DNA of 64,000 nt from Fundidesulfovibrio terrae (GTDB lineage Bacteria; Desulfobacterota; Desulfovibrionia; Desulfovibrionales; Desulfovibrionaceae), in assembly GCF_022808915.1 (NCBI RefSeq), contig NZ_JAKZFS010000002.1:744001-808000 (forward strand). The letters are read 5' to 3'. The position numbers were made by a program, and so were the translations under genes. The notes below the pieces were generated by a model, which was not told the DNA's origin, searched no databases, and saw only the letters and a program-made list of their open reading frames with translations. Of this stretch, positions 1 to 64,000 are shown one piece after another; the first letter of the stretch is position 1, and each line of letters begins with the position of its first letter.

Positions 1-1056
1 CTTGAGCTTGCCCACCATGACCGTGAGCGAGTGCGAAAGACGGCCGATCTCGTCCTTGCGGGCGATCGTCAAGGTCCTTTCCAGGTCGCCCAGGGCCACC
101 GCTCCGGCGAAATCGACGTTGGCGGCCAGGTCCGCCACCATCTTGCGCACGATCAGAAAGATGGTCAGGCACACCAGAAGGATTCCCGCGCCGCCGAAGG
201 CCAGGGTGGTGTTGCGCACGGCCCCGGAGGCCCGGGCGATGTCCTGGCTGTTCACGGTGACGGCCACGGTCCAGCCGGTCAGCTTCTCCCTGGTGAATAT
301 GGCGGACTTCTCGGTTCCGTTGAAGGTGTAGTCAGCCACACCCCTCTCCTGTGCCAGGATCTTCTTGCCCCAGTCCTGCTGCGAGATGTCCATCTTCAGG
401 ATGAGTTCCTTGTCTGGATGGGCAAACACCTTGCCGGACTTGTCCACCATGAATGCGTAGCCCGTCTGCCCCACCTTGATGGGGGCGATCATCTCCTCTG
501 TGAAGCTGGCCAGGTCCACGCGGGCGAAAAGGATGCCTGCAACCTTGCCCGCGACCGCCACCGGGGCGGCCACGATGAACACCGGCTTGCCCGTGGCGCG
601 GCTGAGCAGCGGTTCCGACACGTTGGCCTTGCCCCCGATGGCCTGCTTGAAATAATCGCGGTCGGCGAAATTGCCCGAGGTCTGAGGGTCCGTGCTCAGG
701 ACAACGGAGCCCTTTGAGTCCAGCAGGGTAGCCGCCTGGACGGCGGGCGTAAATTTCGTCATCTCGGCCATGGCCGAGGAGGCCACCTTCCTGGCTTCCT
801 CGGACGGGTTCTCGTGCGCCAGGGCTGCGCCGACCGCGGCTGTCCTACTCTGGGTTGCGAGGATTCCCTGGATTCCTTCGACATAGATATTCAGGCCCTT
901 GGACGTGGAATCGGCGATATTGCGCGAGGAATTGATCAGTTCGGTCCAGAGTTCCTCGGAGGCCTTGCGGTAGGAGAAGACGCTGGACAGGGCCATGCTG
1001 AGGATCACCGTGCCGAGGGTGGGGAACAGGAGTTTCCATTGCAGGCCCATTCTCAT
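1..1056 (-). CDS. Methyl-accepting chemotaxis protein, N-terminal part (runs off the left edge)
   Basis: Only the first 352 codons are present; the signalling domain lies beyond the window. An N-terminal membrane segment (about residues 5-25) is followed by a periplasmic region that reads like a double Cache sensor, including FADRDYFKQA and GQTGYAFMVDKSGKV. A second membrane segment (GGAGILLVCLTIFLIV) leads into a HAMP linker ending KDEIGRLSHSLTVMV. The start is set by AGGAGG about six bases before ATG at 1056, giving MRMGLQWK. Cache chemoreceptors bind small ligands such as amino or organic acids in the periplasm and signal to CheA, but the ligand cannot be told here. Family confidence is high; the methyl-accepting domain itself is inferred. 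Confidence 0.88.
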   Translation of the reverse strand, partial: MRMGLQWKLLFPTLGTVILSMALSSVFSYRKASEELWTELINSSRNIADSTSKGLNIYVEGIQGILATQSRTAAVGAALAHENPSEEARKVASSAMAEMTKFTPAVQAATLLDSKGSVVLSTDPQTSGNFADRDYFKQAIGGKANVSEPLLSRATGKPVFIVAAPVAVAGKVAGILFARVDLASFTEEMIAPIKVGQTGYAFMVDKSGKVFAHPDKELILKMDISQQDWGKKILAQERGVADYTFNGTEKSAIFTREKLTGWTVAVTVNSQDIARASGAVRNTTLAFGGAGILLVCLTIFLIVRKMVADLAANVDFAGAVALGDLERTLTIARKDEIGRLSHSLTVMVGKLK

Positions 1057-1253
1057 CGCGCTCCTCCTCGCTGGTGACTTGTCGGGATATGATTCTTTTT
1101 GGTTAGCAAAGCGATGGACATTTTGGAATCATTTTCATTTCGGGAGCGATTGCGCGATGCGGGCGGAAGGGTGGTTTCCTCTTGACCGGCGGCGCGATGG
1201 GGGGCACTCCAGGGGGCGCACCGTTCACGCTCATGGCATGCAAAGGGATTCTC

Positions 1254-2675
1254 ATGAATTCAGTTCGTCTTTTCCGTTCGTTTTCGTATCTTATCGTTCT
1301 CGCGTTTCTGGCTGGCGCCTGCTCCACCACGCCCCATGACGTCACATTCGAGCCCAAGCCCAAGTGGTCCGCCAGCAAGCCGCTGGACGACCTGAAGGAA
1401 CTCCCCCAGGACGCCCTGGCCTACATGGACAAAGCCAAGGCCGACGCCCCGCTTCTGACGCCCGAGACGGCCAAGATGCGCTCCGAGATATATATCGACC
1501 GCCTCTTCGCCCCCTGGCGCGGCGGTAATCCCGCCTACGCGCGCAAGTCCGCCAACAGATCCCTGGCGGCCTATTCCCGCAATCCCGGGTACGACGCCAG
1601 CGGCATGGCCCACCTCAAGCCCTGGGCGGACCGCATCGCCTGGAACGCCAACCTGCGCGCCTTCGGCTCCCAGCGCCGCCCGGCCATCGCCGTGAACAAC
1701 ACCAACCTGCGGGCCATCCCCACCATGGACCCCCGTTTCGGAACGCCAGGGCGCCCGGGGCAGGGCTATCCCTTCGACCTGCTCCAGGTCTCGGCCCTGT
1801 GGATCGGCACTCCCGTGCTGGTGGACCACATTAGCCGCGACGGGGCCTGGGCGCTGGTGGAGACGGCCATCGCCCCCGGCTGGGTGCGCACCGCCGACCT
1901 GGCCTACGTGGATGATCCCTTCATGTCGCAATATCTCTCCAAGGCGTTCGGGACGGTCATCGCCGAGAACGTCCCCCTGCTGCCGGGCGTGCAGGCCGGG
2001 GTGGGGGCGGTGCTGGCGGTGGAGGACACCGACGGCGTGCGGCTGCGGCTGGCCGTTCCCGCGCCGGGGCCTGGAGGCCGCGCCGAAACGCGCCCCGTCT
2101 GGGTCACCCAGGGGCAGGCCGGGCTCATGCCCATGCCGGCCACCGCATCCAACATCGCCCGGGCCGCAAACCAGATGATGGGCCAGCCCTACGGCTGGGG
2201 CGGCCTGGACGGCAAGCGCGACTGCTCTGCGGCCACCCGCGACGTGCTGGCCCCGTTCGGCCTGTGGCTGCCGCGAAATTCCGCCGCGCAGGCCAAGTCG
2301 GGCATGTACATCCCGCTGGAGGGCATGACCGGCGAGGAAAAGGAGCAGGCCATCCTGAAAAACGGCGTGCCCTATTCCACCTTGGTCTGGATGCCGGGGC
2401 ACATCCTTCTCTACATCGGCCAGTACAAGGGACATCCGGTGGTCTTCCACGACGTCTGGGGCATGCGCACCCTGGAACCCAACGGCACCGAGGGGCGCAA
2501 GGTCATCGGCAAGGCGGTGGTCACCACCTTGCGGGTGGGCGAGATCTATCCCGAGGTTGGGCCGGAGCGGATCATGCTGAACCGCGTGCGCGGGATCACC
2601 CTGGTGGCCCCGGCCGGGGGCAAAGACGGACTGGAGCCCGAAGGCGAGGCCTCGGAGGAAGGACAGCTGCAGTAA
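1254..2675 (+). CDS. SH3-domain NlpC/P60 cell-wall peptidase, lipoprotein
   Basis: A 473-aa putative murein peptidase. The chosen start MNSVRLFRSF gives a short signal peptide ending in the lipobox LAGAC, so the mature protein is probably lipid-anchored. The middle holds SH3-like segments (for example VSALWIGTPVLVD and WVRTADLAYVDD). The C-terminal NlpC/P60 domain contains YGWGG followed by the catalytic Cys324 (KRDCSA), His383 (GHILLYIG) and His399 (FHDVWG), matching the Cys-His-His arrangement of the family. Upstream in-frame starts would only add residues ahead of the signal peptide. It stands alone between a divergent chemoreceptor and a terminator. Members cleave gamma-D-Glu-diamino-acid bonds in peptidoglycan; the exact substrate is inferred. 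Confidence 0.87.
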   Translation: MNSVRLFRSFSYLIVLAFLAGACSTTPHDVTFEPKPKWSASKPLDDLKELPQDALAYMDKAKADAPLLTPETAKMRSEIYIDRLFAPWRGGNPAYARKSANRSLAAYSRNPGYDASGMAHLKPWADRIAWNANLRAFGSQRRPAIAVNNTNLRAIPTMDPRFGTPGRPGQGYPFDLLQVSALWIGTPVLVDHISRDGAWALVETAIAPGWVRTADLAYVDDPFMSQYLSKAFGTVIAENVPLLPGVQAGVGAVLAVEDTDGVRLRLAVPAPGPGGRAETRPVWVTQGQAGLMPMPATASNIARAANQMMGQPYGWGGLDGKRDCSAATRDVLAPFGLWLPRNSAAQAKSGMYIPLEGMTGEEKEQAILKNGVPYSTLVWMPGHILLYIGQYKGHPVVFHDVWGMRTLEPNGTEGRKVIGKAVVTTLRVGEIYPEVGPERIMLNRVRGITLVAPAGGKDGLEPEGEASEEGQLQ

Positions 2676-2714
2676 AAGCGTCACTCCCATTGCGGCAGCG
2701 CGAGTACGATCAAT

Positions 2715-2747
2715 AAAGAAGCCCGGCTCAAGCCGGGCTTCTTTTAT
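2715..2747. terminator. Probable bidirectional rho-independent terminator
   Basis: A GAAGCCCGGCT / AGCCGGGCTTC stem with an almost absent loop is followed by CTTTTATT on the plus strand and preceded by AATAAAG, so it has a T-run on either strand. It sits 40 bases after the NlpC/P60 gene and between two convergent genes. Confidence 0.8.
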
Positions 2748-2802
2748 TCCAGTCGTTGTCGTCCCGAATCCGCGTTTTCGATGCCCGGTCTGGCCAATGA
2801 TA

Positions 2803-2858
2803 CGGAATTCCAAAAGGGCCGGCCCCTTTGGCCGCCGGAGGCTTCCCCTCCCGCCTTG
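2803..2858 (-). repeat. Intergenic foldback repeat, copy 1
   Basis: Read on the minus strand this has GGGAGGGGAAGCCTCCGGCG, then GCCAAAGGGGCC, then GGCCCTTTTGGAAT. The two CCAAAGGG/CCCTTTTGG arms (2810-2831) form a foldback stem of about 11 pairs with one G-T wobble. The same core and flanks occur at 21191-21245 and 43595-43725. It lies directly after the HD-GYP gene, in the same orientation. Confidence 0.75.
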
Positions 2859-2869
2859 CTCCGGTTTCT

Positions 2870-4027
2870 CTACAGGAATCTCTCGATGGTAATCCCGAGC
2901 GTCCTCGGGTCCAGGCAGGCTTCGATGTCCAGGCCGCCGTCGGCTGCCTTGGGCGTGGCGGCCAGGTCCACGTACACCGGCAGTTGCGGCACGAGCTTCT
3001 TGGTGAAGACCACCTTCACCAGCGGCCTGGAGGGGCTCGCGGGCCGGGATTCCACCACCACGCCGTAGGTCTGGTCGCTTAAGCGCACGAAGGAGCTGGC
3101 CGGGTAGACCCCGAAGCACTCCACGAACTTTTCGAGAAGCCCGGGATGGAAGCTCTCGTTGCGCCAGGAGAACATGGCCTTGAGCGACTCGTGGGGCGTA
3201 TACGCCTTCTTGTAGGCCCGGTCGCTGGTGAGGGCGTCGAAGATGTCCACGATGGTCAGGATGCGCGAGAAGGAGTCCTTCTCGTCGGCCTTGAGCTGGC
3301 GGGGGTAGCCCTGGCCGTCGTAGCGTTCGTGGTGGTGCAGAACCCCGTGGAGCACGTCCTCGGGGATTTCCGGTTGTCCCTTGAGCAGCTCGTAGCCGAT
3401 GCGGCTGTGGTGCTTCATCACCTCGAACTCTTTTTCAGAGAGCCGGCCGGGCTTGTTGAGTATCTCCAGGGGAATCCGGAATTTGCCCACGTCGTGGTAG
3501 AGCCCGGCGAAGGCCAGGCGGCGCAGGCCGTCCTGATCCATGCCCAGGTGCCTGCCGAAGATGAGGCTCAGAAGCGACACGTTGAGGCTGTGGCGGAAGG
3601 TGTAGTCGTCGTAGTGGTGCAGCTTGGCCAGCAGGTTCATGTGGGTGGGATTCTCTTCCACGCCGTTCATGAGAATGTCCACGGCCTCGAAGGACTGGGT
3701 GAAGTCCACGTCGAGGCCCTGGCGGACCTTGTGCATCACGTCCATGACGTGGGACAGGCACAGGGCGTAGACCTTGCGGGCGGCGCTCGGACCCTGGAAG
3801 CTGAAGGGCGGCTCGGCCGCGCCCGGGGACAGCGGGGTGCAGGACTTCTTGGACTTGGCGTCGTCGATGGTGACCGAAGTCACGCTGAGAGCCTTGAATT
3901 CGTCGATGCGCGCTTTGGAATGGACGTAGTCCCGGACATGATGGAACGGATTGTGGAAGGAACCGTCGCCGTAGCATTCCACGAACATGCCTACGACAAG
4001 TTGGCTGAGGGGTATTTCCTTGAGCAT
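2870..4027 (-). CDS. HD-GYP domain c-di-GMP phosphodiesterase with DUF3391-type N-terminus
   Basis: A 385-aa cytoplasmic protein. The start MLKEIPLSQLVVGMFVE is chosen because it is the typical DUF3391 opening and has AGGA just upstream; longer readings add an atypical extension. The C-terminal half has the full HD-GYP signature: LYHDVGKFRIP, NKPGRLSEKE, then HHHERYDGQGYP and the later DIFDALTSDRAYK. HD-GYP enzymes hydrolyse c-di-GMP to GMP or pGpG at a di- or tri-iron centre. All visible metal-ligand motifs are intact, so activity is likely. No partner gene is close by; the downstream gap holds a foldback repeat and a terminator. Confidence 0.9.
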   Translation of the reverse strand: MLKEIPLSQLVVGMFVECYGDGSFHNPFHHVRDYVHSKARIDEFKALSVTSVTIDDAKSKKSCTPLSPGAAEPPFSFQGPSAARKVYALCLSHVMDVMHKVRQGLDVDFTQSFEAVDILMNGVEENPTHMNLLAKLHHYDDYTFRHSLNVSLLSLIFGRHLGMDQDGLRRLAFAGLYHDVGKFRIPLEILNKPGRLSEKEFEVMKHHSRIGYELLKGQPEIPEDVLHGVLHHHERYDGQGYPRQLKADEKDSFSRILTIVDIFDALTSDRAYKKAYTPHESLKAMFSWRNESFHPGLLEKFVECFGVYPASSFVRLSDQTYGVVVESRPASPSRPLVKVVFTKKLVPQLPVYVDLAATPKAADGGLDIEACLDPRTLGITIERFL

Positions 4028-4186
4028 GCGATCCTGGAAAATGCGGGATCGCTCATACAATAGCACGCATCGCTTCCGCCGGTAAAGGCGCAAGGGAGGG
4101 AAACCCTCCGTATCGAAGCCGAATTCTGCGTGCCGCAACCGGGATCGAGCCTGTGCGCCTCCCGGATCAGCCAGGCGGACGCGGCG

Positions 4187-6586
4187 TCAGCAGGCGCAAC
4201 GGTACAGCTCCCAGGTCTTCATGAAGGCCAGGTCGAAGGAGCGGTTCTCCATGGCGGCCCTGGCGGCCCGGCTCATGCGCAGCCTGCGCGGCTCGTCGCG
4301 CACCAGCTCCTCCATGGCCCCGGCCAGCCCGTCCGGGTCCACTGTCTCCACCACCAGGCCGGTGCGGCCTGCGTCCACGTTTTCGCGCGGCCCGCCGAAG
4401 GGGGTGACGATGACCGGGAGTCCCGACGCCTGGGCTTCCAGAACCACGTTGCCGAAGGTGTCGGTGGTGCTCGGGAACACGAACAGGTCGCAGGAAGCGT
4501 AGAGCCCGGCCAGTTCCTCGCCCTGGACGTAGCCGGTGAACACCGCCCCCTTTCCGGACAGGGCGCGCTTCATCTCCGCGAGATACGGCCCATCCCCGGC
4601 GACGACCAGGTTCGCGCCGGGGTGGGTCTTGCGCAGCTTGAGGAACGCCTCGGCCAGAAGGTGGAGGTTCTTCTCCCGGGAGATGCGCCCCACATAGAGC
4701 AGGCTCGTCCCCGATTCCAGCCCCCAGCGCTTGAGGGCGCCATTGCGCTTGGCCGGGGTGAAGCGCTCGATGTCCACGCCCCTGGTGAACAGGGTGATCT
4801 TGGACGGGTCGATGCCCTTGTCGGCCAGCTCGTCGCCGGTGGCCTGGGAGGGGACGAACACCTTGTCCATCTGGTTGTAGTACCAGAGCATGTACTTCCA
4901 CATGAGCTCTTCCATGGCGTCGTCGCCGGTGAGCACCTTGGCGTACTGCGGGAAGGCGGTGTGGTACGTGCCGTAGATGGGCAGTTTCAGGATGCGCGAG
5001 ATGCAAAGCGCCGCAAGCCCGATGGGCCCGGGGGTGGCGGAGTGCAGATGGGTGAAGCCCTGTCCGTAGACGTATTCGAGCATTTCCAGAAACGGCGGGT
5101 AGTGGAAGGTCTGGCCCGGATACTCCGGCAGCTCGCAGCTGCCGATGGGCGCGAACTGCTTGACGCCCGGCATCTCCTCTCCATTGCCGCAGGAGCAGGT
5201 GACCACCTTGAGCTCCTTGCCGTGCTTGTTGGCCATGTTCACCTGCATCTTGAGGGTGAGGGCCACGCCGTTGACGTCATGGAAGGTGTCGGTGAAATGC
5301 CCGACCCTGGCCTGCCTGTCCGCGCCGTCGCCGCGCAGGGCGGCGTGGGCCTCGCGACAGAGCGTCCGGTCCTTGGTGAAGACGGTGTAGGCCACGAAAT
5401 AGGGGGCCAGCACCGTATAGAGCGCCCCGGCCGCGCCCAGGCCGTTGAAGATGTCGAAGATGTTGGCTCCCGACAGCTGCGTCAGCAGCCGGTCCCCGAA
5501 CCCGGCCAGCACCTTGTTGGAGGCGCGGGTGACGAAGCGAAACCACTCGTCCTCCAGGGGGCGGCTTCCGGTCAGACCGCTTTTGGCCAGGGAGTAGAGG
5601 ACCTTGTCCTCATGGATGAGAGTCTCGGCCTCGTGGCGCAGGAGCTCCGGCAGGGAACCGGTGTCCGGCTTGCGAGACTTGCGGGTCATGCCGGTCCAGA
5701 AGGATTGAAGCTTGAAGATCATGCCGGACTTGCGGTGCGGATCGCCCGACAGGAAGCGGTCCATGAAGGTGAGGAACACGTCTTTGTCCACGTAGCGGTC
5801 CAGGCCGAACTTGGATTTATAGAACTGGTAGGCGATGGCGTAGAGGTTGTGGGCCATGGCCTTGGGCGAGGCCGGACGCCCGCCGGGCCGGGACCGGCCC
5901 GCGTCGATGCCCGCAAGGAACTCCGCAAGGGTCTTCGCCTCGGGCACGTGGGTGTGCATGCTGGCGATGTTCAAGGAGCTGTGGTCGTCGGAGCCGCCGG
6001 TGACGCTTTTGATCCAGGGCCTGTCGCCGTACGGCTCGATGCCGTGGCGGTCGGCCAGGCGATCGATGTCCTTGGGGGTAAGATGCGCCAGGATGTCCCG
6101 CAGGCTGTCGTTCTGGTAGGCGTCGCGGGTGCCGTTCAACTCGAAGTTGGAGAACATGAGCAGCATCCGCTCGAAGTGCCAGGGGGTGAGCTTGTCGTTC
6201 ACGCCGAAAAGGGGGTGGGCGATGATGTGGGTGATCTTGCGCTCCCGCAGGTAGGGCACCAGGTCGTAGATGTTCTCGCGTATCATCTGGAATTCCCGGT
6301 GGTGCTCCTCGGTGATGTCAAGGGCCAGCACGTGGGCCTTGCAGCCGTCCTCCGGGAAGTAGGTGGTGATCTCTTCGCTTATGAAGGCGCCCGGCAGGTG
6401 GGCGATCTCCAACGACCCGGCGATGGTGTTGTGGTCGGTGATGGTCACGCGGGACATGCCGCGCTTCCTGGCGATCTCGTAGAGCCGCCTTGGCTCGGTG
6501 AAGCTCTCGGGGCAGCCGAGCTTCTGCAGGAACCACTGGGAGGGGCGGGTGGAGTGCTTGGAGTGGACGTGGACGTCGATCTTCAT
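4187..6586 (-). CDS. PHP-domain / GT4 glycosyltransferase fusion protein
   Basis: A 799-aa two-domain protein. The N-terminus (MKIDVHVHSKHS, HxH at residues 6 and 8, then TITDHNT and HPLFGVND) is a PHP metallophosphoesterase-type domain of roughly 280 residues. An alpha-rich linker follows. From about residue 400 to the end it is a GT4 (GT-B fold) glycosyltransferase with SATPGPIGL, a nucleotide-binding stretch LLYVGRISREKNL, AGDGPY and STTDTFGNVVLEA, which carries the family E-x7-E region. The start is set by AGGAGG seven bases before ATG. The glycosyltransferase part recalls enzymes that make glycolipids, but acceptor and sugar are unknown. The fusion suggests a phosphate ester made or used by one domain is handled by the other; this is inference. 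Confidence 0.85.
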   Translation of the reverse strand: MKIDVHVHSKHSTRPSQWFLQKLGCPESFTEPRRLYEIARKRGMSRVTITDHNTIAGSLEIAHLPGAFISEEITTYFPEDGCKAHVLALDITEEHHREFQMIRENIYDLVPYLRERKITHIIAHPLFGVNDKLTPWHFERMLLMFSNFELNGTRDAYQNDSLRDILAHLTPKDIDRLADRHGIEPYGDRPWIKSVTGGSDDHSSLNIASMHTHVPEAKTLAEFLAGIDAGRSRPGGRPASPKAMAHNLYAIAYQFYKSKFGLDRYVDKDVFLTFMDRFLSGDPHRKSGMIFKLQSFWTGMTRKSRKPDTGSLPELLRHEAETLIHEDKVLYSLAKSGLTGSRPLEDEWFRFVTRASNKVLAGFGDRLLTQLSGANIFDIFNGLGAAGALYTVLAPYFVAYTVFTKDRTLCREAHAALRGDGADRQARVGHFTDTFHDVNGVALTLKMQVNMANKHGKELKVVTCSCGNGEEMPGVKQFAPIGSCELPEYPGQTFHYPPFLEMLEYVYGQGFTHLHSATPGPIGLAALCISRILKLPIYGTYHTAFPQYAKVLTGDDAMEELMWKYMLWYYNQMDKVFVPSQATGDELADKGIDPSKITLFTRGVDIERFTPAKRNGALKRWGLESGTSLLYVGRISREKNLHLLAEAFLKLRKTHPGANLVVAGDGPYLAEMKRALSGKGAVFTGYVQGEELAGLYASCDLFVFPSTTDTFGNVVLEAQASGLPVIVTPFGGPRENVDAGRTGLVVETVDPDGLAGAMEELVRDEPRRLRMSRAARAAMENRSFDLAFMKTWELYRCAC

Positions 6587-6695
6587 GGTCTGCCTCCTTT
6601 GATCGGAGGACCTACCACGGGCAGGCGTGCCTGGTGTTACGCCGCGCGGAGCATTGCGTGACGTATGGGAACGGGATGGTGACGAAGCGGTGGCG

Positions 6696-7238
6696 CTACT
6701 TCTTGAGGGCGGCCTGCTCGCTGACGTAGAAGACGTAGTTCCCGGCGATGCCGCCGCTGCCCTGGCCGCCGGCCGTGGGTGGCTTGGAGGCGGTGAACAT
6801 GCCGCCGTAGCCGAAGCTGACGTAAAATCCGCCGGAGGGGCGCTCGACGTGCTTAAGCACGAACTGGAACGGGAAGCCGGAGGCGGGGATCTTCTGGGCG
6901 GGGTAGTTCTTGGTCGAGGAAACGAGCACGTCTCCGTGTTCGTTGCAGAGGTAGGCATTGATGGACAGATTGTCCACGGAGTCCGCCCAGGGGGGGATGT
7001 TCTCCTTGATGGGCCAGGCGGTGCCCGTCACCTCGAATCCTCCTTCGTGGGGCTGTGTTTTGAAGTCGAAGTGCATGAACTTGGCGTAGAGCTTCTGGCT
7101 GCCGCCGTCCTCCCAGGGCTTGAGCTGCAGGTGCGCGGCCGAAAGCTTCGCCGAGCATCCGGCGCAGGCCATGGCCAGGATGGCCAGCAGGGGGATCAGC
7201 CGCGCGAGGGGGGATGCGCTTGGGCGAAAGTGAAGCAT
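6696..7238 (-). CDS. Hypothetical lipoprotein
   Basis: A 180-aa protein of unknown function. The chosen start MLHFRPSASP gives a hydrophobic signal peptide ending in the lipobox ACAGC, so an acylated, membrane-anchored protein is likely. The mature part looks all-beta (FDFKTQPHEGGFEVTGTAW, LSINAYLCNEHGDVLVSS), ending near NYVFYVSEQAALKK. No catalytic motif is seen. It is encoded upstream of the PHP-glycosyltransferase on the same strand with a gap of about 110 bases, so the two may be co-transcribed. The ribosome binding site is weak, so the start rests on the signal peptide. Confidence 0.65.
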   Translation of the reverse strand: MLHFRPSASPLARLIPLLAILAMACAGCSAKLSAAHLQLKPWEDGGSQKLYAKFMHFDFKTQPHEGGFEVTGTAWPIKENIPPWADSVDNLSINAYLCNEHGDVLVSSTKNYPAQKIPASGFPFQFVLKHVERPSGGFYVSFGYGGMFTASKPPTAGGQGSGGIAGNYVFYVSEQAALKK

Positions 7239-7355
7239 GCCCGCAGATACCCCGAAACGAAACGTCGTGGCAAGTCCGGAGCCGAATGACGCGTGTTCGT
7301 GACAAACCGGCACCGCCGGAGCCCGACCGAACGCGCAGCACACGCGTGAAAGGAC

Positions 7356-7388
7356 AAAAAGGCGGCCGGAACGGTGTTCCGGCCGCCA
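7356..7388 (-). terminator. Terminator of the first porin gene
   Basis: A near-perfect stem GGCGGCCGGAAC / GTTCCGGCCGCC with a short loop is followed by TTTTT on the minus strand, 26 bases beyond the porin stop codon. Confidence 0.85.
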
Positions 7389-7413
7389 CCGGGCCTGTGC
7401 GTTGTGATCAGCC

Positions 7414-8865
7414 TCAGAACTTGTACTGCAGCCCGACGACAGCCAGGAAGGCTTCGCCGCTCTTGGCCTGGTTCACGAAGTTGCGTCCCCACACGGAGCG
7501 CTCGAACTCGCCGTGGGACCAGCCCACGTTGGCCATGAGGGCCAGGTTGTCGTAGATGGCGTAGGTGTTGTCGAGGTTAACGGCCACCACGTACTCGTTG
7601 ACGGTCAGGTCGCGGCCCATCTGGAAGAACCCGCCTACGCCCAGGATTTCGTTGGCGGTGCGCAAGGCGCTGCTGGAGTTGTTGCCGTGGGCGTAGGCGG
7701 CGGTGAGGCGGTGGGTCAGGTCCTTCAGGAAGCTGACCTTGTTGAGCGAGGCGGTGAAGCCCCAGGCGCCCACGGGATTGACGCCCATGGTGCTGGCCAC
7801 GAAGGCCTGGTCGGAGTCGAAGAGCATGGAGGTGCTGGCTCCCCAGGCGGGCACGAGCTGGGGCAGGCGCTCGGAGCCGTTGCGCAGGGAACCGTCCTCG
7901 CCGGTGGACCACCAGAAGGACACCTGGGGGGTGACGGAGTCGAAGCCGGTATACTCGGCCGCAACGTCCAGGAACAGGCCGCCACGACGGTTCTTGGCCC
8001 TGTCGGAGCCGTTGCCTTCGCCGTAGATGACGTCGGCGTAGAACTTGAAGGGGTCGAGAGCGGTCACTTCCAGGGCGGCGCCGGTCCACCAGTAGACATT
8101 CTGGCCGTTGCGGCTGCCGGTGGGGTCGATGGCGAACTGCCCGGCCGAGAAGAGGTTTGTGGCCAGGGTGCTGTTGTAGGACCCGGCTCCGCCGACGCTG
8201 GTTCCGGCGTAGTCGGCGGCGCGGCCGGCCACGGCCAGCATGGCCCAGGGGGTGGCGCTCACTCCTTCCATGGTGATCGGCAGGCTCAGGTAGTAGGCGT
8301 CGAACTCGTCGGGGACCTGCTTCGTGGTGGTGTCGAAATCCTTGTTGGTGTCCAGCAGGCGCAGGAAGGCGCCCTGGACGGCGAAGACGTCCTTGACCAC
8401 CGGAATGCTGACCACTGCCGCCGCCACTTCGGTGTCCAGGATGATGGAACTGCCGCCAAAGAAGGTGCTGTGGGCCACGGTGAAGGGCTGGCGGCCGATG
8501 GTGAACTCCACGTCGGTGCCGGGCCACTTGAACTGGAGGAAGGCCTGGTAGACGTCCACGGAGACGGCCGGGTTGTCCACGGTCATGGTGCCATGGCCCC
8601 AGGCGGCGTCGTTGACCCGGATGCCCAGGCGGAACTTGAGCTCCTCGCCCGCGATGAAGTCGGTGCGCAGGCGGAAGCGCTCCCAGACGGTCATGGGATC
8701 GGCGGTCTGGGTGCCGTCGCCGCTCCATCCGGTGTAGTTGCGCTTTTGGAACCAGTTGGCGTGGATGCGGACGTCACCGGCCATCTTGACGTCGGTGTCG
8801 GCTTGCGCGGCGGAAGCCGCAAGGGACATGGCGGCCAGAAGAACCAGGGCCAGAAGGCGTTTCAT
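7414..8865 (-). CDS. Outer membrane homotrimeric-type porin (paralogue 1)
   Basis: A 483-aa outer membrane beta-barrel. The start at MKRLLALVLLAAM is set by GAGGAG upstream and by a clear signal peptide cut after ASAAQA. Alternating hydrophobic strands such as FRLRTDFIAGEELKFRLGIR and YVVAVNLDNTYAIYD, and the terminal GLQYKF with last residue Phe, are typical of BAM-assembled porins. It is closely similar along its whole length to the next upstream gene, and both proteins are exactly 483 aa (shared blocks: DNPAVSV/DNPAVSI, DTNKDFDTTTKQVPDEFD, STGEDGS). The family forms the abundant general porins of Desulfovibrio. It has its own terminator and a candidate iron-responsive promoter. Confidence 0.92.
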   Translation of the reverse strand: MKRLLALVLLAAMSLAASAAQADTDVKMAGDVRIHANWFQKRNYTGWSGDGTQTADPMTVWERFRLRTDFIAGEELKFRLGIRVNDAAWGHGTMTVDNPAVSVDVYQAFLQFKWPGTDVEFTIGRQPFTVAHSTFFGGSSIILDTEVAAAVVSIPVVKDVFAVQGAFLRLLDTNKDFDTTTKQVPDEFDAYYLSLPITMEGVSATPWAMLAVAGRAADYAGTSVGGAGSYNSTLATNLFSAGQFAIDPTGSRNGQNVYWWTGAALEVTALDPFKFYADVIYGEGNGSDRAKNRRGGLFLDVAAEYTGFDSVTPQVSFWWSTGEDGSLRNGSERLPQLVPAWGASTSMLFDSDQAFVASTMGVNPVGAWGFTASLNKVSFLKDLTHRLTAAYAHGNNSSSALRTANEILGVGGFFQMGRDLTVNEYVVAVNLDNTYAIYDNLALMANVGWSHGEFERSVWGRNFVNQAKSGEAFLAVVGLQYKF

Positions 8866-8979
8866 GTTATCTCCTCGCTTGCAGTAGAGAGTTGAGCCCG
8901 TGACGCGTCCAGTTGGGCGGAAACCCGCGCTGACGGGGCCTCCGGCGCCTCCTGGGATGAATGGGGCGTCGATGGGGAG

Positions 8980-9008
8980 GGATAAATGAAACTGATTCTC
9001 ATAGTCAA
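8980..9008 (-). promoter_or_regulatory. Candidate promoter of porin 1 with a Fur-like operator in the spacer
   Basis: On the minus strand TTGACT (9008-9003) is separated by 16-17 bases from TTTATC/TTATCC. The spacer (9003-8985) reads TATGAGAATCAGTTTCATT, which matches the classical Fur palindrome AATGAGAATGATTCTCATT at 15 of 19 positions by hand count. A regulator bound there would block the promoter. Neither the start site nor Fur binding is shown. Confidence 0.45.
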
Positions 9009-9069
9009 ATTGAGTTGTCGACAATCGTTACTCGCATAGAACGGGACGGGATTTCCGGCGATTGGACAC

Positions 9070-9101
9070 AAAAAAAGCGGCCGGGGCAAGCCCCGGCCGC
9101 A
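9070..9101 (-). terminator. Terminator of the second porin gene
   Basis: A GCGGCCGGGGC / GCCCCGGCCGC stem with a two-base loop is followed on the minus strand by a run of seven T, 23 bases after the stop of the 9124-10575 gene. It separates the two porin transcripts. Confidence 0.9.
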
Positions 9102-9123
9102 AGGAAGGCAGGTAATCCGCAGA

Positions 9124-10575
9124 CTAGAACTTGTACTGCAGACCGAAGGCGACCTTCCAGGTGTCGCCGTCGTTGGCGCGGTTCACGAAGCGGCGGCCCC
9201 ACACGGACTTCTCGAAGGAGCCGTGGGCCCAACCGGTCTCCACGATCAGAGCCAGGTTCTGGTAGATGTTGTACTGGTTGTCGAAGTTGATGCCCATGAC
9301 GTACTCGTTGGTGGTCAGGTCACGGCCCATCATCACGTACTGGTTGGGGCCGGTGCCGGTGAGCAGGTTGGCCGTGCGCAGAGCGCGAGCGGAGTTGGTG
9401 CCGCGGGCATAGGTGAAGGCCAGGCGGTGGGTCAGATCCTGCATGAAGCTGATCTTGTCCAGGGCGAACACGAGGCCCCAGCTGCCGATGGAGCTGGTGG
9501 GCATGCCGCCGAAGTTGAAGTCCTGGTTGCCGAACATGAAGGAGTTCGAGGGACCCCAGTAGTTCACGACGGCGGGCAGGCGCTCGGAGCCGTTACGGGT
9601 GGAGCCGTCTTCACCGGTGGAGTACCAGAAGGTCAGCTGGGGGGTGACGGCGTCGAAGCCGGTGTACTCGGCGGCGACGTCGAAGAACAGGCCAGCGCGC
9701 TTGCTCTTGCCGCGGTCGTTTCCGTTGCCCTCGCCGTACACGATGTCGGCGTAGAACTTGAAGGGATCAAGCGCGGTGACGGCGAAGGAGGAGCCGACCC
9801 ACCAGAACACGTTCTGGGAGTTCTTCAGGCCGACGGGAGCAGCGTAGGTGCCGGCGGAGAACAGGTAGGTGGCCAGGGTCTCGTTGGTGTTGGGTCCGCC
9901 GTTGCCGACGAAGGTGCCGTAGTTGGCGTTGCGGCCGGCCACGGCGATCATGCCCCAGGGGGTGGCGCTGAAGCCGTCCAGGGTGATGGGCAGGGTCAGC
10001 AGGTAGCCGTCGAACTCGTCGGGGACCTGCTTGGTGGTGGTGTCGAAGTCCTTGTTGGTGTCGAGGAAGCGGATGAAGCCGCCCACGACCTTCAGCTGGT
10101 CAACGACGGGGATGGCCACCAGCGCGGCGGCGGCGCGGGTGCCACCGAACACGGGGTTGGAGCCCAGCCAGTCGGCGGACATGGGCAGGTCGACGTTCTG
10201 CAGGCCCACGGTGAACTCAACCTGGGTGTTGGGCCACTTGAACTGCATGAAGGCCTGGTAGACCTGGATGGAGACGGCCGGGTTGTCCACGGTGAAGGTG
10301 CCGGCGCCCCAAGGAGCGTCGTTCACGCGGATGCCCAGGCGGAACTTCAGGCCTTCGTTGGCGATGAAGTCGGAACGCAGGCGGAAGCGCTCCCAGATGG
10401 TCAGAGAGTCGTAGGTCTGAGAGCCGGCGGCATTCCAACCGGTGTAGTTGTACTTGGACCAGTAGTTGCCGTAGACGCGGGCGTCGCCGGTCATCTTGAC
10501 CTCGGTGGCAGCCGAAGCGGCCACGGCGCCGAAGGCCATGCTGATGAGCAGGGCCAGAGCCAGAATGCGTTTCAT
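9124..10575 (-). CDS. Outer membrane homotrimeric-type porin (paralogue 2)
   Basis: A 483-aa beta-barrel porin, paralogous to the downstream gene. A very strong AGGAGGAGGA precedes the start MKRILALALLISM; the signal peptide ends near AVAASA. The mature protein opens ATEVKMTGDARVYGNYW, repeats the blocks of its paralogue (NYTGWNAAGSQT, DTNKDFDTTTKQVPDEFD, STGEDGSTRNGSERLP) and ends FGLQYKF. The strong ribosome site, long leader and own terminator suggest the more abundantly made of the pair. Divergence is concentrated in the stretches between barrel strands, as expected for surface loops. General diffusion of small solutes is the likely job; selectivity cannot be read. Confidence 0.92.
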   Translation of the reverse strand: MKRILALALLISMAFGAVAASAATEVKMTGDARVYGNYWSKYNYTGWNAAGSQTYDSLTIWERFRLRSDFIANEGLKFRLGIRVNDAPWGAGTFTVDNPAVSIQVYQAFMQFKWPNTQVEFTVGLQNVDLPMSADWLGSNPVFGGTRAAAALVAIPVVDQLKVVGGFIRFLDTNKDFDTTTKQVPDEFDGYLLTLPITLDGFSATPWGMIAVAGRNANYGTFVGNGGPNTNETLATYLFSAGTYAAPVGLKNSQNVFWWVGSSFAVTALDPFKFYADIVYGEGNGNDRGKSKRAGLFFDVAAEYTGFDAVTPQLTFWYSTGEDGSTRNGSERLPAVVNYWGPSNSFMFGNQDFNFGGMPTSSIGSWGLVFALDKISFMQDLTHRLAFTYARGTNSARALRTANLLTGTGPNQYVMMGRDLTTNEYVMGINFDNQYNIYQNLALIVETGWAHGSFEKSVWGRRFVNRANDGDTWKVAFGLQYKF

Positions 10576-11060
10576 AGAGAATCCTCCTCCTCTTGTTGAA
10601 AAAAAAGCTGCCCTTGCCACAGGTGGGCATGGCACAGGAGGGGAAGCCGCCGCCCGGGGAGGAAACGCAAACGCTCACCCCGGGTCTTCCCTCCATGCCC
10701 CGGCTGCGGAGGAGGTGGTTTCGGCGCCTGGCGCGGCGCTTGGAGCTTGCCGCTCCCCTCCGAAGGATAAAATCAATCACCCTACCACAGCCAAGAAGTG
10801 TGTAAAGTGAAACATCAAGCATGGCAAGCCAAAAAGTATTTACTTTTTTGTTATATTTCGCCCGAAAATGACCTGCTCCTCCACGACCTAGGTGCATGAT
10901 TCCGGAGGGCTATGATCGATCTGGGGCGGATCGGACGAAGAAAAGGGGCGCGAAAGGTGGGGTGCGTGATAATGAGCGTGGCGCCAACCGCCTGAAATCA
11001 TGGAAACCGGCTGGGGGGCTCTCGTCCCAGGCAAGCAGGGGGGAGAGGTCCCCAGCCGGA
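10576..11060. other. 485-base intergenic region upstream of porin 2
   Basis: No convincing gene lies here. The left part (to about 10760) is GC-rich and would be a leader of about 185 bases for the porin if the candidate promoter at 10766-10794 is used. An AT-rich stretch lies at 10790-10870. The right part (10900-11060) shows nothing recognisable and lies downstream of the small Cys-protein gene. Confidence 0.5.
10766..10794 (-). promoter_or_regulatory. Candidate promoter of porin 2
   Basis: On the minus strand TTGGCT (10794-10789) and TTTATC (10771-10766) are 17 bases apart, resembling the TTGACT/TTTATC pair in front of porin 1. The match is moderate and other hexamers exist in the AT-rich stretch further upstream. 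Confidence 0.3.
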
Positions 11061-11300
11061 TCAGTTCGCGTGGCGCGAATCTTCGCGGCGGGAGAAACGT
11101 ATGAGGCGGGGCTCGTAATCCGATCTGTCCGGGGAGCAGCTGGGACAGCCATCGTAGACGAGCAGGCAGTCGGCGTCGAGGGCCTCGGGGGGGATTCCCA
11201 TCCAGAGGAGGTCCTCGCTCGGGTCCGAAGCCCTGACCACGGGAGCGCCGCAACGGCGGCACTCGGCATACAGAAGGGAGGGGTCGAAGCGTCCGGTCAT
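11061..11300 (-). CDS. Small Cys-rich (zinc-ribbon-like) hypothetical protein
   Basis: A 79-aa protein with two CxxC knuckles, CRRC at residues 14-17 and CPSC at 52-55, plus Cys45, consistent with a small metal-binding fold. GAGGTG precedes the ATG at a suitable distance. No family is recognised with certainty. It stands alone between the porin and the MucR gene, on the same strand as both. Confidence 0.6.
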   Translation of the reverse strand: MTGRFDPSLLYAECRRCGAPVVRASDPSEDLLWMGIPPEALDADCLLVYDGCPSCSPDRSDYEPRLIRFSRREDSRHAN

Positions 11301-11421
11301 GGCGCACCTCGCGATTGACGGCGTCCGGAACTCGGCTTTTTTTTGTCTCTATCCCCGTCGCACCGGGGGCTGAAGGTGTAAAGTGAAATTAAAGTAACTT
11401 TGCGCACGCGGCAAAATGCGA

Positions 11422-11452
11422 AGCCCCGGACGGCGTACGCACGCCCGGGGCT
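11422..11452 (-). terminator. Possible terminator after the MucR gene
   Basis: On the minus strand AGCCCCGG and CCGGGGCT pair around a GC-rich loop, followed by a weak TTTT eight bases on. It lies about 50 bases after the MucR stop. Confidence 0.5.
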
Positions 11453-11504
11453 CCGGGAGAGTCGGGGCGGAGGCTATGCTCCGCCGAAATTGGGCGGGGT
11501 ATTC

Positions 11505-11912
11505 CTATGCCTTTTTGCGGCGTTCCCACAGGCGCATGTCCTGCATCTTCTTGCGGCGCGCGCGCTGGAGTTCCTTGCAGACCAGAGGGAGGTCCTTGGC
11601 GTAGCCCCACTTCGCGCGGTATTCGTCGGGGGTGAGCCCGAACTTGGCCAGGTGGCGCTTGGTGATCACCTTCATGGATTTGCCTGACTCCATGCAGATG
11701 ATGGTCTTTTCGCGGATGGCTTTCTTGGGGTCCAGGGGCTTGCCGGATGCGTCCTCCACCGTGGTCACCGGTGCCTGCGCGGCGCCCAGCATGACGGATT
11801 TGAGGCCGTGCACGAGATTCTGGACCATGGTCACGATCTCCTGGGCGGTCATGACTCTTACTTTTGCTTGAGCGCGAACAATTTCCAGGGATTCCTTCAA
11901 ATAATCGTCCAT
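11505..11912 (-). CDS. MucR/Ros family transcriptional regulator lacking canonical zinc ligands
   Basis: A 135-aa DNA-binding protein. The start MDDYLKESLEIV is chosen because AAGGAG lies seven bases upstream and the family begins this way; an upstream in-frame extension is atypical. The C-terminal half has the MucR core (residues 73-112): CMESGKSMKVITKRHLAKFG then LTPDEYRAKWG. In Ros the ligands are C-x2-C-x9-H-x4-H. Here Cys73 remains, Ser76 replaces the second Cys, and Phe/Gly sit where the second His should be, so a classical zinc site is unlikely. Ros/MucR members without zinc are known in rhizobia. Targets are probably surface or motility genes, by family analogy only. Confidence 0.88.
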   Translation of the reverse strand: MDDYLKESLEIVRAQAKVRVMTAQEIVTMVQNLVHGLKSVMLGAAQAPVTTVEDASGKPLDPKKAIREKTIICMESGKSMKVITKRHLAKFGLTPDEYRAKWGYAKDLPLVCKELQRARRKKMQDMRLWERRKKA

Positions 11913-12076
11913 GAGGTCTCCTTCAATTCCGGGTACGACATGCCTGCGCGGCAGGCGGAGGGGATAATAGCCAAATTCTGCGATTTGTAAATTGTTTTCA
12001 TCTGACATCCGGTAGGATGCATTCTGAATTGGCACAGGGTGAGCATTTAGTAATCTGTATACGAAAGCGGCGGCGC

Positions 12077-12754
12077 CTACAGATGCGGAATCAGAATTGA
12101 ATCGGCAAACAAGGGGCCTTGCCCGATCCGTATTCCCATGTCCCTGAGGCGGTTGAGTTGCATGGAGTCGTGGACCCCCTTGGCGGCGGGCACCATGAGA
12201 AGATTGGAGGCGAAGGCCACGAAATCGGCGATGTTGCGTTGCGAATCAATGTCAGCGTCAACAGGCATGGAGTCCAGGATGTCCAGGCGCAGCACGTCGG
12301 CGGGAAGACGCTCCACCAGGAGCACCGGCATGGATGCGATGCTCGCGATGTCGAGCCCTAGGCGGAATCCGAGCCTCTTGAACCGCAGGAACTGGTCCAG
12401 CGAGCCGATGCCCAGTTCCAGGCACGCTTTGTCGGAGAAGAACAGGCACAGCCCCGCCGGAGCCATCCCGGCCCGCGAGCAGGTTTCGGCCAGCGCTCCC
12501 GGGAACAGGGCGTCGGCCAGTTCGTCGGCTCCGAACGAGACGCACAGGAACGCCTCGGGGCCGCGAGGGGCGACATGTCCGCCGAGAACTTCCACGATGG
12601 CATCGAGCTTCTGGACGCTGCCGGAAACGGCCTCGCCGAATGAAAATTCCAGGGCGGCCAGCGTCCCCTTGTTGAGTTCGTACAGTGGGCGCAAGGGAAT
12701 CTTCCGGCAATCCTGGGTGGTGATGGCCGGAACTATAGATTGGTAATGGACCAT
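12077..12754 (-). CDS. Degenerate EAL-like domain protein
   Basis: A 225-aa protein shaped like a minimal EAL domain. The stretches LGFRLGLDIASIASMPVLLV, ADVLRLDILD and GVHDSMQLNRLRDMGIRIGQ correspond to the DDFG, KID and AEGVE/QG regions of EAL phosphodiesterases. The catalytic signatures are gone: there is no E-A-L and no DDFGTG, and the KID-like site reads RLD. It therefore probably cannot hydrolyse c-di-GMP and may act as a binding or scaffold protein, as inactive EAL (YdiV-like) proteins do; this is inference. It ends in GQGPLFADSILIPHL. The upstream region is AT-rich; the ribosome site is weak. Confidence 0.7.
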   Translation of the reverse strand: MVHYQSIVPAITTQDCRKIPLRPLYELNKGTLAALEFSFGEAVSGSVQKLDAIVEVLGGHVAPRGPEAFLCVSFGADELADALFPGALAETCSRAGMAPAGLCLFFSDKACLELGIGSLDQFLRFKRLGFRLGLDIASIASMPVLLVERLPADVLRLDILDSMPVDADIDSQRNIADFVAFASNLLMVPAAKGVHDSMQLNRLRDMGIRIGQGPLFADSILIPHL

Positions 12755-12948
12755 GTTCTAGTAAATATCAATAATTGTGCCATGTTTTTTTATGTTTGTT
12801 TTTAGGTGTGTTAGGAGGATTTGCCAATCCGAGAGGTTGTTTGTATTCCAGGATAGTGGGAGGAGTTGTCCTGAATATGGGATTTTGTCCTGAAATCGGG
12901 ATGCGATCCCTGCTTCACCAGCACTCGTGATTGGGCTAGGGGCTGTGC

Positions 12949-14253
12949 ATGCGTTATTTCATTCAAACCTTGGGCTGCAAGATCAACCAGTACGAGTCCC
13001 AGTCCCTCCGGGAAGCCTGGGCCGCCAGGGGGTGGAACGAGAGCCCGGATCCGGCCGGCGCCGACGTGGTGCTCGTGCATACCTGCGCCGTCACCGCCGG
13101 AGCCGTGGCCGACAGCCGGGGCGCGGTGCGCCGGGCCGGACGCGAGGCGCCCTCGGCTCGCATCCTTGTGGCCGGGTGCGCGGCCCAGACAGAACCCGCC
13201 ACGTTCGAGGTCCTGCCGGGCGTCGCGGCCGTGGTCCCGCAGGCGGGCAAGGCCGGGCTGGCCGCATGGCCTGAGGTGTCCCTGGAGCCCGCCGGGGCGG
13301 ACCGGCGTGCCTGGCCGGCGTTCTCCATCACCCGGTTCAACCGGGCCAGGCCCATCCTCAAGCTCCAGGACGGCTGCTCCCACGGGTGCACATACTGCAT
13401 CGTGCCCCGGGCCAGGGGGGCGGCCCGCTCGCGGCCCTTCGAGGACATCGCGGCCGAGGCGGCGAGGCTCCTTGAAGCCGGATACCGCGAGATCATCCTG
13501 TCCGGGATCAACCTGGGGCAGTTCTCCATGCCGGACGGCGACTTCTGGGACATGCTCGCCCGCCTGGAGGGGGCGCTCTCGCCCCGGTGGCAGGGCCGGG
13601 CTCGCCTGCGCTTGTCCTCGCTGGACCCGGGCATGCTCGGCCCCAGGGCGCTCGCCGTGCTCGCGACCTCGCGCATGACCTGCCCGCATCTGCACCTCTC
13701 CATGCAGAGCGCCGATCCCGGGGTGCTGGCCGCCATGGGGCGGTCCCACTACGGGCCGGAGATGGTGCTCGATTTTCTGGACGCCCTGCGCGGGCAATGG
13801 CCCGTGTTCGCCCTGGGGGCCGACCTGCTCACGGGGTTCCCTGGCGAATCGGAGCAGGCTTACCGGGCCACGCTCGATTTCTGTTCCCGGGCGGGCTTGA
13901 GCTACGCCCACGTGTTCCCGTATTCGCGCCGCCCTGGCACAGTGGCCGCCAAGGCCGCCGGACAGCTCCCCAAGGACGTGAAGAAGGAACGCGCCGCGAC
14001 GCTGCGCGCGGCCGCCCAGGCTCTCGAGCGTGCCTTCGTGGAACGGGTCGCGGGCCTGGACAGGCTGGTGGTGGCGGTGGAGGGGCGGGACCCCGGCGCC
14101 GGATCCAGCGAGTTTTATATGGAATGCCGTCTCACCAGCCCCTCGCCCGTGGCCCCGGGGGGCTTGCTCCCGGTGCGCCCGCTCGGCGCCCGGGACGGGG
14201 CGGTTCTGGCCGAGCCATTGTCCGAGCCCCTGGCCGGTCCGGTCGGGCCCTGA
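12949..14253 (+). CDS. mtaB: tRNA (t6A37)-methylthiotransferase, MtaB/MiaB family
   Basis: A 434-aa radical-SAM enzyme expected to add a methylthio group to N6-threonylcarbamoyl-adenosine 37 of tRNAs. The N-terminal UPF0004 domain carries the auxiliary cluster cysteines in TLGCKINQYES, VHTCAVT and VAGCAAQ. The radical-SAM motif is DGCSHGCTYCIVP (CxxxCxxC), followed by ILSGINLGQF and LGADLLTGFPGE. A TRAM-like tail follows. NQYES and the short tail favour MtaB over MiaB or RimO. AGGGG lies six bases before the ATG. It is the first gene of a plus-strand run ending with recJ. Confidence 0.88.
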   Translation: MRYFIQTLGCKINQYESQSLREAWAARGWNESPDPAGADVVLVHTCAVTAGAVADSRGAVRRAGREAPSARILVAGCAAQTEPATFEVLPGVAAVVPQAGKAGLAAWPEVSLEPAGADRRAWPAFSITRFNRARPILKLQDGCSHGCTYCIVPRARGAARSRPFEDIAAEAARLLEAGYREIILSGINLGQFSMPDGDFWDMLARLEGALSPRWQGRARLRLSSLDPGMLGPRALAVLATSRMTCPHLHLSMQSADPGVLAAMGRSHYGPEMVLDFLDALRGQWPVFALGADLLTGFPGESEQAYRATLDFCSRAGLSYAHVFPYSRRPGTVAAKAAGQLPKDVKKERAATLRAAAQALERAFVERVAGLDRLVVAVEGRDPGAGSSEFYMECRLTSPSPVAPGGLLPVRPLGARDGAVLAEPLSEPLAGPVGP

Positions 14254-14388
14254 AGGCTCCGGGGCGCAGGCCCTTTACGAGTCCCCTTTGTGAGGCTATC
14301 TAAACCCGGATGCGGACCGACCGGCCCGCCTGGAGAAACCACCGACCCCTCGCGGCCCCTCGGCCGCGGCGCGGACAGCGAGATACCT

Positions 14389-15270
14389 ATGCCCAAAAGC
14401 ATGACCGGCTTCGGCCGATCCATCACCGAGAATCCCTTCGCCAACGTTGTCTGGGAAGCGCGTTCCGTGAACAGCCGCTACCTGGACCTCAAGTGGAGGC
14501 TCCCCCTGTTTTTGCGGGCCAGCGAGTCCGACCTGGAGAAGGTGGTGCGCCGCTTCGTGGAGCGCGGCCGCCTGGAAGTGACCTGCAACTTCCAGCCCCA
14601 CAGGCCCGAGGCCCTGGACGTCTCCCTGAACAAGCCCATGGCCCAGGCCATGCTGCGCTCCGTGGCCGACCTGGCCCGGGACATGGGGCACGACTTCGCC
14701 CCGGACTACACCCGCCTGCTCACCATCTCCCACCTCTGGCAGGAGGGCATGAAGGACGCCCCGGCCGAACTGATGGAGGCGCTGACCTCCGGCCTGGCCC
14801 AAGCCCTTGAGGACCTGAACGCCGCCCGCCTGCGCGAGGGGGGGCTGCTGGCTTCGGACATCCTCAAACGCCTGGACAGGCTCGCCGCCTGGCACGCCGA
14901 CATCCGCAAGCTGGCCCCCAGGGTGAAGGAGGAGAAGTTCCAGGCCCTGCGCACCAGGCTCACCTCAGTGCTGGAGAAGCTCGGGGTGGAGCCCTCCGAG
15001 GAGCGCATCCTCCAGGAAGTCGCGGTCATGACCGACAAGCTCGACGTCACCGAAGAGCTGACCCGCCTGGGATGCCACCTGGACCAGATACGCGAGATGC
15101 TCGGCCAGTCCGGCGACGTGGGCAAGCGCCTGGATTTCCTGCTCCAGGAAGCCTTCCGCGAGATCAACACCTGCGGCAACAAGGCCCAGTCCATCGAGGT
15201 CAGCCGCGTCGTGGTGGAGTTCAAGGCGGAATTGGAAAAGTGCCGCGAGCAGGTCCAGAACATCGAATAG
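14389..15270 (+). CDS. YicC family protein (putative endoribonuclease)
   Basis: A 293-aa protein with the YicC opening MPKSMTGFGRS and the conserved VNSRYLDLKWRLP, and the C-terminal EINTCGNKAQSIEVSRVVVE. E. coli YicC has been reported to act as an RNase on regulatory RNA; that role is transferred by family only. The gene precedes remA and gmk with a 9-base gap, the same order seen in many Firmicutes and in Desulfovibrio, suggesting co-transcription. The start is the family start; an upstream in-frame extension reads through the preceding gap. Confidence 0.9.
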   Translation: MPKSMTGFGRSITENPFANVVWEARSVNSRYLDLKWRLPLFLRASESDLEKVVRRFVERGRLEVTCNFQPHRPEALDVSLNKPMAQAMLRSVADLARDMGHDFAPDYTRLLTISHLWQEGMKDAPAELMEALTSGLAQALEDLNAARLREGGLLASDILKRLDRLAAWHADIRKLAPRVKEEKFQALRTRLTSVLEKLGVEPSEERILQEVAVMTDKLDVTEELTRLGCHLDQIREMLGQSGDVGKRLDFLLQEAFREINTCGNKAQSIEVSRVVVEFKAELEKCREQVQNIE

Positions 15271-15279
15271 GACTGAGCA

Positions 15280-15543
15280 GTGCAGAAATCAGGACTGTTG
15301 AACATCGGTTTCGGCAACTACGTGGTGAATTCTCGCCTGGTGGCCATCCTGAACCCGGCTTCGTCGCCCATGCGCCGTCTGCGCGAGGACGCCAAGGAGT
15401 CCCACCACCTGGTGGACGCCACCCAGGGCCGCAAGACGCGCTCCATCCTGGTCACGGATTCGGGCCACGTGATCCTCTCGGCCATCCAGGCCGAGACCAT
15501 CTCCCAACGCTTCAGCCAGGACGAGGAAGATGAAGCCCGATAA
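15280..15543 (+). CDS. remA: DUF370/RemA family regulator
   Basis: An 87-aa protein starting at GTG, with AGGAC over the end of the preceding gene. It has the RemA core: [19 protein letters not shown], then [33 protein letters not shown] and LSAIQAETI. In Bacillus subtilis RemA is a DNA-binding activator of matrix and osmoprotection genes and forms ring-like oligomers. The arginines thought to contact DNA are present. It overlaps gmk by 14 bases, so the two are translationally linked. Its role in this organism is unknown. Confidence 0.88.
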
Positions 15544-16156
15544 CCGCTTGGGCCTCGCGCTCATCATCACCGCACCGTCCGGGGCGGGCAAGAGCACGCT
15601 CATCAAGAGGCTTTTGGCCGAGTTCCCAACGGCCGGGTTCTCGGTCTCCTGCACCACGCGCTCTCCGCGTCCCGGCGAGCGTGACGGCGTGGACTACGAG
15701 TTCGTGAGTGTCGAGGAGTTCAAGGCCCGCATCGGGCGGGACCATTTCGCCGAGTGGGCCGAGGTGCACGGCAACTATTACGGCACCCCCAAACAGGGGG
15801 TGCTGGACAGCCTGGCCTCGGGGCGCGACGTGATCTTCGACATCGACGTGCAGGGGGCTAAGCTCCTCAAGGGGAATCTGAACCTGGGACGCACGGTGTT
15901 CATCCTGCCCCCGTCGCGCGCGGAACTCGCGCGACGCCTGGCCGGGCGCGGCTCGGACAGCCCCGAGACCATCGCCAGGCGCATGGCCAACGCCCGGAGC
16001 GAAATCGCCCAGGCAGGCTGGTTCGATCATCTCGTGGTCAACGACGCGCTGGACGCGGCCTACGACGAGCTGCGGGCCGTCTATCTGGCCGAACGGGCCC
16101 GTCCGGAACTGCACCCTGGGCTCCTGGAATCGATCCTCGGCGGTTGGACTGGGTAA
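15530..16156 (+). CDS. gmk: Guanylate kinase
   Basis: A 208-aa cytoplasmic enzyme phosphorylating GMP (dGMP) to GDP with ATP. The P-loop APSGAGKST is at residues 15-23, followed by the GMP-binding [19 protein letters not shown] and [20 protein letters not shown], then FDIDVQGAK. Length fits the family (about 205 aa). It overlaps the end of remA, making yicC-remA-gmk a compact unit. Confidence 0.95.
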
Positions 16157-16252
16157 AGGAATACCGGACCGCACTTGCATATATCCGGGGTTCCAGGTAT
16201 TTGTGCGAGTCAGGTCTGCGTCTTGCGCTGACTGACATCTTTCGGAGCCCCA

Positions 16253-17107
16253 ATGATGAGCGAATCCGAAAACCAGGATACCCCTTCCGACAGCCAGAAA
16301 TCCTCTTCCCGTTCCCGGGAGAAGATAAAGGGCATCTTTTCCACGCAGTCCATCCAGAAGGTGGGGACAGGCACCACCACCCGCAAGACCATCCAGAAGA
16401 CGTATTGGTTCGTGGAGGAAGTCGAAGAGAACCTGCTGGAGATTCAGCCCCTCAACAAGAATTACATTCCCTCCGGACCCAAGCGCAAGATAACCATAGA
16501 GGACCTGCTGTCCAAATTCGCCCCCGAGCCGGAGTTCTACGTTTCCACGGTGTATCCCAAACTCCAGGAACTGTCGCGCACCATCCAGAAGGGTGAGCGA
16601 CACCGCGACAAGGGTGAGATATTCAGCGCCGAACTCGAGTTCGGCGAAGCCCTCAAGGTGGACGAGGAGAACGTCCGGGCCAACTTCGGGCTCGGGCTCA
16701 CCTACCTCGACCGCGGCGAGGCCCACAAAGCCAACGACATCTTCGAGCGCCTGGTGCGCCTGGACGCGGCTTTCGAGGCTGAGCACAAGCACCTCTTCAA
16801 CGATTTCGGCATCAGCCTGCGCAAGAACAAGATGCTCGACCAGGCCCTGGACTACTACCGCAAGGCCGAAAGCCTCACCGATTCGGACGAGAACCTCTTC
16901 TACAACATCGCCCGGGCCTACTTCGAAAAGGAAAACACCACGGAGTGCCTGGAATACCTCAAGAAAGCCTTGAAGCTGAATCCGGCGCTCGCTGAAGCGC
17001 GGCTCTTCGTCAAGTACATGGTGGACCAGAACATGATCTCGGCGTCCGCGCCCGGGATCAGCGAACTCCTCCCCGGCGCCTCCGCCACCGCCACCGCCGG
17101 AACGTGA
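16253..17107 (+). CDS. TPR-repeat protein
   Basis: A 284-aa soluble protein without a signal peptide. A Ser/Gln-rich start is followed by a conserved-looking block (TTRKTIQKTYWFVEEVEENL, SGPKRKITIEDLLSKF) and then four or five TPRs from about residue 110 (AELEFGEALKVDEENVRANF, ALDYYRKAESL, CLEYLKKALKLNPALAEARL). The tail is Ala/Thr-rich. GGAG lies five bases before the first ATG; a second ATG follows directly. It lies seven bases ahead of the HDOD gene, so the two are probably co-expressed and may interact. The function is unknown; TPRs suggest protein binding. Confidence 0.75.
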   Translation: MMSESENQDTPSDSQKSSSRSREKIKGIFSTQSIQKVGTGTTTRKTIQKTYWFVEEVEENLLEIQPLNKNYIPSGPKRKITIEDLLSKFAPEPEFYVSTVYPKLQELSRTIQKGERHRDKGEIFSAELEFGEALKVDEENVRANFGLGLTYLDRGEAHKANDIFERLVRLDAAFEAEHKHLFNDFGISLRKNKMLDQALDYYRKAESLTDSDENLFYNIARAYFEKENTTECLEYLKKALKLNPALAEARLFVKYMVDQNMISASAPGISELLPGASATATAGT

Positions 17108-17114
17108 GCCGCCC

Positions 17115-17978
17115 ATGAGCCACGAGCACGGACAGCAATTCCTCCTCGACCTGCCCGGACTTCGGCACGAACTGCCCTATTCTCCGGCCCTGCTCACCAC
17201 CCTCTACAGCCAGACCGGGCAGAGCTCTTCCACGCCCCTGGAGGAGATCGCCGAGACCTTGAGCCGCGACCAAGGGCTCACCGCCAAGGTGCTCACCATG
17301 GCCAATTCGGCCTTCTACGGCCTGCAGCAAGAAGTGACCACCGTGTCCCGGGCCATCGCCGTGCTGGGCTTGAACGAGGTGCGCTCCCTGGTGCTGGCCG
17401 TGGGCGTGAAGGCCCTGACCAAGGGCAAGAATTTTCCCAAGGAATTCAAGCTGAGCGAATACTGGGAGCACCAGCTCACCGTGGCTCTCATCGCTCGCCA
17501 CCTGGCCCCGCTCATGGGCGGACTCGACGGCGACAACCTCTTCACCGCCGGGGTCCTGCACGATCTGGGCAAGTTGCTCACCGCCCTGCACCGAACGGAC
17601 GACTGGCGCCTGATCGAGTCGCTCACCCACGAGCAGCAGCTCTCCTATTCCGAGGCCGAGGAAGAGTACTGGGGCATCGAGCACGGCATGCTCGGCTCCA
17701 TGGTCATGGGATCATGGAACCTGCCCGAGGACATCACCGAGCCGGTCAACTGGCACCACGCCCCCATGCATTCGCCCAACCACCGCCGCCAGGCCTTGGT
17801 GCTGTGCGTGGCCGACGCCATGGCCCATGTGGCCACCGACCCCAACGCATACATAAACTGTCCCTGGCGCGACGTGGTGGGCAAGTTCCACCTGAGCGAC
17901 GCGGACCTCCTCGAACAGGTTCGGGCCCTGCTGCAACGCCACGACCCGGGCATCTTCGCAGCCGGGCTGGCCGCCTGA
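17115..17978 (+). CDS. HDOD domain signalling protein
   Basis: A 287-aa cytoplasmic protein made almost entirely of an HDOD domain. Motifs are LPYSPALLTTLYS, DQGLTAKVLTMANSAFYG, AIAVLGLNEVRSLVLAVG, and AGVLHDLGKLLTALH, which keeps the HD pair. HDOD proteins are a non-canonical relative of HD phosphohydrolases; the few studied members act in signalling, motility or stress without proven catalysis. It follows the TPR gene by seven bases and precedes recJ by 56. Confidence 0.88.
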   Translation: MSHEHGQQFLLDLPGLRHELPYSPALLTTLYSQTGQSSSTPLEEIAETLSRDQGLTAKVLTMANSAFYGLQQEVTTVSRAIAVLGLNEVRSLVLAVGVKALTKGKNFPKEFKLSEYWEHQLTVALIARHLAPLMGGLDGDNLFTAGVLHDLGKLLTALHRTDDWRLIESLTHEQQLSYSEAEEEYWGIEHGMLGSMVMGSWNLPEDITEPVNWHHAPMHSPNHRRQALVLCVADAMAHVATDPNAYINCPWRDVVGKFHLSDADLLEQVRALLQRHDPGIFAAGLAA

Positions 17979-18034
17979 TCTTTCACGGCCCCGCGTCCCC
18001 GCTTCGTCCGCCGCCATCACCGAAGGAGTCATCC

Positions 18035-19759
18035 GTGCCCAAGACCTGGCGCCCCCGCGCCGTCATCCCCCATCCCTCAAGCCTGGCGGACTGGGCCGCC
18101 AAGCTCTGCGTTTCGCCCCGGTTGGCCGGGCTGCTCTGGGACCGGGGGCTCTCGACCATCGAGGCGATGGACGTTTTCCTCTGCCCCGGGCTGCGCCACC
18201 TCATGAGCCCGTCCTGCATCCCCGGCCTCGAGGAGGTCGCTCGGGCCGTGGCCAGGGTGCTGACCTCCGGCGGCAGGCTCGCCGTCTGGGGCGACTACGA
18301 CGTGGACGGCGTCACGTCCACCGCCCTCATGACCGATTTTTTCGCGCGGCGTGGCTTCTCCTCCAGTTCCTACATCCCGGCCCGGCTCGAGGAAGGCTAC
18401 GGCCTGAGCGTGGCCGGCCTGGAGAAACTGGCCGCGTCCGGCATCAACATGGTGCTCACCGTGGACTGCGGCATCAGCGCCGTGCAGGAGGCCCGGCGCG
18501 CCCGCGAACTGGGCCTCGAACTGGTGGTCACCGACCACCACCTGCCCGGGGAGGAGCTCCCGGACGCCACGGCCATCGCCAACCCCAAGCTGGCCCCGGA
18601 CGGCCCCGGCCGCGATCTGGCGGGCGTGGGCGTGGCCTTCTTTCTGGCCGCCGCGCTCAACCGCATGCTTCCCGGCGAGCCCATCGACATCCGGCAGTTC
18701 CTGGACCTCACGGCCATGGGCACCCTGGCCGACGTGGTCAGCCTCACCGGTCAGAACCGCATCCTGGTGAAAAACGGGCTTTTGCTGCTGGCCGATGCGG
18801 CCCGCCCGGGCATCTTCGCCCTCAAGGAGGTCGCCGGGCATTACCCCAAGGCTCCGCTCGAGGCCAGCCAGGTCACGTTCGGGCTGGCCCCGCGCATCAA
18901 CGCGGCCGGACGCCTGGGACGCGCCGACGAGGCCCTGGCCCTGCTGATGGCCCCGGACCTGGAAACCGCGCGCCCCCTGGCCAAAACCCTGGACGAGCTT
19001 AACGCCAGGCGCCGTCAGGAGGAGGACTCCATATCTCGCGAGGCCCTGGAGCAGGCCCGGCTCCAGTCCGGGCAGCCGGCCATGGTGCTGCACGAGCCCC
19101 ACTGGCACCAGGGGGTCATCGGTATCGTGGCCTCGCGCGTGGTGGACGCCCACTATCGGCCCACGCTCGTCATCACGGACGACAACGGCAAGCTCAAGGG
19201 CTCCGGCCGCTCCATCCCGGAAGTGGACCTGCACGCGGCCATCGCCGCCTGCCAGAACCTGCTCCTGGGCTTCGGCGGACACCACCAAGCCGCCGGACTG
19301 AGCCTCGCGCCCGGCAATCTGGAGCCCCTGCGCGCCGCCTTCCGCAAGGCCGTCCAGGAGCAGTTGGGCGACACCAGCCCGACGCCGACCCTGAAGCTGG
19401 ACGGGGAGATGTCCTTCGCGGAAATCCACCATGAACTGCTCAAGGAGCTGGAACTGCTCGGGCCGTTCGGTTGCGGCAATCCGGAGCCGGTGTTCTGTTC
19501 GGGGATGCTGGACGTGAAGGCCCGGCGGGTGTTCGGGGCCAACCACGTGCTGCTCGAAGTGCGGGATCCCGACGCCGGGGTGACGCTCAGGGCCAAGGCC
19601 TGGCGCCTGGCCGGAGAGATCGGGCCGGAAATGCAGGGGCGCAAGCTCAGGCTGGCCTTCAGCCCCAGGCTGGACACGTACAACGGTATCGCCAGCGTGG
19701 AACTGCGCGTGAAGGACTGGGACAAGGGCGAGGAACGGGGGCGGACGGGGAAGAGCTGA
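18035..19759 (+). CDS. recJ: Single-stranded-DNA-specific exonuclease RecJ
   Basis: A 574-aa 5'-3' exonuclease of recombination and mismatch repair. The start is GTG (VPKTWRPRAV) with AAGGAG six bases upstream. DHH motifs are intact: DYDVDGVTST (Asp87 onward), LTVDCGISA, VTDHHLPGE and LAGVGVAFFLAAAL; the DHHA1 part has GSGRSIPEVDLHAAI and FGGHHQAAGL; the C-terminal OB-like part has LLGPFGCGNPEPVF. Length is normal for the family. It ends the plus-strand run; downstream lies a broken transposase. Confidence 0.95.
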   Translation: MPKTWRPRAVIPHPSSLADWAAKLCVSPRLAGLLWDRGLSTIEAMDVFLCPGLRHLMSPSCIPGLEEVARAVARVLTSGGRLAVWGDYDVDGVTSTALMTDFFARRGFSSSSYIPARLEEGYGLSVAGLEKLAASGINMVLTVDCGISAVQEARRARELGLELVVTDHHLPGEELPDATAIANPKLAPDGPGRDLAGVGVAFFLAAALNRMLPGEPIDIRQFLDLTAMGTLADVVSLTGQNRILVKNGLLLLADAARPGIFALKEVAGHYPKAPLEASQVTFGLAPRINAAGRLGRADEALALLMAPDLETARPLAKTLDELNARRRQEEDSISREALEQARLQSGQPAMVLHEPHWHQGVIGIVASRVVDAHYRPTLVITDDNGKLKGSGRSIPEVDLHAAIAACQNLLLGFGGHHQAAGLSLAPGNLEPLRAAFRKAVQEQLGDTSPTPTLKLDGEMSFAEIHHELLKELELLGPFGCGNPEPVFCSGMLDVKARRVFGANHVLLEVRDPDAGVTLRAKAWRLAGEIGPEMQGRKLRLAFSPRLDTYNGIASVELRVKDWDKGEERGRTGKS

Positions 19760-19829
19760 AGAGCGAGGAGGGGGCCTTCAGGCTTTTCCGTGGATAGCTG
19801 GTCGGCTATGGTCCTCCCTGGAGGAAGCC

Positions 19830-19970
19830 ATGAAGGACATCGACCTGTATTCGCGGATTCCCGGCCTGACCGAGCCATGATTTGTGGAAGCGGTTGAACT
19901 GAACACGGCGGAAGGTCGGGTGGACATTCACGTGGAGTACGGCACCGGTGTCCGGTAGACCTGCCCCACC
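19830..19970 (+). pseudogene. Transposase N-terminal remnant (ISL3-like)
   Basis: After a good ribosome site (GGAGGAAGCC) the frame reads MKDIDLYSRIPGLTEP, stop, FVEAVELNTAEGRVDIHVEY, GTGVR, stop, TCPT. This resembles the N-terminus of ISL3-type transposases, where Trp is expected at both stop positions (TGG changed to TGA and to TAG). The frame is otherwise unbroken for 47 codons and then loses similarity in an A-run at 19971. The matching C-terminal end lies at 21063-21152, beyond the AT-rich gene. The family assignment is from memory of the motif, not a search. Confidence 0.65.
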
Positions 19971-20003
19971 AAAAAAAACACTAAAGTATAAGGAAGTAAT
20001 CGA

Positions 20004-21059
20004 ATGCCGGAAGATCAGATCACACCTGGCGAACTGCCTGAGGGGCTGACAATTCCGGCCAACCTTCAATTCTCCGCCAGAGGTTTTTCAGACGAAGATT
20101 ATGCGAGGGAGATGATAAATAAGCTGCATTCGATCCTTAGCGTAATTAGCCAATGGATAGACCTATCGAATCTTGATGGCGTAACTCTTGCTTTTGACTA
20201 CGATGAAGCACTTGCCGAACTGGATCGTGGGTATGAGCCAAGCAAAATACTTGTTGCGACAAAGGATGTGTCCCTTGGTATTGCAATGGCTCCGTGCGTC
20301 ATACGCGATGGCAACATCAAGACCCATATTGTCCTGAACACAAATTACATACTCGGTCTTCTTGAGGAGCCTGGGCAGGAAACTGAGTGTTTTTACAAGT
20401 CTCTTTATGTTGTTGCGCACGAATGCGCGCACGTGGAGGTGACAGCAGCATTCGACAACTGCTTCCCAGGCGTTATTCTGCAGAAGGTCAATACCAGTAT
20501 CCTCGATGGCATGCGGCGGGATGTAATTTGGGCAGCGTGGCAAGAATATGCCGCTTGCCGCATATCTTGCCCGATCGGGGATGATCCAAGCGATGGTCAT
20601 CTTGAGACCTTGGTCAAAGTGCTTGAAAACACAAGGAGCCAATGCTTTGAGATGATAAAAGCCTATCGTATTCATTCCGAGGTGGACAAAGTAGTGTTGG
20701 AAACCTACGGAAAACTCGGCGATCTTCTGAAATCCTCATCGTATTACTTGGGTACTGTCGCTTCACATGAGATACCAGAGACGCACCCGGATGCCTTATT
20801 AAAAATTGACGAATTTGACTGGTTTTGCCCGTATTATGATCGTCTCATAGATGCACAGCAGATCCTCTGGGATCAATTTGGCAAGTGGGATGGTCAAGAC
20901 AAATTCGAGCTGTTGGGTGATATTTTGGAAGACATGGCTGAAAGCATCGGAATTGAAGCAGAACGACTAAGTAACGAACGCATTTACTTCAAAATACCAT
21001 ATCGTAAAGAGAGTATGCCAGACAACGATCTTGGAACCCATGGTGCGGGTATATCCTAG
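20004..21059 (+). CDS. Putative zinc metallopeptidase-like protein of unknown family, AT-rich
   Basis: A 351-aa protein, not assigned to a family. It has HECAH (His139, Glu140, His143) inside LYVVAHECAHVE, and a possible third ligand Glu181 in AWQEYAACR, 38 residues on, as in gluzincin-type HExxH proteases. There is no signal peptide or membrane segment. Seven or more Cys are present. Base composition and codon use are plainly AT-richer than every neighbour (many AAT, ATA, TTA codons), a sign of recent transfer. It sits between the N- and C-terminal remnants of one transposase. No antitoxin or partner gene is visible. A protease acting on a regulator or toxin is possible but not shown. Confidence 0.7.
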   Translation: MPEDQITPGELPEGLTIPANLQFSARGFSDEDYAREMINKLHSILSVISQWIDLSNLDGVTLAFDYDEALAELDRGYEPSKILVATKDVSLGIAMAPCVIRDGNIKTHIVLNTNYILGLLEEPGQETECFYKSLYVVAHECAHVEVTAAFDNCFPGVILQKVNTSILDGMRRDVIWAAWQEYAACRISCPIGDDPSDGHLETLVKVLENTRSQCFEMIKAYRIHSEVDKVVLETYGKLGDLLKSSSYYLGTVASHEIPETHPDALLKIDEFDWFCPYYDRLIDAQQILWDQFGKWDGQDKFELLGDILEDMAESIGIEAERLSNERIYFKIPYRKESMPDNDLGTHGAGIS

Positions 21060-21062
21060 GTC

Positions 21063-21152
21063 TTTGAGAGGATGACCTGCGGCTATAGAAACCGGGAGCA
21101 CTTCAATGTCGCCATCTACCTCTACGGCGTCCTTGACCTCTACCCGGCCTAA
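21063..21152 (+). pseudogene. Transposase C-terminal remnant (ISL3-like)
   Basis: The frame FERMTCGYRNREHFNVAIYL, YGVLDLYPA, stop resembles the last 30 residues of ISL3-type transposases (GYRNxExFxxAIYF...LDLYP). It begins four bases after the stop of the AT-rich gene. Together with 19830-19970 it suggests the middle of a transposase has been replaced by that gene. Confidence 0.55.
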
Positions 21153-21190
21153 TACGTGACAAGAGCTACCCAGGGAAAACCCGGAAGAGC

Positions 21191-21245
21191 CGGGAGGAGA
21201 ACGCCTCCGGCGGCCAAAGGGACCAGTCCCTTTGGAATCCCCTTT
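21191..21245 (+). repeat. Intergenic foldback repeat, copy 2
   Basis: CGGGAGGAGAACGCCTCCGG is followed by CGGCCAAAGGGAC, CA and GTCCCTTTGGAATCCCC. The arms CCAAAGGGAC (21214-21223) and GTCCCTTTGG (21226-21235) are perfectly complementary. Core and flanks match the copies at 2803-2858 and 43595-43725. Confidence 0.8.
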
Positions 21246-21328
21246 CGTTTCGCATCGACCGATGCGGGGAAGGCCAAGGTGAGCCACGGGCTGCCGTGTC
21301 CGGGATGGAGGCAGCCCATGGCGTCGAT

Positions 21329-22645
21329 TTACTTTTTCCGGAGTTTATCCATCTGCTTCTTGGCCTTGCCCGCCAACGAGTCGTCAGGGCCCACGAGGGC
21401 GATGACGCGCTCGTAGGCCTTCAGGGCCTTTTCGCGTTCCCCGGCGGATTCGGAAACCTCCGCCAGTGAGAACCACGTGCCGGGGCTTTGCGGGGCGTAG
21501 CGAACTGCGCGCTCAAGCCTGGCTATGGCGTCGGCCATGTTGCCCTTGTTGGCGAGGATCTGGGCGTAGGTTTCGAGGAAAGCGGGATTCTCCGGTTGCA
21601 GATCCACCGCCTTGGACGCGTATCCGGCCGCCGTGTTCAGGTCGCCCTTGGAGGCGAGAATGGTCCAGGCCAGGTTGTTGAGCGCCCAGGGATTGTTCGG
21701 CACCACCTCCACGGCCAGGGCGAAGTTTTGCTTGGCCTTCTCCAGATTGCCCTTCTCAAGATAGAGGACCCCGGAAAAGAAGAGGGCCCCCGCGTGCCGG
21801 GGATCGAGTCCCAGGAGCTGCTCGAAGTCCGCCAGGGCTTCCTGCTTTTTGCCCATGGCCAGGTTGGCCTGCGCCTTGCCGTAGACGGCGTCGATGGATT
21901 TCTCATCCAGCGAGAGCGCCTGATCGTAGAAGGTCACCGCCTGGTAATAGCGCTTGGAGTTGGCGTAAGCCGCCGCCAGCGCAAGACGGGGCTTGGGGTC
22001 TTGCGGTGCCAGGTTCATCGCTTTCTGGAGCATCCGGATGGCGTCGTCCGTCTTGCCCTGGCTCGCCAGCAGGCTGCCCAGCCCGAAAGCGGCTCCGGCG
22101 TTGTTGGGGTTCTGGTCCACCGCTTCCCTGAAGAGCTTTTCGGCTTCGGCCGCGTTCTCCTTGGACCCCGCCAGCAGCGTCGCCAGCTCGAGCTTGGCGG
22201 CCAGGGCGTCCGGGTTGAGAGAGACGGCCTTGCGCAGGGAGGCTTCGGCCTTGGCGGTATCCTTGGTCGCGAAATAGAAACGGCCAAGGGCCAGATGGAC
22301 GTAGGATGAGCCGGGCGCCAGGGCCAGCGCGGCGTCCAGCTGCTTCTTGGCGGCGTCCGTATCCTGGCGCTTGAACGCGACTTCGGCCAATCCCAGCAGC
22401 GGGTCTGGACTTTTGGGATCCTGCTCGGCGGCTTTGGCGAACTGTTCGGCGGCATCGTCCAGCCGGTTCTGCTCGAATGCCGCGAGACCCTTGTCGAAGG
22501 CGTTTTGGGGGCCGGAGAAGGACGTTTGCCCCGGCAGATCGCCGGGGCGGGTGGGGGTGAACATGGTGGCGTGCGACACCGAGCCGGAGGCCACGAAGAG
22601 GAGCAGCAGGCAGAGCGCGTGGAGTACGTGGATTCCTGGTCTCAT
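21329..22645 (-). CDS. Exported TPR-repeat protein
   Basis: A 438-aa protein with a signal peptide (MRPGIHVLHALCLLLLFVAS...SHA) and then about ten TPRs covering nearly all of the mature part: for example AEASLRKAVSLNPDALAAKL, ADFEQLLGLDPRHAGALFF, YASKAVDLQPENPAFLETYA and ALKAYERVIAL. A GAGGCG site precedes the ATG. It lies directly downstream of a PEP-CTERM protein gene on the same strand, with a 12-bp hairpin in the 76-base gap. TPR proteins such as PrsT are known near PEP-CTERM systems, so a role in envelope assembly or export is plausible; this one is not shown to be PrsT. Confidence 0.78.
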   Translation of the reverse strand: MRPGIHVLHALCLLLLFVASGSVSHATMFTPTRPGDLPGQTSFSGPQNAFDKGLAAFEQNRLDDAAEQFAKAAEQDPKSPDPLLGLAEVAFKRQDTDAAKKQLDAALALAPGSSYVHLALGRFYFATKDTAKAEASLRKAVSLNPDALAAKLELATLLAGSKENAAEAEKLFREAVDQNPNNAGAAFGLGSLLASQGKTDDAIRMLQKAMNLAPQDPKPRLALAAAYANSKRYYQAVTFYDQALSLDEKSIDAVYGKAQANLAMGKKQEALADFEQLLGLDPRHAGALFFSGVLYLEKGNLEKAKQNFALAVEVVPNNPWALNNLAWTILASKGDLNTAAGYASKAVDLQPENPAFLETYAQILANKGNMADAIARLERAVRYAPQSPGTWFSLAEVSESAGEREKALKAYERVIALVGPDDSLAGKAKKQMDKLRKK

Positions 22646-22656
22646 AACGCCTCGAA

Positions 22657-22692
22657 GTCCCCGCCCGTTGTTCGATCACATCGGGCGGGGAC
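22657..22692. other. GC-rich inverted repeat between the PEP-CTERM and TPR genes
   Basis: GTCCCCGCCCG and CGGGCGGGGAC pair around a 14-base loop. No T-run follows on the minus strand, so it is more likely an mRNA processing or partial termination element than a strong terminator. Confidence 0.55.
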
Positions 22693-22721
22693 AGTGTTTT
22701 ACGGTTTCATCTCATTGCAGC

Positions 22722-23744
22722 TCAGGCAGCCTTCCTGGAGCGGCGCCTGGCCAGCATGGCCACCACGCCGCCGCCGAGCAGCAGCAAGGTGGTGGGTTCG
22801 GGGACGGCCGACGGCGGCGGAATGATGATCGAACCGCCCACGCCCTTGAAGGCGAACATGAAGGTGGCGGGGGTGCCCAAGGTGGGGCCGCCGGTGGTGC
22901 TGCTCTGACCCAGGGAGTACAGCTCGGTGCCCACAAGGCCCAGCGCGGCCAGGGCGGCGCTTTCGGTGGCCGCGGCGCCGTAGAATATGTCGAAGCTGTA
23001 GCTGTCGCCGGCGGCCAGGGTGCCGAAGTTGAACCGGAAGTAGGCGCCGTGGTCGGACGGCCCCACATCGGTGAAGTCGGTATTGGTGGTGCCGGAGGTC
23101 AGCGCGGCGGTAGCCCCGAGCGGGTTGGCCGTGGCGAAGCCATTGTCATGGGAGAGCTCGAGCAGGGTGGTGGTCGCCGTGCCCTTGATAGTTACGAATT
23201 CGCTGAATTCCGTGGGCGGAATGTCCCAGTCCATGACGCGCACGTACTTGACGTCGGTCAGGGCGGACGCGCCGGTGTTCTGGATGGTCACATGGTCCAC
23301 GAACAGGGAGTTTGGCACGGCGGCCGTGGGAGAATACGCCTGGGTCACCTTGAGATCCGGCAGGCTGGTCAGCGTCACCACGGAGGTGATGTTGGTCGCG
23401 GAAGACGTGAACGACTGCACGGTGAGGTTCTGGACGCCGTCGGTGGAGACGTTGGCGTAGCCGCTGGCGGCGTTGTTGGCCGAAACGCCCCATCCTTCGC
23501 ACAGGCAGCCCGGAGCGGTCGCGTCACGGTAGCTTCCGTCCGGGAACTTGTAGGCTATGCCCAGCGCGGAAGCATTGCTGGGGAGGCCTGCTACCCCTGA
23601 CGAAGTGTTGAGGTGGCCTTGGTCGTTGACGCCGAGAGCGATGCTGCCGTCAGGGCTGAAGATGAACGCGCCGGCCAAGGCGACGCTGCACCAGCCGATG
23701 GCAAACACGCCAGCCAGGATGATGGTAGAGAGAATTCTTTTCAT
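22722..23744 (-). CDS. PEP-CTERM sorting domain-containing exported protein
   Basis: A 340-aa protein with signal peptide (MKRILSTIILAGVFAIG...ALA, GAGGGGAG upstream) and a C-terminal sorting tail: VPEPTTLLLLGGG, a short hydrophobic span, then ARRRSRKAA. That PEP-hydrophobic-basic tail is the exosortase signal, so the protein should be processed and displayed at the cell surface or in matrix. The body is Ser/Thr/Gly-rich and beta-like (for example VTIQNTGASALTDVKYVRVM, typical of bacterial surface beta-sandwich domains). Two close Cys pairs are seen, one near CLCEGW. No exosortase gene is in the window. Confidence 0.88.
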   Translation of the reverse strand: MKRILSTIILAGVFAIGWCSVALAGAFIFSPDGSIALGVNDQGHLNTSSGVAGLPSNASALGIAYKFPDGSYRDATAPGCLCEGWGVSANNAASGYANVSTDGVQNLTVQSFTSSATNITSVVTLTSLPDLKVTQAYSPTAAVPNSLFVDHVTIQNTGASALTDVKYVRVMDWDIPPTEFSEFVTIKGTATTTLLELSHDNGFATANPLGATAALTSGTTNTDFTDVGPSDHGAYFRFNFGTLAAGDSYSFDIFYGAAATESAALAALGLVGTELYSLGQSSTTGGPTLGTPATFMFAFKGVGGSIIIPPPSAVPEPTTLLLLGGGVVAMLARRRSRKAA

Positions 23745-24131
23745 AACTCCCCTCACAAGTGTTGCGATTATTACGTCACGACTTTCCCCTTTTTTTGAGC
23801 ATGCTGCTTGCTTCACGAGCCAGTTCGTATGCACTGTCGATCAAGTTCCATGCCACCAAGTATCTTGCCGGAATCGGGATTTAAATTCCGCGCAACTGGC
23901 GGCGAATGGTTCGGACTGTAAAACAATCTTCGGGTAGGTTGTCAAAATTTCCGACAATCGAGGGAGGGATGCCGCATGCCGGAGGGCCGGAGTTCCATGG
24001 GAGCTGCCGATCAAAAAACAGGGCCAGGGCGGCATCCGCCGCTCTGGCCCTGGAAAGGCTCGCATCCGCCCCGAACAGGCAGGCATGGCCGAAAACAGTG
24101 ATCCGGATCGGGGTTTACGCCCCGCTTGCTC
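23745..24131. other. 387-base gap between the PEP-CTERM gene and purE
   Basis: The left 190 bases are AT-rich and probably hold the PEP-CTERM promoter for the minus strand. The right part contains the purDE terminator at 24012-24053. No coding signal is seen. Confidence 0.6.
24012..24053 (-). terminator. Terminator of the purD-purE operon
   Basis: On the minus strand CCAGGGCCAGAGCGGCGG pairs with its imperfect complement (GCCGCCCTGGCCCTG) around a short loop and is followed by TTTTTTG. It lies about 80 bases after the purE stop. Confidence 0.85.
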
Positions 24132-24626
24132 TTAGTTCTTTCCTTCTAGTTCCCGGGCGGCCTTTTCCACTCCCGCCGCGAAGCCTTCCCGTGCCGCCTT
24201 GATCTTGCCTTCCAGCGCCTTGTCGTTCAGGGCCAGAATCTGCGCGGCCAGCCAGGCGGCGTTGCGGGCTCCGGCCTTGTCGATGGCCAGGGTGCCCACC
24301 GGGAACCCTGGGGGCATCTGCACCGTGGCCAGCAGGGCGTCCATGCCGCCCAGGGGCGAGGCGTTCACGGGCACGCCCAGCACCGGCTTCGTGGTGCGCG
24401 CGGCCACGGCCCCGGCCAGGTGGGCGGCCATGCCCGCGGCGCAGATGAACACCTGGCAGCCGTCGGCTTCCAGGTCGCGGATGAGCTTCTCGGTGCGATC
24501 CGGGGTGCGGTGGGCGCTGGTGACGGTGTAAAGGTGCTCGATGCCCAGGTCCGAGAGCACGTCGGAGCAGGGCTGCATGATGTCCTTGTCGGAGATGGAT
24601 CCGATAAAAATAGCGACCTTGGTCAT
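24132..24626 (-). CDS. purE: 5-(carboxyamino)imidazole ribonucleotide mutase
   Basis: A 164-aa enzyme of de novo purine synthesis. Motifs are [41 protein letters not shown] and [20 protein letters not shown]. The usual bacterial partner purK is not in the window, so whether it works as CAIR mutase (class I) or AIR carboxylase (class II) cannot be settled by eye. Its ATG overlaps the purD stop (ATGA), so translation is coupled. Confidence 0.93.
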
Positions 24627-25903
24627 TGCCGGGTCCTCGTGATTCCCTTGGCGCCGATGTCCCGCCTGAAGTACGCCTTGTCGAAACTCACGGCTGAAAC
24701 GGCTTTGTAAGCGTTGGCCTGGGCCTGGGCCAGGTCGTCCCCCAGGGCGGTGACGCCGAGCACGCGGCCTCCAGTGGTCGAAAGCGTGCCGCCTTCAAGC
24801 TTGGCTCCGGCCACGAAGACCTTGACTCCGTCCGCCTTGTCGGCCTCCTCGATGCCGGAGATGGTCATGCCCTTGGGGTAGGTTCCGGGATAGCCACCGG
24901 CGGCCATGACCACGCACAGCGCGGTTTTGGGGCTCCAGGCGACCATCTCAGGCGAGAGCTCGCCCGAGGCGGCGGCCAACATGATCCGGGCGATGTCCGA
25001 ATCCAGGCGCATGAGCAGCGGCTGACACTCGGGGTCGCCGAAGCGGACGTTGTATTCCAGCACGAAGGGGCCGTCCTTGGTCATCATGAGCCCGGCGTAA
25101 AGCACGCCCTTGAAGGGGTGTCCCTTGGCGGCCAGGGTTCGCGCGATGGGGGCGATGACCAGCTTGGCCATGCGGTCCCATTCGCTGTCGGGCAGGACGG
25201 GGGCAGGGCTGTACGCGCCCATGCCGCCGGTGTTGGGGCCGGTGTCGCCCTCGCCCACGGCCTTGTGGTCCTGGCAGGAGGGCATGGGCACCACGGTCTT
25301 CCCGTCGCAGAAGGCCAGGAAGGAGGCTTCCTCGCCGATGAGGCAGTCCTCCACCACCACGGTGTCGCCTGCCGCGCCGAAGATGCGGGCCCCCATCATG
25401 TCCTCGAGGGCGGCCGCGGCCTCCACGCGGGTCTTGGCCACCACCACGCCCTTGCCCGCGGCCAGTCCGTCGGCCTTGACCACCATGGGCAGGGGGCGGT
25501 TCATGACGTGTTCGCGCGCGGCTTCGAGGTCGGTGAAGACCCGGTAGTCGGCGGTGGGCACGCCCGAGGCGCGCATGATGTCCTTGGCGAACGCCTTGGA
25601 GCCCTCGAGCCGGGCGCAGAAGGCGTCCGGACCGAAGCAGGGGATGCCTTTCTCGGCCAGGGCGTCGGACAGCCCGGCCACCAGGGGGGCTTCCGGTCCG
25701 GCCACCACCAGGCCCACGGCGTTCTTCACGGCGAACGCTACCAGGGCGTCGGTGTCGGTGTCGGATATGGAGACGTTTTCGGCCAGCAGGGCCGTGCCGC
25801 CGTTGCCGGGGGCGGCGAAGAGTGTGTCGACGAGGGGGCTTTGCGAGAGCTTCCAGGCGAGGGCGTGTTCGCGCCCGCCCGAGCCTACCAGCAGGACGTT
25901 CAT
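24623..25903 (-). CDS. purD: Phosphoribosylamine-glycine ligase
   Basis: A 426-aa ATP-grasp enzyme making GAR from phosphoribosylamine, glycine and ATP. It opens MNVLLVGSGGREHALAWKL and has FAAPGNGGT, GPEAPLVAGL, KADGLAAGKGV, GEEASFLAFCDG, GPNTGGMGAYSPAP and EYNVRFGDPECQ, all standard. Length is normal. It is the first gene of the purDE pair, divergent from perR. Confidence 0.96.
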   Translation of the reverse strand: MNVLLVGSGGREHALAWKLSQSPLVDTLFAAPGNGGTALLAENVSISDTDTDALVAFAVKNAVGLVVAGPEAPLVAGLSDALAEKGIPCFGPDAFCARLEGSKAFAKDIMRASGVPTADYRVFTDLEAAREHVMNRPLPMVVKADGLAAGKGVVVAKTRVEAAAALEDMMGARIFGAAGDTVVVEDCLIGEEASFLAFCDGKTVVPMPSCQDHKAVGEGDTGPNTGGMGAYSPAPVLPDSEWDRMAKLVIAPIARTLAAKGHPFKGVLYAGLMMTKDGPFVLEYNVRFGDPECQPLLMRLDSDIARIMLAAASGELSPEMVAWSPKTALCVVMAAGGYPGTYPKGMTISGIEEADKADGVKVFVAGAKLEGGTLSTTGGRVLGVTALGDDLAQAQANAYKAVSAVSFDKAYFRRDIGAKGITRTRQ

Positions 25904-25992
25904 GTGGGCTCCTTGGTTGGGTCAGGCGTGGGTAGCGCAAGTAGGGCCTGAAATCAAATCCGACGGCTGAAGAGGGGATGCTTCCTTTCTGC

Positions 25993-26052
25993 AGATAATT
26001 CTCATTTAGCCTTGACTTCGACAACAAGTGGGCTATCTGAAGAAATATTCAG
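25993..26052 (+). promoter_or_regulatory. Candidate promoter and operator of the perR gene
   Basis: TTGACT (26012-26017) and TATCTG (26034-26039) are 16 bases apart. ATAATTCT (25995-26002) just upstream is shared with the rbr leader at 26594-26601. An inverted repeat CTGAA-N6-TTCAG (26037-26052) overlaps the -10 box. Either could serve PerR autoregulation. Confidence 0.45.
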
Positions 26053-26069
26053 CTACGAGAGAGGTTCTC

Positions 26070-26540
26070 ATGCTCCAGACTGAATCCATGGCCATGGATT
26101 TCGATTCGGCTTTGGAACGGTTCAAGGTCATCTCCCAGGACAAGGGACTGCGCTTGACGCACCAGCGTCTCGAGATCCTGCGCGAGCTGGTCGGAGCCAA
26201 GGACCACCCCAGCGCCGAAATGGTCTTCGGACGCGTGCGCCGCAGGCTGCCCACCATATCCCTGGACACGGTCTACCGCACGCTCTCCACCTTTGATGAT
26301 CTCGGCCTCATCATGCGCGTGCCGGTGACGGGCGACCAGGGCCGCTTCGACGCCGACACCAGCCCGCACCACCATTTCGTCTGCTCCCGTTGCAAATCCA
26401 TCTACGACTTCTTCTGGGAAGAGTTCGACCAGCTCGTGCTCCCGGGAGACTCCGAGGCTCTCGGGCGAGTGGACGACCGCCGCGTGGTAGTCCGCGGCGT
26501 CTGCCAGGGATGCCTGGGCGGCTCCGGAAGAGACGCCTGA
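26070..26540 (+). CDS. perR: Fur-family peroxide-type regulator (PerR)
   Basis: A 156-aa metal-dependent repressor. The start [11 protein letters not shown] has AGAGAGG five bases upstream. The winged helix has [14 protein letters not shown] and [16 protein letters not shown]. The dimer domain has [20 protein letters not shown] and a second CxxC (GVCQGC) near the end, forming a structural Cys4 zinc site (Cys105, Cys108 and the last pair). The gene order perR-rbr-rdl is that of D. vulgaris, where PerR represses peroxide defence, which supports PerR over Fur or Zur. Metal-site His/Asp residues fit but sensing specificity is inferred. Confidence 0.88.
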
Positions 26541-26553
26541 TTTTCAAATCGTC

Positions 26554-26601
26554 TTGACCGGAACCTCCGTTTTGGTCTATCATTGTCTTCAGAATAATTC
26601 T
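26554..26601 (+). promoter_or_regulatory. Candidate rbr promoter with a PerR-like box
   Basis: TTGACC (26554-26559) and TATCAT (26578-26583) are 18 bases apart. AGAATAATTCT (26591-26601), an exact AGAAT-A-ATTCT palindrome, lies where transcription would begin. Its ATAATTCT core also occurs before perR. Confidence 0.5.
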
Positions 26602-26634
26602 TAAAACATTTTCAATCGCAATACGGGAGGAACC

Positions 26635-27129
26635 ATGTCCAAGTCCGAGAAGAATCTGTGGGAAGCGTTCGCCGGAGAATCCCAGGCCAACCGCAAATAT
26701 CTGGCCTTCGCCAAGCAGGCTGAGAAGGAAGGCTTCAAGCAGGTCGCCAAGCTCTTCCGCGCCGCGGCCGAGGCCGAGACCGTGCACGCCCACACTCACC
26801 TGCACACGCTCAAGGGCGTCGGAGCCACCGCCGACAACCTGAAGGCCGCCATCGCGGGCGAGACCCACGAGTTCGAGAGCATGTACCCCAAGATGATCGA
26901 GGAGGCTAAGGAAGAGGGCAACAAACAGGCCGAACGCTCCTTCCGCTACGCCAACGAGGTGGAGAAAGTCCACGCCGACCTCTACTCCAAGGCCCTGGCC
27001 GATCCCGCCGGGCTCAAGGAAACCGAGTATTACATCTGCTCGGTCTGCGGGTACACCTGCGAGGACCACGCCCCGGACAAGTGCCCGGTCTGCCAGGCCG
27101 CGTCCAAGGCGTTCTACACGGTCGGCTAG
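26635..27129 (+). CDS. rbr: Rubrerythrin
   Basis: A 164-aa non-haem iron peroxidase reducing hydrogen peroxide to water in anaerobes. The N-terminal four-helix part has the di-iron Glu/His motifs ([50 protein letters not shown]). The C-terminal rubredoxin-like knuckle pair is [10 protein letters not shown] and DKCPVCQA. It is shorter than the about 191 aa of D. vulgaris rubrerythrin. GGGAGG precedes the ATG. It lies between perR and the rubredoxin-like gene, its probable electron donor. Confidence 0.94.
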
Positions 27130-27134
27130 TGTCG

Positions 27135-27170
27135 CAAGTTTGAAAAACACGAATATGTTTTTCAAACTTG
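27135..27170. other. Perfect 15-bp AT-rich hairpin between rbr and the rubredoxin-like gene
   Basis: CAAGTTTGAAAAACA (27135-27149) is the exact reverse complement of TGTTTTTCAAACTTG (27156-27170), with loop CGAATA. It starts six bases after the rbr stop. No T-run follows directly. It may stabilise the 3' end of the rbr message or separate expression of the two genes. Confidence 0.8.
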
Positions 27171-27245
27171 AAATCGATGGTTTTTCTTGGTTGCGTCTTG
27201 GATTCGCACGGACGGATTCCAGGGGCGCAACACGAGGAGACGTTC

Positions 27246-27407
27246 ATGGATAAGTGGGAATGCCCCTGCGGCTATGTCTACGACCCGGCCGAGGGCGACC
27301 TTGAGCACGGCGTCAATCCCGGCACTGCCTGGGATGACGTGCCGGGCGACTGGGTCTGCCCCAAGTGCGGGGCGGAAAAGGAATATTTCGAGAAGGTCGG
27401 GGAGTAG
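27246..27407 (+). CDS. rdl: Rubredoxin-like protein with a C-x-C first knuckle
   Basis: A 53-aa iron-sulfur protein. It has the rubredoxin core [31 protein letters not shown]. The second knuckle is normal (Cys38, Cys41). The first is WECPCGY: Cys6 and Cys8 with one residue between, instead of the usual C-x-x-C-G. The codons (TGC CCC TGC GGC) leave no doubt about the reading. It likely passes electrons to rubrerythrin. The position matches rdl of D. vulgaris. Confidence 0.88.
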
Positions 27408-27429
27408 CCCGGCCTTTCCCTGGCGAACG

Positions 27430-27459
27430 AAAGCCCCGGGCGCGAGCCCGGGGCTTTTT
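27430..27459 (+). terminator. Terminator of the perR-rbr-rdl cluster
   Basis: AAGCCCCGGGC / GCCCGGGGCTT stem with a short loop, followed by TTTTTAGTTTT. Confidence 0.9.
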
Positions 27460-27551
27460 AGTTTTCGTGTCGAGGCGCTTCGCGAAAGCTGAACCAGTGC
27501 TTCAACTTCGTTGGCGGCCGGGGATGCGTGAAGAGGTTCCGGGAATCCGCC

Positions 27552-29027
27552 CTAGGCCCGCGCCAGGCCGTTGCCGTCCAGCAGCGTGAACCACGCCTGG
27601 ATGACCTCTGGGTCCCATTGGCTTCCGGAGCCCTTCTGGAGGATGGCGCGCGCGGCATCGACGCTGCGCGCGTTATGATAGGCGCGGTCGGAGGTCATGG
27701 CCTCGAACCCGTCCACGACGCTGACCAGGCGGGCCAGGAAGGGGATGTCCCCGCCCTTGAGCCCCTCGGGATAGCCCGAGCCGTCGAAGCGCTCGTGATG
27801 GTGGTAGACGATGGGGAGCACCCGGGTCAGGCTTTCCACCTTGCTCAGGATGGTGCGCGCGATGGCCGGATGCTGGCGCATGATGGGCAGTTCTTCCGGT
27901 TCGAGCGCCCCGGGTTTGTTGAGGATGCTGTCCGGGACTCCGATCTTGCCCACGTCGTGGAGCACTCCCGCCGTGCGCACCAGGTCGATCTCGGCCTGGG
28001 TCAGCCCCAGGTGGGTGGCGAGCTTGGCGGCGTAGCGGCTCACCCGCTCGGAGTGGCCCCTGGTGTAGGTGTCCTTGGCTTCCACGGCGTGCACCAGTGA
28101 GAAGACGATCTCGTCGTTGACCGTCTTGAGCCGCGTGCAGGCGCGTTGGCTTTCGAAGCAGAGCGAGGCATGGGCCGCGAACAGCGTCAGGAGCTGCAGG
28201 TCGGAAAAGGAGTAGGGCTGGCCCGAGTCCGAGCGCAGGGCCACCACGGCCCCGGGGGAGCCGTCCGGACCGGACACGCAGACCCCGATGGCCGAAACCG
28301 GGATGGATCCCCCTTTCACGTTCTGGCCGAACGCCTCGCGCAAAAGCGGTTCCTCCAGGAGCATGGGGCGGCCCCGGGCGGCCAGCGATCCGGCCAGGGA
28401 CTCGAACCAGGTCCGCACGCCGGGGTATTCGCGGAAATAGGGACCGATGAGCACGTGGTTTCCGCATTTGGCCGCGGCGGAGCCGTTGGAGCCCTCTTTG
28501 TAGAAGAAGGCGATGCCGTCGGGGGCGAAGGCCGAACGCACCTGGGAAAGGAATTCCTTGATCAGGGCCCTGGTGTCCTTGCGGGAAGACATGGCGCTGG
28601 AGAGATCGAGCATGCGCGAGAGGTCGCTGACCGCGTCCTGCTGCGTGCGCAGGGAGCGCTCCTTGAGGGCCTTGAGCACGGCGGCGCGAAGGTCCTCCAC
28701 GCGGAAGGGCTTGAGCAGGTAGTTCACCGCGCCCAGGCGCACGCATTCCACGGCGTTGTCGATTGTGCCGTAGCCGGTGAGCACGATGACGTCCGTGCCC
28801 GGCGCGATGCGAGAGGCGGACTTGATGAGGTCCATGCCGCCCGCTCCGGGCATGCGCATGTCGCTCACGATCAGGTCAAAAGATTCTTGTTCGAGGAGGG
28901 CTGCTGCTTCGAGCCCGTCGCGCGCTGTGACGACCCTGGATGCCAAGCCGGAAAGAGCCTCAGCGCAGACTTCAAGCAGGTCAGGCTCGTCGTCCACAAG
29001 CATGATGCAAGGTCCGGCCTTGTTCAT
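27552..29027 (-). CDS. Response regulator with GAF and HD-GYP output
   Basis: A 491-aa cytoplasmic protein. A receiver (residues 4-120) has acidic VDDEPD, phospho-acceptor Asp56 (LIVSDMRMP), TGYGT and KPFRVEDL. A GAF-like middle covers about 150-300. A complete HD-GYP domain follows: His357-Asp358 in LHDVGKIGVPDSILNKPG, then HHHERFDGSGYPEGL. Phosphorylation should control c-di-GMP hydrolysis. The start MNKAGPCIML is placed at the usual distance before the receiver; a longer in-frame start at 29093 exists. It is divergent from the HDOD-kinase gene, which could be its phosphodonor. Confidence 0.9.
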   Translation of the reverse strand: MNKAGPCIMLVDDEPDLLEVCAEALSGLASRVVTARDGLEAAALLEQESFDLIVSDMRMPGAGGMDLIKSASRIAPGTDVIVLTGYGTIDNAVECVRLGAVNYLLKPFRVEDLRAAVLKALKERSLRTQQDAVSDLSRMLDLSSAMSSRKDTRALIKEFLSQVRSAFAPDGIAFFYKEGSNGSAAAKCGNHVLIGPYFREYPGVRTWFESLAGSLAARGRPMLLEEPLLREAFGQNVKGGSIPVSAIGVCVSGPDGSPGAVVALRSDSGQPYSFSDLQLLTLFAAHASLCFESQRACTRLKTVNDEIVFSLVHAVEAKDTYTRGHSERVSRYAAKLATHLGLTQAEIDLVRTAGVLHDVGKIGVPDSILNKPGALEPEELPIMRQHPAIARTILSKVESLTRVLPIVYHHHERFDGSGYPEGLKGGDIPFLARLVSVVDGFEAMTSDRAYHNARSVDAARAILQKGSGSQWDPEVIQAWFTLLDGNGLARA

Positions 29028-29223
29028 GGTCTTGCTGTCCCCGGTATAGGTTTTTCTCGCCCGTGAAACGGCCTTACTCCAAGGGAACTCCATTTGTCCA
29101 GTATATCGCGGACTTCTGATTTTGGCGGCGCGGAAAGATTACTGGGCGGTTTCCTTTTATGATCGGATGATTTAGAAGTCGCCCACACGTTTGTTTTACC
29201 CGCAACCCAATCCCACGGTGAGC

Positions 29224-31881
29224 ATGCGTCAGGAGCCAACCCAGATAGCCACGGAGCGGATGCGCGCTCTCATCGAGAGCATCGAGCATCTTCCGTCCGC
29301 GCCCGCGTCCGCCAGGCGCCTCCTGGCCATATCCACTCAGGAAGCGCCGGACATCGCCGTGCTGGTCGAGGCCCTGGAGGCCGACCCGGCGGTTTCGGTG
29401 CGCGTCCTGCGCCACGCCAATTCCGCCGGGTTCAACCGCTCCGAGTCCATCTCGGACATCCGCCAGGCCGCCATGTTCCTGGGCACGGACATCGTCTGCA
29501 ACCTGGCGCTGTGCGTGTGCGTGCGCGAGGAGTTGCTCAAGTCCTTCGAATCCGGGGACACGCCCGTGCGCGAAATCTGGCGGCACAGCCTGGCCTGCGC
29601 CTGCGCCGCCAAGCTCTTGGCCGAGCGCTGCCGCCCGAGGCTTTCCGGGGCGGCCTTCGCGGCCGGGCTTTTGCACGACTGCGGCAAGCTGGCGCTCCTC
29701 TCCGCCGAGGGCGAGAACTACGCCGCCCTCCTGGGGGACGAGTTCCTCGTGGGGAACCTGCTGGTCAAGGCCGAACAGGAAGCTTTCGGGGCCGACCACT
29801 GCCTGGCCGGGAAATGGCTTCTGGAACGGTGGATGCTCCCGGAAGCGTTCATCGAATCCGCCTGGATGCACCACCAGCACGCCAGCGCCCTGCTCGGGGT
29901 GGGAGAAGCCTCGGTGGTCAGTCTTATCGTGGCCTTGGCCGACCGTCTGTCCCACGAGGCCATGGGCACGCTTCAGGCCGGGGCCTACGACGCCGAATGC
30001 CTGGGATGCGCCGCCGGGCTCGGACTCAGCGGACCGGCTGATCTGAACGCGGTGCGCGAGGGCATCGGCAAGTATTTCGCCGAACGGGCCGGCCTGTTCG
30101 ACCTGAGCGAGGACGCGGCCGCCTTCTACTGCAACGCCCTGGGCCGGGCCAACCGGCGCCTGGGCGGGGCGAACCTGGCGCTTTCCGGCAAGAGCGTCCT
30201 GCTCGAGCGCGACGTGCAGTCCCTGCGCAACGTGGCCCTGGCCGGGGTCGAGCTCACCCGGGCCGATACGCCCCAGGACGTGCTCTTCGCCCTGGCCAGC
30301 TGCATGCGCGAGCGTTTCGGGGCTACCGACGGCTTCGCCTGCCTGACGGACCCGGCCCTTCTGATCTCCAGGGGGCACGCCTGGACCGTGGGCACAGGCG
30401 TGCGGCCCGTGACCCTTCGCCTGGACCTGGGGCTCGACCCTCTGCCCGAGGACGCGGCCACCGTCCACCCCAAGATTTCCGGCAATCTCTCAGGATGCCG
30501 CACCCGGGCGAGCGCCCTGTCAGGACCTGAAGGCCCGCCCATCCACTATCTGGACGGGGTGGCCATGGTGGGCGTCACCGAGGGCGGGGAGGCTTTCGGG
30601 GAGCTGCTCTATCTGCCCGTCGGGGGAATGCTCTCCCATGAGGAACGGGCCGCCGTGAGCCTCTTGGCCCAGCTGGCCGCCCAGGCGTTCCGCAGGCTCG
30701 AGCTGGTCAAGCGCTGCGAGGCGCGCTCCGAGCGCCTGAGCGAAGTGATGCGCTCCATGCAGGACATGAACGACAAGCTCCTCAAGACCCAGCGTCTGGC
30801 GGCCGTTGGCCAGCTGGCCGCCGGGGCCGCCCACGAGATCAACAATCCCCTGGCCATCATTTCCGCCCGCGCCCAGCTCATGGAGATGCGCGAGCCAGAC
30901 CCGGTCAAGAAGAAGGGCCTGCGCCAGATGGTGGAACAGATCGAGCGCATCAGCGCCATCCTGGGCAGCCTGATGGATTTCGCGCGCCCGGCCTCGCCGC
31001 GCATGGAGGTCATGAATCCCCGGGACGTGATGGACCGGGTGCTGGGGCTCACCGAGGGGGGGCTGGTCAGCCAGGGGGTCGCGGTCAAGCGCGACTACAA
31101 ACCCTCGGTGCCGGACATCAAGGCCGACCCGCGCCAGATGGAGCAGGTGCTCCTGAACCTGGTGCTCAACGCCCAGCACGCCATGGAGGGCAGGGGCGGG
31201 AGCCTTTCCGCCGGGATATCCTACTCTCCGGCCAGCGACGCCGTCACCTTCACCATGGCCGACACCGGGGAAGGCATCCCGTCGGAAAACCTGGACAAGA
31301 TTTTCGACCCGTTCTTCACCACCAAAGGCGAGGGCAAGGGCACCGGGCTTGGGCTCTCCACGGCCTACGGCATCATCCAGGCCCACAAAGGGCGCATCGG
31401 GGTGGAGAGCGTTCCGGGGCGCGGAACGACCTTCACCGTGGTCCTGCCCAGGGACCCGGCCGGGCAGGCCCTGGCCCCGGGAGGGACCGCCGAGCACCGC
31501 ACCCCCAGGCAGGCCGTGCTGGTGGTGGACGACGAGCGCCATATCCGGGAAATTCTACGCGAATCCCTCGAATCCAAGGGATATGCCGTCGAGGTGGCCG
31601 AGGACGGGGAAAAAGCCCTGGAACTCCTGCGCGCCAACCGCTACCGGCTCATGATCCTGGACATCCGGATGCCCAGCCGCGACGGTCTGTCGCTCATGCG
31701 CGAGGCCGCCACCTTCGCCCGGCCGGCCACGCCGGTGCTGGTGCTCACTGGGCTGGCCAGCGAACAGGAAATCCTTGAAGCCCGAAACCTGGGAGCGGCG
31801 GCATGCCTGCGCAAGCCGTTCCAAGTGGAAGAGCTGCTGGCCGAGGTGAAGCGGCTCCTGGGCGACGAGCAGGGGCGATGA
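29224..31881 (+). CDS. HDOD-GAF-histidine kinase-receiver hybrid
   Basis: An 885-aa soluble hybrid kinase. An HDOD domain (about 20-240: [29 protein letters not shown]) is followed by a GAF-like region (about 340-500), HisKA with His537 in [16 protein letters not shown], HATPase ([38 protein letters not shown]) and a C-terminal receiver with Asp813 (LILDIRMPS) and [10 protein letters not shown]. Alternative starts GTG 29218 and TTG 29191 are possible; no ribosome site decides. It overlaps the next gene by four bases (ATGA). An HDOD sensor input on a kinase is uncommon. Confidence 0.9.
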
Positions 31882-33209
31882 GCCGGGTCCTGGCCGTTGC
31901 CAGCGGAAAGGGCGGCACGGGCAAGACCAGCATCTCGGTGAATCTGGCCCTGGGCCTTGGACGCCTGGGGCGCAAGGTTTGCCTGCTGGACGCCGACCTG
32001 GGCCTTTCCAACGTGGACGTGCTGCTGGGGATCTCGCCGGAACTCACCCTGGAGCACGTCCTGTTCGAGGGCGTGCCCATGGAGAAGGCCGTGGTCCGGG
32101 TCGCCCCGGGCCTGGACGTGGTTCCCGGCGGGTCCGGCGTGTCGCGCTTGGCCGACCTTTCCCGCGACCTGCGCTCGGCCATGTCCGCCGAATTCTCCAA
32201 ACTCTCCGGCTACGATTACCTGGTGGTGGACGGCTCGCCCGGCATCTCCAGCCAGGTGATATCCCTGTGCCTGGCCTGCCCGGAGCTTCTGGTGGTGGTC
32301 AATCCCGATCCCTCGTCCATCACGGACGCCTACGCCCTGGTGAAGGTCCTCTCGGAAAACGGACTGCGCCGAAGCCCCTACCTGCTGGTGAACAAGGCCC
32401 GTTCCCGGGACTCCGCCGGAGAGATATTCGCCCGGGTGCGCGGGGCCATGCTCAAGTATCTCAAACTCGACGCCCGCTACCTGGGGCACGTTCCCCAGGA
32501 CCCCCACGTCTCGGCCGCCGCTGCCCGGCAACGCCCCCTGATGGAGCTCTTTCCGGCTTCCGGCGCAGGCAGGGCCATCCTCGGTCTGGCCAAGAACCTG
32601 GATGAGGCCCGCTTGCCCCAGGGAGTGGACCAGGCCGACCCGGCCTCGGTCATGGAGGGCACCCTGGTCAGGATGCGCGAGTCCTCGCCCTTCCGCTCGG
32701 AACGCTCCCCATCGGTGCAGGCCCGCCGGGCCCTTGACTCGGCCATCAACATGGCCGGGCTCCTGGAGAATCCCGGCCGCCAGGACCGGGCCGAGGTGGC
32801 CGCCAGGCTCAAATCCCTGCTGGTCAAGGCGCGAAGCGTTCTGGACCCAGGAGGGCTGCCGCTCTCGTCGCCGCCGGTCAAGCCGCAGGCCGTCCCAGTG
32901 CGGGTGGCGGTCATCAGCTCGGATACGTCCATCGGGGATATCCTCTCGGAGAGCCTGGGGGCGGCGGGCATGGCCGTGAACACGGACGGGGGGCGGGCGG
33001 ACGCGGCCGTGGTGTTCTGGCGGGGCAGCCGGGACGTTCCCGAGCGGCGCCTCGCCGAACTCGGCAACGTGCGCTACGTCTACGTGCGAAGCGTGGCTTC
33101 CAAGGAGGTTCCCCTGTTCGGGCGGGGTCCGGCGGAAGTCATGGACATGCCCTTCAAGCTGGAGGACCTGGCCGGGGCCGTGCGCCGGTGCGCTTCCGGC
33201 CCGAAATGA
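31878..33209 (+). CDS. MinD/ParA-like ATPase with a C-terminal degenerate receiver domain
   Basis: A 443-aa protein. The deviant Walker A GKGGTGKT is at residues 10-17, then LLDADLGLSNVDVLLG and YDYLVVDGSPGIS (Walker B), as in FlhG/MinD-type ATPases. From about residue 341 a second domain, VRVAVISSDTSIGDILSESL then ADAAVVFW, VRYVYVRS and MPFKLEDLAGAV, follows the receiver strand-helix order, but the phospho-acceptor Asp is replaced (VVFW) and the usual Lys of KPF is Met. It is therefore a likely pseudoreceiver. Its ATG overlaps the kinase stop, so the two are made together. FlhG-type ATPases position flagella or other polar machinery; this role is a guess. Confidence 0.82.
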   Translation: MSRVLAVASGKGGTGKTSISVNLALGLGRLGRKVCLLDADLGLSNVDVLLGISPELTLEHVLFEGVPMEKAVVRVAPGLDVVPGGSGVSRLADLSRDLRSAMSAEFSKLSGYDYLVVDGSPGISSQVISLCLACPELLVVVNPDPSSITDAYALVKVLSENGLRRSPYLLVNKARSRDSAGEIFARVRGAMLKYLKLDARYLGHVPQDPHVSAAAARQRPLMELFPASGAGRAILGLAKNLDEARLPQGVDQADPASVMEGTLVRMRESSPFRSERSPSVQARRALDSAINMAGLLENPGRQDRAEVAARLKSLLVKARSVLDPGGLPLSSPPVKPQAVPVRVAVISSDTSIGDILSESLGAAGMAVNTDGGRADAAVVFWRGSRDVPERRLAELGNVRYVYVRSVASKEVPLFGRGPAEVMDMPFKLEDLAGAVRRCASGPK

Positions 33210-33291
33210 GCCGGAGAAATTCGTCCGGCGGCTCGACGCGGGCCGGATGATGGGTTATGGTTGGTTTCCAAGCCGATAAAGGAGGCTGGCC

Positions 33292-33609
33292 ATGATGAAG
33301 AAAGTGTCCATATTCGACGAGGCCAAATTCACCGACCTCACCTTTCACAGTTTCCTGGTGCACGATTCCGAACACTTCAAGGCCATCAACTTCAACTTCA
33401 AGGCCGGGCAGAGCATGCCTGTGCACTCCCACGACATCGAGGGGCAGCTGTCCATCGTGGTGCTTTCCGGCGAAGGGGAGTTCTTGTCCGAGGACGACGC
33501 CATCCCGGCCAAGACCGGGGACGTGCTCATATCCGACATCTCCGAGCCCCACGGCGTCCACGCCATAACGGACATGCGCGTGCTCGTGACCATCGCGCCC
33601 CCCATCTGA
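33292..33609 (+). CDS. Cupin domain protein
   Basis: A 105-aa single-domain beta-barrel. Cupin motif 1 is PVHSHDIEGQLSIVVLSGEGE and motif 2 is GDVLISDISEPHGVHAITD, both carrying His ligands for a metal. AAAGGAGG precedes the start; MM allows two adjacent ATGs. Substrate unknown. It is followed by a strong terminator. Confidence 0.88.
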   Translation: MMKKVSIFDEAKFTDLTFHSFLVHDSEHFKAINFNFKAGQSMPVHSHDIEGQLSIVVLSGEGEFLSEDDAIPAKTGDVLISDISEPHGVHAITDMRVLVTIAPPI

Positions 33610-33664
33610 CCGGCGGGCGGCGGACCGGCGGGCGAAGCCCCCGGCTCAGCCCGTGAAGCTTGTT

Positions 33665-33719
33665 GCAGCGCGGCCGCGGCCTGGAAACTCTCCGGACGCG
33701 GCCGCGCTGTCATTTTTTC
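33665..33719 (+). terminator. Terminator after the cupin gene
   Basis: GCAGCGCGGCCGCG pairs with CGCGGCCGCGCTG around a loop of about 20 bases, followed by CATTTTTTCG. Confidence 0.75.
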
Positions 33720-33839
33720 GTGCTCCTGCCGGGGAGCACGCCCGGAGGGGGCATGGCTGCCGCCATGTCGGGTCCGCACGTGCGGTGCGGGCGTGAAACG
33801 GGACGGAGGGAATGCCGCCCCCGGACGGAGAGAGCCGGG

Positions 33840-36749
33840 CTACTGCAGCATGTGGGAGTCTTGGAAGGCGGTCTGGCGTCCGGCGCCGCCCTGGTGCTGC
33901 CGGTGGACCATGTCCAGAAATTCCGTCGAGCTGACCGGGGGGCTGAAGTGGAAGCCCTGGTAGAAGTCGCAGCCGCATTGGCGCAGGAAATTCAGCTGGT
34001 CGGGCGTCTCGACCCCCTCGGCCTGCACGATCAGCCCCAGCCCCTTGGCCACGGAGATGGTGGCGCGAAGCACGGCCTGTGTCGCCTTTGAGTTCAAATC
34101 CGAGACGAATTTCTTGTCGATCTTCACCGACGTCAGGGGAAGGTGCTCAAGCGAATGGAGCGAGGCCCGGCCCGTGCCGAAGTCGTCCAGGGCCACCGCG
34201 AAGCCCTGGTCCCGGAGCATCTGGAGTTGCCCCGCCGCCCTGGCGGGATCGCGCATGACGGCGGATTCGGTGATCTCCAGCTCCATGCAGCCGCGAAGGG
34301 ATTCGGTCTGGGCGTTCAGCAGGGCGAACAGCTCTTCGAACCTGGGCTGGGTGAACTGGAGGGCCGAGAGGTTGAGCGACAAGTGCAGCCCCGGCGCGCC
34401 CCTTTCAGCCCACGAGCGCATGTCGCGGGCGGCGGTCTCAATCACCTGGGCCGTGATCTCCTGCATGAGGCCCATCTCTTCGGCCAGGGGCACGAACATG
34501 GCCGGGGGCAGGAGCGAGCCGGACTTGCGCCAGCGCACCAGGGCCTCCGCGCCCAGGATCACCGGCCGGCACACCATGACGATGGGCAGGTAGTGCACCT
34601 CGAACTGCCTGCGCTCCACCGCCAGGGCAAGTTCCCGCTCCACGTTCAGGCGGTTGCGCGCCTGGGCGCCCAGTTCCGGGGTGAAGCACTCCACATGGCC
34701 CTTGCCCAGCGACTTGGCCCGGTACAGGGCCAGGTCCGCGTTCTTGAGCAGCGCTTCCGGGCTTTGTCCGTCGCCGGGGAAGACCGCCACCCCGACACTG
34801 GTCTGGACCCGCACCGATCCGTCTCCCGCCGCGAAGGGCGCCCTGAAGGCGGTCAGAATGCGCCGGGAGAGCGCCAGGGCCTGCTCGCTGTCGTGCAGGG
34901 ACGCGGCCATGATCACGAATTCGTCCCCGCCGAAGCGGGCCACGAGGTCCTTCTCGCGCACGCATGTCTGGAGCCTGGCTCCGGCCTGTTTGAGAATCTC
35001 GTCCCCGCCCGGGTGGCCGAGCGTGTCGTTGATGTGCTTGAAGTCGTCCAGATCGAGGAACATGACGGCCAGCTTGTGCCCGTTGCGCCCGTCCCTGGCC
35101 ATGGACGAGGCCAGGGCCTCCATGAACGTGCCCCGGTTGGGCAGGCCGGTCAGGAAGTCGAGCCTGGCCTCCCGGGCGATCTTGTCCTGGGCCCTCTTGT
35201 GTTCGGTCATGTCCCGGGAGATGGCCACTGTGCCGATGGTCTCGCCGTCGTCGCCCTTGAGCCTGGTGAGGATCATCCACAGGGGGATGTCCTCGCCGTC
35301 CTTGCGCTTGAACCAGATCTCGCCGTTCCATTTCCCGTTCTCGTCCAGGGCTTGGCGCAGCTGGTCGTAGAGTTCGGGATCGTTGCGCCCGGAGTTGAAG
35401 ATCTCCGGCGTGCGCCCCAGGAGATCCTCCCGTTCGTAGCCGGTCAGGGCGAGCATGGCGGGATTGACGTCCACCAGGGCGCCGTCCGGTCCGGCGAGCA
35501 GGACGCACTCCAGGGTCTGGGTGAAGGCGGAATCCTTCAGGCGCAGGCTCTCCAGGGCCTCGTGCAGTTCGAGGGTGCGCTCATGGACGCGCTCTTCCAG
35601 GTTCTCCCTGGCGGCGCGCAGCTCGCTCAGGGTTTCGCCTAGGGCGTGGCGCTGCTTTTCGAGGCTCTCGGCCATGAGGTTGAAGTCCGCGCCGAGACGG
35701 CCGAAGGGATCCCTGGCCCCGGGCGGGATGCGGTGCTCCAGTTCCCCGGCCGCGACACGCGCCGCGCCCGCGCGCAGCACGCCGATACGGCGGTTCAGGA
35801 GCCGCTGCAGGATGAAGATCACGCCCATGGCGGCAAGCATGCAGCCCATGGAGACGGCCAGCACGGTGTTCTTGTCGTAGGCCAGCACGGTCTCGATGTC
35901 CTGCCCGCCCTGGCGGATGCCGGCCCGGGCCAGGGACTTGAAACGCCGGATGTCCGAGACGGCCTCGTCCCAGAGCAGCTTGTCGGTATGCGCCAGCATC
36001 TGCGCCGCGGCTCCGTTGGGGTCGCTCTCCTGCAGTTCCTGGAGCTTGGGGATATTGCCCATGAGCAGGTAGACGGCGCGCTTGAATCCCTGCAGCAGCT
36101 CGCGGGCTTCGCCGCCCTGCCACTGCGGCAGCGTGGAGAGCTCCTCCACTTCCATCCGGACGGCGTCGAGTTGTTTCATGATCACCGGCAGCGGATCGGG
36201 CCGTTCGCCCAGGAATCCGTCCAGGGCCTCGGAGACGCCGGCCAGGCTGCTGGAGAGGTAGGTGAGCGCGCCGGGCTGCGCGGCGTCCGTCCGGGCGAGG
36301 TCCTCCACGGTGGCCCTGGCGTTGTCCACTGCCTTGCGCACGGCCGTGGCCTCGGGGGCCGGCCGTCCGGACGCGGCCGGCCGGGGGCGCTTGTCCAGGA
36401 TCATCAGAAGCCCGGTGCGCGCCGACGAGAGTTCCTGCCTGAGCCGCCGGACGGTCCCCTGGCTGTCCTCCGGGATATCGCGGGTGTTGTCCGAGATGCG
36501 TTCCAGGAGCACCAGGAGCGTTTCGGCCGGGGCCTTGCGGGAGGCGTGCATGTCCATGGCCAGGCGCATGGCCTCGCCCAGGGTGAACTCGATGCCCCGC
36601 AGCCCGTCCTCCTCGCTGATGCGGCTGGAGACGAAGGTGTCCACCATGGAGCCGGTGCGGCGCGAATAGTCCGCCACGGCCCAAGCCACCGCCAGGAACA
36701 TCACGGCGAGCAGGGCCACGGTTATGCGTTGCAGTACGGTAAACGACAT
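33840..36749 (-). CDS. Membrane GGDEF-EAL c-di-GMP enzyme (paralogue A)
   Basis: A 969-aa inner-membrane protein. TM1 (about 8-28, LLAVMFLAVAWAVAD), a helical periplasmic sensor, TM2 (about 295-320), HAMP and coiled coil, PAS (LVDVNPAMLALTGYEREDLL), GGDEF (residues 607-611, FGGDEFVIMA) and EAL (735-737, GAEALVRW; later DDFGTGRASLHSL and KIDKKF). Both catalytic signatures are intact, so synthesis and breakdown of c-di-GMP are both possible. It is the downstream copy of a tandem pair with the gene at 36963-39872: same length, same domain order and catalytic motifs at identical positions. Confidence 0.92.
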   Translation of the reverse strand: MSFTVLQRITVALLAVMFLAVAWAVADYSRRTGSMVDTFVSSRISEEDGLRGIEFTLGEAMRLAMDMHASRKAPAETLLVLLERISDNTRDIPEDSQGTVRRLRQELSSARTGLLMILDKRPRPAASGRPAPEATAVRKAVDNARATVEDLARTDAAQPGALTYLSSSLAGVSEALDGFLGERPDPLPVIMKQLDAVRMEVEELSTLPQWQGGEARELLQGFKRAVYLLMGNIPKLQELQESDPNGAAAQMLAHTDKLLWDEAVSDIRRFKSLARAGIRQGGQDIETVLAYDKNTVLAVSMGCMLAAMGVIFILQRLLNRRIGVLRAGAARVAAGELEHRIPPGARDPFGRLGADFNLMAESLEKQRHALGETLSELRAARENLEERVHERTLELHEALESLRLKDSAFTQTLECVLLAGPDGALVDVNPAMLALTGYEREDLLGRTPEIFNSGRNDPELYDQLRQALDENGKWNGEIWFKRKDGEDIPLWMILTRLKGDDGETIGTVAISRDMTEHKRAQDKIAREARLDFLTGLPNRGTFMEALASSMARDGRNGHKLAVMFLDLDDFKHINDTLGHPGGDEILKQAGARLQTCVREKDLVARFGGDEFVIMAASLHDSEQALALSRRILTAFRAPFAAGDGSVRVQTSVGVAVFPGDGQSPEALLKNADLALYRAKSLGKGHVECFTPELGAQARNRLNVERELALAVERRQFEVHYLPIVMVCRPVILGAEALVRWRKSGSLLPPAMFVPLAEEMGLMQEITAQVIETAARDMRSWAERGAPGLHLSLNLSALQFTQPRFEELFALLNAQTESLRGCMELEITESAVMRDPARAAGQLQMLRDQGFAVALDDFGTGRASLHSLEHLPLTSVKIDKKFVSDLNSKATQAVLRATISVAKGLGLIVQAEGVETPDQLNFLRQCGCDFYQGFHFSPPVSSTEFLDMVHRQHQGGAGRQTAFQDSHMLQ

Positions 36750-36962
36750 GAGGCCTGTCTTCCCGGCGGCGTTGGAGGCGTTTTGCCGGAGCCGGATCCC
36801 CGGGATGCTCGCACCGGGTCCGGACGCATTATCGGCAAAGCCGAAAAGCGGTCGCCAAACGGAAACGATCCGCAGTCCGAAGTTCGCCTTGTTGACTCAT
36901 TACCGCATGAATACCCATCAACGCATCAAGAGTCCACTTCTTCCTCGACCATTCCCGCCGGG

Positions 36963-39872
36963 TCAGTGGAGGATGCCGCCGGGGCTCGGCGACGCAGCCT
37001 TCATCTCGTCGAAGGCGGGGAGCGCCCGTTTGAACATCCGCGCGAAGGCTTCCGCCGAGACGGCTGGGCTGAAAAGATACCCCTGGAAGCGGTCACAGCC
37101 GCAGGACCTCAGGAAGGCCAGCTGCTCGGGTGTCTCCACGCCTTCGGCGACCACGGTGAGCCCCAGGCTTTTGGCCATGGCCACGGTGGCCTTGACGATG
37201 GCCTTGGACTCTCTGGAGTCCAGGCCCATGATGAATTGCCGGTCGATCTTGAGCGAGGTGAACGGGAGTTGCTGAAGGTAGCGCAACGAGGAGTATCCGG
37301 TGCCGAAGTCGTCGACGGCAACCTGGTGCCCCTGGTTTCTGAGCCTGCGCAGGGTGTCCCGTGCGGCTTCGGGGTCCTGCATGAGGGTGGTCTCGGTGAT
37401 CTCGATGCCCAGGCGGGAGCTGTCCAACCCGCGCAACGAAAGCTCGCTGTTGAAGAACGCGTGGAACCCGGGAGAGGAGAAGTGGGCGGCGCATATGTTC
37501 ACGCTGACGTGGGGGGCGAGGTCCTGGGCCGCCCAGAGCCCGGCGTCCCGGGCGATTTTGTCCAGGAGGATGCGGGTCAGCTCGGGCATGACGTTCATCT
37601 CCTCGCACACCGGGATGAACACGGCGGGCGAGACCGGTTCGCCGTTCACGGTCCAGCGCAGCAGGGCCTCTGCGCCACAAATCTCCCGGGCGTTCATGCC
37701 CACGATGGGCTGGTAGCGCACCTCGAAATCCCGGTTGGCCAGGGCGTCGTGGATGTCGCGCTCCAGTGACGCCCTGGCGCGCACGCACGTGTCGAGCTCC
37801 TCGGTGAAGACGTTCATCTTGCCCTTGCCGGTGTCCTTGGCGCGGTGCAGGGCCACGGAGGCGTTGCGCAACAGGCTCTCCGTGTCGGAGCCGTCCCGGG
37901 GATAGACAGTGAGCCCCAGGCTGGCGCTGGCCTTGTACGGCCCGCAGGCCAGGTCGAAGGGCTGGGAGAAGCACTCAAGCATCCTGTCCGCCAGGGACTT
38001 GGCCTGTTCGTCGGAGACGATGCGGTCCGTGACCACGGCGAATTCGTCCCCGCCCAGGCGCGCCACCGCATCCCCGGACCGGAGGTGGGATTCCAGACGC
38101 CTGGCCACCTGCACGAGCAGGGCGTCGCCGGCCTCGTATCCCTGGCCGTCGATGAGGCGCTTGAAGTTGTCCAGGTTGAGCAAAAACACCGCCAGCATCC
38201 GGCCGCCGCGCTCGGCCCGGAGGATGCCCGAGGCCAGCTCCGAAAACAGCGCGTCCCTGTTGGCGAGCCCGGTCAGCGCGTCCCGGCTGGCCCTGTGGTG
38301 GAACTCCTGCCGGGCCACGCTCTGGGGGGTCATGTCCCGGAAGATGCCGATGGAGTGGCCGGGCTGGTCGTCCTCGCCGTGCAGGTTGGCGAAGAACACG
38401 CGCAGGCCGATACTGTCGCCGCCGCGAGTGAGGATGTCCATCGGCGATTCGAAGCTCCCGGTGTTTTCCAAGGCCTCATGGAGCCTGTTGCGGAAATCGC
38501 CCGCCTCGATTCCGGGGCAGAACGAGTCCGGGGTCAGCCCCAGCAGGCGCTCCAGGGGGTATCCGGTCAGCTGGGCCATGGCCGGGTTGGCGTCGACGAT
38601 GCGCAGCGCCTCGTCACAGATGACCACCCCCTCGTGGGAGCGGTTGATGACGCAGTCCTTGATGTCCAGGCTGGTGAGCGCCTCCCCCAGGGCCTGGCTT
38701 CCCTTGCTCACGCGCTGACCCAGGGCCTCGTGCGACCGGCCGAGTTCCTCCAAAGCCTGCCTGGCGCGGTTTTCCTCCTTCTGGAGGCGTTCGGCCATTG
38801 AATTGAACCGGGCGGCGAGTTGGCCGAACTGGTCCATGGGGCCCTCGGGGACGCGATAGTCCAGGCGGCCGTCGGCGAGTGTTTCGGTGGCGCGCATCAG
38901 GGCGGTGACGCGGGCGGCCAGGCGCGAGCGTATGAAGAGCATGCCGAGCACGGCCACGGCCAGGGAGGCGGAAGCCAGCATCAGGAAGATGCGTTGCTTG
39001 CCGCGCAGGGTTTCCCGGATGCCGGAGGCGTCGGCCCGTACCTCGTCGGCCTCGGTGGCCTTGATGCTCTGGATGGAGAGCATGGCGGCGTCCCAGAGGG
39101 TTCTGAGTTCCCTGATCTCGGCCTTGTTGGTGTTGGCGAAGAAGTTGGGATCCCAGAGCATGTTCTTGTGCACCCGGGCCGAGTTGGTCCGGATGGCCTG
39201 AATCTCCCCTGCGAATTTCCGCAGCGGTTCGCGCAACCGGTCGATATCAGGGAAGGTGAGCAGGGTGTTGGTGTCGTTTATGATTTTATCCAACAGGTTC
39301 AGTAGGATGGGTAGCTGGTCCGGGCGTGCCTGCAGGTAGCGGGTGGCGGTGCGGCTCAGGGAGTCCAGGGCGTTGTCGAGGAAGTAGGCTGTTTCTCCGG
39401 GATGCCTGGTGCTCGCGGCCAGTTGCCCGGCGCTGGCCCGGGCCGATGCCAGGTATTGCTCGACGGCCGCGACGGTCTTGCCCATGGCGTCGGAGAAGTC
39501 GCCCTGGACGCGCATCTCGTCGATCTGGACGAGCCCTGAACGTATCCGGGCCAGATCCAGGGCTATTCCGGCTGTGAGTTCGTCCTCACCCGCCGCTTCC
39601 CGCTTGAGCTTGACGGCGATCATGTCCAGCATGCCCAGAGAATCGTCCACTGACCCGGACCGGTCGCTCAACAGGTCCCCGTAGATGCGGCGCGCGTTGA
39701 TCAGGGCGTTTTCCGATTCGTGCAGAAGCCCGGCCGCCTCGATGTGACGGTCCACGAAATGGCTGACGAGTTCGTCCGTGCGGCCGGAATCGCGCACGCC
39801 GAGCCAGGTCATGGTCAGGAAGAAGCCCAGGGTCAGCAGGAGGGCCGTGCGTTGCAGCGTGCTGAAGGACAT
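36963..39872 (-). CDS. Membrane GGDEF-EAL c-di-GMP enzyme (paralogue B)
   Basis: A 969-aa protein built like its neighbour: MSFSTLQRTALLLTLGF, TM1, helical periplasmic sensor, TM2, HAMP (MRATETLADGRLDYRVPEG), PAS (IVDANPAMAQLTGYPLERLL), GGDEF (607-611, LGGDEFAVVTD) and EAL (735-737, GAEALLRW; DDFGTGYSSLRYL, KIDRQF). Both active sites look intact. The ATG lies two bases after the stop of the ethylbenzene-dehydrogenase-like gene, so the two are co-transcribed and perhaps partners. The start is supported by the shared MSF-LQR opening of paralogue A. The 213-base gap to paralogue A shows no clear terminator. Confidence 0.92.
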   Translation of the reverse strand: MSFSTLQRTALLLTLGFFLTMTWLGVRDSGRTDELVSHFVDRHIEAAGLLHESENALINARRIYGDLLSDRSGSVDDSLGMLDMIAVKLKREAAGEDELTAGIALDLARIRSGLVQIDEMRVQGDFSDAMGKTVAAVEQYLASARASAGQLAASTRHPGETAYFLDNALDSLSRTATRYLQARPDQLPILLNLLDKIINDTNTLLTFPDIDRLREPLRKFAGEIQAIRTNSARVHKNMLWDPNFFANTNKAEIRELRTLWDAAMLSIQSIKATEADEVRADASGIRETLRGKQRIFLMLASASLAVAVLGMLFIRSRLAARVTALMRATETLADGRLDYRVPEGPMDQFGQLAARFNSMAERLQKEENRARQALEELGRSHEALGQRVSKGSQALGEALTSLDIKDCVINRSHEGVVICDEALRIVDANPAMAQLTGYPLERLLGLTPDSFCPGIEAGDFRNRLHEALENTGSFESPMDILTRGGDSIGLRVFFANLHGEDDQPGHSIGIFRDMTPQSVARQEFHHRASRDALTGLANRDALFSELASGILRAERGGRMLAVFLLNLDNFKRLIDGQGYEAGDALLVQVARRLESHLRSGDAVARLGGDEFAVVTDRIVSDEQAKSLADRMLECFSQPFDLACGPYKASASLGLTVYPRDGSDTESLLRNASVALHRAKDTGKGKMNVFTEELDTCVRARASLERDIHDALANRDFEVRYQPIVGMNAREICGAEALLRWTVNGEPVSPAVFIPVCEEMNVMPELTRILLDKIARDAGLWAAQDLAPHVSVNICAAHFSSPGFHAFFNSELSLRGLDSSRLGIEITETTLMQDPEAARDTLRRLRNQGHQVAVDDFGTGYSSLRYLQQLPFTSLKIDRQFIMGLDSRESKAIVKATVAMAKSLGLTVVAEGVETPEQLAFLRSCGCDRFQGYLFSPAVSAEAFARMFKRALPAFDEMKAASPSPGGILH

Positions 39873-39874
39873 GG

Positions 39875-40777
39875 CTACTTCTGAAAACGCAGTTCCAGGA
39901 TTTCGCCCACGTCGCCGCAACCGAAGAGCGGCTGGTCCACGCCAGGTTCGGGCTCGCGCCCCGCGATCTCGAAGCGGGAGACGCCGAACGGGTACGCCCC
40001 GTCCAGGGAGAAAGCCACGTCGTCGGCGTTGCCTGTGACCAGCTTGCGGGCGAAGCTCACGGTCCAGCGGCCGTCCTTCCACACGCCCTTGGCCCGGATG
40101 TCCGCGCGTGATCCGTCCGGCGTGACCAGCCTGAACTTGGGGACGCGCTCTCCCGCGTAGCCCGGGTAAAGGATGGTCTCGGCCGCTTCCTGGCCTTCGT
40201 CCCCCTTGCGGTTCAGGTAGAAGACCTTGCCGCTCCTGGACAACATGGGCTTGGCGTAGGGCTGCGGATTCACCGAATAAATCTGGATTTTGTCGTCGGC
40301 ATAGCCCGCATGGTCGGAACGGTGGGCCTTCCAGTACCACTCGTCGGCCACGTAGGGGGCGTCCTCGTGCAGGGTCAGCCCGGTATCGTGGCTCACCATG
40401 CTCCATTTGAGGATGATGGCGTCCTCGCGTTCGGGGCCGTCCACGTACGCCCGCCTCCCTGCATCCCAACGCTGGACGCGGTGCTGGGTGCTGGGCTTGG
40501 GACAGGGGAACGACGCCTGGATGTAGACGTTCTGGCCGTCGTGCAGGCCCCTCAGCACCACCTCGATGTTGGCCACCACGTCCAGCACGGATACCGGCTG
40601 AGCCGCCTTCCAGGCTGGATCGTCCGGGATGTTGACGTCCGGGGGCGTGGCGGTCCTCGAGGCTGTGAGGACCCGGTGGCCGGCCTGGACCTGGGGCGGG
40701 GACGCAAGGGCGGTCAGGGCCAGAAGCAGGGCCAGCATGGCGACAGGCAGCGAAAAGCTTGTCGTCGATCGATTCAT
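39875..40777 (-). CDS. Exported ethylbenzene dehydrogenase-like (haem-binding type) protein
   Basis: A 300-aa protein with signal peptide (MNRSTTSFSLPVAML...PPQVQA). The mature part reads like the EB_dh / DMSO-reductase-family gamma-subunit fold: VNIPDDPAWKAAQPVSVLD, then NVYIQASFPCPKP, EREDAIILKWSM, DDKIQIYS, GVWKDGRWTVSFARKL and DVAFSLDGAYPFGVSRFE. Such domains bind one b-type haem in the periplasm. Here it lies two bases from a GGDEF-EAL gene rather than with a molybdoenzyme, so it may be a periplasmic sensor or redox input to that membrane protein. Haem ligands cannot be fixed by eye. Confidence 0.75.
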   Translation of the reverse strand: MNRSTTSFSLPVAMLALLLALTALASPPQVQAGHRVLTASRTATPPDVNIPDDPAWKAAQPVSVLDVVANIEVVLRGLHDGQNVYIQASFPCPKPSTQHRVQRWDAGRRAYVDGPEREDAIILKWSMVSHDTGLTLHEDAPYVADEWYWKAHRSDHAGYADDKIQIYSVNPQPYAKPMLSRSGKVFYLNRKGDEGQEAAETILYPGYAGERVPKFRLVTPDGSRADIRAKGVWKDGRWTVSFARKLVTGNADDVAFSLDGAYPFGVSRFEIAGREPEPGVDQPLFGCGDVGEILELRFQK

Positions 40778-40902
40778 TTGGTGTCTCGGAAAGAAAACAA
40801 GGATTGGCGAAATATGCGGCTCCGCAAGAACTGCGGCGGCGCAGCGCCGCCTGAGGCGGAAAATCGCTAAACAATTTTTTGTGTCCGGTCAAACCGGATC
40901 GT

Positions 40903-40935
40903 ATGGATCGGAACACCTGTGGGGAGCCGATCCAT
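40903..40935. other. 9-bp inverted repeat in a divergent promoter region
   Basis: ATGGATCGG (40903-40911) and CCGATCCAT (40927-40935) are exact complements 15 bases apart, between the divergent EB_dh-like and ligase genes. It could be an operator; no T-run follows. Confidence 0.4.
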
Positions 40936-40973
40936 CCAGGCGCGCGGGGGCGGGAAAATCCGGACGGAAGGAC

Positions 40974-41002
40974 TTGATTCTTTTTCGGGCGGATATTAGA
41001 AA
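40974..41002 (+). promoter_or_regulatory. Candidate promoter of the phenylacetate-CoA ligase family gene
   Basis: TTGATT (40974-40979) and TAGAAA (40997-41002) are 17 bases apart in an AT-rich stretch 55 bases before the ATG. A second -10-like TATGCT follows nearby. Confidence 0.3.
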
Positions 41003-41056
41003 AACCTGCTTTTTATGCTAGACTGAAGCAGTCTCGTCCGTACAAGGAGCCCATAC

Positions 41057-42322
41057 ATGACCCGCAAGGACCGCACCGAAGGCATTTATTCCCGCCGCGA
41101 GGTGCTCGATGAATCCGAACGCCGCCAATACTACCAGATTCAGCTCAAGGACCTGCTCACCTATGCCTACCGCTACTCGGAGGACGTGAAGAAGCGCTTC
41201 GACCGCGCCCAGTTCCAGGTGGGCAAGTTCAAGCAGCTCTCCGACCTCAAGCATATCCCCATCCTTAAAAAGAAGGAGCTCATCTTCCTTCAGTCCATGG
41301 GGCCGCGCCTGGGCGGGCTTCTCACCAAGGACCTGGGCGACCTGCGCCGGGTGTTCCTTTCCCCCGGGCCCATCTTCGATCCCGAGGACCGCGAGGACGA
41401 TTACTGGGGCTGGACCGAAGGCTTCTACGCCACGGGCTTCCGCTCGGGCGACGTGGTGCAGTGCACCTTCAACTACCATCTCTCCCCCACGGGCCTCATG
41501 TTCGAGGAGCCCCTGCGCAATCTCGGGTGCGCCGTCATGCCCTCGGGCCCCGGCAACACCGCCACCCAGCTCGAGGTGATGCAGAAGCTGCGCGCCACCG
41601 GCTTCGTGGGCACCCCGAGCTACCTCATGCACCTGGCCCAGAAGGGCGAGGAGTCCGGGCTCAACCTGCGCAAGGACCTGTTCCTTGAGGTGGCCTTCGT
41701 CACCGGCGAGAAGTTCTCCGAAAAGATGCGCTCCACCCTGGAGAAGAAGTTCGACCTCATCATGCGCCAGGGCTACGGCACCGCCGACGTGGGCTGCATC
41801 GGCTACGAATGCTTCCAGAAGAACGGCCTGCACATCGCCAACCGCGCCTTCGTGGAGATCTGCCACCCCGACACCGGCATCCCCTTGAAGGACGGCGAGG
41901 TGGGCGAGATCGTGGTCACGGCCTTCAACAAAACCTATCCCCTCATCCGCCTGGCCACCGGCGACCTCTCCTACATCGACCGCGCCCCGTGCTCCTGCGG
42001 GCGCACCTCGCCGCGCCTGGGCAACATCGTGGGCCGCGTGGACACCACCGCCCGCATCAAGGGCATGTTCGTCTACCCCCATCAGGTGGAGCAGGTCATC
42101 GCCCGTTTCGAGGAGATCAAGCGCTGGCAGATCGAGGTCACCAACCCCGGCGGCATCGACGAGATGACGCTTCTGATCGAGGCCAGCAACTTCAAGCGCG
42201 AGGACGAACTGCTGCACATGTTCCGCGAGAAGATCAAGCTGCGCCCAGAACTCAAGGTCCTGGCCCCGGGCACCCTGCCCGCGCAGATCAGGCCTATCGA
42301 GGACAAGCGCAAGTGGGACTAG
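41057..42322 (+). CDS. Phenylacetate-CoA ligase family (PaaK-like) acyl-CoA synthetase
   Basis: A 421-aa adenylate-forming enzyme that would activate an aryl or related carboxylic acid to its CoA thioester. It has QLKDLLTYAYRYSEDVKKRF, FLSPGPIFDPE, VGTPSYLMHLAQ, RQGYGTADVGCIGYEC, YPLIRLATGDLS and GRVDTTARIKGMFVYPHQVE, all typical of the PaaK group. AAGGAG lies upstream. Desulfovibrio relatives are often linked to indolepyruvate oxidoreductase genes; none are adjacent here. Substrate not determinable. Confidence 0.87.
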   Translation: MTRKDRTEGIYSRREVLDESERRQYYQIQLKDLLTYAYRYSEDVKKRFDRAQFQVGKFKQLSDLKHIPILKKKELIFLQSMGPRLGGLLTKDLGDLRRVFLSPGPIFDPEDREDDYWGWTEGFYATGFRSGDVVQCTFNYHLSPTGLMFEEPLRNLGCAVMPSGPGNTATQLEVMQKLRATGFVGTPSYLMHLAQKGEESGLNLRKDLFLEVAFVTGEKFSEKMRSTLEKKFDLIMRQGYGTADVGCIGYECFQKNGLHIANRAFVEICHPDTGIPLKDGEVGEIVVTAFNKTYPLIRLATGDLSYIDRAPCSCGRTSPRLGNIVGRVDTTARIKGMFVYPHQVEQVIARFEEIKRWQIEVTNPGGIDEMTLLIEASNFKREDELLHMFREKIKLRPELKVLAPGTLPAQIRPIEDKRKWD

Positions 42323-42413
42323 GCTCCCGCACGCTCCCGGGGCGGATCCCCGCCCCGGAACCCGCGTGCCCGCCGCGCGCGTCGTCGTCGGCGGCATGTC
42401 CCTGGAGAACGCA

Positions 42414-43589
42414 ATGATGAGAACCTTCGTGCTGGCCGCCCTCTGGGCGGCCTTGCTCGTCATGCCCATGGGTTGCAAGCGCTACACCGACATGACCGAA
42501 TCCCCCGCTCCGGCGGCCGCCCAGCCCCGTGCCCCCGGGCAGTTCCTGGACGGGGACGGCCGGGCCGTGGACGAATCCAGCCTGGGGGATGCGGCCGCCA
42601 AGGCCGCGTACGTTCTCATCGGCGAAGGGCACCCCATCGCCTGCGACCATCTGGCCCAGGCCCGCATCCTGGCCCTCATGGCCGAGGCCGGAGCGCCTCC
42701 CGTGGTGGGCCTGGAGATGGTCAGCCTGGACATGCAGCCCGTGCTGGACCTCTTCAACAAGGGGCTCATCGGCGTGGACGACCTGGAGGACGGCCTCAAG
42801 TGGAGCACGTCCTGGGGCTATCCCTTCGAGATATACCGGCCCGTTTTCGAGACCGCGCGCAAATACGACCTGCCGCTGTTCGCCCTGAACGTCCCCCGCG
42901 ACGTGGCCCGCAAGGCCGGCAAGAGCGGGCTCACGGGCCTCACCATGGAAGAGCGCCTGGGCCTGCCCGCCAAGATCATCCCCGTGCCCGTCGAGCAGGA
43001 ACGGTACCTGCGCGAGGTGTTCGAGTCCCACCCCGCAGGCCAGCCCAAGGACGCCAGGGCCGCCTGGAAGAGCTTCCTCACCGTGCAGGCCCTGTGGGAC
43101 ACCACCATGGCCCGGCGCGCCGTGGAGGCGCGGGTGGCCATGCGCCGTCCCGTGGCCGTCATCGCCGGCGCCGGGCACGTGGAGCACGGCTGGGGCATAG
43201 CCATGCGCCTGGGGGTGTTCGATCCCCAGGGCCAACGCCTGCTCATCATGCCCTGGCGCGGCGGCGAGGCTCCGGACAAGGCCGAGGCGGACCTGTTCTT
43301 CCACTGTCCCGAGGTGAAGCGCCCGAGGCTCGGCATCAGCCTCGAGGTCACCGACGAGACCATCGTGGTGAAGGCCGTGGAGGCCGGGTCACGGGCCGAA
43401 ACCGCCGGTTTCCTGCCCGGAGACGTGCTGGTTTCGGCAGGGGGGACGCCCCTGCGCAAGCTCTCCGACCTGCACGACGCCACCCTGCGCGCCCTGGACG
43501 CCGGATCCATCGTTTTCAGTGTCAGGCGGGGCGGCGAGACCCTGGACATCACGGTGAACCTGCCCTCGGCGGCCAGGGCGGCTCCCTGA
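42414..43589 (+). CDS. ChaN-family lipoprotein with C-terminal PDZ domain
   Basis: A 391-aa protein. The start MMRTFVLAALW has GGAG six bases upstream; the signal ends at lipobox MPMGC, so it is lipid-anchored. The ChaN/DUF399 domain covers about residues 50-280: YVLIGEGHPIACDHLAQARI, VVGLEMVSLDMQPVLDLF, and AVIAGAGHVEHGWGIAMRL with conserved His. A PDZ domain follows (about 300-385: LGISLEVTDE, AGFLPGDVLVSAGGTPLRKL). ChaN in Campylobacter binds haem; the PDZ fusion suggests attachment to another envelope protein. Confidence 0.85.
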   Translation: MMRTFVLAALWAALLVMPMGCKRYTDMTESPAPAAAQPRAPGQFLDGDGRAVDESSLGDAAAKAAYVLIGEGHPIACDHLAQARILALMAEAGAPPVVGLEMVSLDMQPVLDLFNKGLIGVDDLEDGLKWSTSWGYPFEIYRPVFETARKYDLPLFALNVPRDVARKAGKSGLTGLTMEERLGLPAKIIPVPVEQERYLREVFESHPAGQPKDARAAWKSFLTVQALWDTTMARRAVEARVAMRRPVAVIAGAGHVEHGWGIAMRLGVFDPQGQRLLIMPWRGGEAPDKAEADLFFHCPEVKRPRLGISLEVTDETIVVKAVEAGSRAETAGFLPGDVLVSAGGTPLRKLSDLHDATLRALDAGSIVFSVRRGGETLDITVNLPSAARAAP

Positions 43590-43594
43590 AGTTG

Positions 43595-43725
43595 TGGGGA
43601 GGAAGCCTCCGGCGGCCAAAGGGACTTGACGAGGGCCGTCCTGGCCCTCGCTCTGCGGGCGCTGCCGTGCAGCGTCCAACTCCGCAGGACTGCGGAGTTG
43701 TCGTCCTTTTGGAATCCCCATCTGG
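43595..43725 (+). repeat. Intergenic foldback repeat, copy 3, expanded into a four-arm structure
   Basis: Flanks GGGAGGAAGCCTCCGGCGG and TTTTGGAATCCCC match the other two copies. The outer arms CCAAAGGGAC (43616-43625) and GTCCTTTTGG (43703-43712) pair over 10 bp with one wobble. Instead of a two-base loop, 77 bases lie between them and hold three perfect hairpins: 8 bp at 43630-43650 (CGAGGGCC/GGCCCTCG), 6 bp at 43660-43674 (CGCTGC/GCAGCG) and 10 bp at 43677-43700 (CAACTCCGCA/TGCGGAGTTG). The whole would fold as a cloverleaf. It is not a tRNA: arm lengths and loop motifs do not fit. Confidence 0.78.
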
Positions 43726-43751
43726 TTTGTGACCTGTGAAGTGTGAGCGTC

Positions 43752-44582
43752 ATGCCTGAACTGCCTGAAGTGGAGACCATCGCCCGGGGGCTCGCTCCGC
43801 TGCTGACCGGGCGGCGGGTGGCCGGGCTCACGGTGCTGGACCGGCGCGTCTTCCAGGGAGACCCCGGGGAATTCGAGCATCTGTTTTCCGGACGCGCCAT
43901 CACCCGCGTGTTCCGCCGGGCCAAGCTCTGCCTGGTGGAGGTGGAGGGGGGCGCACTCATGGCCTTCCACCTCAAGATGACCGGGCGGCTTTTCGTCACC
44001 CGCCCGGGAGAACGCCCCGAACCGCACCTGCGGGTGCTGGTCGCCCTGGACGACGGGCGCGCCCTGCACTTCACGGACATGCGCCGTTTCGGCTCCTGCC
44101 GGGGATTCGCGCCCGGGGCCATCGAGTCGTGGGACTTCTACGCGAGCCTGGGCCCCGAACCGCTGGAACTGGACGCCGCCGGTTTCCGCACGGCCCTGGC
44201 CGGACGGGGAGGGCGCATCAAGGCGGTGCTGCTCGACCAGAAGGCCGTCGCGGGCGTCGGCAACATCTACGCCGACGAGTCCCTGTTCCTGGCCGGCATC
44301 CGCCCCGACGCCAAGGCGGACCGCATTCCCGCGGCCAAGCTGGACGAGCTTTTCGAGGCCCTGCGCGACGTGCTCTCGCGGGCCATAGAGTCCGGCGGCA
44401 GCACCATCCGGGACTACCGCAGCGCCGAGGGCGTGGAGGGCTCCTTCCAGTGGACCTTCAACGTCTATGGGCGGGCCGGGGAGCCCTGCACGGTCTGCGG
44501 ACGGGCCCTCACGTCGCAGAAGGTGGCCGGGCGCACATCCACCTTCTGCGCACGCTGCCAGCGGGCGTCTTTTGGTTCATGA
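43752..44582 (+). CDS. mutM: Formamidopyrimidine-DNA glycosylase
   Basis: A 276-aa bifunctional base-excision repair enzyme for oxidised purines such as 8-oxoG. The start must be MPELPEVETI since Pro2 is the catalytic nucleophile and Glu3 essential; an earlier GTG in frame would disable it. Further motifs are LKMTGRLF with the conserved Lys, DMRRFGS, GVGNIYADESLFLAGI and the C-terminal zinc finger CTVCGRALTSQKVAGR...CARCQR. Length is normal. The repeat element lies just upstream, so its promoter may overlap it. Confidence 0.95.
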   Translation: MPELPEVETIARGLAPLLTGRRVAGLTVLDRRVFQGDPGEFEHLFSGRAITRVFRRAKLCLVEVEGGALMAFHLKMTGRLFVTRPGERPEPHLRVLVALDDGRALHFTDMRRFGSCRGFAPGAIESWDFYASLGPEPLELDAAGFRTALAGRGGRIKAVLLDQKAVAGVGNIYADESLFLAGIRPDAKADRIPAAKLDELFEALRDVLSRAIESGGSTIRDYRSAEGVEGSFQWTFNVYGRAGEPCTVCGRALTSQKVAGRTSTFCARCQRASFGS

Positions 44583-44700
44583 ATTATTCTTCATGATTCG
44601 GGGCTGCTGCGCCCCTTGCCCCACCACTGCGAAGGGGCTACTGTCCGCTCTCGCACGGCCCCGTGCCCCCACTGCCTGTATAGGAACAGCGGATCACATA

Positions 44701-45645
44701 ATGCGCCGAATATACTTACTTTTATTTGTTGTCGTAACGTCCCTTCCGGTATGTCTGAACGTCCCCTCCGTTCTGGCGGAACCCGCCAAAAAAGAACAGA
44801 AGGGCCCTAAATCAAAAGAAAAAACTGGATCTAAGGGGAGCAAGTCAGAGGACAAGTCCTCCAAGTCCGGCTCCTCCGGGAAATCCAAGGATTCCAAGCC
44901 CGGCAAGGACGCCAAATCCGGCAAGGAGCAATCCAAGTCCTCCACCGGAAAGGATTCCTCCAAGTCCTCCAAGGGACGTGATTCGGGCGGCTCCTCCAAG
45001 TCCGGCAAGTCCAAGAAGGACTCCAAGAAGGACAAGAAGCACAAGAAGCATCCGGCCGTGGTGCAGTCCAACGCCGAGGCCGAACGCAAGGCCGAAGAGG
45101 TTCTGCACAAGACGGACGCGGAAAAGCCCGCCGCAGCTCAGGGCGCCGCCGGCACCGTCGTCGCCTCGGCCCCCCTGCGGGAGCAGTCCGGCGGCCTTGC
45201 CCAGGACGTCTACGAGAAGGGCATGGAGCTGGGCCGCCAGAACAACTACAACCAGGCTCTGGACCTGTTCAACCAGGCCATCAAGCTGGACTCCAAGAAC
45301 GCCAGCTTCTACGCCGGGCGCGGGCATGCCAACTTCATGCTCAACCAGCTCGACCGAGCCCTGGACGACTACAACAAGGCCGTGTCCTTAAACACCCAGG
45401 ACCCCCTGGCCGTGGTCATGCGCGGGCACACCTTCTACAAGCTCGGCAACTACACCAAGGCCATCCAGGATTACGACAAGGCCATCCAGATGGGGGCCAC
45501 CGACGCCGAAGTCTACAAGGGACGAGGCTCGGCCTATCTGAAGATCAACCAGCCCGCCAAGATGTGCGCGGACTTCAAGTCCGCCTGCGAAAAGGGTGAT
45601 TGCGAGATGAGCGAAAACGCCCGCAAAAGCGGGATTTGCGAATAA
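44701..45645 (+). CDS. Exported Lys/Ser-rich TPR protein
   Basis: A 314-aa protein with signal peptide (MRRIYLLLFVVVTSL...SVLA). Residues about 27-118 form a highly basic low-complexity tract of Lys, Ser, Gly and Asp (SKGSKSEDKSS, KSKKDSKKDKKHKKH). From about 175 three or more TPRs follow (GRQNNYNQALDLFNQAIKLD, LNQLDRALDDYNKAVSLN, LGNYTKAIQDYDKAIQMG), then a short Cys tail (CADFKSACEKGDCEM). The basic tract could bind anionic wall or LPS polymers. Function unknown. A terminator follows at once. Confidence 0.8.
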   Translation: MRRIYLLLFVVVTSLPVCLNVPSVLAEPAKKEQKGPKSKEKTGSKGSKSEDKSSKSGSSGKSKDSKPGKDAKSGKEQSKSSTGKDSSKSSKGRDSGGSSKSGKSKKDSKKDKKHKKHPAVVQSNAEAERKAEEVLHKTDAEKPAAAQGAAGTVVASAPLREQSGGLAQDVYEKGMELGRQNNYNQALDLFNQAIKLDSKNASFYAGRGHANFMLNQLDRALDDYNKAVSLNTQDPLAVVMRGHTFYKLGNYTKAIQDYDKAIQMGATDAEVYKGRGSAYLKINQPAKMCADFKSACEKGDCEMSENARKSGICE

Positions 45646-45671
45646 CCCGGCAAGGTTCCGGATGTTGGAAT

Positions 45672-45706
45672 CGGGCGCGGGCTCTATCCCGCGCCCTTTT
45701 CTTTTG
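45672..45706 (+). terminator. Terminator after the Lys/Ser-rich TPR gene
   Basis: GGGCGCGGG and CCCGCGCCC around CTCTAT, followed by TTTTCTTTT. Confidence 0.88.
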
Positions 45707-45795
45707 GAAGTCTTCGGAAGCGTCGCTTGACCGCGCCCGGCGAAAAGACCATACAGCCAAGGCCGGATCGGGCGGCATGGGGATGGGACTCAAGA

Positions 45796-45945
45796 GTGAA
45801 CGCCTACATTTTCTGGGGAATAGTCATCGCGGTCTGCTTCTATCTGGGGGCGCGGCTGACGTTTCAGACCCGCGAAAAGAAGCGCAGCATGCTGCGTCTC
45901 AATTTCGAGGAAGCCAAGAAGCGCGAGAAGAAGCGCGGCGGCTGA
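45796..45945 (+). CDS. Small single-span membrane protein
   Basis: A 49-aa protein starting at GTG: VNAYIFWGIVIAVCFYLGA, then a basic tail (TREKKRSM, EEAKKREKKRGG). One membrane segment with positive-inside tail. A longer reading from 45727 is possible but its extra part is Pro/Arg-rich and unlikely. No clear ribosome site, so the start is uncertain. Function unknown. Confidence 0.55.
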   Translation: MNAYIFWGIVIAVCFYLGARLTFQTREKKRSMLRLNFEEAKKREKKRGG

Positions 45946-46008
45946 CCCGTATTTCGTCATGCTTTCCCGGGTCGCTTGCGTTAGGGTGACTCTTCAAGGG
46001 GGGCATCG

Positions 46009-46755
46009 ATGCTGCTCAAAGACAAGACCCTGATCATCACCGGAGCGTCCATGGGCGTGGGCCGGGCCCTGGCCGAGGCCCTGGCCGTGCTCGGCGCGAA
46101 GCTCGTGCTCAACGCCCGCGGCCCCGAATCCCTCGACGACGCCTGGCAGGCGTGCGACATGGTGGGTGCCAAGGCCGTGGCCGTGGCGGGGGACGCCTCA
46201 AAGGCCGCCACCGCCAAGGACCTGATCGAGGCGGCCAGGTCGCTGGGCGGATTTCTGGGCTTCGTGCACTGTGCCGGGGTGCTCAACCCCGGGCCGCTTC
46301 TCTGGGAGATGGACACGGGCGGTTTCGACGAGATCTTCGCCTCCAACGTCAAGGCCGCCTGGCAGCTCACTCGGGTGTGCGTGCCGGAACTCAGGAAGTC
46401 CGGCGTGGGATTGGCGGTGTTCCTGGGCTCGGCCGCCGCGTCGGTGGTCCAGCCGGGCATCGCCCTGTACTGCGCCGCCAAGGCCGCCGAGGAGCACCTG
46501 TGCAGGCAGCTGGCCGCCGAGGAGCCCTGGCTGACCTCCTTCATCTATCGCCCCGGACTGGTGGACACCCGCATGCAGGAACAGACCCGGAACGCCGTCG
46601 GCGGCGGGGCCGGGGCGCTCAAGGGACTGTTCAAGCCGTGGCTGGAACGCGGCACGCTCATCATGCCCGAAGTCTCGGCCATGGGACTCATCCGCATCCT
46701 CATGCGCGACTGGTCCGGACTCTCCGGCAAGACTTTCGACGTACGCGACGAGTGA
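46009..46755 (+). CDS. Short-chain dehydrogenase/reductase
   Basis: A 248-aa Rossmann-fold oxidoreductase. Cofactor motif TGASMGVG at 11-18, NARGPESL after the second strand (a pattern that tends to favour NADP), HCAGVLNPGPL, catalytic Ser in LGSAAAS and YCAAK (Tyr154, Lys158). Length is normal for a classical SDR. Substrate not determinable; no operon partners on this strand. Confidence 0.9.
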   Translation: MLLKDKTLIITGASMGVGRALAEALAVLGAKLVLNARGPESLDDAWQACDMVGAKAVAVAGDASKAATAKDLIEAARSLGGFLGFVHCAGVLNPGPLLWEMDTGGFDEIFASNVKAAWQLTRVCVPELRKSGVGLAVFLGSAAASVVQPGIALYCAAKAAEEHLCRQLAAEEPWLTSFIYRPGLVDTRMQEQTRNAVGGGAGALKGLFKPWLERGTLIMPEVSAMGLIRILMRDWSGLSGKTFDVRDE

Positions 46756-46792
46756 TCGTCCTTCCGGGAAGGACGGGGCGTCGCCGCTCATT

Positions 46793-47422
46793 CTACCGGC
46801 AGAACTTGATCGAATCGAGTGCCGTGCGCAACTCCGTTTTCGCTGCTTCGAACTGGTCCGGATGGGCGGCGACCATGAAATTGAAATAGAAGTTCCGGCC
46901 GTTGTAGCATTGCCAGATGATGCGTTGGTGGGAGCCGCCTCCGCCGGACGGCGTTTCCGTGACTTCCCAACCGATGACGCCGCACTTCTTCTTGTAGTCT
47001 CCGTCGTCGCGCCGTTTGGCCTCGCTGTATTTACCCGTCTTTATTTCCTGCTGGGACTGCTTGAGGGAGGCGGCCACCGAGGCTCCTGCCGGGAAATCCG
47101 GGGTCATGGCGGTGAAGTGGAACTGGAAGCTCATGGTGGTGCCGGGCTTCATGAACACCGGGTCGTTCCCTGATGGGTCTCCGCCCTGGAGCCTCCAACC
47201 GGCCGGGACGGTATAGCTGAACCCGTGTTCGGCGTTGGTGAAGGTCTGGGGGGCTGCGTATCCCTTGCCGCCGGTCTTTTCGTCGGCCACGTTGCCGGTG
47301 CCGCTTTTCTTGCCCGTGGTGGCGTCGATGCCCTGCTGGATGATGCCGAACTGGGCCTGGGCCAGGTTGGACACGAGAAAGAGCACGAAGAGGGCGGCGA
47401 ATCCCCTGAGGATGAGACGCAT
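46793..47422 (-). CDS. Exported hypothetical protein (PsbP-like region)
   Basis: A 209-aa protein with a signal peptide (MRLILRGFAALFVLF...AQA) and GGGAGG upstream. After a Gly-rich linker, TFTNAEHGFSYTVPAGWRLQ and the C-terminal FEAAKTELRTALDSIKFCR follow the common pattern of bacterial PsbP/DcrB-like periplasmic proteins. No catalytic residues seen. It converges with the SDR gene; a small GTCCTTCC/GGAAGGAC hairpin lies in the 37-base gap. Confidence 0.65.
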   Translation of the reverse strand: MRLILRGFAALFVLFLVSNLAQAQFGIIQQGIDATTGKKSGTGNVADEKTGGKGYAAPQTFTNAEHGFSYTVPAGWRLQGGDPSGNDPVFMKPGTTMSFQFHFTAMTPDFPAGASVAASLKQSQQEIKTGKYSEAKRRDDGDYKKKCGVIGWEVTETPSGGGGSHQRIIWQCYNGRNFYFNFMVAAHPDQFEAAKTELRTALDSIKFCR

Positions 47423-47484
47423 GGATACCTCCCGGAATGTGGGTTAGGGCTTACCTGCCCCATAGCATCGCAGGAGGAAAAAAT

Positions 47485-48159
47485 CTAGGAACGCTTCTTT
47501 TTTTTGCGCCCGAGAAGAGCCGGGATCACCGCGGCCGCGCCCACGGCGGCCAGCACGGCGGCCAGCCTGGGGTTTGCCAGGTCGGCGATTTCCCGGATGG
47601 CTTCGAGATGGCTGCCGGACACGGCGTAGATCATGGAGCTCGGCAGTACGCCAAGGAACGTGCCCAGGAGGAATTTGCGCTTGCGGATGCAGGAGAGCCC
47701 GGCCAGCACGTTCACCAGGAAGAAGGGCGTGGCCAGGAAGAGCCTGGCCGAGAGCACATACCAGAAACCGTGGCGGGCGATCTCCAGGTTGGCCCGGGCC
47801 AGCTGGTGGCTGAAGCGGGCGTAGAGAGGCTTGTAGAACAGGTAGCGCGAGGCCGCGAAGCCGGCGAATCCTCCCAGCACCGAGACGCACACGTTCAGGA
47901 CGAACCCGGCCTGGACGCCAAAGAAGTAGCCTGCCAGCAGTTTGACCAGGGCGGCCAGGGGGATGGGGCTGGTGATGGCCAGTGATCCCGCCGCCAAGAG
48001 CGCCAGCCAGCACGGCATCGGATAGGCCTGGACGAATCCCTTGTAATAGAGCGCCCAATACCTGGCCCAGGCCAGAATCGTTTCCGCGTGGGACGCCCAT
48101 TCTGCGAGGAAGACGGCGAACGAAAGCAGGGCCAGAATCCAGGCCATTTTTTTGATCAT
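47485..48159 (-). CDS. VTT-domain (TVP38/DedA-like) membrane protein
   Basis: A 224-aa inner-membrane protein with about five or six spans. The VTT core is PIPLAALVKLLAGYFFGVQA, GGFAGFAASRYLFY and ARLFLATPFFLVNVLAGLS, then LGTFLGVLPSSMIYAVSGSH. The tail is Lys/Arg-rich (GRKKKKRS). Members of the wider family act in lipid scrambling or envelope homeostasis. It lies downstream of the MEMO gene on the same strand with a 130-base gap. Confidence 0.85.
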   Translation of the reverse strand: MIKKMAWILALLSFAVFLAEWASHAETILAWARYWALYYKGFVQAYPMPCWLALLAAGSLAITSPIPLAALVKLLAGYFFGVQAGFVLNVCVSVLGGFAGFAASRYLFYKPLYARFSHQLARANLEIARHGFWYVLSARLFLATPFFLVNVLAGLSCIRKRKFLLGTFLGVLPSSMIYAVSGSHLEAIREIADLANPRLAAVLAAVGAAAVIPALLGRKKKKRS

Positions 48160-48289
48160 GAAACGTCCATGCGCGCGTGTTGCTCTTCGGTCCGTCCCGG
48201 GCCGGGGGCCTGGAGGGCGCGCGACTAGCTTATCCGCACGGGGTGACGGTTGCGTGTCGCGCGTCCGGGCAGCCGCCCGTATCAGTCGG

Positions 48290-49099
48290 TCAGCTCACCA
48301 GGATTCCGGCGTAGCCCACAACCCGGCCGTAATCGCCCGAAACGTCCCCGGACGTGGCGTAGGCGGCCAGCTCCGCTTTCGTTGCGCCCAGTTCCAGGGC
48401 GATCATGAGCCCGAGCGTCATGGGCAGCACGCCGCACATGCTGATGCCCATCTCGCGCACCACGGAGTGCAGCCCCACAGGGTCCAGGCCCAGGATGGCC
48501 CGCACGGCCAGGGAGTCCATCTCCTTGGCCCGCTCGTGACTGACGTAGTGGCTCATGTCGGAGCTCACCAGCAGTGAGACCGGCTTGGGCCAGGATTTGA
48601 TCACCCGAGCCATGTTCTTGGCAACGCCGGCAAGTTCCGAGAGCCGGTGCTCGGACACGCAGACGGGGACGCCCGTGAAGGAGTCCTTGATGGCGCACAG
48701 AAACGGCACCATCACCTCCAGGGAATGCTCCTGGATGTGGGCGGCGGTATCTGAGGCGAGGCGCGGATCGGCTCCGGTGAGGGCGTCGGCCAGGGGTTCG
48801 TCCACGGGCATGGCGCACAGGGGGGTGAGCCATGCGCCCCGGTCCCAGACCGCCAGGGACGCGCCCATGCCTGTGTGGTTGGGGCCGAGCAGCACCAGCG
48901 TGTCGGCGAGGCTCGCCATGCCCAGGGTGGCCCCGGCCACGGCTCCGGAATAGACGTAGCCCGCGTGGGGGGCCATGGCCAGGATGGTGCGCTCGGGGCG
49001 TTTCTCCGGCGCTGCGGCCAGGTATCCCCGGACTTCCCGTTCCAAGACCGGTGCGCTTGCCGGATAGAATTGACCCGCGACGACGGGTTGGCGGTTCAT
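48290..49099 (-). CDS. amrB: AmmeMemoRadiSam system protein B (MEMO1 family)
   Basis: A 269-aa protein with GGAGG before MNRQPVVAGQFYPAS. Conserved blocks are MAPHAGYVYSGAVAGAT, LLGPNHTGMG, QEHSLEVMVPFL, SSDMSHYVSHE and GYGRV-like GDYGRVVGYA, keeping the His/Asp/Cys residues that form the dioxygenase-like pocket. MEMO proteins occur with an AMMECR1 protein and a radical SAM enzyme; neither partner is in this window. The biochemical role is unsettled. Confidence 0.9.
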   Translation of the reverse strand: MNRQPVVAGQFYPASAPVLEREVRGYLAAAPEKRPERTILAMAPHAGYVYSGAVAGATLGMASLADTLVLLGPNHTGMGASLAVWDRGAWLTPLCAMPVDEPLADALTGADPRLASDTAAHIQEHSLEVMVPFLCAIKDSFTGVPVCVSEHRLSELAGVAKNMARVIKSWPKPVSLLVSSDMSHYVSHERAKEMDSLAVRAILGLDPVGLHSVVREMGISMCGVLPMTLGLMIALELGATKAELAAYATSGDVSGDYGRVVGYAGILVS

Positions 49100-49190
49100 G
49101 GCGTCGACCTCCGGGGGTGAGGCGGATTTCCAGGCATGGCCGGAATGTAATCCGGCAGGCCCTTCCTGGCAAGCGTCAAGCAAAGCCGGA

Positions 49191-52100
49191 TCAGGGCGGA
49201 CCGGAGATGCGCCCGGCCCTGTCCTCGATGCCCTTGCCGGCCAGTTCCGAGGCGGCCAGCTTGCCGTAGAGGGTGTCGCCCTGGTTGTCGCGCAGTTCCA
49301 CGAGAATCTTGCGCCAGGTGTCCAGGTCGCCGAGCATGCGGTTCAATTTGGCCATGCGCAGGCGGTTGGCCCCCCACTCGGCGCTCTTTTCGGGCGCTTC
49401 CCCGGCGTACTCGGCGCACAGGGCCAGGGCCTCGCGGTAGCTTCCGGCGGCCTGGTTGGCCTCGATCATGAGAAGCAAGGCGTCTCGGGCCATGCCCTCG
49501 TCCTTGGCTTCTTCCTTGAAAAGCGCGCGCGAGTCCTGGGCCCAGACCAAGGCCTGGCCGTAGTCTCTGCGCTCAAGCGCGGTGCGGGCCTGGTAGTAGA
49601 CGGCGTAGGCGCGCTTGGCAGGGTCCAGCTGCGGATCGGCGGCCAGCCGCGCCCAGAGGAGGCGGGAGCGGGCCTTGTCGCCGGTATGCTCCAGGGCCAT
49701 GGCCTGGGCGAACTCCAAGGCGCGGCGGGGGTTGTCTCCGAGCTTCCAGGAGGCCGCCTTGCGCAGCGTTTCCAGAATGGCCTGCCAGTCCTGGTTCTCC
49801 CTATAAATGGTGAGGATGAGCGCCAGGGCCTTCTGGGCGTCGGGGGTGGGCGGCTTGTCCAGGTAGGGCTCGCACATGGCCAGGGCTTCCTTGGGCGCGC
49901 CCTGGTAGTAGAGCGCCAGGGCCACGCCCAGGCGTTCGCGGTCCGGCAGGGTGTCCACGCGCCCGGCCAGGAAGGGGTAGTTGCGCCACAGCTCCAGGAT
50001 GCGTTTGTAGTTCATCTCTTCCAGGAGGGTCCCGATCATCTTGCCGAACGCCTGCGCGCCCACATCCACGGCCTGGGATTCCAGGGCGTCGCCGGGATAG
50101 CTCGTGGTGAAGCGTTTCACCAGGTCCAGGGTCTCGGGGTACTCCTGCTTGTAGAGCCGCCACATGGAGAGCTTGAGCAGGGCCAGCGGGGCCAGGGCGC
50201 TCTTGGGATATTCGTTGGTGATGATCTCGTAGATCTTGTCGGGCCTGATGTCCTTGGGGTCGGCGAAGGCCTTGAACATCTCCTGGAGGGTGGGGGCGTC
50301 GTTGATGCCCTGCTCGGCCAGGCGCATCATGGCCATGAGCGCGCCCTCCCGGCCGGGATACAGGCGGATGGCCATGTCGTAGTATTCGCGCGCCGCCTGC
50401 AGGTTGCCGAGCTTGGCGCTCACGTCGCCGAGCCTGGCCAGCACCAGGTCGTTCGAGGCGTCGCCCGGCAACAGGTTGTAGAACCACAGATAGTCGTCCC
50501 GGGCCTTCTCGTATTCCCCCAGCTTGTAGGCGATGTCGGCGGCCACGCGGCGGATGGTGGGGTTCTCCACGTAGTAGCGCGGCCAGCGTTTGTCCACGTA
50601 TTCCACGATCTTGCTGGCGTCGTTGTACTGCTGGAGTTCCAGCAGGGCCTTGGACAGGCCAAGGGCCGCGTCGCGGGCGAAACGGCTCTCGGGATACTTC
50701 TGGAGCACGTCCCGGAAGGACTGGGCCGCGCGTTCGTGGTTGGCCTTGGCGTCGCGGATCTTGGCCTGGTCGAGGTAGTAGTCGCCCCAATACACGTCGA
50801 TGAGGGGCACTTCCTCATCCAGGGGGTATTTGTTGCGCATCAGGTTGAAATAGGCCCTGGCCTCGGGGAGGTTGCCCTGGCGCAGGTTGATGTAGCCGAG
50901 CTTGATGAGCGCCCTGGGCACCTTGAAGGACGTCGTGTTGAAGTTGAGCGCCTGCTGGAGGATGTCGTTGGTCTCCAGGAAGGTCTCGGGCATCTTGTTC
51001 TTGTTGACGGCGAAAGTGGCCTCGGCCTTGAGGTAGAGGGCATCCTCCCGCAGGTTCTTGGACAGCTCGGGCTTTTCGAGCAGGCTGTTGGCCACGTTCA
51101 GGGCCTTGTCGTAGTCGTCGCGGGCCAGGGCCTGCTGGCCGCTGACCAGGTAGGTGCTGTCCTCGATGGATTCCCCTTTTTCCTTGCCCTCATCCTTGGG
51201 GGGGGCGGGAGGCGCGGCGGGCGGCTCAGGCTTGGGGGTGATGGCGGTCACGGCCGCTTCGTCCGCCTTGAGGGGCTGCGCGGCGTCGGCCTGGCCCTTG
51301 GCCGCCTCGGGGGCCTGGGGCTGGGCGATCTGTCCCGTGGCGGTGGGAGGCTGGGCCTGGGGCGCTGCGGCCACCGCCGGAGCTTCCGGCGCCGGTGCCG
51401 GTGCCGGGGCGGGCTGCTGGAGATTGATGGAGCCGCGCACTTCGCCCTGGGGCTGCTTGGGTGGCTGGGGGGCCGCCTGGCCTTGAGCCTGGGCTGCCGG
51501 CTGTTCGGGAGCTTGGCCCGGAGTCTCGGGCTTGGCCGTCGGAGCCGGCTGGGGAATAGGCTGGGATTGCTGGGCCTGTTGGGCCGGGGCGGTGGCGGAT
51601 GCCTGGGGCTGCGCGCCGGGAAAGGCGATCTTGCCCGTGACGCCCTGGCCGGGCGACGGAGCGGGAACGGCCGGTTGAACCGGCTGGGAAGCCTGTTCGG
51701 CCTGGGGGGCCTGGGGCGGCGCGGCCGGCGTCTGTCCGGACGCCGCCTGCTGCTGGGGCTTTGGCGGTTGCACCGGGGAAAGCTGCTGGGGCGCGGCCTG
51801 GGGCGCCGCAGGCAGCTGCGGCTGGGCGACCGGAGTCTGCGGCCGCGCGGCTGCGGCCTGGGGCCGCTCCTCGGGCGTCTGGCCCGGAAAGTTGATCTTA
51901 CCGGTGACCACGGGACCCTGTTGAGGCGGTCCCTGCTGGGGGCTCTCGCTCTGGGGCAGCGCTTCCTGCGCTGGGGGCTGAGCCTGTTTCCCCGCGTCCC
52001 CGGTGGCGGGAGGCTGGGCGGACGCGTCCTTTTGCGGGGTTTCCGGCGGCTTCGAGCCCTCTTGCGTGGGCGGCTTCCAGCGGCTCCCGGCCGGGTCGTA

Positions 52101-52460
52101 GAACACCTGGAGCGTGACGGCCTTGTCGCCCTTGGGCGAGGCGATGAAGCCGAAGGCGTCCGACTCCATCTCCACCACCAGCACGTTGTCGGCCACGGCC
52201 AGTCCTGAGACGTGGCGGCCCCTCACGCCCGAGCCGGACATGCCCTTGAGCTTGGTCCCCGCCGGGAAAAGCACTTCCACCCGCTTGGCCCCGGTGCGCA
52301 GGACCACGGGTTTGGGGGCGTTCTTGGGAAAAGTGACAGTCAAAACATCGGCGGAGGAATCCGTGGACAAAGAGTAGGTCTGAGCCCTGGCCTCGGCCAG
52401 AAACCCAAACAGGATGCACAGACAGAGGAGCCAAGCGGTCTTGGCCGGTGGGCGCGCCAT
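49191..52460 (-). CDS. Large exported Pro/Gln/Ala-rich TPR protein
   Basis: A 1089-aa protein. The start MARPPAKTAWLLCLC gives a signal peptide cut after EARA; a GTG start 13 codons earlier (MQPSTFL) is possible. Residues about 30-125 form a beta-rich AMIN-like domain (LSTDSSADVLTVTFPKN, KRVEVLFPAGTKLKGM). About 130-420 is a Pro/Gln/Ala-rich linker with recurring short motifs (VTGKINFPGQ, VTGKIAFPGA, VRGSINLQQ, ATGQIAQPQ). The remainder is many TPR or TPR-like helices. The layout suggests a periplasm-spanning scaffold. It lies 49 bases downstream of the sigma-54 activator on the same strand. Confidence 0.82.
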   Translation of the reverse strand: MARPPAKTAWLLCLCILFGFLAEARAQTYSLSTDSSADVLTVTFPKNAPKPVVLRTGAKRVEVLFPAGTKLKGMSGSGVRGRHVSGLAVADNVLVVEMESDAFGFIASPKGDKAVTLQVFYDPAGSRWKPPTQEGSKPPETPQKDASAQPPATGDAGKQAQPPAQEALPQSESPQQGPPQQGPVVTGKINFPGQTPEERPQAAAARPQTPVAQPQLPAAPQAAPQQLSPVQPPKPQQQAASGQTPAAPPQAPQAEQASQPVQPAVPAPSPGQGVTGKIAFPGAQPQASATAPAQQAQQSQPIPQPAPTAKPETPGQAPEQPAAQAQGQAAPQPPKQPQGEVRGSINLQQPAPAPAPAPEAPAVAAAPQAQPPTATGQIAQPQAPEAAKGQADAAQPLKADEAAVTAITPKPEPPAAPPAPPKDEGKEKGESIEDSTYLVSGQQALARDDYDKALNVANSLLEKPELSKNLREDALYLKAEATFAVNKNKMPETFLETNDILQQALNFNTTSFKVPRALIKLGYINLRQGNLPEARAYFNLMRNKYPLDEEVPLIDVYWGDYYLDQAKIRDAKANHERAAQSFRDVLQKYPESRFARDAALGLSKALLELQQYNDASKIVEYVDKRWPRYYVENPTIRRVAADIAYKLGEYEKARDDYLWFYNLLPGDASNDLVLARLGDVSAKLGNLQAAREYYDMAIRLYPGREGALMAMMRLAEQGINDAPTLQEMFKAFADPKDIRPDKIYEIITNEYPKSALAPLALLKLSMWRLYKQEYPETLDLVKRFTTSYPGDALESQAVDVGAQAFGKMIGTLLEEMNYKRILELWRNYPFLAGRVDTLPDRERLGVALALYYQGAPKEALAMCEPYLDKPPTPDAQKALALILTIYRENQDWQAILETLRKAASWKLGDNPRRALEFAQAMALEHTGDKARSRLLWARLAADPQLDPAKRAYAVYYQARTALERRDYGQALVWAQDSRALFKEEAKDEGMARDALLLMIEANQAAGSYREALALCAEYAGEAPEKSAEWGANRLRMAKLNRMLGDLDTWRKILVELRDNQGDTLYGKLAASELAGKGIEDRAGRISGPP

Positions 52461-52509
52461 CACGGCGGCATGCGGAGCAAGAAACGTGCTAGGCTGCACG
52501 GACCGAGCC

Positions 52510-53529
<1,020 letters not shown>

Positions 53530-53744
53530 TACGCCTCCGCTCGATGCACGACCATGGGACGAAAGTGTCAACGAAATGACGCAAAGTCAAGTGGGGATGC
53601 TGAAAAAGGCGGTCTGCCGGGGCGCGGAGGCGGAAATTGTTGGAAAACCGACGCCGGCGTTCGCGCGGCAAGCCGACCGGGGAGGCCCGCACGGCTGGGG
53701 CCTTTCGTGAAGGGAACAGGCGGGCCGAAGCGGCCCGAAGCAGC

Positions 53745-54140
53745 CTACGCGTACAGGCTGAGGATGGCCCCCGTGACCTGCTCCACGTGGTGCACGTTCC
53801 TGGCGTTGCTTGCGAACTGGCGGTCGTAGGCGGCGTAGCCGGACATCTCGGCTGCGATGATGGGATCGTCGCCGGTCTTGGCGTAGTTCCAGGCCCGGTC
53901 GTACACCTTATGGTCGAAACCGATGGAGGGGTCCGCCTCGGGCAGGGTCTGGGAGACGGCGTGGGAGTGCTCGGTCACGGCCTGCACCCTGAAGGGCCCG
54001 GCCTCGGCCGCGCTCCCGGCGGGTTGTGCGGTGCCGTCAACCACGCGCAACTCCATGGGCGCGTTGTTCAGCGTCGTGCCGTAGGCCCCAAGGGACTGCA
54101 TGTTCAGGTCCACGCGGTCGAGCGTGCCGATGAGCATCAT
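53745..54140 (-). CDS. Conserved-looking hypothetical protein
   Basis: A 131-aa protein with no signal peptide. AAGGAAGGAG lies nine bases before the chosen ATG (MMLIGTLDRVDLN); a start three codons earlier would have no spacing. Segments LDRVDLNMQSLGAYGTTLNN and NARNVHHVEQVTGAILSLYA at either end look amphipathic, somewhat like rod or hook-type filament termini, but this is only an impression. Its function is not recognised. Confidence 0.65.
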   Translation of the reverse strand: MMLIGTLDRVDLNMQSLGAYGTTLNNAPMELRVVDGTAQPAGSAAEAGPFRVQAVTEHSHAVSQTLPEADPSIGFDHKVYDRAWNYAKTGDDPIIAAEMSGYAAYDRQFASNARNVHHVEQVTGAILSLYA

Positions 54141-54214
54141 GGCGGCCATCTCCTTCCTTCAACAGTGCGCACTTAAGGCCCTGCTGTCAACGCCGCGGCC
54201 CCTCCGGCGACGGG

Positions 54215-54988
54215 TCAGTCCCAGAGAAAGGCCCCCATGGAGAGCACGCCGTACATCATGTCGTCGTGCACGATCCGTCCGCGGCGTTCGCCCGCGCCCA
54301 TGGCCACGAGCAGAGGCAGGAAATGCTCGGACGTGGGATGGTTGCGCGCCCCGGCCGGCCCTTTCTCCGGGTAGGCCGTCAGGTCGGCCTCGCGTCCGGA
54401 CTCCACCATGTCCACGGCCCAGCGGGCGAAGTCCACGGCGTAGGGCACGGGTGGCGTGCCAGGCGTGCGCAGGTCCCGCAGGTTGTGGGTCAGGCTGCCG
54501 CTGCCCATGACCAGCACGCCCTCGTCGCGCAGGGGAGCCAGGGCCCGTCCCATGGCCAGATGGTGCTCCGGCCCCAGGCGGGGCTGCACCGAAAGCTGCG
54601 CCACGGGCACCTCCGCATCCGGGTACATGAGTTTGAGCGGCACCCAGGTGCCGTGGTCCAGGCCTCGCTCGGCGTCGATCCCGGCCCCGATCCCGGCCTC
54701 GGCCAGGAGTTCCCGCGCGCGTCCGGCCAGCGCGGCGTCGCCGGGAGCCTCGTAGCGCATGCGGTACAACTCGTCGGGGAAGCCCCAGAAGTCATGAATG
54801 GTTTCGGGATGCGCCGTGGCCGAAAGCACGGGCGCGGGCGCGGTCCAGTGGGCGGTGGCGCAGACCACTCCCCGGGGTCTGCCCAGGCGTGATCCCAGCG
54901 ATTTCAGGAAATCATGGGTGGGGCACGGGTCGATCACCAGCGTGGGCGCGCCGTGGGACACGAACAGGGAGGGAAAGGGCGTGGGCAT
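54215..54988 (-). CDS. DODA-type extradiol aromatic ring-opening dioxygenase family protein
   Basis: A 257-aa class III (LigB-like) protein. AGGAGG precedes MPTPFPSLFVSHGAPTLV. Metal and active-site His are seen in SHGAP, ATAHW, HDFWGFP, GLDHGTWVPL and SGSLTHNLR; PTSEHFLPLLVAMGA completes the family pattern. Homologues include YgiD of E. coli, a DOPA 4,5-dioxygenase. In an anaerobe the oxygen-dependent reaction is puzzling, so the natural substrate may differ. Confidence 0.9.
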   Translation of the reverse strand: MPTPFPSLFVSHGAPTLVIDPCPTHDFLKSLGSRLGRPRGVVCATAHWTAPAPVLSATAHPETIHDFWGFPDELYRMRYEAPGDAALAGRARELLAEAGIGAGIDAERGLDHGTWVPLKLMYPDAEVPVAQLSVQPRLGPEHHLAMGRALAPLRDEGVLVMGSGSLTHNLRDLRTPGTPPVPYAVDFARWAVDMVESGREADLTAYPEKGPAGARNHPTSEHFLPLLVAMGAGERRGRIVHDDMMYGVLSMGAFLWD

Positions 54989-55071
54989 GCGGGGCCTCCT
55001 GGCGGCGCGCGGGAGGCGCGCAGGGCCAGTATAGGCCATCTTGGCGCGCGGGCAAGTCCCCGAGCCTCCGG

Positions 55072-55623
55072 TCAGGGGTTGTAGATCTCGCCGCCGCCCT
55101 CTTTGTAGGCCGTGAGGACCGCCTGGCTCTTGGCGGCCAGCACCCCGCCCGTCACCTCGATGCCCGCATTCCTCAGGTAGGCCCATGTTTCGGGGAACAC
55201 GGGACCCTCGTCGAAGCCTATGGCCCGGGCGGCGTCGCAGGAAGCGCCGTACACGATGCGCCTGGCCCCGGACCAGAAGATTGCGCCCAGGCACATGGCG
55301 CAGGGTTCGCTGGAGGTGAAGATCTCGTGCCCGCCGTCCACGTTCAGGCTGTAGCCGCCCACGCGCCGCTGCGCCGCCGCGATGGCCGTGACCTCGGCAT
55401 GGAACAGGCTCAGTCCCGAGGGCACCACCAGGTTGCACCCGCCGGCCACCAGCCTGCCCGTGGCGCGGTTGCAAATCACCGCGCCGAAGGGGCCTCCTCC
55501 GCGCCTGACGTTCTCGGCGGCCAGGGCCACCGCGATCTCCATCTTGTCTTCGTCCGTGGCGAAAACCGCGCCGGGCGTGGTGATCTCGTCGATCCAGCCG
55601 GGCAGGGTGACGCAAATATCCAT
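55072..55623 (-). CDS. Nucleoside/guanine deaminase family protein
   Basis: A 183-aa zinc deaminase of the cytidine deaminase fold. AAGGAG lies six bases before the ATG. Zinc and catalytic motifs are HAEV (FHAEVTAIAAAQ) and PCAMC (SSEPCAMCLGAIFW), preceded by GGGPFGAVIC. The final AYKEGGGEIYNP resembles guanine deaminase (GuaD) rather than tRNA-adenosine deaminase TadA. GuaD makes xanthine from guanine; this substrate is likely but unproven. Confidence 0.87.
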   Translation of the reverse strand: MDICVTLPGWIDEITTPGAVFATDEDKMEIAVALAAENVRRGGGPFGAVICNRATGRLVAGGCNLVVPSGLSLFHAEVTAIAAAQRRVGGYSLNVDGGHEIFTSSEPCAMCLGAIFWSGARRIVYGASCDAARAIGFDEGPVFPETWAYLRNAGIEVTGGVLAAKSQAVLTAYKEGGGEIYNP

Positions 55624-55674
55624 GTTCGACTCCTTGATGTTGCCGGGGCGGGAGCTGTCGGGCTATCGTGGCCC

Positions 55675-56232
55675 ATGCACAGGCGCTCGGTCCTCTTCCT
55701 GCTGGCTTTCGTGGCCTGGATTTCCGCCGGATGCTCCCAGGAGCCGCCTCAACCCAGGGTGTATGAAAACGCCGAGGCGGGAGTGCGGTTCTACCCCTCG
55801 CGCGGCTGGGACGTGGCGGAAAAGACCGAGGAGGGGTGCCTGTTCGCGGTGGAGGCGACCAACGGGCCGGATCTGCGCTTCCTGATCTGCGTGAGCCCGC
55901 CGCGCCCCGAGATACTCTTCACCCAGAACACCTTCGTGTCCTGCGAGAACGTGAAACAATACATCGCCGAGGCCCTCAAGGGAATACGTCCCACCTGCTC
56001 GCGGGGCGGGGCGGGCGGGTCCTTCGGCTACGACACCCTGTACGCCCGGCGGCTGCAGGCGGGGAGCAGGGTGCGGGTGCAGTTCGTGAACCACCTCTTC
56101 ATTCCGCTCAGGGGGAGGCTGGTGCAGGTGATGGCATACGCCATCGGCGACGACGACAAGGCCGCCCACGAGCTTTTCGACGCCAACCGCAACGCGTTCT
56201 TCAACATGATGGGAAGCGTGAGGCTGCGCTAG
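55675..56232 (+). CDS. Hypothetical lipoprotein
   Basis: A 185-aa protein with a signal peptide [20 protein letters not shown], lipobox SAGC, then a compact domain ([60 protein letters not shown]). It resembles PsbP-like small periplasmic domains, with several Cys that may form disulfides. It converges with folE2 and overlaps its end by four bases. The ribosome site is weak. Confidence 0.7.
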
Positions 56233-57002
56233 CTTTTCTCCCGCTCGATGCCGGCGAAGGCGCAGTGGTTGTGGATGGACTCGAAACTCTCGGCCTCCAC
56301 GGCGTACCAGGTTATGCGCGGATGGTCTTCCAACGCCTTGGCCGCGTTCCGCACCACGTCCTCCACGAAGCAGGGGTTGGCGAAGGCCGCCTCGGTGACG
56401 TGCTTTTCGTCCTCGCGCTTGAGAAGGGCGTACACCGGCGACGAGCCCGCCGCCTCGGCCATGTCGATGAGTTCCTCCAGCCAGACGAACCCCTTGGAGC
56501 GGCAGCGCGCCCGGATCACCGTGCGCTGGCTGTGCGCCCCCTGGGCGCTGATGGCCAGCGAGCACGGGCACACGGTCATTACCGGCACCTCCACCCCCAT
56601 GGTCATGCGGAAGCCCTCGCCGGTGAGGTCGCCCTGCACGGTGCAGGCGTAGTCCATGGTGGAGACGGCGCCGCTCGCGGGCGAAGGGCGGCGCAGGAAA
56701 TAGGGGAAGCGCACCGTGACATGGGCGTTCCGGGCGTCCAGGCGGTCGCGCACGCCCTCCACCAGGTGCTTGAACTCGCGAAAGTCCAGCTCGCCGTTCC
56801 AGCTCTCCAACGCCTCGACGAAGCGCGACATGTGGGTGCCCTTGAACTGGGCGGGCAGGTCCACGGCCAGGTCCACCTCGGCCACGGTGCTTTGGCGACC
56901 GTGTTCGCGGTCCTTCACGGTGAGCGGCAGGCGAAGCGACTTGATGCCCACGCGGTTGATGGCGATGGACACGTCGGAGGGGGAGGCTTGAACGTCTTTC
57001 AT
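56229..57002 (-). CDS. folE2: GTP cyclohydrolase I, FolE2 type
   Basis: A 257-aa type IB GTP cyclohydrolase forming 7,8-dihydroneopterin triphosphate for folate or queuosine. Motifs are [48 protein letters not shown] with the active-site Cys, and GAHSQRTVI. FolE2 works with several metals besides zinc and often replaces FolE under zinc limitation. It is followed on the same strand upstream by a membrane ferredoxin and nikR. Confidence 0.94.
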
Positions 57003-57065
57003 GTGTGTTCTCTCGTCCGGCGGGGCCGGAGCGGGCGGCGGCGCGCCGGTTCGACGCGGCGCCGC

Positions 57066-57830
57066 TCAGGATTTCTTGTTCGCCTTGCCGAAGCCCAGCG
57101 CAAGGGCTTTTTGGGGGCAGGCGTCGGCGCATTCGCCGCACAGGATGCACTCGGGATGGTCCGTGCGGCCGGAGGCGGCCATATCCTGCACGGCAAGACT
57201 CATCAAGCACTGTTTGGAGCAGGCGCCGCAGCCGCCGCACCGCTCAGGGACGGCCGTGAGGCGAAGCCGCCGCACCCCCAGGGCGTCACCGGCCCTTGTC
57301 CCCAGGATCAGAAACGGGGCCATCCAGCAGGCCGCGTGGCAGAAGCCGCGTTTGCCCAGCGCCAGGGCCAGCCAGACGATGAGGGCCAGCACGGTGAAGT
57401 AGGGGATGAACAGCATGGGCTGGGAGACGGAAATCCCCGTGGGCATCATGAAGAGCGGCGCAAAGCGCAGGGAGGCTCCGGCCAGGGCGTAGCAGGTCAG
57501 GATGGCCGTCATCCAGGGGATGAAGATCACCCACTTGATCTTGCCGGGCACCGGGCCGGTGATCCGCGTCGGGCTCACGCTCATGAGCGGTTCCTGGAGC
57601 CCGGAGCCGGGGCAGGCGAAGGCGCAGAAGCCGCGCCCGAAGACCATCCCCGAGAGAAAGAGCAGCCCGAAGGTGACGGCGCTTGCCGTGACAACCCCCT
57701 TGATCGCCCCCTGGAGGATGAGCACGGGCGAGAAATAGTTGAGCGTCACCGGAAAGAGGAGGAACGACGCGAATACGAGGGCGCGCCGCCACTTCTGGCG
57801 GCGGGTCATGGTGATGCGCAGGGAGGGCAT
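57066..57830 (-). CDS. Membrane-bound 4Fe-4S ferredoxin (NapH/NosR-like)
   Basis: A 254-aa protein with about four membrane segments. Two membrane-side Cys motifs, GRGFCAFACPGSG and KRGFCHAACWMAP, are the CxxxCP-type pair of NapH/NosR/YccM proteins. The C-terminal soluble part has two clusters: CGGCGACSKQCLM and CILCGECADACPQKA. It should pass electrons between quinol and a periplasmic or cytoplasmic partner. The start at 57830 follows the nikR stop by four bases, so they are co-transcribed; a second ATG at 57809 is possible. Confidence 0.9.
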   Translation of the reverse strand: MPSLRITMTRRQKWRRALVFASFLLFPVTLNYFSPVLILQGAIKGVVTASAVTFGLLFLSGMVFGRGFCAFACPGSGLQEPLMSVSPTRITGPVPGKIKWVIFIPWMTAILTCYALAGASLRFAPLFMMPTGISVSQPMLFIPYFTVLALIVWLALALGKRGFCHAACWMAPFLILGTRAGDALGVRRLRLTAVPERCGGCGACSKQCLMSLAVQDMAASGRTDHPECILCGECADACPQKALALGFGKANKKS

Positions 57831-57834
57831 GGCC

Positions 57835-58254
57835 CTAGACGAGCCCCTGTCCTGTGGTGGTCAGGGTCAGCTTGCCGTGCTTCACGCCCTTGGTGGAAAT
57901 GAGCCTGTCCGAGAGGCGCTTGATGGCCTCGCCGGGGCCTTTCAATATGAGCACTTCCAGGCAGTTGTGGTGGTCCAGGTGCACGTGCACGGAGGTCAAT
58001 ATCACGTCGTGCTCGTCGTGCTGGATCTCCACCAGCCGCTGGGACAGGTCGGAGAAGTGGTGGTCGTAGACCAGGGTGAGCACCCCCGCGATCTCGGCGT
58101 CGCCCAGCTGCTGCTCCTTCTCCACCAGCACTCCCCGGATGAGGTCGCGGATGGCCTCGGAGCGGTTGGGGTAGCTGCGCTCCTCGCAGAGGGCGTCGAA
58201 CTTGTCCAGCAGGTCCGAATTGAGCGACACGCCGAAGCGGATGGTCTTGCCCAT
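57835..58254 (-). CDS. nikR: Nickel-responsive regulator NikR
   Basis: A 139-aa ribbon-helix-helix repressor. The N-terminal RHH is [20 protein letters not shown] and [12 protein letters not shown]; the C-terminal ACT-like domain holds the square-planar nickel ligands, His79, His90, His92 and Cys98 ([14 protein letters not shown]), with the same spacing as E. coli H76, H87, H89, C95. Nickel is needed for hydrogenases. No nik transporter is adjacent; the neighbouring membrane ferredoxin is four bases downstream. Confidence 0.95.
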
Positions 58255-58291
58255 GGGGTCTTTTCCTTTGCCGCCGGTGGGCGGCGGGGGC

Positions 58292-59011
58292 TTACTCCGG
58301 GATGGTCATCTCCCAGAGGTTCACCGTGACGTGGTAGCCCTCCACGGGCACGGGCTCGGTGAAGAGCTTGCGGACGCTGAAGCCGTCCCCGGCCAGGCGC
58401 TCCCACACCGGGCGGGACACGCTACGCTGGGGCTCGGCCAGCCATATCCTGCCGCCCGGGGCCAGGTACTCCTTAAACAATTTCGTGAGCGGATGGTAGA
58501 ACCGTGTTTCGTACACGATGTCCCCGCCCCACATGAAGTCGAAGGAGCCCGGCTTGAAGGCCGGGGCGCACCAGTCCATCTGGGTCCACAGAGGCTGGGC
58601 CACGCCGTTTAAGTCCGCGTTCTCGCGGGAGAAGAACACGGCGGGCCACTGGTGGTCCATGCCCACCACTTTCGCGTCGAGCCAGCTGCCCACGATGCCC
58701 GTGAGGCCCAGTCCGCAGCCCACGTCCAGGCAGCGCCGCCCGGCGATGGCCCCGCGGTTGCGCTCAAGCCACCGGCACAGAAGAAGGCTCGCGGGCCAGA
58801 GCTCAGCCCAGTAGGGCATGCGCTCGTCCTCGCCGAACTCCTCGCGGCTGATGTTTTCCCAGATGCTTTCCAGGTCTTCCGTGCGGTTCAAAAGCCAGGT
58901 GCGGCCGTTCTCGCTCACGCGAAGCTGCTGGCGCGGGCCTTTGGTATAGTCGGGGATGGTCATTTTTGTCGTGGCCGCCGTATGGTCGTCGGCGGGGGCC
59001 AGGGTGCGCAT
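58292..59011 (-). CDS. Class I SAM-dependent methyltransferase
   Basis: A 239-aa enzyme. GGAGG nine bases upstream supports [10 protein letters not shown]; the internal MTIPDYT has no ribosome site. Motif I is [16 protein letters not shown], followed by [33 protein letters not shown] and a C-terminal [30 protein letters not shown] resembles the METTL21/NNMT-like protein lysine methyltransferases. The substrate is unknown. It lies 37 bases upstream of nikR on the same strand and may be the first gene of that run. Confidence 0.85.
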
Positions 59012-59165
59012 GGTGCAAGTCCTCCGGAGGCGAACCTGATACCCGCAAGCGGCCCCGCGCGCAAGAGCGCGGATGCAAGGAAAGCCTTGCCCCGCGCGGC
59101 TCCTGGGGGTAAAGTCCCCGCGTTTCGGAAAATACGCCCAGCTCAATACTTTCAAGGAGACATAC

Positions 59166-59543
59166 ATGTTCCCCACCGACCTCAAGTACACTCCTTCCCA
59201 CGAATGGGCCCGCATCGAGGGCGACACCGCCACCGTGGGCATCACCAGCTTCGCCCAGGAGCAGTTGGGCGACATCACCTTCGTGGACCTGCCCGCCGTG
59301 GGCTCCCAGGTGACCCAGGGCAGCGAGTTCGGCTCCATCGAGTCCGTGAAGGCAGCCAGCGAGCTCTACAGCCCCGTCACCGGCGAGGTGGTCGAGGTCA
59401 ACGCCGCGCTTGAGGCCAATCCCGAGCTGGTCAACCAGGAACCCTTCGAGGGCGGCTGGATGATCAAGGTGAAGCTCTCGGCCGAGTCCCAGGGCCTGCT
59501 GGACGCGAGCGCCTACGAACAAACCGCCGTGTCCTGCCACTAG
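59166..59543 (+). CDS. gcvH: Glycine cleavage system H protein
   Basis: A 125-aa lipoyl carrier. AAGGAG lies upstream of [17 protein letters not shown]. The lipoylated Lys62 sits in [27 protein letters not shown] and [14 protein letters not shown] are standard. It heads the gcvH-gcvPA-gcvPB run. Confidence 0.96.
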
Positions 59544-59556
59544 GCGAGGAGAATCC

Positions 59557-60888
59557 ATGCCCTACGTTCCCCACACCACGGCGGACACGCGGGCCATGCT
59601 GGAGGCCGTCGGTGTCTCTTCCATGGAAGAGCTCTTCGCCGAGATCCCCCAGACCCTGCGTCCCAAGAGCTTCGACCTTCCGCCGGGGATGTCCGAGATG
59701 GACACCCGGGCCAAGATCGAGGATCTCTCCTCGCGCAACAACACCAGCCTCGTGAGCTTTCTCGGGGGCGGCTTCTACGATCACTACGTGCCCTCGGCCG
59801 TGGACGCGCTGATCAGCCGCGGCGAATTCTACACCGCCTACACGCCCTACCAGCCCGAGGCCAGCCAGGGCACGCTCCAGGCCATCTTCGAATACCAGAC
59901 AGCCGTGTCCCGGCTTCTGGACATGGACTGCTCCAATGCCTCGGTCTACGACGGCGGCACCGCCCTGTACGAGGCCATGATGATGGCCGTGCGCCAGACC
60001 AGGCGGGTGAAGGTGGTCATCTCCGAGACGGTGAGCCCCATCTACCGCATTCTGCTCGGCACTTACACGAAGAACCTGAATCTCGAGCTGGTCACGGTGC
60101 CGCACGCGAGCGGAGCCACGGACTTCGCGGCCATGGAAAAGGCCGTGGACGCCTCCACCGCCTGCGTGGTGGTGCAGAACCCCAGCTTCTTCGGCTGTGT
60201 GGAGGACGCTTCGGCCCTGTTCGCATCCGCCAAGGCCAAGGGCGCCGTCTGCATCGTCAGCGCCTACCCGGTGCTGGCCAGCGTCATCAAGACGCCAGGC
60301 AAGATGGGTGCGGACATCGCCGTGGCCGAGGGCCAGAGCCTCGGGCTGCCGCTCTCCTTCGGCGGGCCGTACCTTGGCATCATGACCTGCACCAAGGCCA
60401 TGGTGCGCCAGATGCCCGGCCGCATCGTGGGCCGCACCACCGACTCCCAGGGCCGCACCGGCTATGTGCTCACCCTGCAGGCCCGCGAGCAGCACATCCG
60501 CCGCCAGAAGGCCACCTCCAACATCTGCTCCAACCAGGCCCTGTGCGCCCTGCGCTGCCTGATCCACATGTGCCTCCTGGGCGACGAAGGGCTTCGCCGC
60601 ACGGCGCGCACCTGCATGGAGAACGCCCGCTATGCCGCCGGGAAGCTCTCGCGCATCAAGGGCGTCACCATGCTGACCCACGGCCCCGTGGGCAACGAGT
60701 TCGCCATCACCCTGCCGCGTCCGGCCCAGGACGTCTGCTTGGCCATGATCGGCCGGGGATTCGTGCCCGGATTCCCGCTGGGGCGCTACTACCCCGGGTT
60801 GGAAAACTCCCTTCTGGTCTGCTGCACCGAGAAGCACTCCCGCCGCGACATCGACATACTGGCCGCCTGGCTGGAGGACGAATTATGA
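59557..60888 (+). CDS. gcvPA: Glycine dehydrogenase (decarboxylating), subunit 1
   Basis: A 443-aa N-terminal half of split P protein. It has YVPHTTADTRAML, LPPGMSEMD, GGGFYDHYVPSAVD, YTPYQPEASQGTLQAIFEYQ, LDMDCSNASVYDGGTALYEA and LQAREQHIRRQKATSNICSN. Together with subunit 2 it forms the PLP enzyme that decarboxylates glycine onto the lipoyl arm of GcvH. It follows gcvH by 13 bases and overlaps gcvPB by ATGA. Confidence 0.96.
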   Translation: MPYVPHTTADTRAMLEAVGVSSMEELFAEIPQTLRPKSFDLPPGMSEMDTRAKIEDLSSRNNTSLVSFLGGGFYDHYVPSAVDALISRGEFYTAYTPYQPEASQGTLQAIFEYQTAVSRLLDMDCSNASVYDGGTALYEAMMMAVRQTRRVKVVISETVSPIYRILLGTYTKNLNLELVTVPHASGATDFAAMEKAVDASTACVVVQNPSFFGCVEDASALFASAKAKGAVCIVSAYPVLASVIKTPGKMGADIAVAEGQSLGLPLSFGGPYLGIMTCTKAMVRQMPGRIVGRTTDSQGRTGYVLTLQAREQHIRRQKATSNICSNQALCALRCLIHMCLLGDEGLRRTARTCMENARYAAGKLSRIKGVTMLTHGPVGNEFAITLPRPAQDVCLAMIGRGFVPGFPLGRYYPGLENSLLVCCTEKHSRRDIDILAAWLEDEL

Positions 60889-62330
60889 GCACTGTGTTCG
60901 AAAAATCCGTTCCCGGCCGCGAGGGCGTCTGGCCAGACGCTCCCGAGCACGACATGGGCGAGATGCTGCCCGCCGACCTCACCCGCGAGGCCCCGGCCGC
61001 GCTGCCTTCGCTCTCGGAGCTGGACGTGGTGCGCCACTTCAGCATGCTCTCGCGCAAGAACTACGGGGTGGATTCCAACTTCTACCCCCTGGGCTCCTGC
61101 ACCATGAAGTACAACCCCAAGTTCTGCGAGGACATCGCGGGACTGCCCGGGTTCTCTCGCCTGCATCCGCTGCTGCCCCAGCTGCCGCGCGGCGACGAGC
61201 TGACCCAGGGCGCGCTCGAGGTCATGTACGAGACCGAGCGCTGGCTGTGCGAGATCACCGGCATGTCCGAGTTCACCCTGCACCCCATGGCCGGGGCGCA
61301 TGGAGAGCTCACGGGCGTCTTGACCATGGCCGCCTACCATGCCGACAAGGGCAACAAGAAGACCAAGATCATCTGCCCCGATTCGGCCCACGGCACCAAC
61401 CCCGCCTCGGCCGCCATCGCCGGCTACGAAGTGGTCTCGGTGGCCTCCAAGGACGGCATCGTGGACCCGGACGCCCTGGCCGCGGTGCTTACCGACGAGG
61501 TGGCGGGCATGATGATGACCTGCCCCAACACCCTGGGCCTGTTCGAGAAGAACCTGCCCAAGATCGTGGACATGCTGCGCAGCGTGGACGCGCTTCTCTA
61601 CTATGACGGCGCGAACCTGAACGCCATCATGGGCAAGATGCGCGTGGGCGACGCCGGATTCGACGTGGTGCACGTGAACCTGCACAAGACCTTCGCCACG
61701 CCCCACGGCGGCGGCGGCCCGGGCTCGGGTCCGGTCGGCGTGTGCGAGAAGCTCGTGCCCTACCTGCCCATCTCGCGCGTGGTGAAGGACCCCTCCGGGC
61801 GCTTCCACCTGCGCTACGACTACCCCAAGTCCATCGGCTACGTGGCCCCGTTCTACGGCAACTTCGGCGTGGTGCTTAAAGCCTACGCCTACATGCTGCG
61901 CCTGGGCCGCGAAGGCCTGATCCGCGTGAGCGAAAACGCCGTGCTGGCCGCCAACTACATGCGCAAGCTCTTAGACGACGTGCTGGAGGTGCCCTACGAC
62001 CGCATCTGCATGCACGAGTTCGTGGCCTCGGCCGACAAGCAGTCCCACAAGGGCGTGCGCGCCCTGGACATCGCCAAGGCGCTTTTGGACAAGGGCTATC
62101 ACGCGCCCACGATCTACTTCCCGCTCATCGTCAAGGAATGCCTGATGTTCGAGCCCACGGAGACCGAATCCAAGCAGACCATGGATGAGTTCGTGAAGGA
62201 TCTTCGCGAGATACTGGCCCAGGCCGAAACCGACCCGGCCGCCGTGCAGACCGCTCCGGTGACGCTGCCCGTGACCAGGCTCGACGAAACCGCTGCCGCG
62301 CGCAACATGCATATCACTCAGGATATGTAG
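60885..62330 (+). CDS. gcvPB: Glycine dehydrogenase (decarboxylating), subunit 2
   Basis: A 481-aa PLP-carrying half of P protein. It has FYPLGSCTMKYNPK, HPLLPQLPRGDELTQGALEV, LHPMAGAHGELTGVL, DSAHGTNPASAA, MMTCPNTLGLFE and VHVNLHKTFATPHGGGG with the PLP Lys268. The start overlaps the gcvPA stop. A terminator follows; the aminomethyltransferase gcvT is not in this window. Confidence 0.96.
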   Translation: MSTVFEKSVPGREGVWPDAPEHDMGEMLPADLTREAPAALPSLSELDVVRHFSMLSRKNYGVDSNFYPLGSCTMKYNPKFCEDIAGLPGFSRLHPLLPQLPRGDELTQGALEVMYETERWLCEITGMSEFTLHPMAGAHGELTGVLTMAAYHADKGNKKTKIICPDSAHGTNPASAAIAGYEVVSVASKDGIVDPDALAAVLTDEVAGMMMTCPNTLGLFEKNLPKIVDMLRSVDALLYYDGANLNAIMGKMRVGDAGFDVVHVNLHKTFATPHGGGGPGSGPVGVCEKLVPYLPISRVVKDPSGRFHLRYDYPKSIGYVAPFYGNFGVVLKAYAYMLRLGREGLIRVSENAVLAANYMRKLLDDVLEVPYDRICMHEFVASADKQSHKGVRALDIAKALLDKGYHAPTIYFPLIVKECLMFEPTETESKQTMDEFVKDLREILAQAETDPAAVQTAPVTLPVTRLDETAAARNMHITQDM

Positions 62331-62354
62331 AGACGGCCTGCCAGCCCCTCGGGA

Positions 62355-62394
62355 AGCCGCCGCCGGGACCAAGCGTCCGGGCGGCGGCTTTTTC
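62355..62394 (+). terminator. Terminator of the gcvH-gcvPA-gcvPB operon
   Basis: AGCCGCCGCC and GGCGGCGGCT pair around a loop of about 15 bases, followed by TTTTTCTCTT. Confidence 0.85.
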
Positions 62395-62480
62395 TCTTGC
62401 CTTATGCGCACTCTCCAATCTACCACCATCACGGCTGTATTCCGTATTTTTCCAAGCACCTTCTACCCGAAAAGAACATC

Positions 62481-63836
62481 ATGGCATCAGACCTGCTCAT
62501 CGTCGGCGGCGGCCCGGCCGGATACGACGCGGCCCTCGCGGCCGCCAAGCGCGGCATCTCCACCACTCTTGTCGAAAAGGAGCACCTGGGCGGCTCCTGC
62601 CTGAACTGGGGGTGCATCCCCACCAAGTTCCTGCTGGCGGCCGTGGCTCCCAAGGCGGAACTGGAAGGCCAACAGAAGATGAAGACCGGCTCCGGCGAGG
62701 TCTTCGTGGACCTGCCCGCCCTGGTGGACCGCAAGAAGCGCCATCTGGAGGCCACCCGCAAGGCCATGGCCGCCGAACTCCAGAAGCTCGGCGTGGAGTT
62801 CGTGCGCGGCGAGCTCAAGATGATCGGGGCTGTGAAATCCGTGTTCGAGGTGGACGGCGAGCCGAAGACCCTCCAATACAAGAAGTGCATCCTGGCCACG
62901 GGCAGCCGCCCGGCCGCGCACCCCGGCCTCAAGGCCGACCACGACGCCATCCTGAACTCCGGCGACATCCTCAGCATCCGCGAGGTTCCCAAACGGCTGC
63001 TGGTGGTGGGCGCCGGCTTCATCGGCCTGGAGCTGGCCCAGTTCTTCTCGCGCGCCGGATCAGCCATCACCCTGGTGGACGTGGCCCCGCGCATCGCCCC
63101 CACCGAGGACGAGGAAATAAGCAAGGCCTTGCACCAGACATTCAAGCGCGCGGGCTGGGACATCCACACCGGCGTGAAGATCGCCAGCCTCGAGAGCGTT
63201 GACGGCGCGGCCAGGCTGGTGCTGGAGGATGGGCGCGAGTTCGGCGCAGACAAGTGCCTGCTGGCCGTGGGCCGCCTGCCCAACTCCCGCAACCTGATGC
63301 TCGAGATGCTTGGGGCCGAGGTCAAGGGCGCGGGCTGGGTGCACACCGACGAGCACCTCCTGGCCTCGCCCACGGTCTACGCCGTGGGCGACGTGAACGG
63401 CCGCACGCTCCTGGCCCATGCGGCGTCCAGCCAGGGTGAATGGGCGGTGAGACATTTCGCGGGCGAGGAGAACGGGGCGTACAACCCTGGCCCTATCCCC
63501 GGCTGCATGTACGGCGCGCCCGAGACCATGCGCGTGGGTGTCATGGAGGCTGAGGCCCGGGACAAGGGCATGGACGTGGCCGTGAGCCGCGCCCAGTTGG
63601 TGGCCAACCCCATCGCCCAGGCCCACGGGGCCACCGGCGGCCTGGTGAAGTGCGTGTGGAGCGAGGGCAAGCTCGTCGGCGTCACCGGCGTGGGGCACGG
63701 AGTGGCTTCTCTTGCCACGCTGTCCACGGTGATGGTGCGGCAGGGCTGGACGCGCAAGCAGTGCGAGGAGCTTGTTTTCCCCCATCCGACCCTGGACGAG
63801 GCCCTGCGCTCGGCATTGCTGGCCCCTGCCAAATAA
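62481..63836 (+). CDS. lpdA: Dihydrolipoamide dehydrogenase-like flavoprotein
   Basis: A 451-aa FAD/NAD disulfide oxidoreductase. FAD motif LIVGGGPAGYDAALAA, redox disulfide GGSCLNWGCIPTK, NAD motif LLVVGAGFIGLELAQFF, second FAD motif VYAVGDVNGRTLLAHAASSQ, and a C-terminal dimer domain ending FPHPTLDEALRSALL, which keeps the HP of the His-Glu relay. As L protein it would reoxidise GcvH. The start MASDLLIVGG fits the fold; the ribosome site is weak. It follows the gcv operon after a terminator. Confidence 0.9.
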   Translation: MASDLLIVGGGPAGYDAALAAAKRGISTTLVEKEHLGGSCLNWGCIPTKFLLAAVAPKAELEGQQKMKTGSGEVFVDLPALVDRKKRHLEATRKAMAAELQKLGVEFVRGELKMIGAVKSVFEVDGEPKTLQYKKCILATGSRPAAHPGLKADHDAILNSGDILSIREVPKRLLVVGAGFIGLELAQFFSRAGSAITLVDVAPRIAPTEDEEISKALHQTFKRAGWDIHTGVKIASLESVDGAARLVLEDGREFGADKCLLAVGRLPNSRNLMLEMLGAEVKGAGWVHTDEHLLASPTVYAVGDVNGRTLLAHAASSQGEWAVRHFAGEENGAYNPGPIPGCMYGAPETMRVGVMEAEARDKGMDVAVSRAQLVANPIAQAHGATGGLVKCVWSEGKLVGVTGVGHGVASLATLSTVMVRQGWTRKQCEELVFPHPTLDEALRSALLAPAK

Positions 63837-63934
63837 CACGTTGAGCCGGGCGTCCCGGTCCGCTCCCGCGTGGCCCCTTTGGGGGCTTCGCGCAGCGAGC
63901 GCCCGGGGCGCAGGATTCCGAGGTTCCGCAGTCC

Positions 63935-64000
63935 ATGAGCCGTATCGTCCGTACCGCCTGCACCCGCCACTGCGGCGACGGCTGCGCGCTCGTCGTCGAG
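63935..64000 (+). CDS. Start of a molybdopterin oxidoreductase-family gene (runs off the right edge)
   Basis: Only 22 codons are present: MSRIVRTACTRHCGDGCALV then VE. The spaced Cys, CTRHCGDGC, at the very N-terminus resemble the 4Fe-4S motif that opens Mo/W-bisMGD enzymes of the DMSO reductase family. No Tat signal precedes it, suggesting a cytoplasmic enzyme. The call rests on this short motif alone. Confidence 0.55.
   Translation, partial: MSRIVRTACTRHCGDGCALVVE

What the first reader, a model, noticed from the sequence alone, without database searches (positions are those of the whole stretch)
19830..21152. AT-rich metallopeptidase-like gene nested between the two ends of one broken transposase
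Codons 1-47 of an ISL3-like transposase (19830-19970) and its last 30 codons (21063-21152) flank a complete AT-rich gene with its own start and stop. Both in-frame stops in the N-terminal piece are at positions where Trp (TGG) would be expected. The transposase middle (several hundred residues by family size) is missing and replaced by 1.06 kb of foreign-looking coding DNA. This suggests a cargo gene captured inside an insertion sequence, now fixed behind recJ.
Basis: partly seen in the sequence, partly recalled or inferred. Interest (0 to 1): 0.72.

Follow-up and report, generated by a model that had tools for sequence, protein, structure and literature searches.

The report
Transposon shell carrying a peptidase gene
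A small jumping element in this bacterium has lost the middle of its own jumping enzyme and carries a foreign peptidase-like gene in its place, and a related genome holds two more such elements with other genes inside, which suggests that these empty shells sometimes pick up and move single genes.

Summary
Window 19772-21191 (1420 bp) has the two ends of one ISL3-family insertion sequence: 28-bp terminal inverted repeats (22/28 identical), transposase codons 1-47 with two Trp-to-stop changes, and transposase positions 381-409 plus stop. Codons 48-380 are gone. In their place sits a complete 351-codon gene with a HExxH...E motif. The gene belongs to phrog_11743 (function unknown); its best relatives (63-67% identity) lie on rhodobacterial plasmids and contigs. 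A genome of the same genus (G006) has two further transposase-less units with the same kind of ends: one holds a hybrid histidine kinase between perfect 8-bp target duplications, the other an FAD/Rieske oxidoreductase block (duplication 7/8). A 91%-identical copy of that block lies in another genome of the genus without ISL3 sequence within 1.5 kb. This fits the known class of mobile insertion cassettes: shells moved in trans, with cargo in place of the transposase. Weak points: the window copy is unique, its target duplication is only 7/8 after a one-base shift (3/8 in register), and no ISL3 transposase was found in its genome, so it is probably stranded now. Peptidase activity is predicted, not shown.

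The parts
19763..19770 (.). possible left target duplication GCGAGGAG (needs one extra G at the left end of the element)
   Evidence: 7 of 8 match to 21192-21199 after a one-base shift; 3 of 8 without it; purine-rich sites reach 7 of 8 by chance in 3.4% of trials, any sites in 0.3%
19772..19799 (+). left terminal inverted repeat of the ISL3 shell
   Evidence: 22/28 identical to the right repeat; matches the ends of multi-copy intact elements in G014, G083 and G042; pattern hit with 1 mismatch
19830..19970 (+). transposase codons 1-47, stops at codons 17 and 43 (both Trp in the intact G014 protein)
   Evidence: tblastn 78.7% identity to the G014 transposase
19971..21062 (+). segment that replaces transposase codons 48-380 (about 1092 bp)
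   Evidence: no transposase similarity inside ('midaa 0')
20004..21059 (+). cargo gene, 351 aa, predicted gluzincin-type zinc metallopeptidase, phrog_11743
   Evidence: DNA similarity to rhodobacterial relatives ends at 21024, and the last 11 codons differ
20418..20432 (+). HECAH motif (residues 139-143)
   Evidence: H139, E140, H143 invariant in 37 of 37 aligned sequences
20544..20546 (+). E181, candidate third metal ligand
   Evidence: invariant in 37 of 37; in the helix after the HExxH helix in the model
21063..21152 (+). transposase C-terminal piece, 29 residues and stop
   Evidence: positions 381-409 of the G014 transposase, 69% identity
21164..21191 (-). right terminal inverted repeat of the ISL3 shell
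   Evidence: (2 mismatches)
21192..21199 (.). possible right target duplication GGGAGGAG

Best explanation
It is a transposase-less ISL3 shell of the mobile insertion cassette kind. An ISL3 element lost the middle of its transposase gene and kept about 199 bp of its left end and 129 bp of its right end. A foreign gene for a HExxH metallopeptidase-like protein came to lie between the two stubs. An ISL3 transposase supplied by another copy in the cell then moved the whole 1.42-kb unit by recognising its inverted repeats, and it landed behind recJ. Shown: the anatomy, the family of both ends, the foreign gene, two more cargo units with the same kind of ends in a genome of the same genus, and a shell-free copy of one of those cargoes in a third genome. 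Inferred: movement in trans, transposition of the window unit as a whole, and peptidase activity. The unit is now probably stranded, because no ISL3 transposase was found in its genome (96.8% complete).
For: Both flanks match one transposase and both terminal repeats are present. Intact relatives are 1327-1329 bp; 5 of 10 intact copies scored by script have exact 8-bp target duplications, the other 5 match at 0 to 5 of 8 (an 11th, L037, is cut by a contig end). Comparable cargo units: G006:C37 (L147:1289-3776), IRs 41 and 44 of 45 (both were in the matrix's training set), perfect duplication CAAAAAAG, cargo a PAS/HisKA/HATPase/receiver kinase; G006:C39 (L076:1358-3827), duplication ACAGTTTT/ACAATTTT, transposase residues 1-31 and 340-359 on either side of the cargo. 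The latter's cargo is 91% identical over 2146 columns to G003:C29, where the 1.5-kb flanks show no similarity to the L076 stubs and a phage-family integrase gene lies about 0.45 kb away. Deletion derivatives without cargo recur and keep similar stubs, e.g. G151, G211, G247, G240, G062, G004. Of 148 other related genomes searched for the cargo, 147 lack it; the one match (G045) is 26% identical with a stop.
Against: The window unit is single-copy, and no other genome searched shows this cargo in this shell. Its target duplication is not exact (3/8 in register, 7/8 shifted; 3.4% chance among purine-rich sites). No ISL3 transposase domain is found in its own genome (0 matches), and a transposase search there finds only the stub. 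Only 3 cargo units were recognised among 247 family genomes, all in the window's genus. I fetched 20 more stretches around mostly single ends and found no further cargo pair. The 60 genomes of other families of the order gave only single, unpaired hits. Ends at contig edges cannot be paired, and the pattern searches list only the first places of a genome.
Confidence: 0.6

Rival explanations
1. In-place replacement: an ordinary ISL3 copy landed behind recJ, and later its middle was exchanged for a foreign DNA piece by illegitimate recombination. The peptidase gene never moved as part of a cassette.
For: Single copy and inexact target duplication, with two stops in the N-terminal stub. The cargo segment ends abruptly, about 33 bp before the ATG and at the stop codon; I saw no repeats of its own there (by eye).
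Against: It needs a separate accident at each of three places. The kinase unit in G006 has perfect 8-bp duplications around the whole unit, which shows that such units can transpose as a whole.
Confidence: 0.25
2. Residue of a compound transposon: two same-orientation ISL3 copies flanked the gene and their inner parts were deleted, leaving one outer left end and one outer right end.
For: It would explain one N-terminal and one C-terminal stub on either side of a complete gene. The G006:C39 unit has the same layout.
Against: No inner ends remain at any of the three units (one search reports 0 inner IRs), and I recognised no compound precursor among the ends listed for 247 genomes.
Confidence: 0.12
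3. The flanks are chance or unrelated transposase scraps.
For: None found.
Against: Both match one 411-aa transposase in the right order and strand, and the element's own inverted repeats lie at the expected distances.
Confidence: 0.01

Closest known systems
Mobile insertion cassettes (MIC231A1 of Bacillus cereus, mic-qnrD/qnrS2 elements; passages of PMC3913671 read; also MICs with TnXax1 ends in Xanthomonas, passages of PMC4619425 read)
   Same: Terminal inverted repeats of a transposable element, cargo gene in place of a transposase, target duplication; MIC231A1 also carries a peptidase gene (adp) and is stated to be movable in trans by the IS231A transposase.
   Different: Here the ends are of ISL3 type and carry readable N- and C-terminal transposase stubs; movement in trans is not tested.
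ISL3-family elements with passenger genes (ISPst2, ISPpu12; passages of PMC6305408 and PMC4133298 read)
   Same: Same family and extra genes inside; the ISPst2 copies tabulated in PMC6305408 have inverted repeats that start with GG and 8-bp direct repeats, one of them CAAAAAAG, the same eight bases as at the G006 kinase unit.
   Different: Those keep a transposase gene and carry the passengers beside it; here the passenger replaces the middle of the transposase gene.
MIC of Propionibacterium freudenreichii with ISPfr11 ends (passages of PMC2909200 read)
   Same: Transposase-less unit with IS ends and one gene of unknown function.
   Different: The family of ISPfr11 is not stated in the passages seen (the genome has IS3, ISL3, IS30 and IS481), so it could be an earlier ISL3-type case.
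MITE-like deletion derivatives of the same ISL3 group (G151, G211, G247, G240, G062)
   Same: Both ends kept, most of the transposase gene gone.
   Different: 172-491 bp, no cargo.
phrog_11743
   Same: The cargo matches this phage-protein family at 2.9e-72 over 317 residues.
   Different: PHROGs lists the family as of unknown function.

Membership tests
ISL3 insertion sequence (remnant ends) | transposase of ISL3 type | tested here: met
   Both stubs match the G014 411-aa transposase. The stubs themselves give no Pfam hit; PF01610 (DDE_Tnp_ISL3) finds L011 and L015 of G004, whose N termini are 68-70% identical to the stub.
ISL3 insertion sequence (remnant ends) | terminal inverted repeats starting with GG | tested here: met
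   22/28 identical repeats ending at 19772 and 21191
ISL3 insertion sequence (remnant ends) | 8-bp target duplication | tested here: inconclusive
   3/8 in register, 7/8 after a one-base shift, 3.4% chance level among purine-rich sites
Mobile insertion cassette | IS ends bracketing a non-transposase gene, with no transposase gene inside | tested here: met
Mobile insertion cassette | target duplication around the whole unit | tested here: inconclusive
   for the window; met for the sister unit L147
Mobile insertion cassette | movement in trans by a matching transposase | not testable with these tools
   needs a transposition assay; no ISL3 transposase found in the same genome
Gluzincin-type zinc metallopeptidase (clan MA) | HExxH motif and downstream Glu ligand conserved in the family | tested here: met
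   H139, E140, H143, E181 invariant in 37 of 37; that E181 is a ligand is inferred
Gluzincin-type zinc metallopeptidase (clan MA) | similar fold to a solved member | tested here: not met
   Model with mean pLDDT 91 has no PDB match at E<=0.001 (best 0.19). Among viral models the best three named ones are phage proteins annotated lethal factor, peptidase and M34 endopeptidase at E 2e-3 to 2e-2, none below 0.001. It is therefore called peptidase-like only.
phrog_11743 | profile match over the length of the protein | tested here: met
   2.9e-72, residues 17-333

The most novel reading that the evidence does not exclude
In this genus, worn-out ISL3 copies act as a recurrent gene-capture device. 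Their ends trap single genes or small operons from the host, plasmids or phages and move them as cassettes whenever an intact ISL3 copy is present. The peptidase-like cargo is an undescribed phage-defence protein that spreads as a single-gene cargo of plasmids, phages and such shells.
Probability: 0.15. Interest if true: 0.7.

Novelty: new member of a known kind. Interest (0 to 1): 0.42.

Why it matters
It shows that transposase-less cassettes, described for IS231, Tn3-type ends and quinolone-resistance genes, also form from ISL3 elements, with three unrelated cargoes in one bacterial genus. The G003/G006 pair gives a view of the same gene block without and with the shell, which makes capture testable. 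The cargo also points to a conserved, uncharacterised HExxH protein family found on conjugative plasmids and in phages, in several loci beside defence genes.

Tried and rejected
The 10.8-kb pair of ends in G259 looked like a large cassette, but it is a Tn3-family transposon (990-aa Tn3 transposase, resolvase, TetR and HlyD-type genes by Pfam) nested in an ISL3 copy near residues 18-24. The third inverted repeat in G211:C62 had no convincing partner and no significant transposase stub and was not counted. In L157 (G151) a pair 4.8 kb apart encloses parts of a transposase and was taken as two separate remnants. Pfam, NCBIfam and PADLOC name nothing for the cargo at a credible score. The solved-structure sequence search gave rows with E 0.07 or worse only. 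A sigma-70 scan found no promoter-like site upstream of the cargo; its one site lies inside the gene and counts are at shuffle level. A scan of viral contigs with the single protein found no relatives, while the alignment found 6. Whether the kinase cassette recurs elsewhere: 105 of 119 genomes match its DNA, apart from G006 itself at best 77% and over the kinase half. The FAD/Rieske block matches 5 of 119 genomes, of which G042, G083 and G152 only by short scraps.

Full report
What is there. The window is G000:C2:744001-808000 of a 3.9-Mb genome in 7 contigs, 96.8% complete. Between recJ (18035-19759; DHH, DHHA1 and RecJ_OB domains) and a TPR gene on the other strand (21329-22645) lies a 1420-bp unit, 19772-21191. 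Its left part is a 28-bp inverted repeat and transposase codons 1-47; its right part is transposase positions 381-409, a stop and the matching inverted repeat. An intact 411-aa transposase from a related genome (G014) matches both stubs, 79% and 69% identical, in the right order and strand. The inverted repeats are 22 of 28 identical. A pattern of this end type, up to 2 mismatches, has exactly these two matches in the whole genome; it matches 42 of 247 genomes of the family, the same pattern read backwards 8 of 247 (the 8 by my count of the rows).

Family of the ends. Intact copies were found in G014, G083, G042 and G295, and single copies elsewhere. The G014 and G083 copies are 1327-1328 bp long. 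The left ends start with GGCTCTTCCG or GGTCCTTCCG there and with GGTTCTTCCG in G042. In 5 of 10 intact copies scored by script there are exact 8-bp target duplications; the other 5 match at 0 to 5 of 8. PF01610 (DDE_Tnp_ISL3) is found in 3 of 7 genomes of the genus, including the G004 copies that match our stubs, but not in the window's genome (0 matches). The end models R1 and R2 also find the window's ends (E 5.4e-28 and 2.5e-26), but the window's sequences were part of those models, so I rest the claim on tblastn and on the pattern.

The cargo. ORF 20004-21059 has G+C 0.469 against 0.654 for the window. Of 148 other related genomes, the 6 of the same genus included, only one (G045) has a match, 26% identical with a stop. 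Relatives occur in 32 plasmid records, 18 of them typed conjugative, one phage record, 60 loci in bacterial genomes and 6 viral contigs. The best, 63-67% identical, carry rhodobacterial names (two with the order Rhodobacterales in their taxonomy line; the others are so placed from recall). DNA similarity runs from 20030 to at most 21024; the upstream region and the last 11 codons are not shared. H139, E140, H143 and E181 are invariant in 37 of 37 aligned sequences. The AlphaFold model is good (mean pLDDT 91) but has no significant solved relative. The nearest named viral models are phage proteins annotated as metallopeptidases, at E 2e-3 to 2e-2. I therefore call it peptidase-like. The ORF is open over 351 codons while the 47-codon stub beside it has two stops. 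This is suggestive of selection on the cargo, but the stub could have decayed before capture.

Is it a mobile cassette? I modelled both ends and searched 247 genomes of the family, then searched the short end pattern, fetched candidate stretches and paired ends by hand and by script. Besides intact copies and small deletion derivatives (172-844 bp, no cargo), three units hold other genes in place of the transposase, all in this genus. (1) The window. (2) G006:C37, 2488 bp: a hybrid histidine kinase between nearly perfect ends and perfect 8-bp duplications CAAAAAAG. (3) G006:C39, 2470 bp: transposase residues 1-31, then a cargo block, then residues 340-359 and the right end; duplication 7 of 8. 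The cargo of unit 3, L076:1507-3648, is 91% identical to G003:C29:302074-304210. In G003 the block encodes a 515-aa FAD oxidoreductase with a Rieske domain and a DUF5661 protein; in G006 the oxidoreductase reads as two ORFs of 364 and 174 aa, so it is disrupted there. In G003 a phage-family integrase gene lies about 0.45 kb away and the 1.5-kb flanks show no similarity to the stubs of unit 3. So a gene block of the genus exists both outside and inside a shell. Which came first is inferred.

Limits. The window's own target duplication is weak: 3 of 8 in register, 7 of 8 if one extra G is allowed at the left end; purine-rich sites reach that in 3.4% of random trials, any sites in 0.3%. There is no second copy, and no partner transposase was found in the genome. 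RecJ was found in all 7 genomes of the genus. Behind it, 5 of the 6 others have readable sequence and show no element in the 600 bases printed; the sixth is cut by a contig end. The TPR gene was not found in those loci and the gene order differs, so no empty site can be read. 'Fixed' is untested.

Literature. Passages of PMC3913671 describe mobile insertion cassettes as inverted repeats without a transposase gene, with MIC231A1 moved in trans by IS231A and carrying a peptidase gene; passages of PMC4619425 describe them with Tn3-type ends. Passages of PMC6305408 and PMC4133298 describe ISL3 elements that carry passengers beside a transposase. Passages of PMC2909200 mention a cassette with ISPfr11 ends whose IS family is not stated there. 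Searches for ISL3 with mobile insertion cassette (4 papers, 2 of them opened), for ISL3 with MITE and passenger genes (4 papers, 1 opened) and for ISL3 family with non-autonomous and in trans (1 paper, opened) showed no cassette stated to be ISL3-based in the passages I read; the general search on cassettes held 100 papers, of which 20 were listed and 2 opened from there. The library lacks most subscription journals, so I do not claim it is unpublished.

Verdict. A real, decayed ISL3 shell with a foreign single-gene cargo, best filed with mobile insertion cassettes. The class is known; this is a new member with readable transposase stubs, in a genus where at least three such units exist.

Noticed in passing
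window 21203-21266 (matches reach 21174-21278): A dispersed repeat of about 65 bp (core GCCTCCGGCGGCCAAAGGGACCAGTCCCTTTGGAATCCCC, palindromic centre) lies right after the element; at least 40 further matches in the same genome (196 first-look candidates, 40 scored). Its role is unknown; it resembles REP-type repeats (recalled, not tested).
   Followed up: partly
loci L018-L022 and L081-L145 around the cargo relatives: Neighbours of the cargo family include many defence genes: 93 neighbour ORFs from 41 loci match 296 PADLOC models, including GajA and GajB in 2 members each, SAVED effectors in 2, RmrA in 3 and capH/capP in 3. The 91 control ORFs match 47 models, among them mad2 in 3, mad8 in 2 and GajA and GajB in 1 each. 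The control is from other taxa and many models are redundant, so this is a lead only.
   Followed up: partly
L148:2500-11900 (G259): A Tn3-family transposon with a TetR regulator, HlyD-type efflux gene and resolvase is nested inside an ISL3 transposase gene.
   Followed up: partly
L147:1289-3776 and L197:605-1840 (G006:C37): The kinase cassette lies about 1.9 kb downstream of a phage-family integrase gene, so it may sit inside an integrative element.
   Followed up: partly
L150 and L151 (G247, G240): Nearly the same 397-bp ISL3 deletion derivative with very similar flanking DNA in two genomes of one genus: probably an inherited insertion, not a recent transposition (by eye).
   Followed up: no
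L010:1456-2349 (G045): The only relative of the cargo among 148 other related genomes is 26% identical and broken by a stop.
   Followed up: no
window 7416-10482: Two neighbouring paralogous stretches about 1.7 kb apart (74-84% identical pieces).
   Followed up: no
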